A stretch of 48,953 bases of DNA from Prosthecobacter sp. GTDB lineage: Bacteria; Verrucomicrobiota; Verrucomicrobiia; Verrucomicrobiales; Verrucomicrobiaceae. Under the pieces are notes generated by a model. That model did not search any database, was not told the DNA's origin, and was given only the letters and a program-made list of their open reading frames with translations. The position numbers and the translations under genes were made by a program. How positions within the stretch are numbered: the first letter of the stretch is position 1; the number at the start of each line of letters is the position of its first letter. The stretch is taken from the NCBI GenBank assembly GCA_030827515.1, contig JAUREI010000007.1, forward strand, positions 1-48,953. The letters run 5' to 3'. Of the stretch, positions 1 through 48,953 are shown piece by piece.

Positions 1-69
1 CCACGCCCATCCGAGCGCCAATAGCAGGATGGCAGCGAGAATCGCGACTGTGATGGACATCTTCTTCAT
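1..69 (-). CDS. Partial exported protein, first gene of the downstream cassette
   Basis: Only the first 23 codons are inside the window. They read MKKMSITVAILAAILLLAL and then GWAW: two lysines followed by a long hydrophobic stretch, a typical signal peptide or N-terminal membrane anchor. The ATG lies 4 bases beyond the crossover point of the attC site at 69-167, so this should be the coding region of the next integron cassette in the array. No function can be given because the body of the protein is outside the window. A second in-frame ATG at codon 4 is an alternative start. Confidence 0.6.
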   Translation of the reverse strand, partial: MKKMSITVAILAAILLLALGWAW

Positions 70-167
70 TCGAACGTCAAAGATGAGACACGGAGGTAGA
101 TGGCGCGGTTCTGGCGCAAGCCAGAACCGTGACAGCTACCGGAGTTGTCTCCATCGCCTTGTTAGGC
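69..167 (-). other. attC recombination site of an integron cassette
   Basis: Read on the minus strand, the site starts with the R'' box GCCTAAC (167-161), which fits RYYYAAC and contains the stop codon of the cassette gene. A 5-base spacer (160-156) follows, then L'' GATGGAGACA (155-146). It pairs with L' TGTCTCATC (90-82) except for one extra unpaired G, the extrahelical base expected in attC. The terminal structure is a perfect 10-bp stem CGGTTCTGGC/GCCAGAACCG (129-120 and 115-106) with a GCAA/TTGC loop, plus an outer GGTAG/CTACC pairing. A 6-base spacer (81-76) leads to the R' core GTT (75-73), followed by CGAA from the next cassette. At about 99 bp the size is normal for attC. Confidence 0.8.
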
Positions 168-561
168 TCCGTTTGTTTTCTTCGATTTAGCTTCAGAATA
201 TGCAATTGGAAGTGAAACAAGCGCCGCCAGAATGAGCAGGACATCCGCCTCCAACCAATATGCCCCATACGGCATCTCGGCGTTTGTTGGGGCGGATAGG
301 GCAGCGAAGACCTTGAAGCCCCCGACAATGCCTATAGCCATTAAGGAAGCCAAAAACCTAGCATGTCGCATCGTATACATCATAAACGCCGGGACGAACC
401 ACAACAACGCGGGCAAGGTATATGGCACGAGAATCTGGAAGAGGCCAGGGATCCGATGTCCTAGGACGAAGAGTGTTTTTAGGCCTTCGAATGCCACCAG
501 AAAGTTGCAGAGGAGAATTCCAGTTAATATATTTTGCTGTTTCATTCTTTGATCTGCCTAA
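75..561 (-). mobile_element. Complete integron gene cassette (487 bp)
   Basis: The cassette starts on the minus strand with TTAGGC just after the G of a GTTAGGC box (562-556) and ends at the G of the GTT core at 75. In a genuine cassette the R' box formed on circularisation is complementary to its own R'' box. Here GTTAGGC at the 5' end is the exact complement of GCCTAAC at 167-161. It holds one ORF, starting 10 bases after the box and ending inside the attC, the usual compact plan. Base composition is visibly AT-richer than the genes from 1083 onward, consistent with recent acquisition. No integrase gene is in the window, so this may belong to an attC cluster lacking integrase or to an array whose integrase is outside. 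Confidence 0.75.
162..545 (-). CDS. Cassette-encoded integral membrane protein, unknown function
   Basis: This 127-residue protein has about four hydrophobic segments (roughly residues 5-27, 33-55, 62-83 and 98-115) with short polar loops and a lysine-rich C-terminus, so it should sit in the inner membrane. The overall plan resembles small four-helix membrane proteins of the DoxX or DUF4345 kind, but no diagnostic motif is visible and I do not assign a family. It is the only gene of the cassette at 75-561. Its TAA stop lies within the attC R'' box, which is characteristic of cassette genes. Expression would depend on a promoter upstream in the array, since the 10 bases between the cassette boundary and ATG leave no room for one. 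Confidence 0.75.
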   Translation of the reverse strand: MKQQNILTGILLCNFLVAFEGLKTLFVLGHRIPGLFQILVPYTLPALLWFVPAFMMYTMRHARFLASLMAIGIVGGFKVFAALSAPTNAEMPYGAYWLEADVLLILAALVSLPIAYSEAKSKKTNGA

Positions 562-672
562 CAGTATAATTCAGCCGCCTTGTGTCCGAACTGTTCGGAC
601 ACACAGAGGCTTTTGCTGGCAAAAGGCCGCCCGTGTGGGCAGACTTCGTACCTGAAATTCTTGCATGAAAAG
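556..672 (-). other. Probable degenerate attC or attI site upstream of the cassette
   Basis: The R' box GTTAGGC (562-556, minus strand) is intact. A 5-base spacer precedes it, and before that lies CTGAATT (574-568). This pairs with AATTTCAG (659-652) apart from one extra T, again an L'/L'' arrangement with an extrahelical base. Between the two arms are strong hairpins, including a near-perfect palindrome TGTGTCCGAAC-T-GTTCGGACACA. The matching R'' box expected near 665-671 does not fit RYYYAAC, so the site is either decayed, an attI, or a coincidental match around the cassette boundary. Confidence 0.4.
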
Positions 673-1041
673 AGGATCTTTCATGCGGGAATTCCCGTCA
701 AGAAAAAGAGGATGGGCTGAAATTTCAGATCCCAGATTTCAAATCTCAGGAGGGTCGCTGAGGGGTCGAATGATGGGTCCGGAGCGCAGGGGGTGAGGAA
801 CGCAATCCGCACCCCGAGAATTCTTATGAAGATGCCTTACGCCCCACATTCGTCAAGCTCTGTTCCCTGGAGGGAACCCCAAGGCCCCGACCCATCCGAT
901 CCTTGCCCTGTGAGTCCCCTCCCCTTCGGAGGCCAGAGGTCTGCATGCCGTGAAGTTCTCCCCAACCCCACGAACTCGCCGCCAGGCAGCCAAAGGCCCT
1001 TTCGGCGCACTCCGTCCCAACCGACAAGCCTCTCCCACCCG
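562..1041. other. Non-coding, palindrome-rich region between cassette array and thiH
   Basis: No convincing gene is seen here on either strand. The left half (570-750) is dense in perfect palindromes: the 23-base repeat near 581-603, CTTTTGC/GCAAAAG near 610-625, a long hairpin with arms 656-670 and 679-693, CGGGAATTCCCG at 686-697, CTGAAATTTCAG at 717-728, and AGATTT-C-AAATCT at 734-746. The right half is GC-rich with small hairpins such as GTTCCC/GGGAAC (862-877) and CCTCC/GGAGG (918-932). I looked for a TPP riboswitch ahead of thiH and for a divergent integrase gene and saw neither. Confidence 0.5.
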
Positions 1042-1069
1042 TTGCGCGCGGCTTGCACGCGCTTATAGT
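1042..1069 (+). promoter_or_regulatory. Predicted promoter of thiH
   Basis: A TTGCGC box (1042-1047) and a TATAGT box (1064-1069) are separated by 16 bases. The -10 box ends only 13 bases before the preferred thiH ATG, so the transcript would have a very short leader. Prediction from spacing and similarity only. Confidence 0.4.
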
Positions 1070-1082
1070 GTTGGTTCCCCTC

Positions 1083-2237
1083 ATGCCCACCGACTTTCTG
1101 CCTGTCCTCGACGCCCTGCCCGGGCGCAAATCGCCGTTGCTGGAGCGATTCTGGGGCCTGCTTGAGGTCAAGACCCCGGCGCAACTGGAGGCGATGGCCC
1201 GCGAGGCGAGTGCCCTGACCCGGCGGCACTTTGGTCGCACGATGCGCCTGTTCGCCCCCCTCTATGTGTCGAACGAGTGCGTCAACAACTGCTCCTACTG
1301 CGGCTTTTCGCGCGACAATCCGAACATCCTGCGCGTGACGCTGAGCATCGAGCAGGTCGTGCGCGAGGCACGCCATCTGGCCGCCCAGGGGTTTCGGAAC
1401 ATTCTGCTGGTGGCCGGCGAGCACCCCAAGTTTGTCAGCGACGGCTATCTGGAGGAATGCATCCGTGCCATCCGCGATTTCATTCCGACGGTGGCGATCG
1501 AGGTCGGGCCGATGGAGGCCCCCGAATATGCGCGCATGGTTGCCGCAGGAGCCGAGGGCCTGGTCGTCTATCAGGAGACTTACGACCGCGAGGTCTATGC
1601 GCAGATGCACACGGCCGGGCCCAAGAAGGATTTTGAGTGGCGCATGGCCTGTCCCGAGCGTGGCCATGAGGGCGGCTTCCGTCGCATCGGCATCGGGGCT
1701 CTGTTCGGCCTGAGCGACTGGCGTCTCGAAGCCCTGCGTCTGGCCGCGCACCTGGAGCACCTGCAGCGGCACTGCTGGAAGGCGAGTTTCACGGTCGCCT
1801 TCCCGCGCCTGAGGCCCGCCGCCGGCGGTTTCCAACCGCTGACCGGCTTTCCCGACTGGGCGCTGGTGCAGACCCTTTGCGCCTTCCGCCTGACCTTCCC
1901 TGAAGCGGGCATCGTGCTGAGCACGCGTGAACCCGCGGCCCTGCGCGACGCCCTGGCGCCGCTGGGAGTCACCAGCATGAGCGCCGGCAGTCACACCGAA
2001 CCCGGCGGTTACACCGGAGCCGGCGCCGAGGACCTGCATCTCACCGTCAAGGGCCGGCGTGTCGACCTGACCGACAAAACCGGGCAGGCCAAGGCCGAGG
2101 GCCAGTTTGGCATCGCCGACACCCGCAGTCCCGCCGAGGTGACCGCCATGCTGCGCAGCCAGGGCCTCGACCCGGTCTGGAAGGACTGGGACAGCGCCAT
2201 CCTCTGCGGCCTGAGCGCGGGCTTGACGACCGCCTGA
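1083..2237 (+). CDS. thiH: 2-iminoacetate synthase ThiH (radical SAM)
   Basis: A radical SAM enzyme that cleaves tyrosine to dehydroglycine (2-iminoacetate) and p-cresol, supplying the C2-N3 unit of the thiamin thiazole in anaerobic-type thiazole synthesis. The cluster-binding CxxxCxxC motif is at Cys66, Cys70 and Cys73 within NECVNNCSYCGF. Further ThiH-like stretches are VAGEHPKF, GPMEAPEYARM and VYQETYDREVY. The 384-residue length agrees with the family (about 370-380). I prefer the ATG at 1083 (MPTDFL) over an in-frame TTG at 1053, because the extension adds a non-conserved stretch and would overlap the predicted promoter. thiS follows 19 bases later, so the two are probably co-transcribed. 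The partner thiazole synthase thiG is not in the window. Confidence 0.95.
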   Translation: MPTDFLPVLDALPGRKSPLLERFWGLLEVKTPAQLEAMAREASALTRRHFGRTMRLFAPLYVSNECVNNCSYCGFSRDNPNILRVTLSIEQVVREARHLAAQGFRNILLVAGEHPKFVSDGYLEECIRAIRDFIPTVAIEVGPMEAPEYARMVAAGAEGLVVYQETYDREVYAQMHTAGPKKDFEWRMACPERGHEGGFRRIGIGALFGLSDWRLEALRLAAHLEHLQRHCWKASFTVAFPRLRPAAGGFQPLTGFPDWALVQTLCAFRLTFPEAGIVLSTREPAALRDALAPLGVTSMSAGSHTEPGGYTGAGAEDLHLTVKGRRVDLTDKTGQAKAEGQFGIADTRSPAEVTAMLRSQGLDPVWKDWDSAILCGLSAGLTTA

Positions 2238-2256
2238 CGCTTTCTTCTGTCGCGCC

Positions 2257-2457
2257 ATGATCATCACCCTCAACGGCGACTCCCGCGAATTCGACGCGCC
2301 CCTGTCGATGACCCGGCTGCTGGAAACGCTCGGCCTGGCCGGCCGTCCCGTGGTGGTCGAGCACAACCGCACCGCCCTGCTGCCGCGCGAGATTGAGTCG
2401 GCCCAGGTGAGCGACGGCGACGTCATCGAGATTGTCCAGATCACGGCCGGCGGCTGA
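2257..2457 (+). CDS. thiS: Sulfur carrier protein ThiS
   Basis: A 66-residue ubiquitin-fold sulfur carrier. It ends in the obligatory Gly-Gly (ITAGG), whose C-terminal carboxylate is adenylated and converted to a thiocarboxylate that donates sulfur to the thiazole ring. The start MIITLNGDSREF and the VxxxRTALLPR stretch are typical of ThiS, and so is the length. It lies directly after thiH on the same strand, which strengthens both assignments. The sulfur source could be the cysteine desulfurase at 18610-19773, but that link is inference. Confidence 0.95.
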   Translation: MIITLNGDSREFDAPLSMTRLLETLGLAGRPVVVEHNRTALLPREIESAQVSDGDVIEIVQITAGG

Positions 2458-2524
2458 GCTGCGACCGGCATTTCCGCGCAGCCCCGCGTTGCAAGCCCGG
2501 GACCCCTGTGGGAGGTTGAACCGA

Positions 2525-3055
2525 ATGACCGACCTGCCCTCCGTCCTGGAACCCCCGTCCGACGCCTTCTTCATGCGCGAGGCCCTGCGCCTCGCCGCCA
2601 AGGCCGCGCGACAGGGGGAAGTGCCCATCGGCGCGGTGATTGTCCATCAGGAACGCGTCATTGCCCGCTCCTGGAACCAGGTCGAGACCCTCAAGGACGC
2701 CACCGCTCATGCCGAGATGCTGGCCCTGACCCAGGCGGAGAGTGCCATGGAGGACTGGCGGCTGACCGACTGCGATCTCTACGTCACCAAGGAGCCCTGC
2801 CCGATGTGCGCGGGCGCCCTGGTGCACTGCCGGGTGCGGCGGGTCATTTTTGGCTGCGGCGATCCCAAGGGTGGCGGCGCCGGCGGCTTCTGGAATCTGC
2901 TGCAGGCCCCCAACCTGAACCATCGTTGCGAAATCACCGCCGGAGTGCTCGCCGAGGAGAGTGTCGCCCTGCTGAAGAGCTTTTTTGCCGAGGCACGCCA
3001 GCGCCGGGCCGATGGCCAGAACCACACGAAGGGAATGATCTTCGACGGGCCGTGA
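2525..3055 (+). CDS. tadA: tRNA-specific adenosine deaminase
   Basis: A zinc-dependent deaminase that converts the wobble adenosine of tRNA-Arg(ACG) to inosine. The cytidine-deaminase-fold signature is complete: HAE with His62 and catalytic Glu64 (TAHAEMLAL), and PCPMC with Cys92 and Cys95. VPIGAVIV in the N-terminal half is also a family hallmark. With the ATG at 2525 the protein has 176 residues, slightly longer than E. coli TadA (167). The open frame extends upstream to 2432 but that part is unlike the family and overlaps thiS, so I reject it. The 67-base gap from thiS suggests loose linkage rather than functional coupling. Confidence 0.92.
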   Translation: MTDLPSVLEPPSDAFFMREALRLAAKAARQGEVPIGAVIVHQERVIARSWNQVETLKDATAHAEMLALTQAESAMEDWRLTDCDLYVTKEPCPMCAGALVHCRVRRVIFGCGDPKGGGAGGFWNLLQAPNLNHRCEITAGVLAEESVALLKSFFAEARQRRADGQNHTKGMIFDGP

Positions 3056-3100
3056 CCGAATCCGCTTGAGCCGTCGCGGCGGCTGGCCCAAGAATGTGGC

Positions 3101-3988
3101 ATGTCCATCCAGGCGGCGTCCGTTCTGAAAGCCTATCTTGAGCAGCGCCGGGCGGCCGGTGCCAGCCATGTGCCGCTGCGCCCGGACAGCCTGGAGCGAC
3201 TGCGCCACTACCGACAGGGCCGACGCACCCGCGCTGCGGAGGTGCGCCGCCTTCTCGAAGAGGAACCCGCCCCGCCCGAACCTCCGGCGAAGGTCGTCAC
3301 CGAGAGCCCCGTTGAAAGGGCCAAGGCCGACCTGGTGATCGCGGTTGAAGGGGCGACCAAGGCTCAAAAGCTTGCCACCCTGGCCGCGCTCGCCGAAGCC
3401 GCGCCGGCGCCCCGCGCGCTCGGCAGTCTGCGCGACACCCTGGTTTTCGCCACCGGCTCGCCCGAGGCCGACCTGATGTTCATCGGCGAAGCCCCGGGCG
3501 CCGAAGAGGAGCGCCAGCGCGAGCCGTTCGTCGGCCCCGCCGGCCAGAAGCTCACCGACATCCTCAGGGCCATGGGGCTGGAGCGTGATCAGGTGTACAT
3601 CACCAACATCTGCAAGTTTCGCCCGGCCATGCCCGATCAGGGCAGTTCGAACCGCGCGCCGACCGGCGAGGAAATGCGCGCCTGTCTGCCGTTCATCCTG
3701 ACCGAGATCGAAATCATCCGTCCCAAGGTCATCATCGCCCTCGGCAAGACCGCCTGCGAGGGGCTCGGCATCGAGGGACCGGTCTCGCGCCTGCGCGGCC
3801 GCTTCTTCGAGGTGCGCGGCATCCCGGCCATGGTGACCTTCCACCCGAGCTTCATCCTGCGCGAGGAACGCCTCACGGGCGGCGGGATCGAGGTGAAACG
3901 CCAGGTCTGGGAGGACATGCTGCAGGTCATGGAGAAATGCGGCCTGCCGATCAGCGCCAAGCAGCGCGGCTTTTTCCAGCGCGGCTGA
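3101..3988 (+). CDS. Uracil-DNA glycosylase superfamily protein, family-4-like, lacking most Fe-S cysteines
   Basis: The C-terminal two thirds is a uracil-DNA glycosylase domain of the family 4/5 type. It has motif GEAPG (residues 129-133), then EEER with [14 protein letters not shown] and TPEE-like [14 protein letters not shown], and the motif-B HPS at 248-250 followed by FILR. The role would be excision of uracil from DNA. Family 4 enzymes carry a [4Fe-4S] cluster held by four cysteines. Here the N-terminal CxxC is absent (that region reads [13 protein letters not shown]), and the third ligand position in the NVLKC-type stretch reads NICKF, with the cysteine two residues off. Only Cys195 (MRACLPF) keeps its place. 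The first 100 residues are a charged, proline-containing extension of unknown role. At 295 residues it is longer than the usual ~200. Confidence 0.85.
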
Positions 3989-4030
3989 CCGGACCCGGTC
4001 GGCAAGAATGCGCGTGCCGGCTTCGTAGCA

Positions 4031-6436
4031 ATGCCGATGCGCCTCCCCCTGCTCGTGGCCCTTCCCGCCTGCACCGGTCTTGTCGGACCGCTGTGCGCGG
4101 CGCCGTCTGCAGCGGACCTGGACTTCTTTGAGAAGAAGGTGCGGCCCATCCTTGTCGAGCGCTGCTACGAATGCCACTCCGCCGAGGCGGGCAAGAGCAA
4201 GGGCGGCCTGACGGTCGATTCCCAGCCCGCCCTGCTGCAGGGCGGCGACAACGGTCCGGCCCTGGTCGCCGGGGATCCCGACAAGAGCCTGCTCATCACG
4301 GCGGTGCGCTACCACAAGCGCGACCTGCAGATGCCGCCGAAGAGTCCGCTGCCGGCCGCCGAAAAGCGTGTGCTGGAGGATTGGGTCAAGCGAGGTGCCC
4401 CCGACCCGCGCGAGCAGGCGGTCGCCGCTTCCGTCAAGCCCCGCCCGGTCGATGTCGAGCAGGGCCGCCGCCACTGGGCCTTTCAACCGGTCGCCGAAGT
4501 GCCGACTCCCAGGGAGGGGCATCCCATCGACGCCTTCCTGCGCGCCAGACTGAAGGAGAAGGGCCTGGATTTTGCCGCCCCGGCGGAACCCGCCACCTTC
4601 CTGCGCCGCATCACTTTTGACCTGACCGGTCTGCCGCCCACCCCGGAGGAAGTGGTCGCCTTTGTCGCCGACCATGCCGCCGCCCCCGAAGCCGCCGTGC
4701 GCCGGTTGGTCGACCGCCTGCTCGCCTCGCCGCACTACGGTGAAAAATGGGGGCGCCACTGGCTCGATGTCGCCCGCTACGCCGACTCCAACGGCCTCGA
4801 CGAGAACATCGCCCTCGGCACCGCCTGGCGCTACCGCGACTACGTGGTCAACGCCTTCAACCGCGACAAACCCTTCGACCGCTTCCTGACCGAGCAGCTT
4901 GCCGGCGACCTGCTGCCCGCTCGTGACCTGGACGAACGCCACGAGCAGGCCACCGCCACCGCCTTCCTCAACCTCGGCGCCAAGGTGCTGGCCGAGCCCG
5001 ACAAGGAGAAGCTGGCGATGGATGTCATCGACGAGCAGTTGGAGACGACCGGTCGCGCCTTTCTCGGCATGACGCTCGGCTGCGTGCGCTGCCACGACCA
5101 CAAGTTTGATCCGGTCACCCAGGCCGACTACTACGCGCTGGCCGCCATCTTCAAGAGCACGCAGTCGTTCAGCAGCGACACGATGGGCGCGCTGTCGTTG
5201 GCGCACGAAACCCCTCTTGGCGACTTTGAGGCCTTCGCCTCCGTCAAGACCGCGGAACAGGCCCTGGCCGCGAAGAAAAAGGAAGTGTCCGCCGCCCAGG
5301 CCGAAGCCAAGAAATCGCCCGGCAAAACCGCCGAGGCGAAGGTGATGCGTCTGATGGACGAGATGGAGGCGATCGAAAAGAGCCTGCCCGACCTCCCCAC
5401 GGTGCTCGGTGTGCGCGACGGCAGTGTCCAGACCAAGCTCGCCATCCACATCCGCGGCAGCCATCTCAACCTCGGCAAGGAAGTGCCGCGCGGCTTCATC
5501 CAGGTGATGCAGGCGCCGAACGCCCCGGCCCCGGCCTTTCACAAGGACCGCAGTGGCCGCCTGGAACTGGCCCGCTGGCTGACCGATCCCGCCCATCCGC
5601 TCACCGCGCGAGTCATCGTCAACCGCGTCTGGACCTGGCACTTCGGCCGCGGCCTGGTCGCCACCCCGGACAACTTTGGCCTGCTCGGCGAGGCACCCAG
5701 CCATCCCGAACTGCTCGACTGGCTGGCGCGCTGGCTGCCAAACAATGGATGGAGCCTCAAGGACCTGCACCGCCTCATCCTGACCAGCCAAGCCTATCGC
5801 CAGGGGGGACTTGACCGGCAACCGGCGGTGCAGGCCGGCGAGGCCGATCCGGAAAACCGTCTGCTGCACCACTTCCCCACACGCCGGCTCGAGGCCGAGG
5901 AACTGCGCGACAGCCTGCTCGCCGTGGGTGGCCGGCTCGATCTCGACATGGGCGGCAAGACCGTCCCGCTGCGCAACCGCCAGTTCGTCTTCAATCACAC
6001 CTCCAAGGACGCCACCAAGTATGACAGCCAGCGTCGCGCCCTCTATCTGCCGGTCATTCGCAACAATCTGTATGACCTCTTCCAGCAGTTTGACTACCCT
6101 GATCCGGCCGTGTCGACCGGCCAGCGCAACAGCACCATTGTTTCACCGCAGGCCCTGCTGCTGATGAACAGTCCGCTGGCCGCCGAGGCCGCACAGGGTC
6201 TGGCCGGGCGACTGAGCCGCATCGAGGGCCTTGAAGCACGGGTGCGGCGGGCGGTCGCGCTCGCCTACGGTCGCACGGCCCGGCCCGACGACCTGCAGAA
6301 TGCGCGCGACTTCCTCGCCGCCGCCGATGCCGCACTCGCCTCAACGGTGGAGAATCCCGCCAGTCGCGAGCAGCAGGCTTGGAAATTGCTCTGCCAGGCG
6401 TGGATGATGACCAACGAATTCCTGTATCTGCGCTGA
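4031..6436 (+). CDS. Secreted PSCyt1-DUF1549-DUF1553 protein
   Basis: An exported cytochrome-like protein of the type abundant in planctomycetes and Verrucomicrobiota. After a signal peptide (residues 1-24, ending CAAPSA) comes a PSCyt1 cytochrome domain with one heme c motif CYECH (Cys45, Cys48, His49). DUF1549 (about residues 155-360) contains the conserved [11 protein letters not shown] near residue 350. DUF1553 (about 500-780) begins at [23 protein letters not shown]. The molecular function of the family is unknown. A charged helical insertion (about 405-450) separates the two large domains. The gene usually lies beside a DUF1501 gene; here it stands alone and converges on an unrelated gene. 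An ATG six bases downstream is an equally good start. Confidence 0.9.
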
Positions 6437-6534
6437 AGCGCCCGCTGAGGCCCTCGCGTGTGGATGCCCGGCTCCGGAGGGAACCGTCGCCACGATGAAA
6501 ACAGGTTCCAGTGGCAGAACCGCGGAGCGGGGCT

Positions 6535-7053
6535 TCAGCCCTCGGGATACACCGCCAGGGCCATGACACCCTCTCCGGGCAGCCAGCCGACGACCTCGAC
6601 GCGTTTGGGCGCGCTGCGACCGTCGGCCAGGCCGTGACGCACGGTCTCCACCAGACGCTTCTGCGTTTCCGGATTGACCGTGCCACCAAAGAAACCCGCG
6701 AGATCGGCCAGCACCGGTGCCGGGGCCTGCATGCCCACCACCGTCATCGGCTGAAGGCCCTGACCGCCAGCGGCAATCTGCTCGCGCATGGCCTGCGGGC
6801 TCAGGCTGCCAGGCAGCAGGATCAACCGGCGCAGGCGCGCTTCCGTGGGCGCATGCACCTGGGGCTGGGCGGAGGCCAGGCGTCCGCCCGGCAGCGGGGG
6901 CGGCGGCTTGATGGATTTGGTCGGCTTGAGGAAGCTCGGCCCGGACGGCACCACCGGGGCCTGAAAAAGCAGGCCATCGCCGGTGGGCAGCGGCAGATCC
7001 TCGGCGCGCGCGGCGCAGATGGTCAGGCAGATGATGGCGACTCCTCGGAGCAT
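6535..7053 (-). CDS. Secreted stand-alone POTRA-like protein
   Basis: A 172-residue protein with a short signal peptide (MLRGVAIICLTICAARA) and a proline-rich linker (about residues 30-70). The C-terminal domain has the pattern of the POTRA domain found before the barrel of TpsB/ShlB-type outer-membrane transporters: a beta strand (LQPMTVVGMQ), a helical segment with the FFGGTVNPETQKRLVETVRHGL pattern, and a last strand (VMALAVYPEG). It stops exactly where such a POTRA domain would end and no beta-barrel follows, because the adjacent DNA holds the end of the convergent cytochrome gene. It may be an accessory periplasmic adaptor or the 5' remnant of a truncated transporter gene. Family assignment rests on pattern only. 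Confidence 0.5.
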   Translation of the reverse strand: MLRGVAIICLTICAARAEDLPLPTGDGLLFQAPVVPSGPSFLKPTKSIKPPPPLPGGRLASAQPQVHAPTEARLRRLILLPGSLSPQAMREQIAAGGQGLQPMTVVGMQAPAPVLADLAGFFGGTVNPETQKRLVETVRHGLADGRSAPKRVEVVGWLPGEGVMALAVYPEG

Positions 7054-7057
7054 GGAC

Positions 7058-7084
7058 GGGCCGCGCTTTTAACAAGAGCGGCCC
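7058..7084 (-). promoter_or_regulatory. Hairpin in the 5' leader of the POTRA-like gene
   Basis: The perfect arms GGGCCGC (7058-7064) and GCGGCCC (7078-7084) lie with their inner end 4 bases from the ATG of the POTRA-like gene. The hairpin could block or position ribosome entry. There is no other clear ribosome binding site. Confidence 0.35.
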
Positions 7085-7095
7085 CGCCCGACAAG

Positions 7096-7135
7096 AAAAA
7101 AATGCGCCGGGGGCCCGGAGATGAAGGATCCGGCG
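7096..7135 (-). terminator. Predicted intrinsic terminator after the FAD oxidoreductase gene
   Basis: On the minus strand CGCCGG (7135-7130) pairs with CCGGCG (7110-7105), with further GC pairing possible in the loop. A run of seven T follows (7102-7096). It lies 30 bases beyond the stop of the FAD oxidoreductase gene, in the right orientation to end its transcript before the POTRA-like gene. Confidence 0.55.
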
Positions 7136-7165
7136 TCCCCGGGGGTGCCCCCAGCCCGGCGTTTC

Positions 7166-9517
7166 TCACGAACGGCGCACGACCTGAACCGCATCAAGGT
7201 GGACATTGCCCTTGGCGCCGTCGGTGCGGAAGATGACGGCCGCCTCCTCGCCCGCCTGGAAGCGGAAGCTGCCCAGGCTGTGGGCCCCCTGCTTGCCGGA
7301 GGCCGGCTTGGACTGGTCGACCCGCAGGGTCTTCTCGCCGTCGGCGCTGAGCACGCTGACAGGTGCCGCCTTGGCACGATTTTCGTGCGGCTGCCAGTAG
7401 ATGAAAACCTCGTAGGTGCCGCTTTCCTTGACGGCGAAGGAGAAGCGCGCGCTGGCGTCCTTGCCCTGGGTGTAGCTGTAATGGTTGCCGACAAAGGGCT
7501 TGAGGCCCTCGCCCTTCGACCAGGTGCCGGTCAACTCGGCGTCCTCGTCGTCGATGACCAGGCCTTCGAGCTTCTTCGGATCGATGCTGTCACTGGCCAC
7601 CTCGGGCAACTGGCGGGCGTTGGCCGGCAGGTAGAGATCGCCCTCCAGGCTGTCACGGCGCATGGCACCGGGCTTGGTCATCAGGTCCTTGAGGATGTCG
7701 AGATACTGCTCGTAAACGCCACGCGGCGTGGTGTGATGCCGGACGCTGATCCAGGCGGCCTTGCCGACCACCTCGCCCATCATGCCGCAGGTGCGCATGA
7801 CGCGCGTGCTGCCGAGCGCCCAGCGGTCGACGCTGATGTTGCGGCCGGCCATGAACAGGTTGGAGACGTCCTTGGAGTAGAAACAGCGGTAGGGCACCGG
7901 GTAGCCGTTCTTGCGGTCGGTGTGCTTGCCGAACTCGGCGCGCGAGATGAAGGGGTTGTCCGGAAACTTGCCGGCATACTGCTCCTTCGGGTAGTGCAGG
8001 TCCTGATCCCAGGTGGTCGGCACGCAGGCGTCGGGCTGGATGACGCCCTTGACCATGTCCTCGCCCTTGAGCAGGAAGTCGCCGACGATGCGGCGCGACT
8101 CGCGGGTGCCGCCAACGTAGGCCAGCCACTTCATGTCATAGCTGCCATACTTTTCCGGCAGGTGTTTTTTCAGCGCGCTGACCGCGCCATAGACCGCACG
8201 GAAGTTCCAGTCGCGGATGCGCTCGAGGCCGAGGATCGGGTGCTGATCAAAGCCGCTTTCCCAGAACCATTCCCCGTGGACAAACTCCTCCATGTCCGGC
8301 GCCGGCGTGTAGCCCAGGTCATAGCCGGACTGGTTGGCCTTGTTCTTGACGCCCACCGGCTCCATTTTGCGGGGTTCCGGGAAGTCGTCGAGACCGAGCG
8401 GCAATGCCCAGGGCGTCTCCGGCCAGGCGCGCGGCTGGGCGACCTTCTTGAGGACCCACATGTTGCTCATGCCCATGCGACCCTTTTCCTCCATGAGAAT
8501 CTCCGCGCCGGCGAGTGCGCCAACGCTGCCGTGGCCGGTGCAGTCGCTGAAGAACTTGCCGCGGTAACGGGTCTCCCGGCCCGTGCGCGTGTCGAGTCCG
8601 GTGACGCTGCGGATGCGGCGTTCCTCGCCGGGAGCCATTTCGACGGCGTAGACATGGGTGTTGAGGAAGAGGTCAATGTTCTTCTCGGCGCGCACGACTT
8701 CCTCCTTGAGGCGGTCGTTGAACTCCTCCGGCGAGGCGGCCGGGCTGTTGCTGGCGCGGTCGGCAAACTCCTCGACGATTTCGCCCAGATGAGGGTACAG
8801 ACCGCGGCGCGTGCCGCCCATGGCCCACACCTGGACCTCACCGGAGCCATTGCCGCCGAGCACGGGGCGATTCTGGATGAAGGCCACCTTGAGACCCTGG
8901 CGGGCACCGCTGATCGCCGCGCCCAGCCCGGAGTAACCACCGCCGACGACCACAAGATCGTATTCCTCGGTCTCCGGCGCCGTTTTCGGCAGACCCAGCG
9001 CTTCGCGTCGCAGCTGGTTGGTGGCGGCGAAATCCTCCGGTGGCGTGAAGCCGGCCTCGCGCGTCAGCAGCAGGGCGTCGACACGGCCTTCAAAACCCGT
9101 GAGGTCATGCAGGCCGAGTTCCGCCTTGCCGGCGACCAGTTCCGCTTCGCCCGCGAGTTGCCAGAGCCAGTCCCGGCCCTCCGTGCCGAGCACCTTGGCG
9201 AGTTTTGTGCCATTGACGCTGACCTGAAACTTGCCGGGGGCACCGGGCGCCTCCCAGGGCCCCACCCAGTTCTTCGTGCGCACCCAGACGCGGTAACGAC
9301 CGGGTTCGGCGACCGTCACCTCGGTGCGGGCGTCCTTCACCGGCGCGCCCATGCCATGGGCCAGCAGGTAGGGCGAACCCATGATGTCGATGAACTGCGT
9401 GTCGAGCATCCAGCCACCCGGGTCGGCGAAGGATTCCGCCTCGACCCAGAGCGGCTGGGCCTGGCTGGTCAGGGCGGAAGCCGCAAGGGCGGCAAGGAAA
9501 AGGCGGGGCGATTTCAT
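7166..9517 (-). CDS. Secreted FAD-dependent oxidoreductase with carbohydrate-binding-like flanks
   Basis: A 783-residue exported protein. Signal peptide at residues 1-20 (ending LTSQA), a beta-rich N-terminal module (about 21-155), then an FAD_oxidored domain whose dinucleotide-binding loop is VVVGGGYSG (190-197). After the flavin domain come SDCTGHG, GRNISVD and ALGSTRVMRTCGMMG, all typical of this family. The C-terminal 115 residues resemble golvesin/xanthan-lyase-type beta-sandwich domains (YEVFIYWQPH). The substrate is probably a sugar or sugar-like alcohol in the periplasm, inferred from the domain company and the adjacent LacI-type regulator. The open frame continues far upstream, but only the Met at 9517 gives a signal peptide; the extension would run through the divergent lacI-type gene. 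Confidence 0.88.
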   Translation of the reverse strand: MKSPRLFLAALAASALTSQAQPLWVEAESFADPGGWMLDTQFIDIMGSPYLLAHGMGAPVKDARTEVTVAEPGRYRVWVRTKNWVGPWEAPGAPGKFQVSVNGTKLAKVLGTEGRDWLWQLAGEAELVAGKAELGLHDLTGFEGRVDALLLTREAGFTPPEDFAATNQLRREALGLPKTAPETEEYDLVVVGGGYSGLGAAISGARQGLKVAFIQNRPVLGGNGSGEVQVWAMGGTRRGLYPHLGEIVEEFADRASNSPAASPEEFNDRLKEEVVRAEKNIDLFLNTHVYAVEMAPGEERRIRSVTGLDTRTGRETRYRGKFFSDCTGHGSVGALAGAEILMEEKGRMGMSNMWVLKKVAQPRAWPETPWALPLGLDDFPEPRKMEPVGVKNKANQSGYDLGYTPAPDMEEFVHGEWFWESGFDQHPILGLERIRDWNFRAVYGAVSALKKHLPEKYGSYDMKWLAYVGGTRESRRIVGDFLLKGEDMVKGVIQPDACVPTTWDQDLHYPKEQYAGKFPDNPFISRAEFGKHTDRKNGYPVPYRCFYSKDVSNLFMAGRNISVDRWALGSTRVMRTCGMMGEVVGKAAWISVRHHTTPRGVYEQYLDILKDLMTKPGAMRRDSLEGDLYLPANARQLPEVASDSIDPKKLEGLVIDDEDAELTGTWSKGEGLKPFVGNHYSYTQGKDASARFSFAVKESGTYEVFIYWQPHENRAKAAPVSVLSADGEKTLRVDQSKPASGKQGAHSLGSFRFQAGEEAAVIFRTDGAKGNVHLDAVQVVRRS

Positions 9518-9531
9518 AAGATGGAAATGAT

Positions 9532-9561
9532 AGTCTAAACGCCGGCGGCACTCGCTTGCAA
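9532..9561 (-). promoter_or_regulatory. Predicted promoter of the FAD oxidoreductase gene
   Basis: On the minus strand a TTGCAA box (9561-9556) and a TAGACT box (9537-9532) are 18 bases apart. The -10 box ends 14 bases before the ATG at 9517, implying a very short leader. The same TAGACT sequence occurs in the predicted hppA promoter. Confidence 0.5.
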
Positions 9562-9573
9562 TCCTCGGATATT

Positions 9574-9586
9574 TGTTACAGTAACA
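9574..9586. promoter_or_regulatory. LacI-family operator TGTTACAGTAACA
   Basis: A perfect inverted repeat, TGTTAC and GTAACA around a central A. It lies 3 bases before the start of the LacI-type gene and 12 bases upstream of the -35 box of the divergent FAD oxidoreductase promoter. The position suits control of both genes by the adjacent regulator, including autoregulation. TGTTAC-N-GTAACA operators are, from memory, a known type for LacI-family regulators in this group. Confidence 0.7.
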
Positions 9587-9589
9587 GAC

Positions 9590-10609
9590 ATGGCCAGCCC
9601 CTCGCTCAGTGACATCGCCGAACGCGTCGGCGTGTCGAAGATGACCGTCTCTCGCGCCCTGCGCGGTGGCCGTCACGTCTCCAGCGAACTGCGCAAACGC
9701 ATCGAAGCTGCGGCACGGTCCATGGGTTGGCAGCCGGACCCGGAGATCGCCCGGCTGATGACCCGTTTGCGGACCGGGCGACGCGCCATGGAAGCGCCGG
9801 CCCTGGCCTTCGTGTGGTCGGACCGGCGCGACACGGTCCCGCCGTCCCCCTGGGGAGCCGAACTGTTTGAAGGCGCCACGCGCCGGGCGACGGAACTGGG
9901 TTACCAACTCGAGGAGTTTCACCTCAAGGCCCGCGGCATGAACGGCCGGCGTCTCTCGGAGGTCCTGCTTGCCCGCGGCATCCGCGGTCTGATCCTCTCG
10001 CCCCTGATCTCGCGCAGCCGAGCCCGCGTGCCGATCCGCTGGGAGGACTTCAGCAGCGTCGTCATCGGCTTGGGGTATGCCCGCCCGGAACTGCACCGGG
10101 TCCACCACCATCACTTCCTCGGCATGATGACCGCCCTGCGCGTCCTGCGTCGCCAGGGCTACCGTCGAATCGGCTTTTACTCCGAACGAACGGTCAACGA
10201 GCGCATGTTCGGCGCCTGGGCGGCGAGCTTCCTGACCCATCATCCCCTGCCCCCAACCCAAGCTTCCGAGTTGCTGCGCCTGGTCCGCCGGTCGGCGCGA
10301 GAGGACTTTCTCGACTGGCTGCGCCAGACCCGCCCGGAGGTGGTGATCGACAGCGGCCAGCGCTGCCTGAACTGGATGGGCGATCTCCCGGCTGCGGACC
10401 GTGCCCAGGCTTGCACCCTCAGTTGGAGCCGGGACCGGCCGGAACTGGGCGGCATCGACCAGCAGGCTGCAGTCCTCGGCGCGGCGGCGGTGGACCTCCT
10501 GGCGGAGCAGGTCGGCAGCAACGCGCGCGGGGTGCCCGAGCATCCGAAAATCGTCATGACGGCCGGCGCCTGGCGCGATCCGGCGCAGGCGGCGACCGGT
10601 TTTTCTTGA
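9590..10609 (+). CDS. LacI-family transcriptional regulator
   Basis: A 339-residue repressor-type protein. The N-terminal helix-turn-helix is clear: SLSDIAERVGVSKMTVSRALRGG, then a hinge helix near ELRKRIEAAARSMGWQPD. The rest is a periplasmic-binding-protein-like effector domain (about residues 65-330) with FEGATRRATELGYQ and LRRQGYRRIGFYSE as typical elements. It would sense a small ligand, often a sugar, and bind the palindrome at 9574-9586 immediately before its own start. The divergent secreted FAD oxidoreductase is the obvious target gene. The MTRLRTGRRAMEAPALAFVW linker is common in Verrucomicrobiota members of the family. Confidence 0.92.
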   Translation: MASPSLSDIAERVGVSKMTVSRALRGGRHVSSELRKRIEAAARSMGWQPDPEIARLMTRLRTGRRAMEAPALAFVWSDRRDTVPPSPWGAELFEGATRRATELGYQLEEFHLKARGMNGRRLSEVLLARGIRGLILSPLISRSRARVPIRWEDFSSVVIGLGYARPELHRVHHHHFLGMMTALRVLRRQGYRRIGFYSERTVNERMFGAWAASFLTHHPLPPTQASELLRLVRRSAREDFLDWLRQTRPEVVIDSGQRCLNWMGDLPAADRAQACTLSWSRDRPELGGIDQQAAVLGAAAVDLLAEQVGSNARGVPEHPKIVMTAGAWRDPAQAATGFS

Positions 10610-10611
10610 GA

Positions 10612-10652
10612 CCCCATCAAAAAGAGTCTTGCCCCATCACAAAAGAGTCTTG
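10612..10652. repeat. Tandem direct repeat of about 20 bp upstream of hppA
   Basis: Two adjacent copies, CCCCATCAAAAAGAGTCTTG (10612-10631) and the same with one inserted C (10632-10652). They lie between the lacI-type stop codon and the predicted hppA promoter, and the second copy runs into its -35 box. They could be activator or repressor half-sites, or simply a recent duplication. Confidence 0.7.
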
Positions 10653-10677
10653 CCAGATGCAAGGAAGCCTCTAGACT
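10650..10677 (+). promoter_or_regulatory. Predicted promoter of hppA
   Basis: TTGCCA (10650-10655) and TAGACT (10672-10677) are separated by 16 bases. Transcription from here would give a leader of about 45 bases that contains the hairpin at 10692-10719. Confidence 0.45.
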
Positions 10678-10691
10678 CGCCCGCTTCTTGT

Positions 10692-10719
10692 ACCGGCCCC
10701 AACCAGCCGGTTGTTTTTT
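10692..10719 (+). terminator. Hairpin plus T-run in the hppA leader
   Basis: ACCGGC (10692-10697) and GCCGGT (10706-10711) form a perfect 6-bp stem around an 8-base loop, followed by TGTTTTTTA. It looks like an intrinsic terminator. It may end lacI read-through, but it also lies downstream of the predicted hppA promoter and 10 bases before the hppA ATG, so it could act as an attenuator. Confidence 0.5.
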
Positions 10720-10728
10720 ATTCTCCCG

Positions 10729-12780
<2,052 letters not shown>

Positions 12781-12801
12781 GACCTCCGCCGGGCACCGCC
12801 C

Positions 12802-13005
12802 TCAGCGGCTGCGCCGGCCCGTGGCGACCGGTTTACGGTTCTGCTCCCGGCGCCATTCGGTCCGGTGGTTGCGCGCCCACTCATTGAGGGCCCGTTCGAA
12901 ACCCACATCACGCCCCTCGCTTTCACTCACCAGCCACTTGTGGCGCTGGATCTGATCCAGTTCGGCAAGAAAGGCGGCGTAGGGACTGCTCACTGCGTCA
13001 TCCAT
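12802..13005 (-). CDS. Small conserved-looking hypothetical protein
   Basis: A 67-residue protein, MDDAVSSPYAAFLAELDQ and onward, ending in a basic tail. The pattern LDQIQRHKWLVSESEGRDVGFERALNEWARNHRTEWRR is amphipathic and helical with a conserved-looking HKW...GRDVGFE core, somewhat like the short module found in DUF4032-type proteins. The function is unknown. The frame is open further upstream to 13104 but the first part is cysteine-rich and unlike a protein N-terminus, so I start at 13005. It converges on hppA with a 21-base gap. Confidence 0.65.
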   Translation of the reverse strand: MDDAVSSPYAAFLAELDQIQRHKWLVSESEGRDVGFERALNEWARNHRTEWRREQNRKPVATGRRSR

Positions 13006-13097
13006 GACAGGATAACATGGGCCCGCGGGGCAGGCCTTGCAAGGACTTCGCCCTGATCCGCGGAGGCAAAAAACGGCGGCGCCCCCACAGAAACCGA

Positions 13098-13126
13098 ATG
13101 ACAAACCCGCGGCGCGGGCCTATGTT
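13098..13126 (+). promoter_or_regulatory. Predicted promoter of the tRNA-Thr gene
   Basis: ATGACA (13098-13103) and TATGTT (13121-13126) are spaced by 17 bases and end 24 bases before the mature tRNA 5' end. Confidence 0.4.
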
Positions 13127-13150
13127 TCAGGCTCATCCGCACCCACCAGT

Positions 13151-13225
13151 GCCGGAGTAGCTCAGTGGTAGAGCATCTCATTCGTAATGAGAGGGTCGCG
13201 GGTTCGAATCCCGCCTTCGGCTCCA
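13151..13225 (+). tRNA. tRNA-Thr (anticodon CGT)
   Basis: A complete cloverleaf: acceptor GCCGGAG pairs with CTTCGGC (one G-T pair). The D arm contains AGCTCAGTGGTAGAGC, the anticodon stem TCTCA/TGAGA encloses loop TTCGTAA with anticodon CGT, and the T arm GCGGG-TTCGAAT-CCCGC is perfect. T is the discriminator and CCA is encoded (13223-13225). The CGU anticodon reads ACG, so the tRNA is threonine-specific. Confidence 0.97.
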
Positions 13226-14067
13226 TGGCAACCATGCCCCGCAGTCCAGCCAGGCCCGCCCAAACCAGCGGAGACCCCCCGGCGGCGAAGAACCTTCTTC
13301 GCATCATGCTGCTCCTTCTGTCGGTCACCGTGACCGCCATCCTTTTGGCCTTCAGCCTGAACCGCCAACCTGTCATCAATCCTTACCAAGTCCTGTTGAC
13401 CGATGCCGCCGGCGACAGCTTCCGCTCCGGTTCGGCCCAGAGCCTCGACCACCTCGAACGGGTGACCCAGGCCTTTTTTGAGGCATCCAGTCCTGAATCC
13501 CTGCTGGTCGTCTGCCGAGATCCCGCACGGGTGAAGCCGCTCATGGCCCGCCATCACCGCCGTCACCCCCTGCAACCGCTCGACTGGCAGGGACTGGATT
13601 GGGCCAGGCCACTGCGCGAGCCCGGTCGCACCCTCTTCCTGACCCAGTCGACCTGCGCCGACCGCGAACCGATGCAACTCGTCATCGAACTTTCCCGCCG
13701 CGGGTTCCACGTCGACTGGGAGAGCCACGTGGGCTACAGCGAGATGGAATGGCCTGATTTCCTGGCCCACCGCCCGACCTCACCCACCCTCTTTCGCGTG
13801 TTCGTCACCCTGCTGGACCCGCCCTCCGAAACGACCGGCAGCCCGGACCGGCTGGAACTGGTGCATCCCGATCATCCCTCCCCCCTGCAGGCCAGCCTGA
13901 GCCGGAATGACGCCCTCTGGACCGAACTGGGGAGCCAACTGGCGGAGGGAGGCTGGAAAAAAGTTCCGCTGACCCTGCGATTGTGTTATGACGAGGATAT
14001 TCAGGATCCCAGCACGGTTCGCATCGTCGGTATCGAAGGTAGAGGCTGGTTGATGCTGAACCAATAA
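13225..14067 (+). CDS. Single-pass membrane protein of unknown function
   Basis: A 280-residue protein with a proline-rich cytoplasmic N-terminus and one membrane helix (about residues 25-43, NLLRIMLLLLSVTVTAILLAF). The remainder should face the periplasm and has alternating alpha/beta segments such as ESLLVVCRD, RTLFLTQSTCAD and PMQLVIELSRRGFHVDW. I do not recognise the family. The first ATG (13225) uses the final A of the tRNA-Thr CCA end; a second ATG at 13234 would avoid the overlap. The stop is 15 bases before the GTG of the phosphatase-like gene, so the two may form an operon. Confidence 0.75.
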   Translation: MATMPRSPARPAQTSGDPPAAKNLLRIMLLLLSVTVTAILLAFSLNRQPVINPYQVLLTDAAGDSFRSGSAQSLDHLERVTQAFFEASSPESLLVVCRDPARVKPLMARHHRRHPLQPLDWQGLDWARPLREPGRTLFLTQSTCADREPMQLVIELSRRGFHVDWESHVGYSEMEWPDFLAHRPTSPTLFRVFVTLLDPPSETTGSPDRLELVHPDHPSPLQASLSRNDALWTELGSQLAEGGWKKVPLTLRLCYDEDIQDPSTVRIVGIEGRGWLMLNQ

Positions 14068-14082
14068 CAGGAGTCGACGCAC

Positions 14083-15339
14083 GTGAGCAAATCCACCAAG
14101 AAATCCGCCAAGCCAGCCACCAAGGCAGCATCCCCTTCCGCCAAGGCCGCCTCCAAAAAAGCTCCTGCGCCAAAACCTTCCGCCCGGAAATCGACACCAG
14201 CCGCCAAGAAACCGGCCCCGGCGAAGAAACCCGCCGCCAAGAAACCGGCCCCGGCCAAGAAACCCGCCGCCAAGGCCGCGCCCGCCAAGAAGCCGGCCCC
14301 GGCCAAGAAACCCGCCGCCAAGGCCGCTCCCGCCAAGAAGCCGGCCCCGACCAAGAAACCCGCCGCCAAGGCCGCGCCCGCCAAGAAGCCGGCCCCGGCC
14401 AAGAAAACCGCCGCCAAGGCCGCGCCTGCCAAGAAACCCACTCCGGCCGCAGCCAGTCCCAAGCCCGCCGCCAAGGCCGCGCCCGTGGTCAAGGTCAAGC
14501 CCGGCGATCCGCTCTATTACGATTCCCACATGCACACGCCCCTGTGCAAGCATGCCTGGGGTGAACCGGAGGAGTATGCCGCCCAAGCCCTCAAGGCCGG
14601 GCTGAAGGGCATCATCTTCACCTGCCACTGCCCGATGCCCGACGGGTTCTGGCCCAGCGTGCGCATGGCGAACAGCGAATTCGACACCTATGTCGAAATC
14701 GTCCGCCGGGCCGCCAAGGCCTTTGAGGGCCGACTTGACGTCTGCCTCGGTCTGGAGAGCGAATTCTTCCCCGGCTGCGAGGAGTGGATCCGCAGCCTGC
14801 ACGAACGCGCCGACTTTGATTACATCCTTGGCGGCCTGCACTGGCAGGCCAAGGAATACCTGTCCAAGTTTGAGGTCGGGACGATCGAAAACTTTCGCCG
14901 CACCTACTTCGAGCACCTCGCCCAAAGCGCCGAATCCGGCCTCTATGACTGCCTCGCCCATCCCGACCTGGTGAAGAACTACCACCCGGACAGCTGGTGC
15001 TTTGCCATCATCAAGAATTCGGCCGAAGCCGCCCTCGACCGCATCGCCAAGACCGGTGTGGCCATGGAACTCAACACTTCCGGCCTCAACAAGAGCTACT
15101 CGGAGATGAACCCCGGCAACGAAATGCTGCGCATGATGTCGGAGCGCGGCATCCCGATCGTCATCGGGTCCGACGCCCACCGGGCCAACCGGGTCGGCGA
15201 ACATTTCATCACCGCCCTCAACAACCTCACCGAGGCCGGTTACGAAAAGGTCAGCTACTTCCAGAAGCGCCAGCGCATCGACCTGAAGATCAGCGACGTG
15301 CTGTCGAGCATCAAGCGCGCCGCCGACGCCAACCTCTGA
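14083..15339 (+). CDS. PHP-domain histidinol-phosphatase-like protein with histone-H1-like tail
   Basis: A 418-residue fusion. Residues 1-140 are almost only Ala, Lys and Pro in AKKPA/PAKKPAAKAA repeats, like the C-terminal tail of histone H1 and bacterial H1-like proteins; it should be disordered and bind DNA, RNA or polyphosphate. From residue 145 follows a PHP metal-dependent phosphoesterase domain. The metal-binding start is DSHMHTPLC (His149, His151); FTCHCP, LGLESEFFPG, LGGLHW, CLAHPDL, MELNTSG and IGSDAHR follow in the order of HisJ/HisK-type histidinol phosphatases. The GTG start has an AGGAG at 14069-14073, nine bases upstream, one of the clearest ribosome binding sites in the window. 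Whether it acts on histidinol phosphate or a nucleic-acid-related substrate cannot be told. Confidence 0.88.
   Translation: MSKSTKKSAKPATKAASPSAKAASKKAPAPKPSARKSTPAAKKPAPAKKPAAKKPAPAKKPAAKAAPAKKPAPAKKPAAKAAPAKKPAPTKKPAAKAAPAKKPAPAKKTAAKAAPAKKPTPAAASPKPAAKAAPVVKVKPGDPLYYDSHMHTPLCKHAWGEPEEYAAQALKAGLKGIIFTCHCPMPDGFWPSVRMANSEFDTYVEIVRRAAKAFEGRLDVCLGLESEFFPGCEEWIRSLHERADFDYILGGLHWQAKEYLSKFEVGTIENFRRTYFEHLAQSAESGLYDCLAHPDLVKNYHPDSWCFAIIKNSAEAALDRIAKTGVAMELNTSGLNKSYSEMNPGNEMLRMMSERGIPIVIGSDAHRANRVGEHFITALNNLTEAGYEKVSYFQKRQRIDLKISDVLSSIKRAADANL
14257..14448 (+). repeat. Four tandem 48-bp repeats encoding the lysine-rich tail
   Basis: Copies begin at 14257, 14305, 14353 and 14401, each with AAGAAACCCGCCGCCAAGG or a close variant. 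Each unit encodes 16 residues of the KKPAAKAAPAKKPAPA type. Nucleotide identity is high enough to suggest recent expansion and likely length variation between strains. Confidence 0.9.
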
Positions 15340-15456
15340 GCCGCACCGTTGCGGGCGCATCCGGTCTTCACCGGGTGACGTTATCCTCCGTCGGCGGGCT
15401 GGGGCGGGCATTGACGCCTTGCCATTTGCCACGCCCCCGCCACTGTCCCTCTTCCG

Positions 15457-17238
15457 ATGCCCGATACCCCCTCGTCGAAGAAACTCTGGGACCGCGCCGC
15501 CTGGCGGGATGCCGGCTTTTTCCTGCGCTACCTGCGCCCGCACTTCAATGTCTTCATCCCCGCCCTGGTCGCCCTGGCCTTCACCGGCGGTCTGACCGTC
15601 GTCTTCATCAAGGAACTGGCCGCGCTTGCCGGCAAGGGACTCGGCGGCGCCTCCGGTCCCGAATGGATGGCGGAACTCAACGACCAGGTCTTCTTCCTTG
15701 TTGCCCTGGTCGGAACCCAGGCCTTCATCGCCTTCTGGCGCATCCTGCTCTTCGCCAAGGCCTCGGAACGCGCCCTGGCCTCCCTGCGCATGGACACCTT
15801 TGGCACGATCCTGCGCCTGCCCATGGCGACCCTCAACCGTCGCCGCGCCGGTGAACTCGCCTCGCGCCTCGCCAATGACGTCGAGGCGATGCGCGAGACC
15901 CTGGTCATCACCCTTCCCATGCTGATCCGCCACACGGTCATGCTGGCGATCTGCCTGACGCTGATCCTGCTGATGTCGGTGAAGCTTTCTCTCTTCATGG
16001 TGGCCACCATCCCGGTCGTCATCGTCCTGATCGCGATTTTTGGCGCGCGCATCCGCCGCCTCACCCGCGCGGCCCAGGACAACCTCGCAGCCACCCAGGT
16101 GGTGGTCGATGAAAGCCTGCAGAGCATGATCAGCGTGAAGGCCTTCCGCAACGAGGCCCACGAACTGGCCCGCTACGAGCGCAACCTCGGCGACTACCTG
16201 CGTACCGTCATCCGCGCCGCCGCCCCGCGAGCCTCCTTCATCGCCTTCATCATCTTCGCCTTCAGCGTCGCCCTGATCCTCGTGACCTGGTTCGCCATGC
16301 GCATGCTTGAGCACGGCGAGATCGCCCGCGACGAACTGACCCAGTTCGCCGGCCTCAGCGGCATGATCGCCGCCTCCTTCATGCAGTTCCCGGAACTCGT
16401 CGCCCAGCTACAACGGGCCCTCGGTGCCACCGAGCGCGTGCGCGAAATCCTCGCCGAGTCCGTTGAACCCGCCGATGACGCCGCGGCACCGCTCGAGCGT
16501 TTCCGCGGCGAGATCGAGATGCGCAGTGTCCGCTTCGCCTACCCGACCCGCCCCGATGTGACGGTCCTGCACGACTTCGATCTGCACGCGCGCGCCGGCC
16601 AGCGCATCGCCCTGGTCGGTCCCAGCGGCTCCGGCAAGACCACCAGCATCTCCCTGCTCTTCCGCTTTTACGAACCGACCGCCGGCGAGATTCGCATCGA
16701 CGGCCAGCCGCTGGGTGAACTTCCGCTGACCCGACTGCGCCGCAATCTCGCGCTGGTGCCGCAGGAGGTGCTGCTCTTTGGCGGCAGCATTCTCGACAAC
16801 ATCGCCTACGGCCGCCCGGGCTCCAGTCGCGACGAGGTGGTTGCCGCCTCCATCAAGGCCAACGCCCACGAGTTCATCACCGCCCTGCCGGAAGGCTACG
16901 AAACGGTGGTCGGCGACCGCGGCACCCAGCTTTCCGGGGGTCAGCGCCAGCGCATTGCCATCGCCCGTGCCATCCTCGCCGATCCGGCCATCCTCATCCT
17001 CGATGAAGCCACCAGCAGTCTCGATGCCGAGAGCGAGCGCCTCGTTCAGGAGGCCCTCGACAAGCTCATGGAAAACCGCACGAGCCTGATCATCGCGCAC
17101 CGCCTCAGCACCGTGCGGCGCTGCGACCAGATCCTTGTGATGTCCGGAGGCGCCATTCTCGAACGCGGCACCCATGATGAACTCGTCGACCGCCCCGGCG
17201 GTCTCTATCGTTCGCTCGCCAAACTTCAGTTGGAATAA
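15457..17238 (+). CDS. ABC exporter, fused permease and ATPase (MsbA-like)
   Basis: A 593-residue half-transporter that should work as a homodimer in the inner membrane. The N-terminal ABC-transporter type-1 membrane domain (about residues 25-315) has six helices. The C-terminal ATPase has Walker A GPSGSGKTTS, Q-loop LVPQEVLLFGG, signature LSGGQRQR, Walker B ILILDEATSSLD and the H-loop IIAHRLSTV. The order and length match MsbA/LolA-type lipid or multidrug exporters; lipid A or glycolipid flipping is a reasonable guess but not shown. The gene lies 117 bases after the PHP-protein gene and 40 bases before the thioredoxin gene. Confidence 0.92.
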   Translation: MPDTPSSKKLWDRAAWRDAGFFLRYLRPHFNVFIPALVALAFTGGLTVVFIKELAALAGKGLGGASGPEWMAELNDQVFFLVALVGTQAFIAFWRILLFAKASERALASLRMDTFGTILRLPMATLNRRRAGELASRLANDVEAMRETLVITLPMLIRHTVMLAICLTLILLMSVKLSLFMVATIPVVIVLIAIFGARIRRLTRAAQDNLAATQVVVDESLQSMISVKAFRNEAHELARYERNLGDYLRTVIRAAAPRASFIAFIIFAFSVALILVTWFAMRMLEHGEIARDELTQFAGLSGMIAASFMQFPELVAQLQRALGATERVREILAESVEPADDAAAPLERFRGEIEMRSVRFAYPTRPDVTVLHDFDLHARAGQRIALVGPSGSGKTTSISLLFRFYEPTAGEIRIDGQPLGELPLTRLRRNLALVPQEVLLFGGSILDNIAYGRPGSSRDEVVAASIKANAHEFITALPEGYETVVGDRGTQLSGGQRQRIAIARAILADPAILILDEATSSLDAESERLVQEALDKLMENRTSLIIAHRLSTVRRCDQILVMSGGAILERGTHDELVDRPGGLYRSLAKLQLE

Positions 17239-17278
17239 ATCACCCACCGACATCGTCCCACCTCCACACCCCACCGCC

Positions 17279-17698
17279 ATGAAACGCCTCCTCCTCCTCC
17301 TGCTCGCCGCCCTCGCCCTGCCCGCCCTCGCCGCGGACTTCCCCAAGGGCAGCCCGAAGTTCCTCACCAGCTACGATGCCGCCCTCGCCGCCGGCAAGGC
17401 CGACAACAAGCCGGTCATCGTGGTCTTTTCCGCCGTCTGGTGCCCCCCCTGCCAGGTGATGAAAAAGTCGGTCTACCCCAGCAAGGAGGTCACGCCCCTG
17501 CATGACCAGTTCGTCTGGGCCTACCTGGACACCGACGTCGAGGCAAACGCCGCCGCCGCGCAGAAGCACGGTGTCAGTGGCATCCCGCACATTGAGTTCC
17601 TCAGCCCCGGGGGCAAAAGCCTGGGCAACCAGGTCGGCAGCAGCAGCCCGGCGGAATTTGCCGGCACCCTGCAGAAGATGCTGGCCAAGTCCAAGTGA
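17279..17698 (+). CDS. Exported thioredoxin-like protein
   Basis: A 139-residue periplasmic thioredoxin-fold protein. A signal peptide (MKRLLLLLLAALALPALAA) is followed by the redox motif WCPPC (Cys55, Cys58) and by GVSGIPHIEFLSPGG, which holds the conserved cis-proline. The early VIVVFSAVWCPPC and late helix QKMLAKSK complete the fold. The CPPC centre suits a disulfide reductase or isomerase role. The frame is open upstream to 17174, inside the ABC gene, but only the ATG at 17279 gives a signal peptide. A strong terminator follows. Confidence 0.9.
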   Translation: MKRLLLLLLAALALPALAADFPKGSPKFLTSYDAALAAGKADNKPVIVVFSAVWCPPCQVMKKSVYPSKEVTPLHDQFVWAYLDTDVEANAAAAQKHGVSGIPHIEFLSPGGKSLGNQVGSSSPAEFAGTLQKMLAKSK

Positions 17699-17723
17699 CC
17701 CGGCTCCAGCACAGGATTCGCAC

Positions 17724-17753
17724 AAAAGCCGGCGGCACACCGCCGGCTTTTTT
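17724..17753 (+). terminator. Intrinsic terminator after the thioredoxin gene
   Basis: GCCGGCGG (17728-17735) and CCGCCGGC (17740-17747) form a perfect 8-bp stem around CACA, followed by six T (17748-17753) and preceded by four A. This is the clearest terminator in the window. Confidence 0.9.
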
Positions 17754-17840
17754 CATTCCATCCGTGCAATCTCGCCGAACCCGAAGTAGGTTGAGAATAT
17801 GAAGGCCGGGGCCGCGAGCTTGTTCTAAGCGCAACCCACC

Positions 17841-18575
17841 GTGCGCCAGTGCCTGGTCGAGTTCTGCGGCGCCGACCATCTTAAACAGGCCACTGCCGTC
17901 TACCTGACCCACACCGACGGCTGCGCCTATGACCGCCGCGAACTGCGGCCGCCCACCGAACTCGACTGGTTTCTCGAGCGCCGCCTCGACATCGCCCTGC
18001 ACAAACTCGTGCGCGCCTGCGAAGCCGCCGCCCTCATGGGCTGCGACAATATTGTCCTGCACCCCGGTCCCGAGCGCGAGGGACGGCGGCATCAGGAGGA
18101 ATTCCTCCAGCGCATGCACCGCGCCGCCGACTCGCTCAACCGCGTCGCCACACGCTGCTGCGAACTTGGCATCCAACTGCTGCTCGAAACCATGCTGCCG
18201 CACCTGCTGTTCGGGCACGTGCGCAACAAGATGCATCTGCTCGGCAAAATCCGCGCCTGCACGGTCGGCACCTGCCTCGACACCGACCACGCCCACCTCG
18301 CCGGTGAAATGGCCACCGTCACCCACAAGCTCTCCGGCCACCTCAATCTGGTGCATGCCAACGACAACCGCGGCGACCGGGACGCCCACCTGCCGCCCGG
18401 CGAGGGCTAGATCGGCTTGGCCTGGGTCGCCGGCGAACTGCGCCGCGCCGACTTCCACGTCGTGCTCGTCCTTGAGCTGTCGAGCGGCGAGCACGAGCCC
18501 GTGGAGGACATGCTGGAGCGCGCCGTGCGGGCCCGCGAGCATCTCGACCGGGTTTGCGCCGGCCTTGCCGGTTGA
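17841..18575 (+). pseudogene. Broken sugar-phosphate isomerase/AP-endonuclease-like TIM-barrel gene
   Basis: The frame encodes the C-terminal two thirds of a xylose-isomerase-like TIM barrel: NIVLHPGPEREG, LLLETMLPH, VGTCLDTDHAHLAGE, LVHANDNRGDRDAHLPPGEG. It is then interrupted by TAG (18408-18410) and continues in the same frame for 54 codons (IGLAWVAGELRRADFHVVLVLELSSGEHEPVEDMLERA) to TGA at 18573. Homologues carry a residue between GEG and I-W at exactly this point, so a single nonsense change explains the stop. The N-terminal strand of the barrel (about 60-70 residues) is also missing: only a GTG at 17841 is available and upstream DNA is non-coding. Two lesions make a pseudogene more likely than a sequencing error. 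Confidence 0.75.
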
Positions 18576-18609
18576 CCCTGCCCGCCGCGGCCTGTTTACT
18601 GAACGGGGC

Positions 18610-19773
18610 ATGATCTACCTCGACGCCAACGCCACCACCCCGCCCGATCCGGCGGCGGTCGAGGCGATGCTGCCCTTCCTCGGAGCCCGCTTCGGCAATC
18701 CCTCCGCGGCGCACGCTCCCGGTCGCCAGGCCCGGCGCGCGCTCGAACAGGCGCGCGCCAACGTCGCCGCCCTGCTCTGCGCCGAACCCGACGAGATCGT
18801 CTTCACCTCGGGCGGCACCGAGTCCATCAATGCCATCCACCTCGGCGCGCGCGCCGAATGGCCGGACCGGCCGGTGCTGGTCACCGGCGCCGCCGAACAC
18901 GCCGCCGGCCTCGAATGCGCCAGCCGCTGGCGGCTACAGGGCGGCGAGGTGCGAACGGTGGCCGTCGACCGGCAGGGCGTGCTGCAGGTCGAATCCCTGC
19001 GCGAGGCCCTCGAACCGGGTCGCACGGCCCTGGTCTCCCTGCTCTGGGCTAACAACGAGACGGGCACGATCGCGCCCATGCGGGAACTCGTCGAGATCGC
19101 CCATGCCGCCGGGGCTGCCGTGCATGCCGACGCCGTGCAGGCGACCGGCAAGATGGCGCTCGACGTGCGCGCAGTGCCGGTCGATTACCTCAGCCTGAGC
19201 GGTCACAAAATGCATGCCCCGCAGGGCATCGGCGCCCTCTTTATCCGTCGCCGGGCCGCCTTCCAGCCCCTGCTGCTCGGCGGCGGCCAGGAAAACGACC
19301 GGCGCAGCGGCACGGAAAACCTGCCGGGGGCCGTTGCCCTGGGCCGTGCCGCCGAACTTGCTCTCGCCGCTCTGCCGACCGCCGCCGCCGAAATGGCGCG
19401 CCTGCGCGACCGCCTGGAGACAGGCCTGCTCGCAAGCATCCCCGATGCCGTCGTGCACGGCCTCGGCGCGCCGCGCCTGCCCAACACCAGCTCCATCGCC
19501 TTCCCCGGCAGCGATGCCGCCGGCCTGCTCATCCTGCTCGACCAAAAGGAGCTTTGCTGCTCAGGAGGATCGGCCTGCCACAGCGCCGCCCTGCACCCGT
19601 CGCATGTCCTGGATGCCATGGGGTTTGACGCCGCACATGCAGCCTGCACCCTGCGCTTTTCCCTCTCGCGCCGGACCACCGAAGCCGAGGTGGATGCCGC
19701 CGTGACACTGATCCTCAGCGCCGTGAACCAACTGCGGACCCTGCAGGCCGGCCCGTCCGTGCTGACGGCCTGA
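18610..19773 (+). CDS. Cysteine desulfurase (NifS/IscS-like)
   Basis: A PLP enzyme of class V that takes sulfur from cysteine and passes it as a persulfide to Fe-S assembly or sulfur carriers. The start MIYLDANATTPPDP, SGGTESINAIH, HADAVQATGK and LSGHKMHAPQG with the PLP lysine at residue 200 identify the family. The catalytic cysteine is Cys323 in SGGSACHSA, in the short-loop context of group II-like NifS proteins. Length is 387 residues. I choose ATG 18610 because the family begins with this YLDANATT strand. No iscU, sufE or iscR gene is adjacent, so its sulfur acceptor is unknown; ThiS at 2257 is one candidate. Confidence 0.93.
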   Translation: MIYLDANATTPPDPAAVEAMLPFLGARFGNPSAAHAPGRQARRALEQARANVAALLCAEPDEIVFTSGGTESINAIHLGARAEWPDRPVLVTGAAEHAAGLECASRWRLQGGEVRTVAVDRQGVLQVESLREALEPGRTALVSLLWANNETGTIAPMRELVEIAHAAGAAVHADAVQATGKMALDVRAVPVDYLSLSGHKMHAPQGIGALFIRRRAAFQPLLLGGGQENDRRSGTENLPGAVALGRAAELALAALPTAAAEMARLRDRLETGLLASIPDAVVHGLGAPRLPNTSSIAFPGSDAAGLLILLDQKELCCSGGSACHSAALHPSHVLDAMGFDAAHAACTLRFSLSRRTTEAEVDAAVTLILSAVNQLRTLQAGPSVLTA

Positions 19774-19844
19774 TGCCACCGGGGCGAGGTTCCCGCAAGC
19801 CAGGGTGGACAAGAGGGAGAATTGCAGGCTAATGACACCGCCCC

Positions 19845-21014
19845 ATGCCCACGCTCACCCTCCAGCCCCGCTCCCGCTTCTTCCATGGCCATGTCTGGGT
19901 CTATGCCACCGAGATCAAGGGTCGCTACGGCAACCCCCAGCCAGGTGACGTGGTGCAGCTTCAGGACCTGCGTGGCAAACCCCTCGGCAGCGCCATCTAC
20001 AACCCGCAGTCGCAGATCAGCGCCCGCTTGTTCTCCTACCGCCGCCAGGATCTCGATCTCGATTTCTTCACACGCCGCATCCAGCGCGCCCTGCGGGTGC
20101 GCGAGGAGGCCGGCGTGGACACGAGCCTCTGCCGGGTCGTCTGGAGCGAGTCCGACGGCCTGCCCGGTGTTGTGGTCGACCGCTACGGCGACTTCCTCGT
20201 CCTGCAGACCCTGACCCTGGCCATGGCCCAGCGTCAGGACCTGATTGTCCAGGCTCTGGTCGACCTCTTCTCACCACGCGGCATTGTGCAGCGCAACGAG
20301 GGTGCCGTGCGCCGCGCCGAGGGCCTGGATCAGGTCAAGGGCCCAATCTGGGGTGAGACACCGGAACCCTTCACCGTGCGCCATCTGGGACTCGCCTTTC
20401 ATGCAGACCTGCTGGAGGGTCAGAAAACCGGTCTCTACCTCGACCAACTCGACAACTACAGCCAAGTCGCCCGCCTCGCCAAGGGGCGCCGCGTGCTCGA
20501 CTGCTTCACCAACCAGGGCGGCTTTGCCCAGGCCTGCGCCCTGGCGGGTGCCGCGGAAGTGACGGCGGTCGACATCAGTGAGCCGGCCGTGGCTCAGGCC
20601 CGGCAAAACGCCACGGTGTCCGGCGCCAACGTGCGTTTTGTTGCCGCCAACTGCTTTGACTACCTCAAGGAACAGGAGGCCGGCGGTGCCGAACACGACC
20701 TGATCGTGCTGGACCCGCCCTCGTTCACGAAGACCAAGGCCAGCGTCAAGGACGCCCTGCGCGGTTACAAGGAGATCCACCTCCGCTCGCTGAAGATGCT
20801 CAAGCCCGGTGGCATCGTTGCCACCTTCAGCTGCAGCCACCACGTCAGCCGCGGCGAGTTCCACGCAAGTCTGGTCGACGCAGCCGTCGACGCGAAAAAG
20901 ACGCTGCGCCGGATCGCCACCTACACCCAGCGCGCAGACCACCCCATCCTCGCCTCGATTCAGGAGACGGAGTACCTGACCGGTTACGCCTACGAGGTGG
21001 TGGCCGCCTGGTGA
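19845..21014 (+). CDS. rlmI: 23S rRNA (cytosine-C5)-methyltransferase, RlmI type
   Basis: A 389-residue SAM-dependent methyltransferase of the RlmI/YccW family, which makes m5C1962 in 23S rRNA. An N-terminal PUA domain (residues 1-75; HVWVYATEIKG, PGDVVQLQD) is followed by an EEHEA-like middle region and a Rossmann methyltransferase domain. The family motifs are clear: DGLPGVVVDRYGD, GQKTGLYLDQLDN, VLDCFTNQGGFA (SAM binding), VDISEPAV, LDPPSFTK and FSCSHHV with the catalytic-type cysteine near residue 328. The gene is single and converges on the alcohol dehydrogenase gene with a 12-base gap. Confidence 0.9.
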   Translation: MPTLTLQPRSRFFHGHVWVYATEIKGRYGNPQPGDVVQLQDLRGKPLGSAIYNPQSQISARLFSYRRQDLDLDFFTRRIQRALRVREEAGVDTSLCRVVWSESDGLPGVVVDRYGDFLVLQTLTLAMAQRQDLIVQALVDLFSPRGIVQRNEGAVRRAEGLDQVKGPIWGETPEPFTVRHLGLAFHADLLEGQKTGLYLDQLDNYSQVARLAKGRRVLDCFTNQGGFAQACALAGAAEVTAVDISEPAVAQARQNATVSGANVRFVAANCFDYLKEQEAGGAEHDLIVLDPPSFTKTKASVKDALRGYKEIHLRSLKMLKPGGIVATFSCSHHVSRGEFHASLVDAAVDAKKTLRRIATYTQRADHPILASIQETEYLTGYAYEVVAAW

Positions 21015-21026
21015 GGCCACGCGGGA

Positions 21027-22139
21027 TCACTCCCAGACGATCAGACTGCGTGCCACCTCGCCGCGCTCCAGCGCCGCGTAGGCCTCGTTGATGCCCTCCA
21101 GCGGCCAGGTGCGGGTCAGCAGTTCGTCGAGTTTGAGATGCCCGCCCTGATGCAGGTCGATCAGCTTGATCAGGTCGGTGCGCGGCCTAGTGCTTCCGTA
21201 GAGGGTGCCGCGCAGGGTCTTCTCGGCATACACCAGCTGATTGACGTTGATTGCCGCACGGGCGTCCGCCCGACAGATGCCGGACACCACGCAGGTGCCG
21301 CCCTTCTTGAGGCTGTCATAGGCCTGCTCTATCGGTTCGGGCAGGCCGATGGCCTCGAAGGCAAAGTCGACGCCCCGTCCACCGGTGAGGTCCTTGACCG
21401 CCTGCACCGGATCGCAGGCGGAGGCATTGACGAAATGGGTGGCGCCAAGGCGACGGGCATGGGCCTCCTTGCCCGCGTGACGATCGACGGCAATGATCGG
21501 GCCGGCACTGACCATGCGCGCACCCTGCAGGATGTTCAGGCCGATGCCGCCACAGCCAAACACCGCGACGCTGGCACCGGGAGTGACTCGCGCGGCATGG
21601 GTGACGGCACCGACGCCGGTGATGACGCCGCAGCCGATGAGCGCGGCCTTCCAGAGCGGAAATTCAGGGTCGATTTTCACCACCGCCGCCTCGGGCATCG
21701 TGGACAGGGAACTGAAGGTGGAGACGCCCGCGTAATGGCGGATGCTGTTCCCGCGCGCATTGCGGAAGCGCGTGGCGCCATCGGGCATCAGCCCGGTGAA
21801 ACGCATGGCCGTGCCCATGTCACAGAGCGCCGGACGACCGGACAGGCAGAATTCGCAGCGGCCGCAGGAGGCGCGCCAGATGGGAATGACGTGATCCCCG
21901 GGCGCAACGCTCGTCACGCCTGGGCCGACCTCCTCGACCACACCCGCGCCCTCGTGACCGAGGATGATCGGCAGCGGCATGGGCAGGTCTCCCTTCATGA
22001 CATGCAGGTCGCTGTGGCAGACACCGGCGGCCTTCATTCGCACCATGACTTCGCCGGCCTGCGGCGGCAGGACCTCGACCTCCTCGATGACAAGCGGCTT
22101 GGCGGATTCGTAAAGGACGGCGGCAAGGGCGGTGGGCAT
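21027..22139 (-). CDS. Zinc-dependent alcohol dehydrogenase (class III-like)
   Basis: A 370-residue medium-chain dehydrogenase that oxidises alcohols or reduces aldehydes with NAD(H). Catalytic zinc ligands are visible: Cys41 in GVCHSD and His62-Glu63 in GHEGAG. Structural zinc ligands are Cys92, Cys95, Cys98 and Cys106 in SCGRCEFC...LC. The cofactor-binding motif is VFGCGGIG, followed by a basic residue pattern VDRHAGKEAHARRLGAT. Class III enzymes often oxidise S-hydroxymethylglutathione or mycothiol, but the specificity cannot be read from sequence. The gene is divergent from the flavin oxidoreductase at 22229, with starts about 90 bases apart. Confidence 0.93.
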   Translation of the reverse strand: MPTALAAVLYESAKPLVIEEVEVLPPQAGEVMVRMKAAGVCHSDLHVMKGDLPMPLPIILGHEGAGVVEEVGPGVTSVAPGDHVIPIWRASCGRCEFCLSGRPALCDMGTAMRFTGLMPDGATRFRNARGNSIRHYAGVSTFSSLSTMPEAAVVKIDPEFPLWKAALIGCGVITGVGAVTHAARVTPGASVAVFGCGGIGLNILQGARMVSAGPIIAVDRHAGKEAHARRLGATHFVNASACDPVQAVKDLTGGRGVDFAFEAIGLPEPIEQAYDSLKKGGTCVVSGICRADARAAINVNQLVYAEKTLRGTLYGSTRPRTDLIKLIDLHQGGHLKLDELLTRTWPLEGINEAYAALERGEVARSLIVWE

Positions 22140-22228
22140 GCCGCATCATGTCGGCAGCCCGGGCAGTCAGGCAAGTCCTTCATTTGCGCCAGTCACCCCT
22201 CTCGCTTGCATTCAACGGCAGCGCAGTC

Positions 22229-23533
22229 ATGGTGCGTCTGAGCATGAGCCGCGACCAGCCCAGTATCGCCATCCTCGGAGCAGGCCTGTCCGGTCTCGCC
22301 TGTGCGCGCCTGCTCGCACGGGCCGGCAGGCGCTTCACGGTCTACGAGGCGGCGGATGCCGTCGGCGGTCGCGTCCGCTCGGATCGGGTCGACGGCTTCA
22401 CCCTAGACCGAGGTTTCCAGGTCTTCCTTCCCGCCTATCCGGAAGCCCGACGCGTGCTGGACTACGACGGACTCAAGTTGCGGCCCTTCTACCGGGGGGG
22501 CGAGGTGTTTTACAAGGGTTCTTTCCATCTGCTCGCCGACCCCTTCAACCATCCCGGCGATGCCTTTCGCCATCTGCCCGACCCATTTGTCTCCTGGCGC
22601 GACAAATGGATGAGCCTGCTGCTGCGCAAGGAAACCTATGGCGTCCGCCGACCGGACCGCGGTCTGCCGGACATGCAGACCCTGCAATTCCTGCGCGACT
22701 TTGGGTTTTCCGCCGAGTTCATCGACCGCTTTTTTCGGCCCTTCTTCGGCGGGGTTTTCCTTGAACGCGACCTGCGCACGTCGGCACGCATGTTCCTCTT
22801 CCTCTACGCGATGTTCGGCCGCGGCGGCGCCGCCCTGCCCGCCCATGGCATGCAGGCCATCCCCGACCAACTCGCCGTTTCCCTGCCCCCCGGCTCCCTG
22901 CAGTTGAACCGTCCGGCAGAGTCGGTGAGACCGGGCGAGATCGTGCTTGCCGGCGGCGAGGTCGTGCGCGCCGACCACATCGTCATTGCCACCAGCGAGA
23001 TGGCCGCCGCCCGCCTTTTCCCGGAGGCCTTCCACGAAAAACCCCGCCCGCCGCGCAGCACGACCTGCATCTATTTTGAGACCGACCAACCCCTGCCCGG
23101 CCGACCGGCGATTCATCTCGACGGCGACGGCATCGGACCGGTCAACAGCGCCTGCGTGCTGTCACGCATCTCTCCGGATTACGCGCCACCCGGGCGCCAC
23201 CTCATTTCCGCCAGCATTCTTGGTGCCCCTTCAAGCACCGACCTGGAGGATGTCGTGCGCGAACAGATGATGCGCTGGTTTGGCGCCGGTGCGGCCGACT
23301 GGCGACACCTGCGCACCTGCCAGGTCAAGCAGGCCCAGCCGGAGTCCCGACAACTCCAACTCGGCCAGGGACCTCTCGCCGCCTGCCTCGCCCCCGGCTT
23401 GTACCGCTGCGGCGATTATTGCGAGGACGTTTCCATCAACGGCGCCCTGATCAGCGGTCGACGCGCCGCCGAGGCCCTGCTCGGCGCGCTGGGTCAACAC
23501 ACAGGCGAGGAACCCGCCCGCGCTTTTGCCTGA
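22229..23533 (+). CDS. FAD-dependent amine-oxidase/desaturase-like protein
   Basis: A flavoprotein of the amine-oxidase/phytoene-desaturase superfamily, about 434 residues. The FAD-binding loop SIAILGAGLSGLACARLLARAG lies close to the N-terminus, followed by the usual YEAADAVGGRVRSD and DRGFQVF. The C-terminal flavin-contact motif is LYRCGDYCEDVSINGALISGRRAAEALL. The substrate is unknown; relatives act on carotenoids, polyamines or protoporphyrinogen. The frame is open to 22148, but the extra part is unlike the family. ATG at 22229 or 22244 (MSRDQPS) are both plausible starts. It neighbours a divergent alcohol dehydrogenase. Confidence 0.85.
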   Translation: MVRLSMSRDQPSIAILGAGLSGLACARLLARAGRRFTVYEAADAVGGRVRSDRVDGFTLDRGFQVFLPAYPEARRVLDYDGLKLRPFYRGGEVFYKGSFHLLADPFNHPGDAFRHLPDPFVSWRDKWMSLLLRKETYGVRRPDRGLPDMQTLQFLRDFGFSAEFIDRFFRPFFGGVFLERDLRTSARMFLFLYAMFGRGGAALPAHGMQAIPDQLAVSLPPGSLQLNRPAESVRPGEIVLAGGEVVRADHIVIATSEMAAARLFPEAFHEKPRPPRSTTCIYFETDQPLPGRPAIHLDGDGIGPVNSACVLSRISPDYAPPGRHLISASILGAPSSTDLEDVVREQMMRWFGAGAADWRHLRTCQVKQAQPESRQLQLGQGPLAACLAPGLYRCGDYCEDVSINGALISGRRAAEALLGALGQHTGEEPARAFA

Positions 23534-24375
23534 ACTTCCGGCCTGCGCACGCGTCCAATCCCATGTGACCGTCCGCAGCCCGTTGCCTTGGATTGCGCTC
23601 CTGTCCCTGGACAGCGAGGTGCAGGCAGCCCACTGCCTGGTCATCGGTGACAGCCTGACCAAGGAGTATGACGTGGAGTTCCCCGCCCTTTATCTCTCCA
23701 AACCTGCCGCCTGGTCGACCGGACTTGGTTCGACCTCGGACGCTTCAGCGCCTTCGCTAATCCGCGACTGACCAGCCATGATCACGGCCCCCCATCCGGA
23801 TCGGGGGCCTCGAATTCGTGAGTGCGGCGGACCCGGACGCCGGTGCCCGGTTTCTCTTCTTCGGCGACGGCTTCCATCCTAGCACCAGCGCGCAGTCACG
23901 CATCTCCCAGGCGATCTGCGACGCCTTTCGCATCTGGAAGCCAGCCATCCCCGCACTCGTCGATCGCGAGATCCTTGCCGACCATCCTCGGCCTCGATCC
24001 GGACCTGCCATTCCACGAATGGATGGCCCCACAAGGGGTCCTGACAGGCCAGCGGGGTTTGCTCGATGATCCCGATGACGACAGTTTGGTCAATGCGCTC
24101 GAATTCTCGCTCGCCGACATCGATGCTGCCGCCGCCACGCCCGGGCTGCTTGACTCCCAAACGGAAACCGATGAAGACGGCCGCTGGCTGGCATGGTCAT
24201 GGCGTCCCCGGCTTGAAGCCGCTGAATGGGCGCCGTTGCTGCTTGAGCAGTCGGCCGACCTCATCAAATGGAACCCGGTTGAGTCCGCCTCCTCAAGCAG
24301 ACGAAGGACGGCAGCCGCCACCTGCGGCTTCCCCTTCAGGGACGCGCGTTCCTGCGCCTGCGGGTGGCAGGCTGA
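23526..24375 (+). pseudogene. Decayed exported SGNH/GDSL hydrolase
   Basis: Three separate frames carry pieces of one secreted hydrolase. A signal-like segment and the active-site block CLVIGDSLTKEYDVEFPALY are in the first frame (to about 23720). WFDLGRFSAFANPRL is in a second frame. FLFFGDGFHPSTSAQS, the C-terminal catalytic Asp-His block, is in a third (near 23850-23890). The next part, LVNALEFSLADIDAAAATPG, and a final RLPLQGRAFLRLRVAG before TGA (24373-24375) need further shifts. The distance from GDSL to DGFHP is only about 74 codons, less than half that of intact enzymes, so an internal deletion has occurred as well. Its end lies 6 bases from the convergent cytochrome-WD40 gene. Confidence 0.75.
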
Positions 24376-24381
24376 AACAGG

Positions 24382-27300
24382 TCACTTCGGCAGAAGCGCG
24401 AAATACTGCTCCTCGAGCTGCTTCACCCTGGCGCGGAGGGGCTCGAGCTGTGGCTGCAGCTTGGCGAGTTCCCCGCGGATTTCGGCGAGTGCGGCATCGC
24501 GGGCCGGCAGATCCTTCTCGGCCGCGGCAATGACCGCCTCGGAATCGCTCTTCTTCTTGCGCGTGCCGTCGAAGTCCGCCTGCGCCTTGGCCACCTCGGC
24601 CTTCTTGGCGTCGACCACCTTCGTCTCAGCCGCCAGCTTGCCCTGAGCCTCGACCAGCGCCTTTTCGAGCGGAACCAACCCGGCCTTGAGCTGGGCAAGC
24701 GCTTCGTTCAGCGGCTTGGCTTTGGCGGTATGTTCGTCTTCCAGCTTCTTGACCTCGGCGAGCTTGCCGGCGTGCGCGGCTTCCTGGGCGGCAACCTCCT
24801 TGCGGATGCTCTCCTGTTGACCCCGGAAGGGGGCAGCGGTCTTGTCCGCCGCGGCAAGTTCCGTCTTCGCCGGCACCAGTGCCTTTTCCGCCGCCACGGC
24901 GGCGGCCTGCTGGGCGGCGAGATCGGCACGCACCTTGGCGACGACTTGGCGGGCTGCCGCGAGCGCCTGCTCCGCCTTGGCACGCTGATCACGCTGACCG
25001 ACAACCTGCCCCTCGACCTCGGCCATCTGCATGGCGGATTCCGAGGCACGGGTCTCAAGCTGGGCAAGCTTCGCCCGGGTCTCCGCCAGGGCCTTCTCCG
25101 CCTCCGGCAGGATTCCCGTGCCAGCCTTGGCAGCCGTCACCGCCTGCTCACGGCTTGCCACCTCGGCGCGAGCCGCCTGGATCGAACGGCCAATTTCAGC
25201 GATGCCGCTGCCGAGGTCGGTGCGAGCCTTCTCAGCCTTCTGCAAGTCCGCCGTGCGGGCGTTGAGCGCCGCTTCCGCAGTCTGCACCGCCTTCTCGCGC
25301 TCGGGCAGGGCCCCGGCAAGCTCTGCCGCCGCCTTTTTGGCGCCGGCGAAGGCTGCTTCAAGTCCATCCACCTTGGCCTTGGCCGCCTGCACGGGTTTCT
25401 CGGCCGCCGCCAGCTTGGTGGCAACTTCGGCCAACTTGGTCTTCAGACCCTCGGCCCGCTTGGCGATTTCGTCGGCCGCCTTTTTCGCCACCGCGATGCC
25501 TTCGTCACGAGCCTTGGCCATGGCGGCCAATTCCGCCTCACGGGCTGCAATCTTCTGCTTCTCCTCGTCCGTTTTCGCCTTGGCCGCGGCGGCTCCGGCA
25601 CGGGTTGGCTCGGTCGCCTTGACAACGCCATCGAGCTCGGCCTTGAGACGGTTGAGGGTGGCCTCGTGGGCCGGCAGGGCATTGCCGGCCTCGGCCAGGT
25701 CTTTGCGGGCGGCCTCAAGACGCGACTGGCTGGCGGCCTTGCCCTCCTCGTTTTCCTTCTGCGCCGCGGTGTAGTCATTCACCTCGCTCTCCAGCTTGGC
25801 GAGTTTCTCCTTCTCGGCGAGCACGCCGACATTGAACTGGGCGGCCTTGAGGACGGTCGGCAGCTGCTGGTGAACGGCCAGTTGCTTGCGATGATCCGCC
25901 AGCAAGGCTTCGGCGGTAGCCACCGCGGCCTTGGCATCCGCCGCCTGCTTCTCCGCGGCGGCCACCGCCTTGGGCAGGTTTTCCAGGGCCTTTTTCAGGT
26001 CGGCGAGTTCCTTCTCCTTGACCGGCTTGGCTGCCTTCAGGGCGGTCGCCTGCTCCTGGGCGGTCTTGACGGCCTGCTCAAAGCCCGCCAGCGACTCGGG
26101 TGCGCTGGCCACTTCCTTCTGCAGCGACTGAACCTCGGTGTTCCGGGCAGCAATAGCCTGATCCATTTCCTTCACCTTGACCTCGCGATCCGCTCCCTGA
26201 TAGGCGTCGCGCTGGGCGGCAAGGGCGGCCGCCTCCTTCTGCTTCGCCTGCAGGGTGGCCTGGCGTTCGGCAAACTTCTTCAGCAGGTCCGCCTGCGCCT
26301 GGCGCTTGGCAGCCGCCTCCGCCGCGGCCTTGTCAGCGGCGGTGGTCTTGCCGGGCAGTTCCTTCAGCTCGTTTTCGAGCAATGCGACCTTCGCCTGGGC
26401 ATCCGCCATCTGCTTTTTGGATTCCGCCAGTTTCGCGTCGGCGGCCTTGACCGCCTCCATGGCCTTGGCGACGCCGGCTTCGCGTTCGGGCAGTTGCGCC
26501 GCCAGCGCGGTCGCCTGCTTTTCAGACTCGACGATGCGTTGGGCGATGAGGGGCGGATTGCTCGAAAGCTGACCGACCTCGCCCATTTTTTCGCCAATCG
26601 TCCAGACGCGAATCTCCCCGCGCCAGTTGCCGGTGAAGGCGAGCTTCGAATCGTGGTGGGCAACCACCTTGGTGACGATGTCACCCTGGCTGGGCGCCTC
26701 GCCCTTCTTGTTGCCGTTGATGTCCCAGAGACGGACCAGGCCATCATTGCCGGAGGAAAGCAGCTGACCATCCGGCGTGAAGGCGACCGACTGGACACCG
26801 CCGCCATGGGCACTCCACTCCTTGATCTTCTTGCCCTCGTTCATCTCCCAGGTCATGATCACGCCGTCAGCCGAGCAGGAGGCAAGCACATTGGAGTCGG
26901 CGCGCCAGGCGAGGTCGTTGCAGGCGCCCTTGTGCTGTCCGAGGATGTAGAACTCCCCGCCGTTGGAGGCCTCCCAGACCATGACATTGCCGTTGCGATC
27001 GCTGGTGGCCAGCAGCACGCCATCCGGGCTGAAGGCGGTGCCAAGCACCCACTCGGTGTGCTTGTTGATGACATACAGTTCGTCACCGGTGGCGGTGTCG
27101 TAAACCTTGACCTTCTTCGACGGGCTACCAATGACGACCTTCTTGTGGTCGGGACTGATGTCGGCGCTCATCACCTGGTCGAATTCCGCGCCGGCCTCGA
27201 TGATGCGCCTGCCGGTTTTGACATCCCAGACCACGGCGTGGCCAAGCTTGCCGCCGCGGCCGCCACCCATGACGAGCAGCGAGCCGTTGCGACTGAAGCG

Positions 27301-27927
27301 CAGGCTGCGGGCATAACCCTCCGTGTATGGAAAGACACCGGCGAGCTGGCGGCTGTCGGTGTCATAGAGCAGGATTTGCTTCACGCCAGCCACCGCGACA
27401 AGTGAGGTCCAGGGGCTGGACGCCATGGCGGTGACAGCGGTCGTGCGCGGCGCCACCAGCACGGGCTCAAGCAGCACGTGTTCCGGCCTGGCAATCGGAC
27501 CCTCCGGCCGACCACTGGTGACGGCCACGGACATGTCGACTCTGGGCTTGCTCGACTTCTTGGCGATGCTCGACTTGGTCTCGAGCAGGCCTCCGCCCAC
27601 CCAAGCGGCGAGCACCTTGAGTTCCTCGGCATTGAGCGGGGTGCCCTCCGGCGGCATGAAGGGTTCCTCCTTCTTCGCGCAGGTGGTCCACAGCCGGCTG
27701 CCCTCGGGGTTGCCGGCATCGACGACCGCGCCGCCGCCACCGCCGGTCATGACCGCGCCAAAGCTGGTGAGGTCCAGATCGCCGCGCTTCTTGTCTGGAT
27801 TGTGGCAGGAGAAGCACTTGTTCTCCAGCAGCGGCTTGATGTGGTCCTCGTACGTGATTTTCTCGGCATCCTGCGCCTGGGCCGAGGCCAGGGTGGTGAG
27901 GAAGAGAATCGAACTGCGGATTTTCAT
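24382..27927 (-). CDS. Secreted cytochrome-WD40 protein with a ~700-residue coiled coil
   Basis: A 1181-residue exported protein. After the signal peptide (1-19) comes a PSCyt1 heme c domain with CFSCH (Cys38, Cys41, His42) and the distal MPPEGTPL stretch. A WD40 beta-propeller spans about 150-450 (FSPDGVLLATSDRNGNVMVW, FTPDGQLLSSGNDGLVRLWD). From about 460 to the C-terminus it is one continuous Ala/Glu/Lys-rich coiled coil of heptads with few breaks, ending KQLEEQYFALLPK. Such a coil could reach some 100 nm if single and straight. It is the last gene of a four-gene block; the stop lies 6 bases from the SGNH remnant. The heme, propeller and coil suggest a surface scaffold or envelope strut, which is inference. 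Confidence 0.9.
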   Translation of the reverse strand: MKIRSSILFLTTLASAQAQDAEKITYEDHIKPLLENKCFSCHNPDKKRGDLDLTSFGAVMTGGGGGAVVDAGNPEGSRLWTTCAKKEEPFMPPEGTPLNAEELKVLAAWVGGGLLETKSSIAKKSSKPRVDMSVAVTSGRPEGPIARPEHVLLEPVLVAPRTTAVTAMASSPWTSLVAVAGVKQILLYDTDSRQLAGVFPYTEGYARSLRFSRNGSLLVMGGGRGGKLGHAVVWDVKTGRRIIEAGAEFDQVMSADISPDHKKVVIGSPSKKVKVYDTATGDELYVINKHTEWVLGTAFSPDGVLLATSDRNGNVMVWEASNGGEFYILGQHKGACNDLAWRADSNVLASCSADGVIMTWEMNEGKKIKEWSAHGGGVQSVAFTPDGQLLSSGNDGLVRLWDINGNKKGEAPSQGDIVTKVVAHHDSKLAFTGNWRGEIRVWTIGEKMGEVGQLSSNPPLIAQRIVESEKQATALAAQLPEREAGVAKAMEAVKAADAKLAESKKQMADAQAKVALLENELKELPGKTTAADKAAAEAAAKRQAQADLLKKFAERQATLQAKQKEAAALAAQRDAYQGADREVKVKEMDQAIAARNTEVQSLQKEVASAPESLAGFEQAVKTAQEQATALKAAKPVKEKELADLKKALENLPKAVAAAEKQAADAKAAVATAEALLADHRKQLAVHQQLPTVLKAAQFNVGVLAEKEKLAKLESEVNDYTAAQKENEEGKAASQSRLEAARKDLAEAGNALPAHEATLNRLKAELDGVVKATEPTRAGAAAAKAKTDEEKQKIAAREAELAAMAKARDEGIAVAKKAADEIAKRAEGLKTKLAEVATKLAAAEKPVQAAKAKVDGLEAAFAGAKKAAAELAGALPEREKAVQTAEAALNARTADLQKAEKARTDLGSGIAEIGRSIQAARAEVASREQAVTAAKAGTGILPEAEKALAETRAKLAQLETRASESAMQMAEVEGQVVGQRDQRAKAEQALAAARQVVAKVRADLAAQQAAAVAAEKALVPAKTELAAADKTAAPFRGQQESIRKEVAAQEAAHAGKLAEVKKLEDEHTAKAKPLNEALAQLKAGLVPLEKALVEAQGKLAAETKVVDAKKAEVAKAQADFDGTRKKKSDSEAVIAAAEKDLPARDAALAEIRGELAKLQPQLEPLRARVKQLEEQYFALLPK

Positions 27928-27963
27928 GGGACTTGGCTTGGGGGAAAGGGTGGCGCGCTGCGA

Positions 27964-28015
27964 CCGCGTCCGGGGCAGACGCGGCAGCGTGCTGAATCGC
28001 GGAGCTGTCTCCGCG
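27964..28015 (-). promoter_or_regulatory. Two hairpins between the PSCyt and cytochrome-WD40 genes
   Basis: CCGCGTC/GACGCGG (27964-27970 and 27978-27984) and CGCGGAG/CTCCGCG (27998-28004 and 28009-28015) are both perfect 7-bp stems, with no T-run. They fill the 95-base spacer and may stabilise or separate the two reading units of one transcript. Confidence 0.4.
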
Positions 28016-28022
28016 TGACGCG

Positions 28023-30839
28023 TCAGTGATTGAAGTAAAACTCCTTGGAGTTCATCAGGGCCCAGAAGACGTCCTCCAGGATCGCCTGGCGCTGGTCAGC
28101 CGCGGCGGCGAGGGTTTGCTGAATGGGTTGCCATTCCTTCTCCAGCGGCAGGCGACCAAAGACGCGCAGGTAGAGATCCTCGACAATTTCCCGGTCATTC
28201 TTCTTCGCCTCGACAAGCTTGGCCACTACCTTGCCCTGCCGAATGCGGTCGTTGACGGCGTCGCCGTTCATCAGGTGCAGTGCCTGCGACAGGCTCGGCT
28301 CCATCTTGACCTCGCAGGAGCAGACCGACTCGCGCTTGGCACGGCCAAAGGTCGTCAGGAAGTAGTTGCTGACCGCACCGTCAGCAATCTGCACGGCACG
28401 TGCGCCGAGCGGCAGCCCCTGAAACTTGTTTGGCGTCTCGGTGATTTGCGAAATACCGTCAAGCAGGACCTCCGCGCGCACCCTGCGCACCTGGGCGTGC
28501 GAGAAGTTCTTTTTGTCGCTGGCATTGGTCTCGTTGACCTTCGTGCTGCGCTGGTAGGTCATCGAGGTGCAGATGTCCTTCACCAGCTTGCGCATGTCAT
28601 ACTTCGAGGTGATGAGGTTTTCCGCGAGGGCCGACAGCAATTCGGGGTTGGAGGGCGGGTTGGAGACGCGCACGTCGTCGACCGGATCGACGATGCCGAT
28701 GCCGAAGAAGTGGGCCCAGGTGATGTTGGCGATGTTGCGCGCAAAGTAGGGATTCTTCGGCGAGACCAGCCACTCGGCCAGCACGCGCCGGCGGTCTTCG
28801 CCCGGCTTGAGCTCGGGGGTGTCGCCCCCCAGGAACTTCGGCTTCATCACCGCCTGGGTGAGGAAGTGGCGGGACTCGCCCGACTTGCTGTTGAAGATGA
28901 TGACCTCCTGCGGGTCGTCGGTGTTCTTGCGGCCAATCTGGGAGAAGAAAGCCTTGAAGCCGTAGTAGTCGTCCATCGTCCAGCGGTCGAACGGATGGTT
29001 GTGGCACTGCGCGCACTGGATGCGCATGCCCATGAACACTTGGGCGACGTTTTCAGTCAGCTTGAGCTGGTCGAGTTCGGTCTGGTAGAAGTTCACCGGC
29101 GGGTTCGAGACGGTGCCACCGGTGGCGGAGAGCAGCTCGACGACAATGTCGTCCAGCGGAATGTTCTTGGCGATGCGCTCCGACAGCCAGTTGTGATAGA
29201 GGAGGGCGTTCTTGTAAAACGGCGGGCGGTTGTTGTTGCCGGGGATGTTCGAGCGGATCTGCAGCAATTCGGCCCACTTCATCACCCAGAGTTCAGTGAA
29301 CTCCTTGCGTTGAAGCAGTCCGTCGATGAGCGCTTCGCGCTTCTGCGGATTGGCATCGGCGAGGAAGGTCCGCACTTCGTCCGGCTTCGGATACATGCCG
29401 ACCACGTCGATGTAGGCGCGGCGGACAAATTCCTCGTCGGTGCAGATGCCCGAGGGCAGAATGCGCAGCTTGTGCAGGTTCTCGTTGACCAGGGAGTCAA
29501 TGTAATTGACCTCGGCAAGCTTCGGCCGCTCATACTGGATCTTCTCGGGTATGACAAGGGTCTGCGCGGTGACGCTGAAAACGTCGTAGCGGGCCAGGAT
29601 GAACGCGGCGCCGCGTTCGGCCGAAGTGACCAGGCCGTCCTTGTTGACGGCCGCCGTCGGGTCGTTGTTGGACATGAACAGCGCCAGTTGGGTGACGTCG
29701 CGGTCGGTGCCGTCCGAGTAGGTGGCGCGCACGGTCATCTGCTGGGTGTTACCCTTGCCCTCGAGGACCATCTGCTTGGGATAGACCTCAATGCCGGTCA
29801 CAACCGGAATGTCCTTGGCATCCTCCAGGGCACCGCTGCTAATCCATTCGAGAATGGTCTGGTTGTATTGCGACTCGGGCGTGTAGCACTGGTTGCCTGA
29901 GTGCGGCACGGAACCGACCGCCTTTTCCACAAGGGTGGACTCCTCAGGGAGGGCGAGGTTGATGCGGCGACCCACCATCTCGCGAGTCAGGCGAATGTAG
30001 TCGCCCTTGGGATCCATTCCAAAGAGGCTGAGGCGGAAGCCGTCCTTGCCGCGTGCCGCCCCGTGGCAACCGCCGGCGTTGCAACCGCCACGCAGGAAGA
30101 CGGGCATGACGTCAAGGTGAAAGGAAACCGGACGATCCTTCTGGCCGTCGCGCACCTCCAGCGGTGCCTTGACGGTGATGTTGCCGACCGAGGCGACCAG
30201 TTCGGTGGCGCCGGCGTCGGCCAGAGGCTTGACGATATCACCCTCGAGCGATGCAACCTTGGCATCGACCAGACGCAGTCCGGCAAAGCGCGTAACATCG
30301 CGCGTGGTGGCGTCGGCAAAGGTCGCCATGACCACCACCTGATGTTTGTCACGCCTGGTCTCGAGCGCGATCTTCTCGGGGAAGATTTCCAATTTTTTGA
30401 TTGAGGCGACACGGGCGGCGAGATCGGCCTCAGCCTTGAGTTCCTCGGCCGACTTGTGGCGCATGGCAATGCCCTGTGGCCACTTGGCTCCCTGGGCAAT
30501 CCAGGCCTTGATGAGCTCGATGTCGGCCGTCGGCAGCGGACCGCCCTTGGGCGGCATGATGTCATCGTGGTCGGCCGGCAGAACCATGCGCTTGACCAGT
30601 TCGCTGGCATCCGGCTTGCCGGGGACCAGCGCCGGACCGGAGTCACCGCCCTTGAGCAGGGCTTCGGCGGTGTGCATGAGCAACTCACCCTTCACTTTGT
30701 CGGGGTTGTGGCACTCGAGGCACTTGCTCTCGAGCACGGCCTGGACGCGGGCGAAGTCGACAGCGCCCGGTTCGGCGGAGGTAGAGGTCGCGAACAGGGC
30801 GGCGGCTCCAAGGTAACGGAGGGGGCGGAGTCGGTGCAT
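28023..30839 (-). CDS. Secreted PSCyt1-DUF1549-DUF1553 protein with Ig-like domains
   Basis: A 938-residue exported protein with a signal peptide (1-22) and a PSCyt1 domain with CLECH (Cys40, Cys43, His44). Beta-sandwich segments of the bacterial Ig-like kind follow (about 145-235 and 345-425; MATFADATTRDVT, VRATYSDGTDRDVT). Between them CNAGGCHG (about residue 254) is a second, spaced heme-like motif. DUF1549 (about 440-640) contains CAQCHNHPFD, and DUF1553 (about 690-920) contains RRVLAEWLVSPKNPYFARNIANITW. It belongs to the longer planctomycete type, unlike the simpler paralogue at 4031-6436. Position between the PPC gene (52-base gap) and the cytochrome-WD40 gene suggests they act together at the cell surface. 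Confidence 0.9.
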   Translation of the reverse strand: MHRLRPLRYLGAAALFATSTSAEPGAVDFARVQAVLESKCLECHNPDKVKGELLMHTAEALLKGGDSGPALVPGKPDASELVKRMVLPADHDDIMPPKGGPLPTADIELIKAWIAQGAKWPQGIAMRHKSAEELKAEADLAARVASIKKLEIFPEKIALETRRDKHQVVVMATFADATTRDVTRFAGLRLVDAKVASLEGDIVKPLADAGATELVASVGNITVKAPLEVRDGQKDRPVSFHLDVMPVFLRGGCNAGGCHGAARGKDGFRLSLFGMDPKGDYIRLTREMVGRRINLALPEESTLVEKAVGSVPHSGNQCYTPESQYNQTILEWISSGALEDAKDIPVVTGIEVYPKQMVLEGKGNTQQMTVRATYSDGTDRDVTQLALFMSNNDPTAAVNKDGLVTSAERGAAFILARYDVFSVTAQTLVIPEKIQYERPKLAEVNYIDSLVNENLHKLRILPSGICTDEEFVRRAYIDVVGMYPKPDEVRTFLADANPQKREALIDGLLQRKEFTELWVMKWAELLQIRSNIPGNNNRPPFYKNALLYHNWLSERIAKNIPLDDIVVELLSATGGTVSNPPVNFYQTELDQLKLTENVAQVFMGMRIQCAQCHNHPFDRWTMDDYYGFKAFFSQIGRKNTDDPQEVIIFNSKSGESRHFLTQAVMKPKFLGGDTPELKPGEDRRRVLAEWLVSPKNPYFARNIANITWAHFFGIGIVDPVDDVRVSNPPSNPELLSALAENLITSKYDMRKLVKDICTSMTYQRSTKVNETNASDKKNFSHAQVRRVRAEVLLDGISQITETPNKFQGLPLGARAVQIADGAVSNYFLTTFGRAKRESVCSCEVKMEPSLSQALHLMNGDAVNDRIRQGKVVAKLVEAKKNDREIVEDLYLRVFGRLPLEKEWQPIQQTLAAAADQRQAILEDVFWALMNSKEFYFNH

Positions 30840-30891
30840 GGGGGTATTTTAGCTTACCTACGTGTCAACGGGCGGATTTATCACAGGACGA

Positions 30892-33309
30892 TCACTTGCC
30901 GGAGGCTTCCTGGCGAAGCTGCTCCAAGCGCGAGAGCGGCTTGGGGGCGGCGGGCTTGGCCTCGGGCTTGGCCACGGCAACCACCGGCTGGGCGGCGGGA
31001 GCCTTGCGCGGGGCGTCGACGCGCAGGATTGAGCCGAGCGCGATGCGATGAGTGGCGGTGCCGCCGGGCACGGGCACCTCGACGCGGACGAACAGGTTGG
31101 ACTGCTTGCCGATGGGGGATTTGTCGTGGGTCTTGACCTTGAAAGCGACTTCCTTGGTATCCTTGGTGATCTTGGCGGCTTCCACCGGGATCGTGTCGGG
31201 CAGACCGGTGATGGCGGCCTCGGCCTCCCCCTCGAACGGCTGCAAATTCTCGATCTTGGCAACCATGACCGTCTCCTGGCCCTGCTCGACGGCCACCAGC
31301 GGGATGGCCGGCGCACTAAGGAAGGCGGGAGCGGTGATCACTTCGCTGAAGGGCGAGGCATTGTAAATGCGGCCGTTGCCGGCATCAGCCTCGCCCATGA
31401 CGACAAAGTTCCACTTCCCGGCGGGAGCGTTGGCATTCGCATCCAGCTGGAAGTAGCAATCGTCCTTGCCTTCGGCGATGGTCTGCTCGCCAAGCGAGCT
31501 GACACCCGAGGGTTTCCAGGTCATCAGGACGCGAATGGGAGCCTTGAAACCCTCCTTGCGGGTGGCCTTGACCCTGAGCTGAAGCATGCCGTTATTCACC
31601 AGCGGCACGGCCGGCTTCTCGATTTCCAGCGAGAACGGGGCCTCCTCGACGACAGCGACCGGAAGCTTGTCGTGGATTTCGGTGAGGTAGATGACGTTGC
31701 CGTTGCGAACGACGTCGAACTCCTGTCGCATGCGTCCCACTGTGGCCACCTGCGAATCCGTGGACTTGAGGGTCACAGGCACGACCGAGTGGCCAAGCGG
31801 CGCATCGGTCGCGGCCTCAAACATCAGCGGAATGCTGGGATAGTCCTTGGGCAGCGTGCCGGTGACCAGCTTGACTCCCTGAGGCAGGCCGGGCGCATCA
31901 AACTGGAAGTCGCCGCTGATGTTGCTGCGCGAGATGTTCTCCAGCAGCACCATGCGGCCACCGCGCGGGATGGCGATGTATTGGCGGTAGTGCGAGTCAT
32001 TGACCGAGTAGTTGGGCGAGGAAAAGGCGAGGACCGGCTCGGAGTTGATGACCTCGATGCGGTAAACGAAGTTGGGGCCGCCGCGTTCCAGGTGATCGGT
32101 GACGCGCAGGTAGTAGGTGCCGTCGGTCGGAACGTTGACCTTGAACTTGCTGTCAAGCCGGCGACGTCCGCCCCCGTCGTCGTTGTTGGCGACATTGCCG
32201 CCCTTTTCATTGAGCACGTTGACCACGGAATCCAGTGGCGACCCCAAGGCCTGGCCAAAAGTCTCCACCTCGAGCTGCTGCCCCTTCTTCAGGGTCAGCT
32301 TGAAGTAGTCAATGTCACCCGGCTGGTCGATGATGCCGTTGAAGGCGACCGACTGGGTCTTGGCATCGGAGTTGGTGGCCTTGGCCTGCTCGTTGTTGGG
32401 TTCAGCTTCGAGCACGTTGTCGAAGTTCACGAGACGAAAGACATTGCCCGAGGGGGCGGGTTCCTGGGTGGTGGAAAACAGGCTGTAGCCCTCGGTGACT
32501 GTCTCGGGCAGCTTCACCTCCTCCTCAAAGGTGGCATCCTTCTCGACAAATCGCACCTTCTGGGTCGAGCCGAGCTTGCCACCGGCAGGATACACCACAT
32601 CGGGGCGACGGAAACTGCCGACATGAACTCGATAGTAGTAGTTGGCGGCGCCGCGGTAGGAGGAATCGCGGACCATCACGTAGTAATCGCCATCGTATTC
32701 CGCGACGAAGGAGCAGTAGCCGTCCTGACGGAAGAGGACGCTGTCGTCAGAGAAGGCCTTCTCGAAGCGATCCTTGTCGAGGATGGCAACATAGGGGTCA
32801 AAAATCGTGTAACCGAGGCGGATGCCCTCGACCTCGAGGCTGATGCGCTGCCCCTTCTTGGCGCTGATCTTGTAGTAGTCGACGTCTTCATTGGTGATGA
32901 CGCCCTCAAGCGTGCGATTGAGTTCGGCGGCCTGCGCGGCGTCAAACTCGCTGTTCGGCTCCTTCTCCTCCAGGATCGGGAACGGGCCGACGAAGAACTG
33001 GCGGCCGTGTGACAGACCGGAGCGGGTGCGAACGCGGATGAGATGGTTACCAAGACGGGTTTCGGGAGCGACCTGCAGGGTCACCTCGACCCGGTTGTTC
33101 TCGACCTTGTCGACGCTTTTCTGGGTGAAGCCGGGCGAGAAGAAGACCAAGCTCTCAAAGTCCGCCAGACGGGCGCCGGTCAGCACAACCTTGACCTCGG
33201 AGCCACGCTGCGCGCCGCGCGGCGTCGTGCTGGTGAAGTCGGGGTAAGCGGCAAGGGCCTGAAGGGTGGCGGCGGCCAGCAGCGCAGGAATGAGAAGGAG
33301 TTTGGACAT
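30892..33309 (-). CDS. Secreted PPC-domain protein
   Basis: An 805-residue exported protein with a signal peptide (MSKLLLIPALLAAATLQALA), an IPT/TIG-like first domain (PRGAQRGSEVKVVLTGARL) and pre-peptidase C-terminal (PPC) beta-sandwich domains. The PPC hallmarks are EEKEPNSEFDAAQ...DVDYYKISAKKGQ and EAEPNNEQAKA...DIDYFKLTLKKGQ. Further beta-rich modules follow, and the C-terminus has an Ala/Pro/Lys linker. No catalytic motif is seen; it is probably structural or ligand-binding. It lies between DUF1501 and the large cytochrome gene and has a paralogue at 40048-41700. The Met at 33309 gives a clean signal peptide, so I do not use the longer frame. Confidence 0.88.
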   Translation of the reverse strand: MSKLLLIPALLAAATLQALAAYPDFTSTTPRGAQRGSEVKVVLTGARLADFESLVFFSPGFTQKSVDKVENNRVEVTLQVAPETRLGNHLIRVRTRSGLSHGRQFFVGPFPILEEKEPNSEFDAAQAAELNRTLEGVITNEDVDYYKISAKKGQRISLEVEGIRLGYTIFDPYVAILDKDRFEKAFSDDSVLFRQDGYCSFVAEYDGDYYVMVRDSSYRGAANYYYRVHVGSFRRPDVVYPAGGKLGSTQKVRFVEKDATFEEEVKLPETVTEGYSLFSTTQEPAPSGNVFRLVNFDNVLEAEPNNEQAKATNSDAKTQSVAFNGIIDQPGDIDYFKLTLKKGQQLEVETFGQALGSPLDSVVNVLNEKGGNVANNDDGGGRRRLDSKFKVNVPTDGTYYLRVTDHLERGGPNFVYRIEVINSEPVLAFSSPNYSVNDSHYRQYIAIPRGGRMVLLENISRSNISGDFQFDAPGLPQGVKLVTGTLPKDYPSIPLMFEAATDAPLGHSVVPVTLKSTDSQVATVGRMRQEFDVVRNGNVIYLTEIHDKLPVAVVEEAPFSLEIEKPAVPLVNNGMLQLRVKATRKEGFKAPIRVLMTWKPSGVSSLGEQTIAEGKDDCYFQLDANANAPAGKWNFVVMGEADAGNGRIYNASPFSEVITAPAFLSAPAIPLVAVEQGQETVMVAKIENLQPFEGEAEAAITGLPDTIPVEAAKITKDTKEVAFKVKTHDKSPIGKQSNLFVRVEVPVPGGTATHRIALGSILRVDAPRKAPAAQPVVAVAKPEAKPAAPKPLSRLEQLRQEASGK

Positions 33310-33352
33310 GAAGGCGAGGGGTGACGGTATAACTACGGAAATGGGGCGGCGG

Positions 33353-33367
33353 CTTGTTGCAGCAAAA
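33353..33367 (-). promoter_or_regulatory. Shared upstream element, copy 1 (before the PPC gene)
   Basis: Minus-strand TTTTGCTGCAACAAG ends 43 bases before the PPC start codon. Its counterpart at 34837-34851 differs at one base and lies at nearly the same distance from the DUF1501 start, suggesting a shared promoter or regulator site. Confidence 0.45.
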
Positions 33368-33376
33368 GCGCGAAAC

Positions 33377-33429
33377 CCGCACGGGTGTGCGGAAAACGGA
33401 GAGGGGCGGTGTGGCTGCCACACCGCCCC
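33377..33429 (-). promoter_or_regulatory. Strong hairpins between DUF1501 and PPC genes
   Basis: GGGGCGGTGTGG (33403-33414) and CCACACCGCCCC (33418-33429) form a perfect 12-bp stem, 27 bases past the DUF1501 stop. A second stem, CCGCAC/GTGCGG, lies at 33377-33392 and is followed on the minus strand by GTTTCGCGCTTTT. Without a proper T-run these may be weak terminators or mRNA-stabilising ends. Confidence 0.5.
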
Positions 33430-33455
33430 GGAATGGGTGTTACTCCAAGATCCAA

Positions 33456-34790
33456 TCAGGCGATGAGCTCGCTGAGGATGCGGCCGCCGTTGACGATGTC
33501 GATCGGGCGGCCGCCATCGGCCATGATGCGCTTCTCGGCGTTGATGCCGAGCAGGCGGTACATGGTTTTGGCAAGATCTTCTGGGCCGACCGCATCGCGG
33601 TCGGGTTCACCGCCGAGCGGGTCGGAGGCGCCGTGAATGTAGCCTTCCTTGACGCCACCGCCAGCGAGGGCGACCGAGAAGACGCGCGGCCAGTGGTCGC
33701 GACCGTTGGTGCCGTTGATCTTCGGCGTGCGGCCGAATTCGGAGCTGACCATGACCAGGGTGCGCTTGAGCATGCCGCGCTCGTCGAGGTCCCGGATCAG
33801 GCGGGCAAAGGCCTGGTCGAAGTTAGGCGCCTGGCCGTCAAAGGCACCCTTGATGTTGGAGTGATGGTCCCAGCTGCCGTAGTTGACGGAAACCATGCGC
33901 ACGCCGGCCTCAACAAGTCGGCGGGCGAGCAGGAAGCGCTGGCCGGCGGTGTTGCGGCCGTATTCGTCGCGCAGTTTGTCGGTCTCCTTCTTGAGATCGA
34001 AGGCTTCGCGAGCCTGGCTGCTGCTGACCAGACCGTAGGCGGCCTGGTAGAAGCTGTCCATGGCGTTGATGGCGTCCGACTTCTCGACGGTGCGGAAATG
34101 CTCGTCGATCACGCCCAGCAGGGAGCGGCGGCGATCAAAGCGCTTGTCGTCAATCTCCTTCGGGCTGAGCAGGTCGCGCACCGCGAAGTTGCGATCGGCG
34201 GGATCGCTGCCGAGAGCGAACGGTCCGAAGGCGCTGCTCATGTAGCCGGTGCCCTGGTCGGGAGCGAAGACGTTAGGCACGGCGACGTAGGGCGGCAGGT
34301 TGTTGCGCGAACCCTGTTCGTGGGAGATGACCGAGCCAAAGCTCGGAAACTTGATGGCCGGGCTGGGGCGGTAACCCGTGAACATGTTGTGGGTGCCGCG
34401 CTCGTGCGCCGCCTCGCCATGCGTCATGCTGCGGATGACCGTCAGCTTGTTCATGATCTTGGCGATGTTCTGGAACTTTTCGCCCACGTATTCGCCGGGA
34501 ATCGAGGTCTTGATCGGCGTGTAGGGACCGCGGTAGTCCGGGGAGGCAAAAGGCTTGGGATCCCACGATTCATGCTGGGCCATGCCACCGGGCAGGTAGA
34601 TGTGAATGATCGAGTCGGCGACCGGCTTGAAGGTCTCGACATCAGGAATCACTTGTGCGGCCTGCAGCCTGAGCAGATCCGGCAGGGTAAGGCCGAGGCT
34701 GCCGGCAAGACCGACGTGAAGGAAGTCGCGTCGGCTGACTCCGGAGCGGAGATCGGGATGATTGCCTTCGCAATGGGGGTGCATTTTCAT
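33456..34790 (-). CDS. Tat-exported DUF1501 protein
   Basis: A 444-residue protein of the DUF1501 family, distantly related to the alkaline-phosphatase/sulfatase fold. The N-terminus carries a twin-arginine signal (SRRDFLHVGLAG, residues 19-30). Family landmarks include IHIYLPGGMAQHESWDPKP, VIRSMTHGEAAHERGTHNMFTG, NYGSWDHHSNI and EFGRTPKINGTNGRDHWP, with many His/Asp/Asn residues that could bind metal. The exact reaction of the family has not been established to my knowledge. It heads the four-gene block that continues with PPC, the large cytochrome and the cytochrome-WD40 protein. A paralogue is at 38714-40051. Confidence 0.93.
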   Translation of the reverse strand: MKMHPHCEGNHPDLRSGVSRRDFLHVGLAGSLGLTLPDLLRLQAAQVIPDVETFKPVADSIIHIYLPGGMAQHESWDPKPFASPDYRGPYTPIKTSIPGEYVGEKFQNIAKIMNKLTVIRSMTHGEAAHERGTHNMFTGYRPSPAIKFPSFGSVISHEQGSRNNLPPYVAVPNVFAPDQGTGYMSSAFGPFALGSDPADRNFAVRDLLSPKEIDDKRFDRRRSLLGVIDEHFRTVEKSDAINAMDSFYQAAYGLVSSSQAREAFDLKKETDKLRDEYGRNTAGQRFLLARRLVEAGVRMVSVNYGSWDHHSNIKGAFDGQAPNFDQAFARLIRDLDERGMLKRTLVMVSSEFGRTPKINGTNGRDHWPRVFSVALAGGGVKEGYIHGASDPLGGEPDRDAVGPEDLAKTMYRLLGINAEKRIMADGGRPIDIVNGGRILSELIA

Positions 34791-34836
34791 GAGTGTGGAG
34801 GATCGGGTTCGCGGTCAATTACGACTGCCCCGCAAC

Positions 34837-34851
34837 CTTCTTGCAGCAAAA
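34837..34851 (-). promoter_or_regulatory. Shared upstream element, copy 2 (before the DUF1501 gene)
   Basis: Minus-strand TTTTGCTGCAAGAAG, 46 bases upstream of the DUF1501 start, matches the element before the PPC gene in 14 of 15 positions. Confidence 0.45.
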
Positions 34852-34883
34852 TTTCATTCCTCCAAAATGTTCCAGCCACCCCG

Positions 34884-35195
34884 TCAGGGGGCCAGGAAGG
34901 TCGGAGTCGCAGGAGAACGCTTCATCGCCTCCAGAAGATCGACACCGGAAGCCTCCGTCGGTGGCAACAGCAGGCCAGGGGTCGGGACCGCCGGTTCCGC
35001 CCTCACCGCCCCGGGCAACTCCGTCGTTCGCCCGTTCTCCCGGGTCGGCCGCACAAAGTGATTCAACAGCACCAGCACGATCGCCCCCAGGGTGATCAGG
35101 GTCAAAAGGGTCAGGCGTCGTTCAAACCGGCGCACCGAGGGATCCTGACGCAGGGCCAGCAGGGTTTCCGAAGGGGGCTCAGGAAACGGGTTCAT
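34884..35195 (-). CDS. Small single-pass membrane protein
   Basis: A 103-residue protein with a charged N-terminus (residues 1-27), one membrane helix (about 28-47, LTLLTLITLGAIVLVLLNHF), and a proline/alanine-rich periplasmic tail. Its start overlaps the stop of the polysaccharide deacetylase gene by four bases (ATGA), so the two are almost certainly translated together. It may be a membrane partner of the deacetylase; no family is recognised. Confidence 0.7.
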   Translation of the reverse strand: MNPFPEPPSETLLALRQDPSVRRFERRLTLLTLITLGAIVLVLLNHFVRPTRENGRTTELPGAVRAEPAVPTPGLLLPPTEASGVDLLEAMKRSPATPTFLAP

Positions 35196-36514
35196 GGGGC
35201 AGAAACCGTTTTCGGTTGATAAGCGGCCTTGAGATCCACCTTGAACCGCCAGCTCAGCACCTCGTCGGGCTGATCGGCTGCCTTCTTGAAGCTGAGTGTC
35301 ACGGCGCAGTCCTCACGTCGCAGGCGCACGGGCATTCGGTAACGAACGATCTTGCTGTCGGGGTCGTAGTCCGCCGGAACGGTGCCCAAGCCGGACACGC
35401 GCAAGCGGACCGACTCCGGCAACACATCGCCGACCCGCTCCAGCCTGGCTTCAATGAGCGGCAGTCGGTCCTGGATGATGGAATCGGGCGCCGGGGTCAG
35501 TTCGACCAGCGACCGACCCTCGGCATCCCTGGCATCGGCAAGAAGGAAATGACTGGACGCCACGTCACCGCGGCCGCGGAAGCTGGTGGCCAGCTTGAAG
35601 TTGGCGTCGCTCTCCCCGTGGATGATGAAGCGACCGAGCTTGGCCAGAGGACTATCCCAGATCACTTTTTGGGAATTGACGGTGACCAGGGCCTCATAGC
35701 CGGCCTGCAGGCCGGCCTCGGCGATGATCTCGTCAAAAATGCCGAAGGGGTAAGCAAAGGTCTTGCACGACACGCCGAGATTCTCCTCCAGGAAGGACTT
35801 CGATTCCTGCAACTCGGCGAGCACCCAGGCCTGGTGGGCGGCTGCGTTACGCCCAGCCTTGCGTGTGCGCAGGCTTTCGTGGGAGACGCTGTGGCTGCCG
35901 ACCTCGCAACCATGCTGCATCATCTCACGCACCTGTTCCCAGGTCAGGCTGCGACCGCCGATGTTCACGTATTTTTTGTAGAGATAGATTGTGAAGGGAA
36001 AGCCAAATTCCTTGAGCACCGGAAAGGCATGCTGGTACACCCCCTGCCAGCCGTCATCCATGGTGATGACAAAAGCCTCCTCGGGAATGTTCTTCTCGCC
36101 CCTTCGCCAGGCCAGGACGTCGCTCAGCGGGATGACCGGGATACCCGAGTCCTTCACCGCCTGCATCTGCTCGCGGAACTTTTCGGCCGCAATGATCATC
36201 GGCGTGCCGCCGCGCTCGCGGAAGTCGTGATAGCCAAGGATCGAAACCACCGATGACTTGTTGAGTTCGAATGGTACTGCCTTCGGAGCAAAATCCGCCT
36301 CGGTTACCAGGTCAAAGGCCGCGGCGTCAAGCAGCCGCTTTTCCATCGCCACCTGTTCGGGCGTCAGCCCAGGCTCAGCCGGCTTCGGCGGTTCCTCGAC
36401 CAGTCCGGCCGTCTTGGCCAATCGGTCGAGCTTGCCCTGGATGCGCTTGCACGAGACCGGCACCAGGGCCAGCAGGCAGAGGACGGCGATCCAGAGTCTC
36501 ATGGCATCTTTCAT
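35192..36514 (-). CDS. Polysaccharide deacetylase, exported
   Basis: A 440-residue NodB-fold deacetylase that should remove acetyl groups from an N-acetylated polysaccharide or peptidoglycan. The motifs are present in order: VITMDDGW (metal and base Asp pair), HSVSHES (the His-x-x-x-His metal site) and TFAYPFG. N-terminal residues MKDAMRLWIAVLCLLALVPVSCK look like a signal with an imperfect lipobox ending at Cys, so it may be a lipoprotein. The last ~120 residues form a beta-rich domain not needed for catalysis. The frame stays open to a GTG at 36553, but the ATG at 36514 (or 36502) gives the signal peptide. It is coupled to the small membrane protein downstream. Confidence 0.9.
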   Translation of the reverse strand: MKDAMRLWIAVLCLLALVPVSCKRIQGKLDRLAKTAGLVEEPPKPAEPGLTPEQVAMEKRLLDAAAFDLVTEADFAPKAVPFELNKSSVVSILGYHDFRERGGTPMIIAAEKFREQMQAVKDSGIPVIPLSDVLAWRRGEKNIPEEAFVITMDDGWQGVYQHAFPVLKEFGFPFTIYLYKKYVNIGGRSLTWEQVREMMQHGCEVGSHSVSHESLRTRKAGRNAAAHQAWVLAELQESKSFLEENLGVSCKTFAYPFGIFDEIIAEAGLQAGYEALVTVNSQKVIWDSPLAKLGRFIIHGESDANFKLATSFRGRGDVASSHFLLADARDAEGRSLVELTPAPDSIIQDRLPLIEARLERVGDVLPESVRLRVSGLGTVPADYDPDSKIVRYRMPVRLRREDCAVTLSFKKAADQPDEVLSWRFKVDLKAAYQPKTVSAP

Positions 36515-36571
36515 AAAACGCCCGGCAGCGGATGGCAAGCGCGGGTCGCTCACCCGCCCCGGCCGAACACC

Positions 36572-36597
36572 AAAAACCCCGGCGAAAACCGCCGGGG
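36572..36597 (-). terminator. Intrinsic terminator upstream of the deacetylase
   Basis: On the minus strand CCCCGGCG (36597-36590) pairs with CGCCGGGG (36584-36577) across a 5-base loop and is followed by five T (36576-36572). It would end transcription of the decayed gene at 36611-37560. Confidence 0.8.
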
Positions 36598-36610
36598 GGG
36601 ATGGAAGGCA

Positions 36611-37560
36611 TCAAGCAGTCGCTGCTTGGTGACGGTAGTCTCGTTGAAGGCAGCCGTCCTGACAGAAGGAAAAACAAACTGGAAGCAGGAGGCACCTAAG
36701 ATGGCGTTGACCACACCGGTTGACAGATTCAGGTTCAACTTGACCGTGAGGGTGTTGGTGGTGCTGCTTGCCGAATTTGAATACACAAGCGATGTCGGGC
36801 GACTGCCTCCTTGAGCGGCGCCTTCCACTCAACCACATTCACGCCAAAGATTCGGTGACTTCGCCCAGCGAGCGGTGCCCTGGCCGTTGACCACATGATA
36901 CCAGACGTCGCCGCGGTCGGTGAGACGGAAGATGGTGGTGCAGTAAATGCCGGCAGTCTTGCGCACACCGAATAAAAAGCGATAACTACCGTCCTCGGAA
37001 GGGCGGGCGCTGGCAGTGATCTTGCTTCCGTCAACAACTGTGTCCTTGATGACCATGACACCGTCGGGCTTGATCGTTGGCGAACCAATGGTGGCACCAC
37101 CGGACGGGATTCAGACTCAGCGTTGGTATCCGCATCATGGAAGGTCATGCTAAAGACGGCCATCCACGGACGATCTTACGTCTTCGCCTTGAAGAAGCGC
37201 AGGCGCGCAGCGCTGTCCTATAGTTGCATGAAATCGCCGCTGAAATTCGGAAGCATGGCGCTGCCGGCGACTCTGAACGATCCATCTTCCGCGATGATGA
37301 GGGACAGGGTCAGCTCCGGTTCCTCCTTGGGTTTGACTACGTTGAGACCGGTCATCTCGGCGGTGGTGTCGATCGCTCTTGAACTTGTAAATCTTCTGAT
37401 TCTTCAACAGGAGCGAGCCGGAAAGCGACCCCTTGCTGGTCATAGTGAAGTCGATCCGTCCCGCCGGCTCGCTGCCAATCTCCGTGATCAGCATGCCCTA
37501 GTAGGTGCCGGCAATGTGAGTCAAGGTGTCCCCGGCCGGCAACGTTCCTCCAACCAGAAC
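36611..37560 (-). pseudogene. Decayed exported repeat-domain protein
   Basis: Pieces of one beta-rich exported protein are spread over all three minus-strand frames. First VLVGGTLPAGDTLTHIAGTY, then an in-frame TAG at about 37499, then GMLITEIGSEPAGRIDFTMT continuing SKGSLSGSLLLKNQKIYKF. A shift leads to MTGLNVVKPKEEPELTLSLI and onward to two more stops. Another shift gives GATIGSPTIKPDGVMVIKDT and on to TAGIYCTTIFRL. Further shifts give GVNVVEWKAPLK and SASSTTNTLTVKLNLNLSTG. The T-Y-x-G-x-L...G-x-x-S-G-x-L and NVVEW patterns are those of the large repeat-containing secreted proteins common in Verrucomicrobiota. At least five lesions are needed, so the gene is dead. A terminator follows. Confidence 0.75.
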
Positions 37561-37656
37561 CTTTGACGATTACTACAAAATCCAGAATCGATCATACAGC
37601 TCATGTCGTCTCCAGCCGACACTTTGCTCTCTTGCCCCCCTGATCGCCGAGGCGAT

Positions 37657-38562
37657 TCAGCGGTTCCAGACTTTGAGCAGCGCCTCAGCCATGTCGGCAG
37701 GCGAGTCAGCCACCGAAATACCGCACTCGGCCAGGATGCGCTTTTTGGCCGCGGCGGTGTCATCAGCACCGCCAATGATGGCACCCGCGTGTCCCATGCG
37801 GCGTCCGGGAGGGGCCGTGGCACCGGCAATGAAGGCGGCGATCGGCTTCTTGCAGTGGTCCTTGGCCCAGCGGGCGGCCTCGACCTCGGCGCTGCCGCCG
37901 ATTTCACCGATCATGATGATGGCTTCGGTTTCGGGATCCTCGTTGAACATCTTCAGCACGTCGAGATGGCTGGTGCCGTTGACCGGGTCACCGCCAATGC
38001 CGACGCAGGTACTCTGACCGTAACCGCGGGTGGTGAGCTGCCAGACCGCCTCATAGGTGAGGGTGCCCGAGCGGCTAACGACGCCGACGTTGCCGCGCTG
38101 GTGGATGTAGCCCGGAGCGATGCCGATGCGGCAGCCACCCTGCGATTTGTCGCCGCGACCGGGGGTAACGACGCCGGGGCAGTTGGGGCCGATGAGGCGC
38201 GTCTTGCTGCCCTTCATGGCGGCCTTGACCTTGATCATGTCGTTGACCGGAATGCCCTCGGTGATGGCGACCACGAGGTCGAGACCGGCATCGACCGCTT
38301 CCAGGATGGCGTCGGCCGCGAAAGGCGGAGGAACGAAGATGGCGCTGACGGTGGCACCGGTTTCACGGGCGGCCTCGCTGACGGTGTCAAACACCGGCAC
38401 CTTGTGGCTGCCATGGTCAAAAGTCTGCCCCCCCTTGCCGGGCGTGACGCCGGCCACCAGCTGCGTGCCGTAGTCGAGCGAAGCTTTGGCGTGGCGGGAA
38501 CCGAAGTCGCCGGTGATGCCTTGGACGAGAATGCGGGTGTCTGTGTCAACGAGGATGGCCAT
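37657..38562 (-). CDS. sucD: Succinate-CoA ligase, ADP-forming, alpha subunit
   Basis: The alpha subunit of succinyl-CoA synthetase, which interconverts succinyl-CoA and succinate with substrate-level ATP or GTP formation in the citric acid cycle. The 301-residue length is typical. The CoA-binding start [35 protein letters not shown]-like [35 protein letters not shown] and the active-site histidine in [11 protein letters not shown] are all present. The beta subunit gene sucC normally precedes sucD, but the upstream DNA holds a divergent DUF1501 gene, so sucC must be elsewhere. Confidence 0.96.
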
Positions 38563-38713
38563 GGGGGTGGGGCGTTTGGGGTGGCGTGAGTCGCGGGGGG
38601 CGTCTGCAACGGCGCGCCATCATAGGAGCCGGCGTCGGCACGTCAAGGACGGGCGGTGTTTCCGGCGCGGAAAGAAGCCGCGGAACCGGGCCGTAATGTG
38701 GCGGACCCCCGCC

Positions 38714-40051
38714 ATGACCCTGCCACGAATCAACTGCAACGGCCTCGGCCGGCGCGATTTCCTCCAAACCGGCTTCGGCGCCCTCGGAGGACTCGCGTTC
38801 ACCGACCTGCTGGCGCTGCGCGCGCAGGCGGCTCAGGCACGAGGCAAGGCGAGCCCCGACCAGATCAACTGCATTCTGGTCTGGCTCGACGGAGGTCCGT
38901 CGCACTACGAAACCTTTGATCCCAAGCCGGAGGCCCCCAAGGAGATCCGCGGCGAATTCAAGTCGATCCCGACCTGCGTGCCCGGCGTGCATTTCTGCGA
39001 GACGATGCCGACGCTGGCCAGGAACTTCGACAAGTTCACGGTCGTTCGCTCGATCTGCCACAAGGATCCCAACCACGGTGGAGGCAACCACTACCTGATG
39101 ACCGGCGCACCCACACCGGTGCCGGTCGGCTGCGGCGCGTTCGTCAGCTTCCATCCCTCCTTTGGCTCGATGGTTTCTCACGAACGCGGCGTGCGCGGCG
39201 GTCTGCCGGCCTACATGAGTCTGCCGAGCGTCTCGCGCTCGGGCGGCCCCAATTTCCTCGGCGCCCAGCACGCTCCCTTCGTCATCGGCGGCGACCCCAA
39301 CAGCAAGTCGTTCCGCGTCCGCGACGTCGCCATCCCGCAGGACCTGAGCGAAGGCCGCGCCCTCGGCCGCAACCAGCTGCGTGCCTCGCTCGACCGCCTG
39401 CGCCGCATTCCCGACCTCGCCGCCGAGGATCCCACCGTCGGCTTTGACCAGTTCTACCAGCAGGGCATGGAGCTGGTGACCTCGCCCACCGCCCAGGCGG
39501 CCTTCGATCTGTCGAAGGAGCCTGAACAGGTCCGCAAGCTTTACGGCGAAAACGACTTCGGCCAGCGCCTGCTGCTGGCGCGCCGGCTCGCCGAGGTGGG
39601 GGTTTCCTTCACGGTCGCCTACTGGGGCGGCTGGGACCATCACCGCGGCATATTCAAGACGTTCAAGGACGGTTACGCGCAAAAGCTCGACCAGGGCCTC
39701 AGCGGCCTGATCACCGACCTCGACCAGCGCGGCATGCTCGACAGCACGCTCGTGGTCTGCCTCGGGGAATTCGGCCGCACCCCCAAGGTCAACAAGGATG
39801 CCGGCCGCGACCACTGGCCGGGCGCAATGAGCGTGCTCATGGCCGGCGCCGGCATCCCCGGCGGGCAGATCGTCGGTGCCACCGATCCCAAGGGCTACTA
39901 CGCGGCGGAGAACATCTATTCGCCCGAGGACTTCGCCGTGTCGCTGTACACCAAGCTCGGCATCGACCCTCACCAGGTGCTGCACACTGCCACCGGCCGT
40001 CCCGTGCAACTGGTCAACGGCGGCAAGCCGATCAAGGAGCTCTTCGTGTGA
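38714..40051 (+). CDS. Tat-exported DUF1501 protein, second copy
   Basis: A 445-residue DUF1501 protein with a twin-arginine signal at residues 12-30 (GRRDFLQTGFGALGGLAF). Landmarks are ILVWLDGGPSHYETFDPKP, VVRSICHKDPNHGGGNHYLMTG, YWGGWDHHRGI and EFGRTPKVNKDAGRDHWPGA, closer to the typical planctomycete form than the copy at 33456-34790. The function is not established. Its TGA overlaps the GTG start of the following PPC gene (GTGA), a strong sign that the two products are made together. An in-frame ATG at 38696 is an alternative start. It is divergent from sucD. Confidence 0.93.
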   Translation: MTLPRINCNGLGRRDFLQTGFGALGGLAFTDLLALRAQAAQARGKASPDQINCILVWLDGGPSHYETFDPKPEAPKEIRGEFKSIPTCVPGVHFCETMPTLARNFDKFTVVRSICHKDPNHGGGNHYLMTGAPTPVPVGCGAFVSFHPSFGSMVSHERGVRGGLPAYMSLPSVSRSGGPNFLGAQHAPFVIGGDPNSKSFRVRDVAIPQDLSEGRALGRNQLRASLDRLRRIPDLAAEDPTVGFDQFYQQGMELVTSPTAQAAFDLSKEPEQVRKLYGENDFGQRLLLARRLAEVGVSFTVAYWGGWDHHRGIFKTFKDGYAQKLDQGLSGLITDLDQRGMLDSTLVVCLGEFGRTPKVNKDAGRDHWPGAMSVLMAGAGIPGGQIVGATDPKGYYAAENIYSPEDFAVSLYTKLGIDPHQVLHTATGRPVQLVNGGKPIKELFV

Positions 40052-41700
40052 GCCCCTCCTCCCCCGCCCCGCTGCGCCGTCTCCTCACCCTCGGCCTGAT
40101 CGCCGCCGGAGCGACACCGCTTGCGGCCGAGCCGCCCAAGCTGGACTCACTGTTTCCACCGGGAGGCCAGGCGGGTTCGAGCTTCCCTCTGAACGCCGGC
40201 GGCAAGGTCGAAGACGCGCGCCTGTGGAGTCCGACACCGGGATTGCACTTTGTGCCGGGCGACCGAAAAAAGCGTGAATGGCAGGTCACGATTGAAGCGG
40301 GCACCCCTGCCGGACTGCATCTGGTGCATGCCATCAACGCCGAGGGTGCCTCGGCGGCGCGCTGGTTCAGCGTCGGCACCCTGCCCGAACTCACCGAGAC
40401 CGAGCCCAACAACGCCTTCGACCAGGGCATGGAACTCGCCAAGCTGCCGGTTTGCCTCAACGCCCGCCTCGATCCGGGCGGGGACGTCGATCACTATGAG
40501 ATCGACCTCAAGGCCGGCCAAACCCTCGCCGGGCGGGTCGAGGCCTATGCCCTCGGCAGTCCGGTGGATGTACTGCTGCATGTGCTCGATGCCGCCGGCA
40601 CCCGCGTTTTCACCGCCAGCGACGGTCGCAACCTTGATCCCGACTTCGCTTTCACCGCCGACAAGGCCGGCCGTTACAGCGTGCAGATCGCCGGTTTTGC
40701 CCATCCGCCCCAAGCAAACGTCAGCTTCACCGGCGGGTCCACGGTTGTCTATCGCCTGCATCTGAGTCAGGGCCCCCTGGTGCGCTTTGCGCAACCGGCC
40801 GCCATCGCCGCCTCGGGCAAGACCGCCCTCCAATTCCTCGGCCCGGGACTGGACATCAGGACATCGAAGCACACTGCCGAAGCCCCCGCCGGTGTTCAAC
40901 CCGGCGACCTCATCCAACTGCAGGTGCCGCAGGCACTGCAACCTCTGCAGATGCTGGTCGCCGCTGCCGCACCCCAGCCGGAAAAGGAACCCAACGAGGA
41001 GAGCGCCCAGGCCACGCCGGTTCAGCCAGGTGTTGCTGCCGGCCGCATCGACACCCGCGGAGACACCGACCGCTTCGTGCTGACGATGAAGAAGGGCGAG
41101 AAACTCCAGGCCAGCGTCTGGGCCAGGCGTCTCGGGCTGCCGCTGGATGCCACCCTGCGTGTCGAAGATTCCGCCGGCAAGGTGCTGGCCCGTGTCGACG
41201 ACATTGGCGAGGAGGCCGACCCGACACTAAGCTGGACCGCCGAGGCCGACGGCCCGCACCAGATCCTTGTCGAGGATCAGTTCCAGCTCGGCGAAACCGA
41301 CGGTCACTACGTGCTGGAGATTGGTTCGGCGCGTCCCGCCTTCGAGGCCACGCTCGCCGACGCCAAGCCGCTGACGCTGGAGCGCGGCAAGTCGCTGGCC
41401 GTCAAGCTGACGGTCAAGCGCCTGAACGGCCACAAGGAGCCGCTGGTCGTGCGTGCCGCCGGTCTGCCTGCGGGTGTGCACGCCGCGGAGGTGACCGTCC
41501 CGGAAAAGGGCGGCACGATCGAACTCAAGCTGCAGGCCGCCGCCAATGCCCCCGTCGGAGGCGGCGCCCTGAGACTGGAAGTCTGGACAGCCGGCGAGGC
41601 CGCGCGGGTTCAGCCCGTTCAGGCGCCGCTGAGGGGGGATGACCGCCGCGGCAATTCCCTGCTGGATCACAGCGAGAGCCTTTGGCTGCAGGTGCGCTGA
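40048..41700 (+). CDS. Secreted PPC-domain protein, second copy
   Basis: A 550-residue exported protein (signal peptide to about residue 27, ATPLAAEP). PPC-type domains carry the usual signatures: ETEPNNAFDQGMELAKLPVC...GGDVDHYEIDLKAGQ (about 115-235) and EKEPNEESAQATPVQPG...DTDRFVLTMKKGE (about 310-430). The beginning LDSLFPPGGQAGSSF resembles that of the other PPC protein. It starts with GTG overlapping the DUF1501 stop. It is shorter than the paralogue at 30892-33309 and lacks its lysine-rich tail. The role is probably binding or structural at the cell surface. Confidence 0.88.
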   Translation: MSPSSPAPLRRLLTLGLIAAGATPLAAEPPKLDSLFPPGGQAGSSFPLNAGGKVEDARLWSPTPGLHFVPGDRKKREWQVTIEAGTPAGLHLVHAINAEGASAARWFSVGTLPELTETEPNNAFDQGMELAKLPVCLNARLDPGGDVDHYEIDLKAGQTLAGRVEAYALGSPVDVLLHVLDAAGTRVFTASDGRNLDPDFAFTADKAGRYSVQIAGFAHPPQANVSFTGGSTVVYRLHLSQGPLVRFAQPAAIAASGKTALQFLGPGLDIRTSKHTAEAPAGVQPGDLIQLQVPQALQPLQMLVAAAAPQPEKEPNEESAQATPVQPGVAAGRIDTRGDTDRFVLTMKKGEKLQASVWARRLGLPLDATLRVEDSAGKVLARVDDIGEEADPTLSWTAEADGPHQILVEDQFQLGETDGHYVLEIGSARPAFEATLADAKPLTLERGKSLAVKLTVKRLNGHKEPLVVRAAGLPAGVHAAEVTVPEKGGTIELKLQAAANAPVGGGALRLEVWTAGEAARVQPVQAPLRGDDRRGNSLLDHSESLWLQVR

Positions 41701-41712
41701 GCCATTGCCACC

Positions 41713-43167
41713 TCAAAGCCGCTCCGGATTGTACCCGCCCTCCGACGGTGGGCGTCCCCGCGCCTTGCGACGCAGCTCTTCGCGCAGGCCGCGGACAATG
41801 TCGGCCGCCACGGGGGTGCCGGCGAGATTGACATGCTCGTCCGGATCGTTGGCATGATCATACAATTCCACCCCGTCCTCCCCCTCGTTCCATTCGGTGT
41901 AGCGCCAGCGTTCGGTGCGCAGGCTGCGCCCCATGACCGGTCGACCGCCTCCCGGACGCAGAATCTGGGTCACCCCGGTCCCGGTCCATTCCGCTTCCGG
42001 ATTCTCCAGCAACGGCCGAAGGCTGCGACCGGCAAGATTGGACGGCGGCGTGAGCCCGCAAAGATCGGCCAGGGTCGGGTAAAGATCGACCAACTCCACC
42101 GTGCGCCGGCAGACACGGCCATTGCCACGCGCTCCCGGGGCGCGAATGAAGAGAGGGGTGCGCGCGGAAGGCTCAAAGAGGGTGCGTTTCTGCCAGACAC
42201 CGCCGTGCTCACCCAGATGATACCCATGGTCGCTCCACACCACGACGATGGTGCGCTCGGAAAGCCCCTCGCGCTCAAGGGCGTCAAGCAGTCGGCCAAT
42301 CTGAGCATCGACGAAAGACACGCAGGCGCGGTAGGCTTGCAACGCCTGACGGCAGGTGTGCTCGTCGAGACCGTAGTTCGGCGTCGGATTGTTGTGGGCA
42401 AAAGCCGCCGCCGGAATGTCGTCCCGATCGTCCGCCGGTGCCGTTGGCAGGTGCACGCCCTCCAGTGGATGCTGGCCAAAGTAGTGCTTCGGCGCTACAT
42501 AGGGCGTGTGCGGCCGGAACAGGCCAACCCCGAGGAAGAATGGCCTTCCATCCGTTTCGGCCAGAAAACGCACAGCCTCGGTGACACTCAGGCCGTCGGT
42601 CTGCTCCTCGTCCGTGCCGTCGGCCGCCAGCCAACTCAGGGCCGCACTGATCTTCTTCTCCGGGGTTGGATTGGTGATCAGCGCCTCGTCGGCGACATCA
42701 CGCCCCTTCGGATTGACCACAAAGTTCCAGGAAGGCGGGTCATCCAGTCCGTCGGTGCCAATGCCCCACGGAACGTCATAATGGTAGATCTTGCCGATGC
42801 GTGTGCTGGTCCAGCCGTTGCGGCGAAACAACTGCGGCAGGGTGACATGATCGGCGGCCGTGTCTCGAAAGTTCCGGTCGAGGTCGTAGACCTGCAGCTT
42901 GTCCGGCCGCAGGCCGGTGAGTACCGAGGCCCGGCTGGGATTGCACAGTGGAATCTGGCAGTAGGCGCGCTCGAACAGCACCCCCTCCGCGGCCAGGCGG
43001 TCGAGCCGGGGCGTGCGCGCCGTCGCGTCGCCCAGACACCCCAGCGCCGACCCGAGGTCATCGACGGCGATGAACAGGACGTTCGGCCCCGCCACCGCCG
43101 CAGGCGCGGCCATCAGGGCGGAGGCAAGCAGGAGGACGGTTCTACGAACGAACGACAGTCGGGGCAT
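41713..43167 (-). CDS. Exported sulfatase, iduronate-2-sulfatase-like
   Basis: A 484-residue secreted sulfatase (signal peptide 1-26). The formylglycine site is CNPSR (Cys75 to Arg79) followed by [10 protein letters not shown]. Metal ligands appear in [10 protein letters not shown] near the N-terminus and [32 protein letters not shown] in the second half. The [11 protein letters not shown] and WQKRTLFE stretches match iduronate-2-sulfatase-type enzymes that act on sulfated polysaccharides. Maturation needs a formylglycine-generating enzyme not seen here. It is the last of six minus-strand genes, 49 bases after the ferredoxin gene, and converges on the PPC gene with a 12-base gap. Confidence 0.93.
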
Positions 43168-43216
43168 GCGTTCAGCCTGCCACGAAGTCGCTTGGGCGCG
43201 CAATGGCAAACCTCGG

Positions 43217-44074
43217 TCACCCCTGCGCGGCCAGTGCGGCGGCGGCCTTCGCCTTCGCCTCCTCGGCCTTGCGCAGGATCTCGTCGGGACTCGGCAGCGA
43301 GGCAAGCACGTCCATGGGAATGAAACCGTCACTGACCAGCTTGGTCAGGCACTTCTTGCGTTCATCAAGCGCCTTGTCCGGACTGCGCTCCTTGCTGAAG
43401 CGGCTTTTTGCGGCGGCGCTGCGATCCTTGAGGGCGGCATAGATGTCGCCGCCGAGCAGCGAGGAAATGTCGACTTTCATTTTTTCACGGCCGTGGTCGG
43501 CCGCACTGACCTCGTCGCCGTTGATCGGTCCCCCCTGATACTTCGGGAACATGATCGCGACCTCGGGACAGACGCGCGAACAGGCCGGACAGTTCGTCTT
43601 GCAGTTGTCGTTGTTCTGCACCTGGATCTTGTTGTCGGCGCTGACGCCGTAGACGTCGAACAGGCAGAAGCTTAGACACTGCATGCAGTTCGTGCAGCGC
43701 GAGTAATCGATGACCGGAAACCAGGGTTTCCATCGGCCCGGCTCGTTCATTGGCCGGACGCCGCGCGCCTGCTCGACGAGGGACAGCACTCCGTCGGCCT
43801 CCAGACCGGAGATGTCGCGGGCCTGAATGGAAACCCTGCCCTCGGCATCTTCCACCTCGGGGGCCAGCCCCGTCTCGAAGGCGCCAAGCACCAGCAGCGT
43901 GTGGTCGTCGTTGGCACGCGCCGCCGCACCGCCACTGGAGCCGACACGGGACACGGCGTAACCCTTGTCGAGCAGCGCCGCGAGAACGCGGGCGCGGGCC
44001 TCGGGCGGCAGCGGGATGGCGCCGCGGCCTTCGTAAAGAACGATGCGCAGAGGTCGGGCGGTGTGGGTGATCAT
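43217..44074 (-). CDS. 2x[4Fe-4S] ferredoxin-domain protein
   Basis: A 285-residue cytoplasmic protein. Residues 1-110 form an alpha/beta domain of unknown type ([34 protein letters not shown]). The ferredoxin-like centre has two cysteine clusters: Cys127, Cys130, Cys133, Cys137 ([11 protein letters not shown]) and Cys158, Cys162, Cys165, Cys169 ([13 protein letters not shown]), enough for two [4Fe-4S] clusters. The C-terminal 90 residues are charged and helical. Its ATG overlaps the stop of the small cysteine protein (ATGA). It may hand electrons to the radical SAM enzyme two genes upstream; that is inference from context. Confidence 0.85.
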
Positions 44075-44421
44075 GGGGTCACGGGTGGGGTGGAGGCATC
44101 GACGAGCAGGGCGGAGGTGATCTCCGCAGCCTGTGCGGTGCGCATGTTGAGAATGTCGGCATCCTCCGGCAAGGGCGCGCCGGCCTGGTGGAACAGGCCG
44201 CGCACGGCGCGCGGATAGCAGGCGGCGATGCGCAGTTTGCCAGCGGCGGCCAGTTCCTTCAGGCGCGGATCACGATGGGCTGCCATTTCGCAGAGATCGG
44301 CCACGGATTCAAAGCTGGCGCCTGACTCGGACAACTGCTGCAGGACCTCATTTTTGACGCCGGTCGGCACGACCTGGGCGTAGGCGCAGCGGCAATAGAG
44401 AAGCGTGGGGGTGTCGGACAT
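44071..44421 (-). CDS. Small cysteine-containing protein of the radical SAM operon
   Basis: A 116-residue protein of unknown family. It starts with LLYCRCAYAQVVP, holding Cys10 and Cys12, and has further cysteines at 44 (VADLCEMAA) and 68 (IAACYPRAVRGLF). The four cysteines could bind a metal or Fe-S cluster, or act as redox thiols; the general style recalls small pieces of HdrA-like proteins, but I cannot place it. Translation is coupled to the ferredoxin gene downstream (ATGA overlap), and the radical SAM gene ends 24 bases upstream. Confidence 0.75.
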   Translation of the reverse strand: MSDTPTLLYCRCAYAQVVPTGVKNEVLQQLSESGASFESVADLCEMAAHRDPRLKELAAAGKLRIAACYPRAVRGLFHQAGAPLPEDADILNMRTAQAAEITSALLVDASTPPVTP

Positions 44422-44445
44422 GGTTTCTGCGGGACGGAGAACGGC

Positions 44446-45672
44446 TCAGGCCGAGGGAGAATGGGCCTTCGGGTCGAGCTGATGGTAAACGCCGAAGTCG
44501 TGGTAAAAGAAGCGCTTGGCGAGCCGGTACATCCAGTGTTTTTCGGGAATTTCCTCCTCCTCGCGCCACTGGCTGGTGCGGGCGTGCATGGCGCCGACCT
44601 CGGCCAGCGCGGTCTGGCGGATGGTCGTGTCGGCGGCACCGTGTTTGAGCGCCAACTCCTTCACCAGGTCGGGCCGTTCCAGCACGATGCATCCGCGGGT
44701 GTGACGGGCGGCGGTCTCACGGAAATCCTTGAGGAAGGCCGAACCGGTGAAGACGTCGAAGAGGTCGCGGTCGGTTCGCACGTTCTCCTTGGCGAACTGG
44801 ATGATTGGGCAGGGTTCAAGGCCGCCGGTGGGCCCGATGTGATGACTGATGCCGGTAGCCATGGGACAGAGCGCCCGGCCGTCGTGGTCGTAGTAGGCAT
44901 CGACGATGGCGATGGGCATCTCGGCGCGCATCGAGGTGACAAAGCGCCGCACCTGGCTGATCTGTCCGGGGGTCAGTGCCAGCTGCTCGTTGATCTGGGG
45001 GCCGACCGGGCGGTAGGTATGGTACCAGGTGTAGTGCACCCCCATGGCGATGAGCTTCTCCAGCCATTCGCGGGTGAGCAGGTCGCCGATATTGGTCTGG
45101 CAGAGGCTGGTGGCAACCCCGGTGAGCAGGCGGGCGTCAAGGCAGTTGCGCAGGCCGCGAAGGGTGCGATTGAGCACGTCCTTGTTGCCGCGGCGTTCAT
45201 CGCTGACCGTGCTGTTGCCCTCGACGCTGACCAGTGGCGTGGCATTGCCCAGCTTGCGCAGCGACTCCGCCGTCTTGGCGGTGATGAGCTGGCCGTTGGT
45301 GAAGATCTGAAAGTAGCAGTCGGGATGCAGGGCCAGCAGGTCGAGCAGTTCCGGGTGCATGAAAGGCTCGCCGCCGAGCAGGCCGAAGAAGGCGTTGCCG
45401 TGCCGCTTGGCGTCGTGGATGATCTTGTTGAGTTCGTCGAGCGAGATCGCCTCGCGCGGTTTGTCGACGTCGACCCAGCAGCCCTGGCAGCGCAGGTTGC
45501 AGGAGTTGAGGATCGAAATGTAGAGGAAGGGTGGGAAGAACTGCCCCTCCTCCATCCGCTTCTTGAACAGGAGAACCGAGCGCGCGCCCTTGTAGCCAAA
45601 GTTCCAGGCGATTTTGGCCAGGCACTTCGGGTCCACCGTGGTGAGCATGCGCCGGGTGAGGGAGACAATCAT
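44446..45672 (-). CDS. Radical SAM protein with C-terminal cysteine-rich extension
   Basis: A 408-residue radical SAM enzyme. The [4Fe-4S] motif is Cys58, Cys62, Cys65 (SCNLRCQGCW), followed by GGEPFMHPELL and other core strands (YFQIFTNGQLI, VSVEGN). The last third contains Cys residues in ALCPMATG, LEPCPI and RGCIVLE, the arrangement of SPASM/twitch-type auxiliary cluster sites. An N-terminal helical part (1-45) precedes the core. The substrate is unknown. It follows the GcvH-like gene by 91 bases and is followed by the cysteine protein and ferredoxin genes on the same strand. Confidence 0.9.
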   Translation of the reverse strand: MIVSLTRRMLTTVDPKCLAKIAWNFGYKGARSVLLFKKRMEEGQFFPPFLYISILNSCNLRCQGCWVDVDKPREAISLDELNKIIHDAKRHGNAFFGLLGGEPFMHPELLDLLALHPDCYFQIFTNGQLITAKTAESLRKLGNATPLVSVEGNSTVSDERRGNKDVLNRTLRGLRNCLDARLLTGVATSLCQTNIGDLLTREWLEKLIAMGVHYTWYHTYRPVGPQINEQLALTPGQISQVRRFVTSMRAEMPIAIVDAYYDHDGRALCPMATGISHHIGPTGGLEPCPIIQFAKENVRTDRDLFDVFTGSAFLKDFRETAARHTRGCIVLERPDLVKELALKHGAADTTIRQTALAEVGAMHARTSQWREEEEIPEKHWMYRLAKRFFYHDFGVYHQLDPKAHSPSA

Positions 45673-45763
45673 TCGCAGGTTGGGGGGATGGGGGTGGGGG
45701 GCTTTCCGTCAGCCCGAATGAGCATAACGCACAACCGTGCGCATTCCGTCATGCAAAGCGGCA

Positions 45764-46243
45764 TCATTCCTCGCCGGTCCCTTCTTCTCCATGCCCCTCT
45801 TCGGCCATGCGCTGAATGATCCCAGAGAGGTGTTCGATGTAGCCGTGGACGTCAAGGTGCCCCTCCTCGGGTTCTCCCCGCACGGCATACAGCCAGCCGA
45901 CTTCGTAGGGATCCGAGCGGACGACACAGGCATCCTGCTTGAGATGGGGATTGCCGCCGGCAAAGCCACCCTGCATGACGGCATAGACGTCGGAGGCCGC
46001 CTTGAAGCCCTCGACCCAGCCCACAATGCTGCCGGGCGTCACCTCCCCGCCCTCGGGGATCTTCCATTCGCAGTCGACCAGTTCACCAAGCATGCGCGTG
46101 GCAAACTTCGTGAAACCCACCCGCCACAGACCGGGATCGCCCTCCACGGGCGCCATCCAATAGTGGCTGCGGGAATAGCGGTAGGCCTCGGGAAAACGGG
46201 CGGAAAAGCGGGCGTGCTTGAAGCGGACAGTGGGCAGGGACAT
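45764..46243 (-). CDS. GcvH-like lipoyl-carrier protein
   Basis: A 159-residue homologue of the glycine cleavage H protein. The H-protein pattern is clear: YRYSRSHYWM (cf. the usual YT..HEW), VGFTKFATRMLGELV, GSIVGWVEGFKAASDVYAVMQG with the lipoylated lysine at residue 81, and DPYEVGWLYAVR. The normal ESVKA context is changed to EGFKA, and there is a 35-residue acidic C-terminal tail. No other glycine-cleavage gene is near; the neighbours are radical SAM, cysteine-protein and ferredoxin genes. This suggests a dedicated carrier role rather than glycine catabolism. The start at 46243 matches the domain; the frame is open a little further upstream. Confidence 0.88.
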   Translation of the reverse strand: MSLPTVRFKHARFSARFPEAYRYSRSHYWMAPVEGDPGLWRVGFTKFATRMLGELVDCEWKIPEGGEVTPGSIVGWVEGFKAASDVYAVMQGGFAGGNPHLKQDACVVRSDPYEVGWLYAVRGEPEEGHLDVHGYIEHLSGIIQRMAEEGHGEEGTGEE

Positions 46244-46293
46244 GGGCGGTCGGGGCATTGCGCGGAGGTGGAGCCTCCCCTTTTCCGGTGGCG

Positions 46294-47490
46294 TCACTTA
46301 GCGCGCTCGAGGACGACGCGAACGACGCGCCCCTCGGAGTTGCGGGCCAACACATGCCCGTTCGCCAGAACCGGCGCGCTCCAGCACTTGCCATTGAGGA
46401 TCTGGGCGCGGCTTTCGGGGTCAAAGCCGTCCGGTTTCGCCGGGGCGACAATCAACTCGCCCTTGGAACTCAGCACGATGAGCCGGCCATCGGCGGCGGT
46501 GAGTGAGCCAAAGCCGACCTCCTTCGCGTCCCACATCTCGCTGCCATCGCCGAGACGGACGCATTTCAGGGCGCAGCGGCTGTTCTGGTCGCCATCGATG
46601 CCATACAGATGACCGTCGATGAGCACGCTGGAATTGAACTGGTTCTTCAGGTTCTTGTTTTCCCAGACCTTTTCAGGTTCAGCGGCACCGAGCTTGATCA
46701 GGGTGCAGCCCTTGTTGTAGCCGCTGGAGATGAAGAGGGTCTCCCCCGAGAGGATTGGATCGGCGGCATTGACACCGTAGCGGGTGTTCCAGCGGTAGGA
46801 CCAGGCCGGCTTGCCGGTGGCAACCTCCACCGCAAGGTAGGCGGTGCCAGAGCCGATCACCGCCAGTCGCTGTCCCTGCCAGGTGATTGGATACGGCGTT
46901 GAGTAACCGGCGGCATCATCCTCGCTCTTCCAGACGATCCTGCCGGTGGTCTTGTCCACGCCCATGCCGGCCTTGCCGACATTGAGCAGAAGCAGGTCGC
47001 CCTCGACCAGCGGCGCGCCGGCAAAGCCCCAGTCGGGCAGATTCGCCCCGGTTTCCTTCTGCACGTTCTTCTCCCACACCACCTTGCCGGTGGCCGCCTC
47101 CAGACAGAACAGGTCACCCCAGCGGCTCAAATGATACACCTTGTCGCCATCACAGGTCGGGGTCGCGGAGGTGCCCCCCTCGTAATACTTGTCGCCGAGG
47201 TCGGCCGGATAGCTATGCTTCCACAACACGCTGCCGGTCTTCTCATCCAGGCAGAACACCGTGTCGGCACCGTCGGCATGACCGGTGGTGAGCACGCGGC
47301 CGTCGGCGACCACAAAAGAGGCGAAGCCGAGGCCGACTTCAGCCTCCCAAAGGATCTTCGGATCGGAGGACAGGACCCAACCGGTCTCGGTGGCAATGCC
47401 GTCGCGGTTCGATCCGCGCCAGACCGGCCAATCGGCCGCGGCAGCCTCGCCAAGCAGGAGGGTGGTGAACAGGAATGGGGCAACTTTCAT
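46294..47490 (-). CDS. Exported PQQ-type beta-propeller protein
   Basis: A 398-residue periplasmic protein with a signal peptide (MKVAPFLFTTLLLGEAAAA) and a seven- to eight-bladed propeller of PQQ-binding-like repeats. Blade motifs include VFCLDEKTGSVLWKHSYP, LFCLEAATGKVVWEKNVQ and YLAVEVATGKPAWSYRW. The opening DWPVWRGSNRDGIATE is characteristic of the secreted PQQ-like propellers of planctomycetes and Verrucomicrobiota, which usually lack dehydrogenase activity. It lies 50 bases upstream of the GcvH-like gene on the same strand and may head the operon. The long upstream open frame is antisense to the dehydrogenase gene and is not used. Confidence 0.9.
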   Translation of the reverse strand: MKVAPFLFTTLLLGEAAAADWPVWRGSNRDGIATETGWVLSSDPKILWEAEVGLGFASFVVADGRVLTTGHADGADTVFCLDEKTGSVLWKHSYPADLGDKYYEGGTSATPTCDGDKVYHLSRWGDLFCLEAATGKVVWEKNVQKETGANLPDWGFAGAPLVEGDLLLLNVGKAGMGVDKTTGRIVWKSEDDAAGYSTPYPITWQGQRLAVIGSGTAYLAVEVATGKPAWSYRWNTRYGVNAADPILSGETLFISSGYNKGCTLIKLGAAEPEKVWENKNLKNQFNSSVLIDGHLYGIDGDQNSRCALKCVRLGDGSEMWDAKEVGFGSLTAADGRLIVLSSKGELIVAPAKPDGFDPESRAQILNGKCWSAPVLANGHVLARNSEGRVVRVVLERAK

Positions 47491-47589
47491 CAACTCCCAA
47501 GTAACGCGTGTCGGGGCCACCTGGCAACCACCGTCTTGCCTCCGGATTCGGTTTGCACCGGGCCGCGGCCGCCCCATGTTGACGGCCGC

Positions 47590-48543
47590 ATGAAGATCGT
47601 CCTGCTCGATGCCCACACCGCCAATCCCGGAGACGTCTCCTGGCAGCCTCTGGAAGCCCTGGGCGACTGTGCCATTCATCCTCGCACCCCGGCGGCCGAG
47701 ACGATTGCCCGCTGCGCCGGAGCACAGGCCGTGATCACCAACAAGTCGCCGCTGACCCGCGACATGCTGGACGCCCTGCCCGACCTGAAATACATCGGCG
47801 TCACCGCCACCGGCTACAACATCGTCGACACTTCCGCCGCGCGTGAACGCGGCATCGTCGTCACGAATGTGCCGGGCTACAGCACGCCGGCGGTCGCGCA
47901 GTTGGTCTTCGCCCTTCTGCTCGAACTCACCAACCATGTTGGACATCACGCGCGCAGCGTCGAGGAGGGTCGTTGGGCCGCCTGCCCGGACTTCTGCTAC
48001 TGGGATCACCCGGTGATCGAACTCTCCGGACGCACGCTCGGCGTTGTCGGGTTTGGCGACATCGGTGCCGCCGTGGCACACATTGGCCAGGCCTTTGGCA
48101 TGCGTGTGCTGGCTTCGCGGCGCGAATGGAAATCGGCGCCCCCCGCGGGCATTGAGGCGGCCACGACCGACGAGATTTTCGCCCAGGCCGACGCCATCAG
48201 CCTGCACTGCCCACTCACCGAGGCAACGCGCCACCTGGTTGGCGAGCGCACGCTCGGCCTGATGAAGCCGGAGGCCTTCCTGATCAACACGGGGCGAGGC
48301 CCGCTGGTCGATGAAGCCGCCCTGGCCGCCGCGCTGAACGCCGGCCGCATCGCCGGTGCCGGCCTCGACGTGCTCTCGGTCGAGCCTCCCGGCGCCGGCA
48401 ACCCCCTGATCGGTGCGCGCAACTGCCTGATCACCCCGCACATCGGCTGGGCCAGCCGCGAGGCGCGGGTCCGACTGATTGAGCAGACGGCAGCCAACCT
48501 GCGGGCCTTCCTCGCCGGAACGGCCGTCAACGTTGTCGGCTGA
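47590..48543 (+). CDS. D-2-hydroxyacid dehydrogenase
   Basis: A 317-residue NAD-dependent dehydrogenase of the glycerate/phosphoglycerate dehydrogenase family. The Rossmann loop is VVGFGDIGAAVA (about residues 155-165). The substrate-side KYIGVTATGYNIVD, the catalytic arginine in INTGRGPLVDE, the glutamate in VLSVEPP and the histidine in LITPHIGWAS follow in the normal order. Hydroxypyruvate/glycerate or a similar 2-hydroxyacid is the likely substrate. It is divergent from the PQQ-propeller gene (99-base spacer) and converges on the TPR gene. Confidence 0.93.
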   Translation: MKIVLLDAHTANPGDVSWQPLEALGDCAIHPRTPAAETIARCAGAQAVITNKSPLTRDMLDALPDLKYIGVTATGYNIVDTSAARERGIVVTNVPGYSTPAVAQLVFALLLELTNHVGHHARSVEEGRWAACPDFCYWDHPVIELSGRTLGVVGFGDIGAAVAHIGQAFGMRVLASRREWKSAPPAGIEAATTDEIFAQADAISLHCPLTEATRHLVGERTLGLMKPEAFLINTGRGPLVDEAALAAALNAGRIAGAGLDVLSVEPPGAGNPLIGARNCLITPHIGWASREARVRLIEQTAANLRAFLAGTAVNVVG

Positions 48544-48579
48544 ACCCGCTCAGGGAGCACCCGAGCCCATGCCCAACAC

Positions 48580-48953
48580 TCAGCGGCCAGCCGCAGCTTC
48601 GGCAGCCTTGAGACCCTCCTCGATGCGCTGACGCACCCGTTCGTCGGGTGTGTTCAGGGCGGCGGCTTTGGCGAACACCGCCCGCGCCTCGGCGAACTGC
48701 TTGAGCGCCAAATGAACGCGCCCAAGATGCTCGAAGATCTCGGCGTCCTCGGCCTGCGGCTCCGGCAACAGCGCGGCCGCGCGCTGCAGTTCGCGCAGGG
48801 CCGCGGTATGATCCCCCTTCTTGTAGTGCCACCAACCAAGGCTGTCGATGTAGGCCGCCGTGTCCGGCTGCAGTTCGTTGGCCTTGAGGATGAGTTCGCC
48901 GGCCTTGTCGAGGTGGCGATTGAGCTCGAGCCACATGTAGCCAAGATAGTTCA
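48580..48953 (-). CDS. TPR-repeat protein, N-terminus outside the window
   Basis: The last 124 residues or so of a tetratricopeptide protein run in from the right edge. Repeats of the 34-residue TPR type are visible: NYLGYMWLELNRHLDKAGELILKANELQPD, then DSLGWWHYKKGDHTAALRELQRAAALLPE, then EHLGRVHLALKQFAEARAVFAKAAAL, followed by a basic Ala/Glu-rich end. The ATG at 48936 lies inside a repeat (LGYMWLE), so it is not the real start. Pattern and C-terminal position resemble the PEP-CTERM/outer-membrane TPR proteins that assemble complexes; the partner is unknown. Confidence 0.8.
   Translation of the reverse strand, partial: NYLGYMWLELNRHLDKAGELILKANELQPDTAAYIDSLGWWHYKKGDHTAALRELQRAAALLPEPQAEDAEIFEHLGRVHLALKQFAEARAVFAKAAALNTPDERVRQRIEEGLKAAEAAAGR

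What the first reader, a model, noticed from the sequence alone, without database searches (positions are those of the whole stretch)
43217..46243. GcvH-like carrier, radical SAM enzyme, small cysteine protein and ferredoxin in one operon
Four same-strand genes, two of them overlapping by ATGA, encode a lipoyl-carrier protein with an intact lysine but an altered surrounding motif, a radical SAM enzyme with extra C-terminal cysteines, an unknown four-cysteine protein and a 2x[4Fe-4S] ferredoxin-domain protein. No glycine-cleavage gene is near. GcvH-like carriers outside glycine cleavage are known from the sulfur-oxidising sHdr system (LbpA), but HdrB/HdrC genes are absent here. I infer an uncharacterised pathway in which a substrate is carried on, or chemistry is done at, a lipoyl arm with the radical SAM enzyme and a dedicated electron donor.
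Basis: partly seen in the sequence, partly recalled or inferred. Interest (0 to 1): 0.72.

Follow-up and report, generated by a model that had tools for sequence, protein, structure and literature searches.

The report
GcvH-like partner in unknown terpenoid-type pathway
A look-alike of the lipoic-acid carrier of glycine breakdown has been recruited, together with a radical enzyme and its iron-sulfur helper proteins, into a widespread bacterial gene set that appears to build and modify a ring-shaped isoprenoid compound; I found no published description of it.

Summary
Four same-strand genes (GcvH-like, radical SAM, 116-aa four-Cys protein, 2x[4Fe-4S] ferredoxin) lie at the stated coordinates, with an exported PQQ-type propeller gene just upstream. 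They are a functional set: across 56 related genomes they are almost always present or absent together, even on different contigs. The genome also has an ordinary GcvH.

The 116-aa protein is a remote relative of the N-terminal Fe-S domain of heterodisulfide reductase HdrA. In distant lineages it is fused to the ferredoxin, and the fusion heads a conserved operon: radical SAM, DUF116::polyprenyl-diphosphate-synthase fusion, prenyltransferase-like toroid, squalene-cyclase-like enzyme with invariant DxDD. It occurs in PVC bacteria, Bacteroidales and a few others. The window's genome encodes the synthase and cyclase elsewhere. GcvH-like and a CobW GTPase accompany one radical SAM subclade.

Best reading: the window holds the redox limb of an undescribed isoprenoid pathway; HdrA-N/ferredoxin feeds electrons to the radical SAM enzyme, and a probably lipoylated GcvH-like protein is its partner in this lineage. 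Product, substrate and lipoyl role are inferred. Glycine cleavage and sHdr/LbpA membership fail; a lipoyl-synthase role is unlikely.

The parts
46294..47490 (-). Exported PQQ_2/BamB-type beta-propeller, 398 aa, first gene of the probable transcription unit (50 nt upstream of the GcvH-like gene)
   Evidence: PF13360 E 5.5e-31; beside GcvH-like in about a dozen congeners; PQQ-type propeller genes also sit next to the HdrA-N::ferredoxin gene in other classes and phyla. PQQ propellers are abundant in these bacteria, so membership is probable, not proven
45764..46243 (-). GcvH-like carrier protein, 159 aa, with family-specific C-terminal extension
   Evidence: PF01597 E 8e-18; TIGR00527/NF002270 below cut-off; present in 43 of the 44 related genomes that have the 116-aa gene and in none of the 12 others
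46001..46003 (-). Codon of Lys81, predicted lipoyl attachment site (GWVEGFKAASDVY)
   Evidence: K81 and E78 invariant in 31 relatives; the Lys is kept in the divergent f22 homologues (EGLKAVT)
44446..45672 (-). Radical SAM enzyme, 408 aa, CxxxCxxC (C58, C62, C65) plus three invariant C-terminal Cys (C269, C288, C328)
   Evidence: PF04055; none of the listed NCBIfam models reaches its cut-off; invariants in 94 sequences
44071..44421 (-). 116-aa four-Cys protein: free-standing relative of the N-terminal Fe-S domain of HdrA ('HdrA-N')
   Evidence: hhalign to HdrA N-termini from loci L356, L357, L359, L360: score 32.6, E 1e-5, against best 20.7 of 60 shuffles; HdrA chains from three organisms align with 106-109 of 116 residues at Z 6.3-6.9, suggestive only
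43217..44074 (-). 2x[4Fe-4S] ferredoxin-domain protein, 285 aa, with a Cys-free N-terminal domain that may be a decayed copy of HdrA-N
   Evidence: Fer4 families; 8 cluster Cys invariant; fused to HdrA-N in distant lineages; N-domain has a matching order of strands and helices, but hhalign is near noise

Best explanation
The five window genes are the redox part of a conserved, undescribed pathway that makes and modifies an isoprenoid, probably a polycyclic one. A DUF116::polyprenyl-diphosphate-synthase fusion builds the chain, a squalene-cyclase-like enzyme with the DxDD motif cyclises it, and the radical SAM enzyme carries out a radical step on the isoprenoid or on a compound joined to it. 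HdrA-N plus ferredoxin form an Fe-S relay that feeds low-potential electrons to the radical SAM enzyme. In Verrucomicrobiales and a few relatives a probably lipoylated GcvH-like protein and a CobW GTPase have joined. The GcvH-like protein most likely works with the radical SAM enzyme through its lipoyl arm, as a thiol reductant/hydrogen donor or as an arm for an intermediate. Shown here: co-inheritance, conserved operon, domain fusion, intact catalytic motifs. Inferred: direction of electron flow, isoprenoid product, partner role and lipoylation of GcvH-like.
For: (1) Co-inheritance in 56 related genomes: HdrA-N 44, rSAM 44, GcvH-like 43, CobW 44, DUF116::synthase 43, cyclase 40; Fisher p 6e-9 to 2e-11 against HdrA-N; all absent together in families f2 and f6 and in two f3 genomes, although often on different contigs. 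(2) One f3 genome (L035) has GcvH-like, CobW, rSAM, HdrA-N, ferredoxin, DUF116::synthase and both toroid genes in a single row. (3) Elsewhere HdrA-N is fused to the ferredoxin, and the fusion heads the order fusion-rSAM-DUF116::synthase-toroid-cyclase: among 80 loci from a genome-wide scan, 69 have the synthase, 53 the rSAM, 58 the toroid, 51 the cyclase. (4) Synthase DDxxD, cyclase DxDD, rSAM CxxxCxxC and seven DUF116 Cys are invariant. (5) HdrA-N resembles the N-terminal Fe-S domain of HdrA, and NuoF/NuoG-like diaphorase genes sit directly upstream of the fusion in L277 and L295. (6) GcvH-like is adjacent to rSAM in f1, f3 and f22 in two different gene orders, and all GcvH-like-bearing genomes of the tree fall in one rSAM clade, 100/100.
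Against: No product or substrate is known. Two COX1-negative genomes carry GcvH-like, so a simple 'added for aerobic life' story fails. The rSAM clade with all GcvH-like genomes also holds five loci without GcvH-like nearby; their genomes could not be searched. In most Verrucomicrobiales the synthase and cyclase genes are unlinked from the window genes, so the connection there rests on co-occurrence. Co-occurrence counts are not corrected for phylogeny (35 of 56 genomes are one genus). In Planctomycetota the rSAM slot holds an unrelated rSAM family. Lipoylation of GcvH-like is unproven.
Confidence: 0.6

Rival explanations
1. The isoprenoid is not a free cyclic lipid: the ~300-aa toroid, which resembles protein prenyltransferase beta subunits, attaches the chain to a protein or small acceptor, and the radical SAM enzyme and Fe-S proteins make or modify that acceptor (a prenylated cofactor or electron carrier).
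For: The toroid's only PDB matches are Rab geranylgeranyltransferase beta subunits, E about 0.002 over some 37 residues; operons in several phyla also carry exported propellers, NHL proteins, Tat ferredoxins and NapH-like membrane Fe-S proteins, as an electron-carrier system might.
Against: The larger cyclase-like protein keeps the invariant DxDD protonation motif in 62 sequences, pointing to cyclisation. The toroid match is weak, and no alpha-subunit-like partner was recognised among the recurrent neighbours.
Confidence: 0.2
2. The radical SAM enzyme acts on the GcvH-like protein itself: a lipoyl-synthase-like maturation of an acyl group on Lys81, with HdrA-N/ferredoxin as electron donor.
For: Known lipoyl synthases LipA and LipS1/LipS2 are radical SAM enzymes that insert sulfur into octanoyl groups on carrier proteins (PMC10332631); GcvH-like and rSAM genes are adjacent in several families.
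Against: The genome already has LipA (388.9 bits, over cut-off). The radical SAM enzyme occurs in 44 of 241 phylum genomes and GcvH-like in only 10, so its general substrate is not GcvH-like. No lipA-type model appears among the 25 best NCBIfam hits of the rSAM.
Confidence: 0.1
3. A reduced sHdr-like sulfur pathway: GcvH-like is an LbpA and HdrA-N a remnant of sHdrA.
For: Lipoyl carrier plus HdrA-related protein in one operon resembles sHdr-LbpA (PMC6067878).
Against: No HdrB/HdrC recognised in the operon, no HdrA at E<=1e-100 in the own genome, the two LbpA-specific cysteines are absent, no lipoate ligase/LipS1/LipS2 cassette seen in the window. Partners are isoprenoid enzymes, not sulfurtransferases.
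Confidence: 0.03
4. GcvH-like is a spare glycine-cleavage H-protein and its neighbours are unrelated.
For: It belongs to Pfam GCV_H and is about 30-40% identical to the ordinary H-proteins of these genomes.
Against: A canonical GcvH (ESVKAASDIY) is on contig C111 (L248). GcvH-like is absent where the module is absent, while ordinary GcvH remains.
Confidence: 0.04

Closest known systems
sHdr-LbpA sulfur-oxidation system (lipoate-binding protein LbpA)
   Same: GcvH-like lipoyl carrier outside glycine cleavage, encoded with an HdrA-related Fe-S protein
   Different: No HdrB/HdrC, no FAD domain of HdrA, no LbpA-specific cysteines, no lipoate ligase cassette in the operon; co-inherited with isoprenoid enzymes
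HdrA of heterodisulfide reductase (N-terminal Fe-S domain and C-terminal ferredoxin domain)
   Same: CxC...C...(A/S)C pattern, compatible fold, ferredoxin domain as partner or fused
   Different: The thioredoxin-reductase/FAD domain between the two is missing; free-standing or direct fusion of about 250 aa
Squalene-hopene cyclase / bacterial class II terpene cyclases
   Same: SQHop_cyclase domains and invariant DxDD motif in the module's cyclase
   Different: Below the curated cut-offs for hopene cyclase; paired with a separate single toroid and a DUF116::polyprenyl synthase; no squalene synthase recognised in the conserved operon
SPASM/twitch-type radical SAM enzymes (NirJ, AhbC, BlsE, HpnH)
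   Same: Radical SAM core and additional C-terminal cysteines; BlsE (7vob) is the nearest solved structure by sequence
   Different: Only three invariant C-terminal Cys; family models far below cut-off; a separate subfamily
Glycine cleavage H-protein
   Same: GCV_H domain, lipoyl lysine with Glu at -3
   Different: Altered motif (VEGFKAASDVY), C-terminal extension DVHGYI..L...I, genome has its own GcvH

Membership tests
Glycine cleavage H-protein (GcvH) | GCV_H domain with lipoyl lysine | tested here: met
   PF01597 E 8e-18; K81 invariant
Glycine cleavage H-protein (GcvH) | Score above the equivalog cut-off TIGR00527 (115.85 bits) | tested here: not met
   63.3 bits
Glycine cleavage H-protein (GcvH) | Sole or gcvT/gcvP-linked H-protein of the genome | tested here: not met
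   Canonical GcvH on C111; no gcvT/gcvP recognised by eye among the called genes of the window. gcvT/gcvP elsewhere in the genome not searched
LbpA of the sHdr system | Two conserved cysteines, near the N- and C-termini, that GcvH lacks (PMC6067878) | tested here: not met
   One invariant Cys (C106) in mid-protein, absent in the f22 homologues; no N- or C-terminal pair
LbpA of the sHdr system | Encoded with hdrA, hdrB, hdrC-like genes | tested here: not met
   None recognised among the called genes of the window; no HdrA at E<=1e-100 in the own genome. HdrB/HdrC not searched genome-wide
HdrA | N-terminal CxC...C...AC Fe-S domain | tested here: met
   hhalign score 32.6, E 1e-5, best of 60 shuffles 20.7; C10, C12, C44, C68 conserved. 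Third Cys offset by about 3 columns in the alignment
HdrA | FAD/thioredoxin-reductase domain | tested here: not met
   The 116-aa protein ends after the N-domain; the fusions join directly to the ferredoxin
HdrA | Same fold as the HdrA N-terminal domain | tested here: inconclusive
   HdrA chains at Z 6.3-6.9 with 106-109 residues aligned, but unrelated Rossmann-like folds score alike, up to Z 7.7
Lipoyl synthase (LipA) | lipA model TIGR00510 | tested here: not met
   In the own genome only C302 passes the cut-off; the window contig C21 is not among the matches
Radical SAM superfamily | CxxxCxxC cluster motif in a PF04055 domain | tested here: met
   C58, C62, C65 invariant; PF04055 over cut-off
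Class II terpene cyclase (module cyclase, not in the window) | DxDD catalytic motif in a SQHop_cyclase domain | tested here: met
   PF13243 E 8e-40; D302, D304, D305 of PDADDT invariant in 62 sequences
Squalene-hopene cyclase | Hopene cyclase equivalog TIGR01507 cut-off (431 bits) | tested here: not met
   99.4 bits
Polyprenyl diphosphate synthase (module, not in the window) | Two Asp-rich motifs | tested here: met
   HDDIEDxD and YQIxDD conserved in 89 sequences; PF00348 E 1e-39
Lipoylated carrier protein | Lipoylation of Lys81 | not testable with these tools
   Needs mass spectrometry of the native protein

The most novel reading that the evidence does not exclude
Lipoate has a role outside central carbon metabolism and sulfur oxidation: a lipoylated H-protein paralogue serves a radical SAM enzyme in isoprenoid biosynthesis, fed by an electron relay made of an HdrA N-domain and a ferredoxin. 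The pathway makes an unknown polycyclic isoprenoid in PVC bacteria and Bacteroidales.
Probability: 0.3. Interest if true: 0.9.

Novelty: new variant of a known kind. Interest (0 to 1): 0.7.

Why it matters
It ties an orphan GcvH paralogue, an orphan radical SAM subfamily, DUF116 and a stand-alone HdrA domain into one testable pathway with a clear gene list in many uncultured and some cultured bacteria. If the product is a polycyclic isoprenoid, it would be a new class of bacterial lipid or cofactor, possibly with biomarker value. If the GcvH-like protein is lipoylated and needed, it would be a further role for protein-bound lipoate beyond carbon metabolism and sulfur oxidation.

Tried and rejected
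Single-sequence search of the 116-aa protein against the PDB gave mostly designed repeat proteins over about 30 residues, taken as chance. Profile search of the fusion against the PDB matched essentially the ferredoxin half, so HdrA kinship was tested by profile comparison and fold instead. Homology of the Cys-free N-domain of the ferredoxin protein to HdrA-N: hhalign score 16.7 against best shuffle 15.3, not accepted on sequence; its own model is low confidence (mean pLDDT 56), so only the order of strands and helices supports it. 'GcvH-like marks aerobic lineages': 8 of 10 GcvH-like genomes against 4 of 34 other radical-SAM genomes have COX1 (p 1e-4, uncorrected), but two carriers lack COX1 and the sample is few lineages, so only a hint. 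sHdr/LbpA, glycine cleavage and lipoyl synthase were considered and disfavoured (see membership tests). Ten literature searches of open-access papers found no description of this gene set; most subscription papers are not covered.
Full report
What is there. On the minus strand of the window, searches show GcvH-like (45764-46243), radical SAM (44446-45672), a 116-aa protein (44071-44421) and a ferredoxin-domain protein (43217-44074); the last two overlap by ATGA. A fifth gene, an exported PQQ_2 propeller (46294-47490), lies 50 nt upstream. Pfam and NCBIfam confirm GCV_H, Radical_SAM and Fer4 domains, no listed NCBIfam model at its cut-off, and nothing for the 116-aa protein.

Is it a unit? Searching 56 related genomes, the 116-aa gene is in 44, the radical SAM in 44, the GcvH-like in 43. 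In most of them the radical SAM and GcvH-like genes lie away from the 116-aa/ferredoxin pair, yet they are gained or lost together: Fisher p 9e-10 and 2e-11 against the 116-aa gene. Six f2 and three f6 genomes and two of seven f3 genomes lack all. These p-values ignore phylogeny (35 of 56 genomes are one genus); the f3 split is the most independent case. Nearly all these genomes also show a second match, about 30-40% identical, the ordinary GcvH; in the window's genome it is on C111 with the canonical ESVKAASDIY.

What the 116-aa protein is. In distant families of the phylum its homologue is fused to the 2x[4Fe-4S] domain as a ~250-aa protein. Its CxC...C...AC pattern resembles the N-terminal Fe-S domain of HdrA. 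HdrA sequences fetched from the same phylum aligned by hhalign with score 32.6 (E 1e-5), against 20.7 for the best of 60 column shuffles and 18.9 for the reversed profile; the third Cys is offset by about three columns. The AlphaFold model (pLDDT 93.6) has HdrA chains from three organisms among its best matches at Z 6.3-6.9, but unrelated Rossmann-like folds score the same or higher. I call it a remote HdrA-N relative on the sequence evidence, with the fold as consistent. No HdrA was found in the own genome at E<=1e-100. The ferredoxin protein's Cys-free N-domain may be a decayed HdrA-N copy: matching order of strands and helices, but sequence support is near noise.

The wider pathway. Neighbourhoods in other families show one recurrent operon: [PQQ propeller]-[HdrA-N::ferredoxin]-[radical SAM]-[DUF116::polyprenyl synthase]-[~300-aa prenyltransferase toroid]-[~570-aa squalene-cyclase-like]-[propeller/NHL/Tat ferredoxin/NapH-like]. 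A scan of one-per-species GTDB genomes found 427 relatives of the fusion; of the 80 kept, 69 have DUF116::synthase, 58 the toroid, 53 the radical SAM, 51 the cyclase nearby. They come from Kiritimatiellota, Lentisphaerota, Verrucomicrobiota, Planctomycetota, Bacteroidales and a few others. In many Planctomycetota the radical SAM slot holds a different radical SAM family nearest TIGR04013. Locus L035, from the window's own order, carries GcvH-like, CobW, radical SAM, HdrA-N, ferredoxin, DUF116::synthase, toroid and cyclase in one row. In the window's genome the synthase is on C167, the cyclase on C256, CobW on C91, and all co-occur with HdrA-N (p 1e-9 to 6e-9).

Catalytic state. Cyclase DxDD (PDADDT), synthase Asp-rich motifs, radical SAM CxxxCxxC plus C269/C288/C328, and seven DUF116 Cys are invariant or nearly so across 62-94 sequences. 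The toroid's nearest solved structures are Rab geranylgeranyltransferase beta subunits, weakly; the cyclase's are squalene-hopene cyclases.

Place of the GcvH-like protein. In a 241-genome phylum sample GcvH-like is in 10, the radical SAM in 44, all 10 inside the 44. GcvH-like is adjacent to the radical SAM in f1, f3 and f22, in opposite gene orders. In a radical SAM tree all GcvH-like genomes fall in one 100/100 clade of 21, with five loci lacking GcvH-like nearby. So GcvH-like is a partner of one radical SAM lineage rather than part of the core. Lys81 is kept even in the divergent f22 homologues, with Glu at -3, and the genome has LipA; attachment enzymes were not searched. It lacks the LbpA cysteines.

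Mechanism, most likely. Electrons (in some lineages perhaps from a NuoF/NuoG-like diaphorase encoded directly upstream of the fusion, L277 and L295) pass through HdrA-N/ferredoxin to the radical SAM enzyme, which modifies an isoprenoid made by the DUF116::synthase and cyclised by the DxDD enzyme. GcvH-like offers a dithiol arm to the radical SAM step. The electron flow, the substrate and the lipoyl role are inference from family knowledge and gene context; what is shown is co-inheritance, operon conservation, fusion and motif integrity.

Limits. Gene calls outside the window come from my own codon-usage caller. Co-occurrence is not phylogeny-corrected. Absence in fragmented assemblies may be missing data. 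Literature search covered open-access papers only.

Noticed in passing
L289, L313, L320, L322-L324, L326, L327, L333, L335, L337, L341, L344 (e.g. L341:10967-12502): In these mostly Planctomycetota loci the radical SAM gene between the HdrA-N::ferredoxin and DUF116::synthase genes is replaced by an unrelated radical SAM family nearest TIGR04013, in the same slot.
   Followed up: partly
L277:2023-6155, L295:5802-9985; also near in L289, L320, L325, L326, L328, L341: NuoE/F- and NuoG-like diaphorase genes lie directly upstream of, or close to, the HdrA-N::ferredoxin gene, suggesting NAD(P)H as electron source.
   Followed up: partly
window 43751-44074 (residues 1-108 of the ferredoxin protein): The ferredoxin protein has a Cys-free N-terminal domain with a strand/helix order like that of HdrA-N, possibly a decayed duplicate.
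   Followed up: partly
L319:10876-12048 and L332:2478-3650: An 'Alphaproteobacteria' MAG carries a radical SAM gene almost identical to a Bacteroidales one (tree branches 0.01); mis-binning or recent transfer.
   Followed up: no
G095:C3:14026-15366: A COX1 match with 10 in-frame TGA and no other stops, beside a normal COX1 copy on C1; looks like TGA recoding or an organelle-derived contaminant contig.
   Followed up: no
L356, L358, L359 (f22); L357, L360: Genomes of family f22 that carry GcvH-like also encode a full HdrA; its neighbours were not examined.
   Followed up: no
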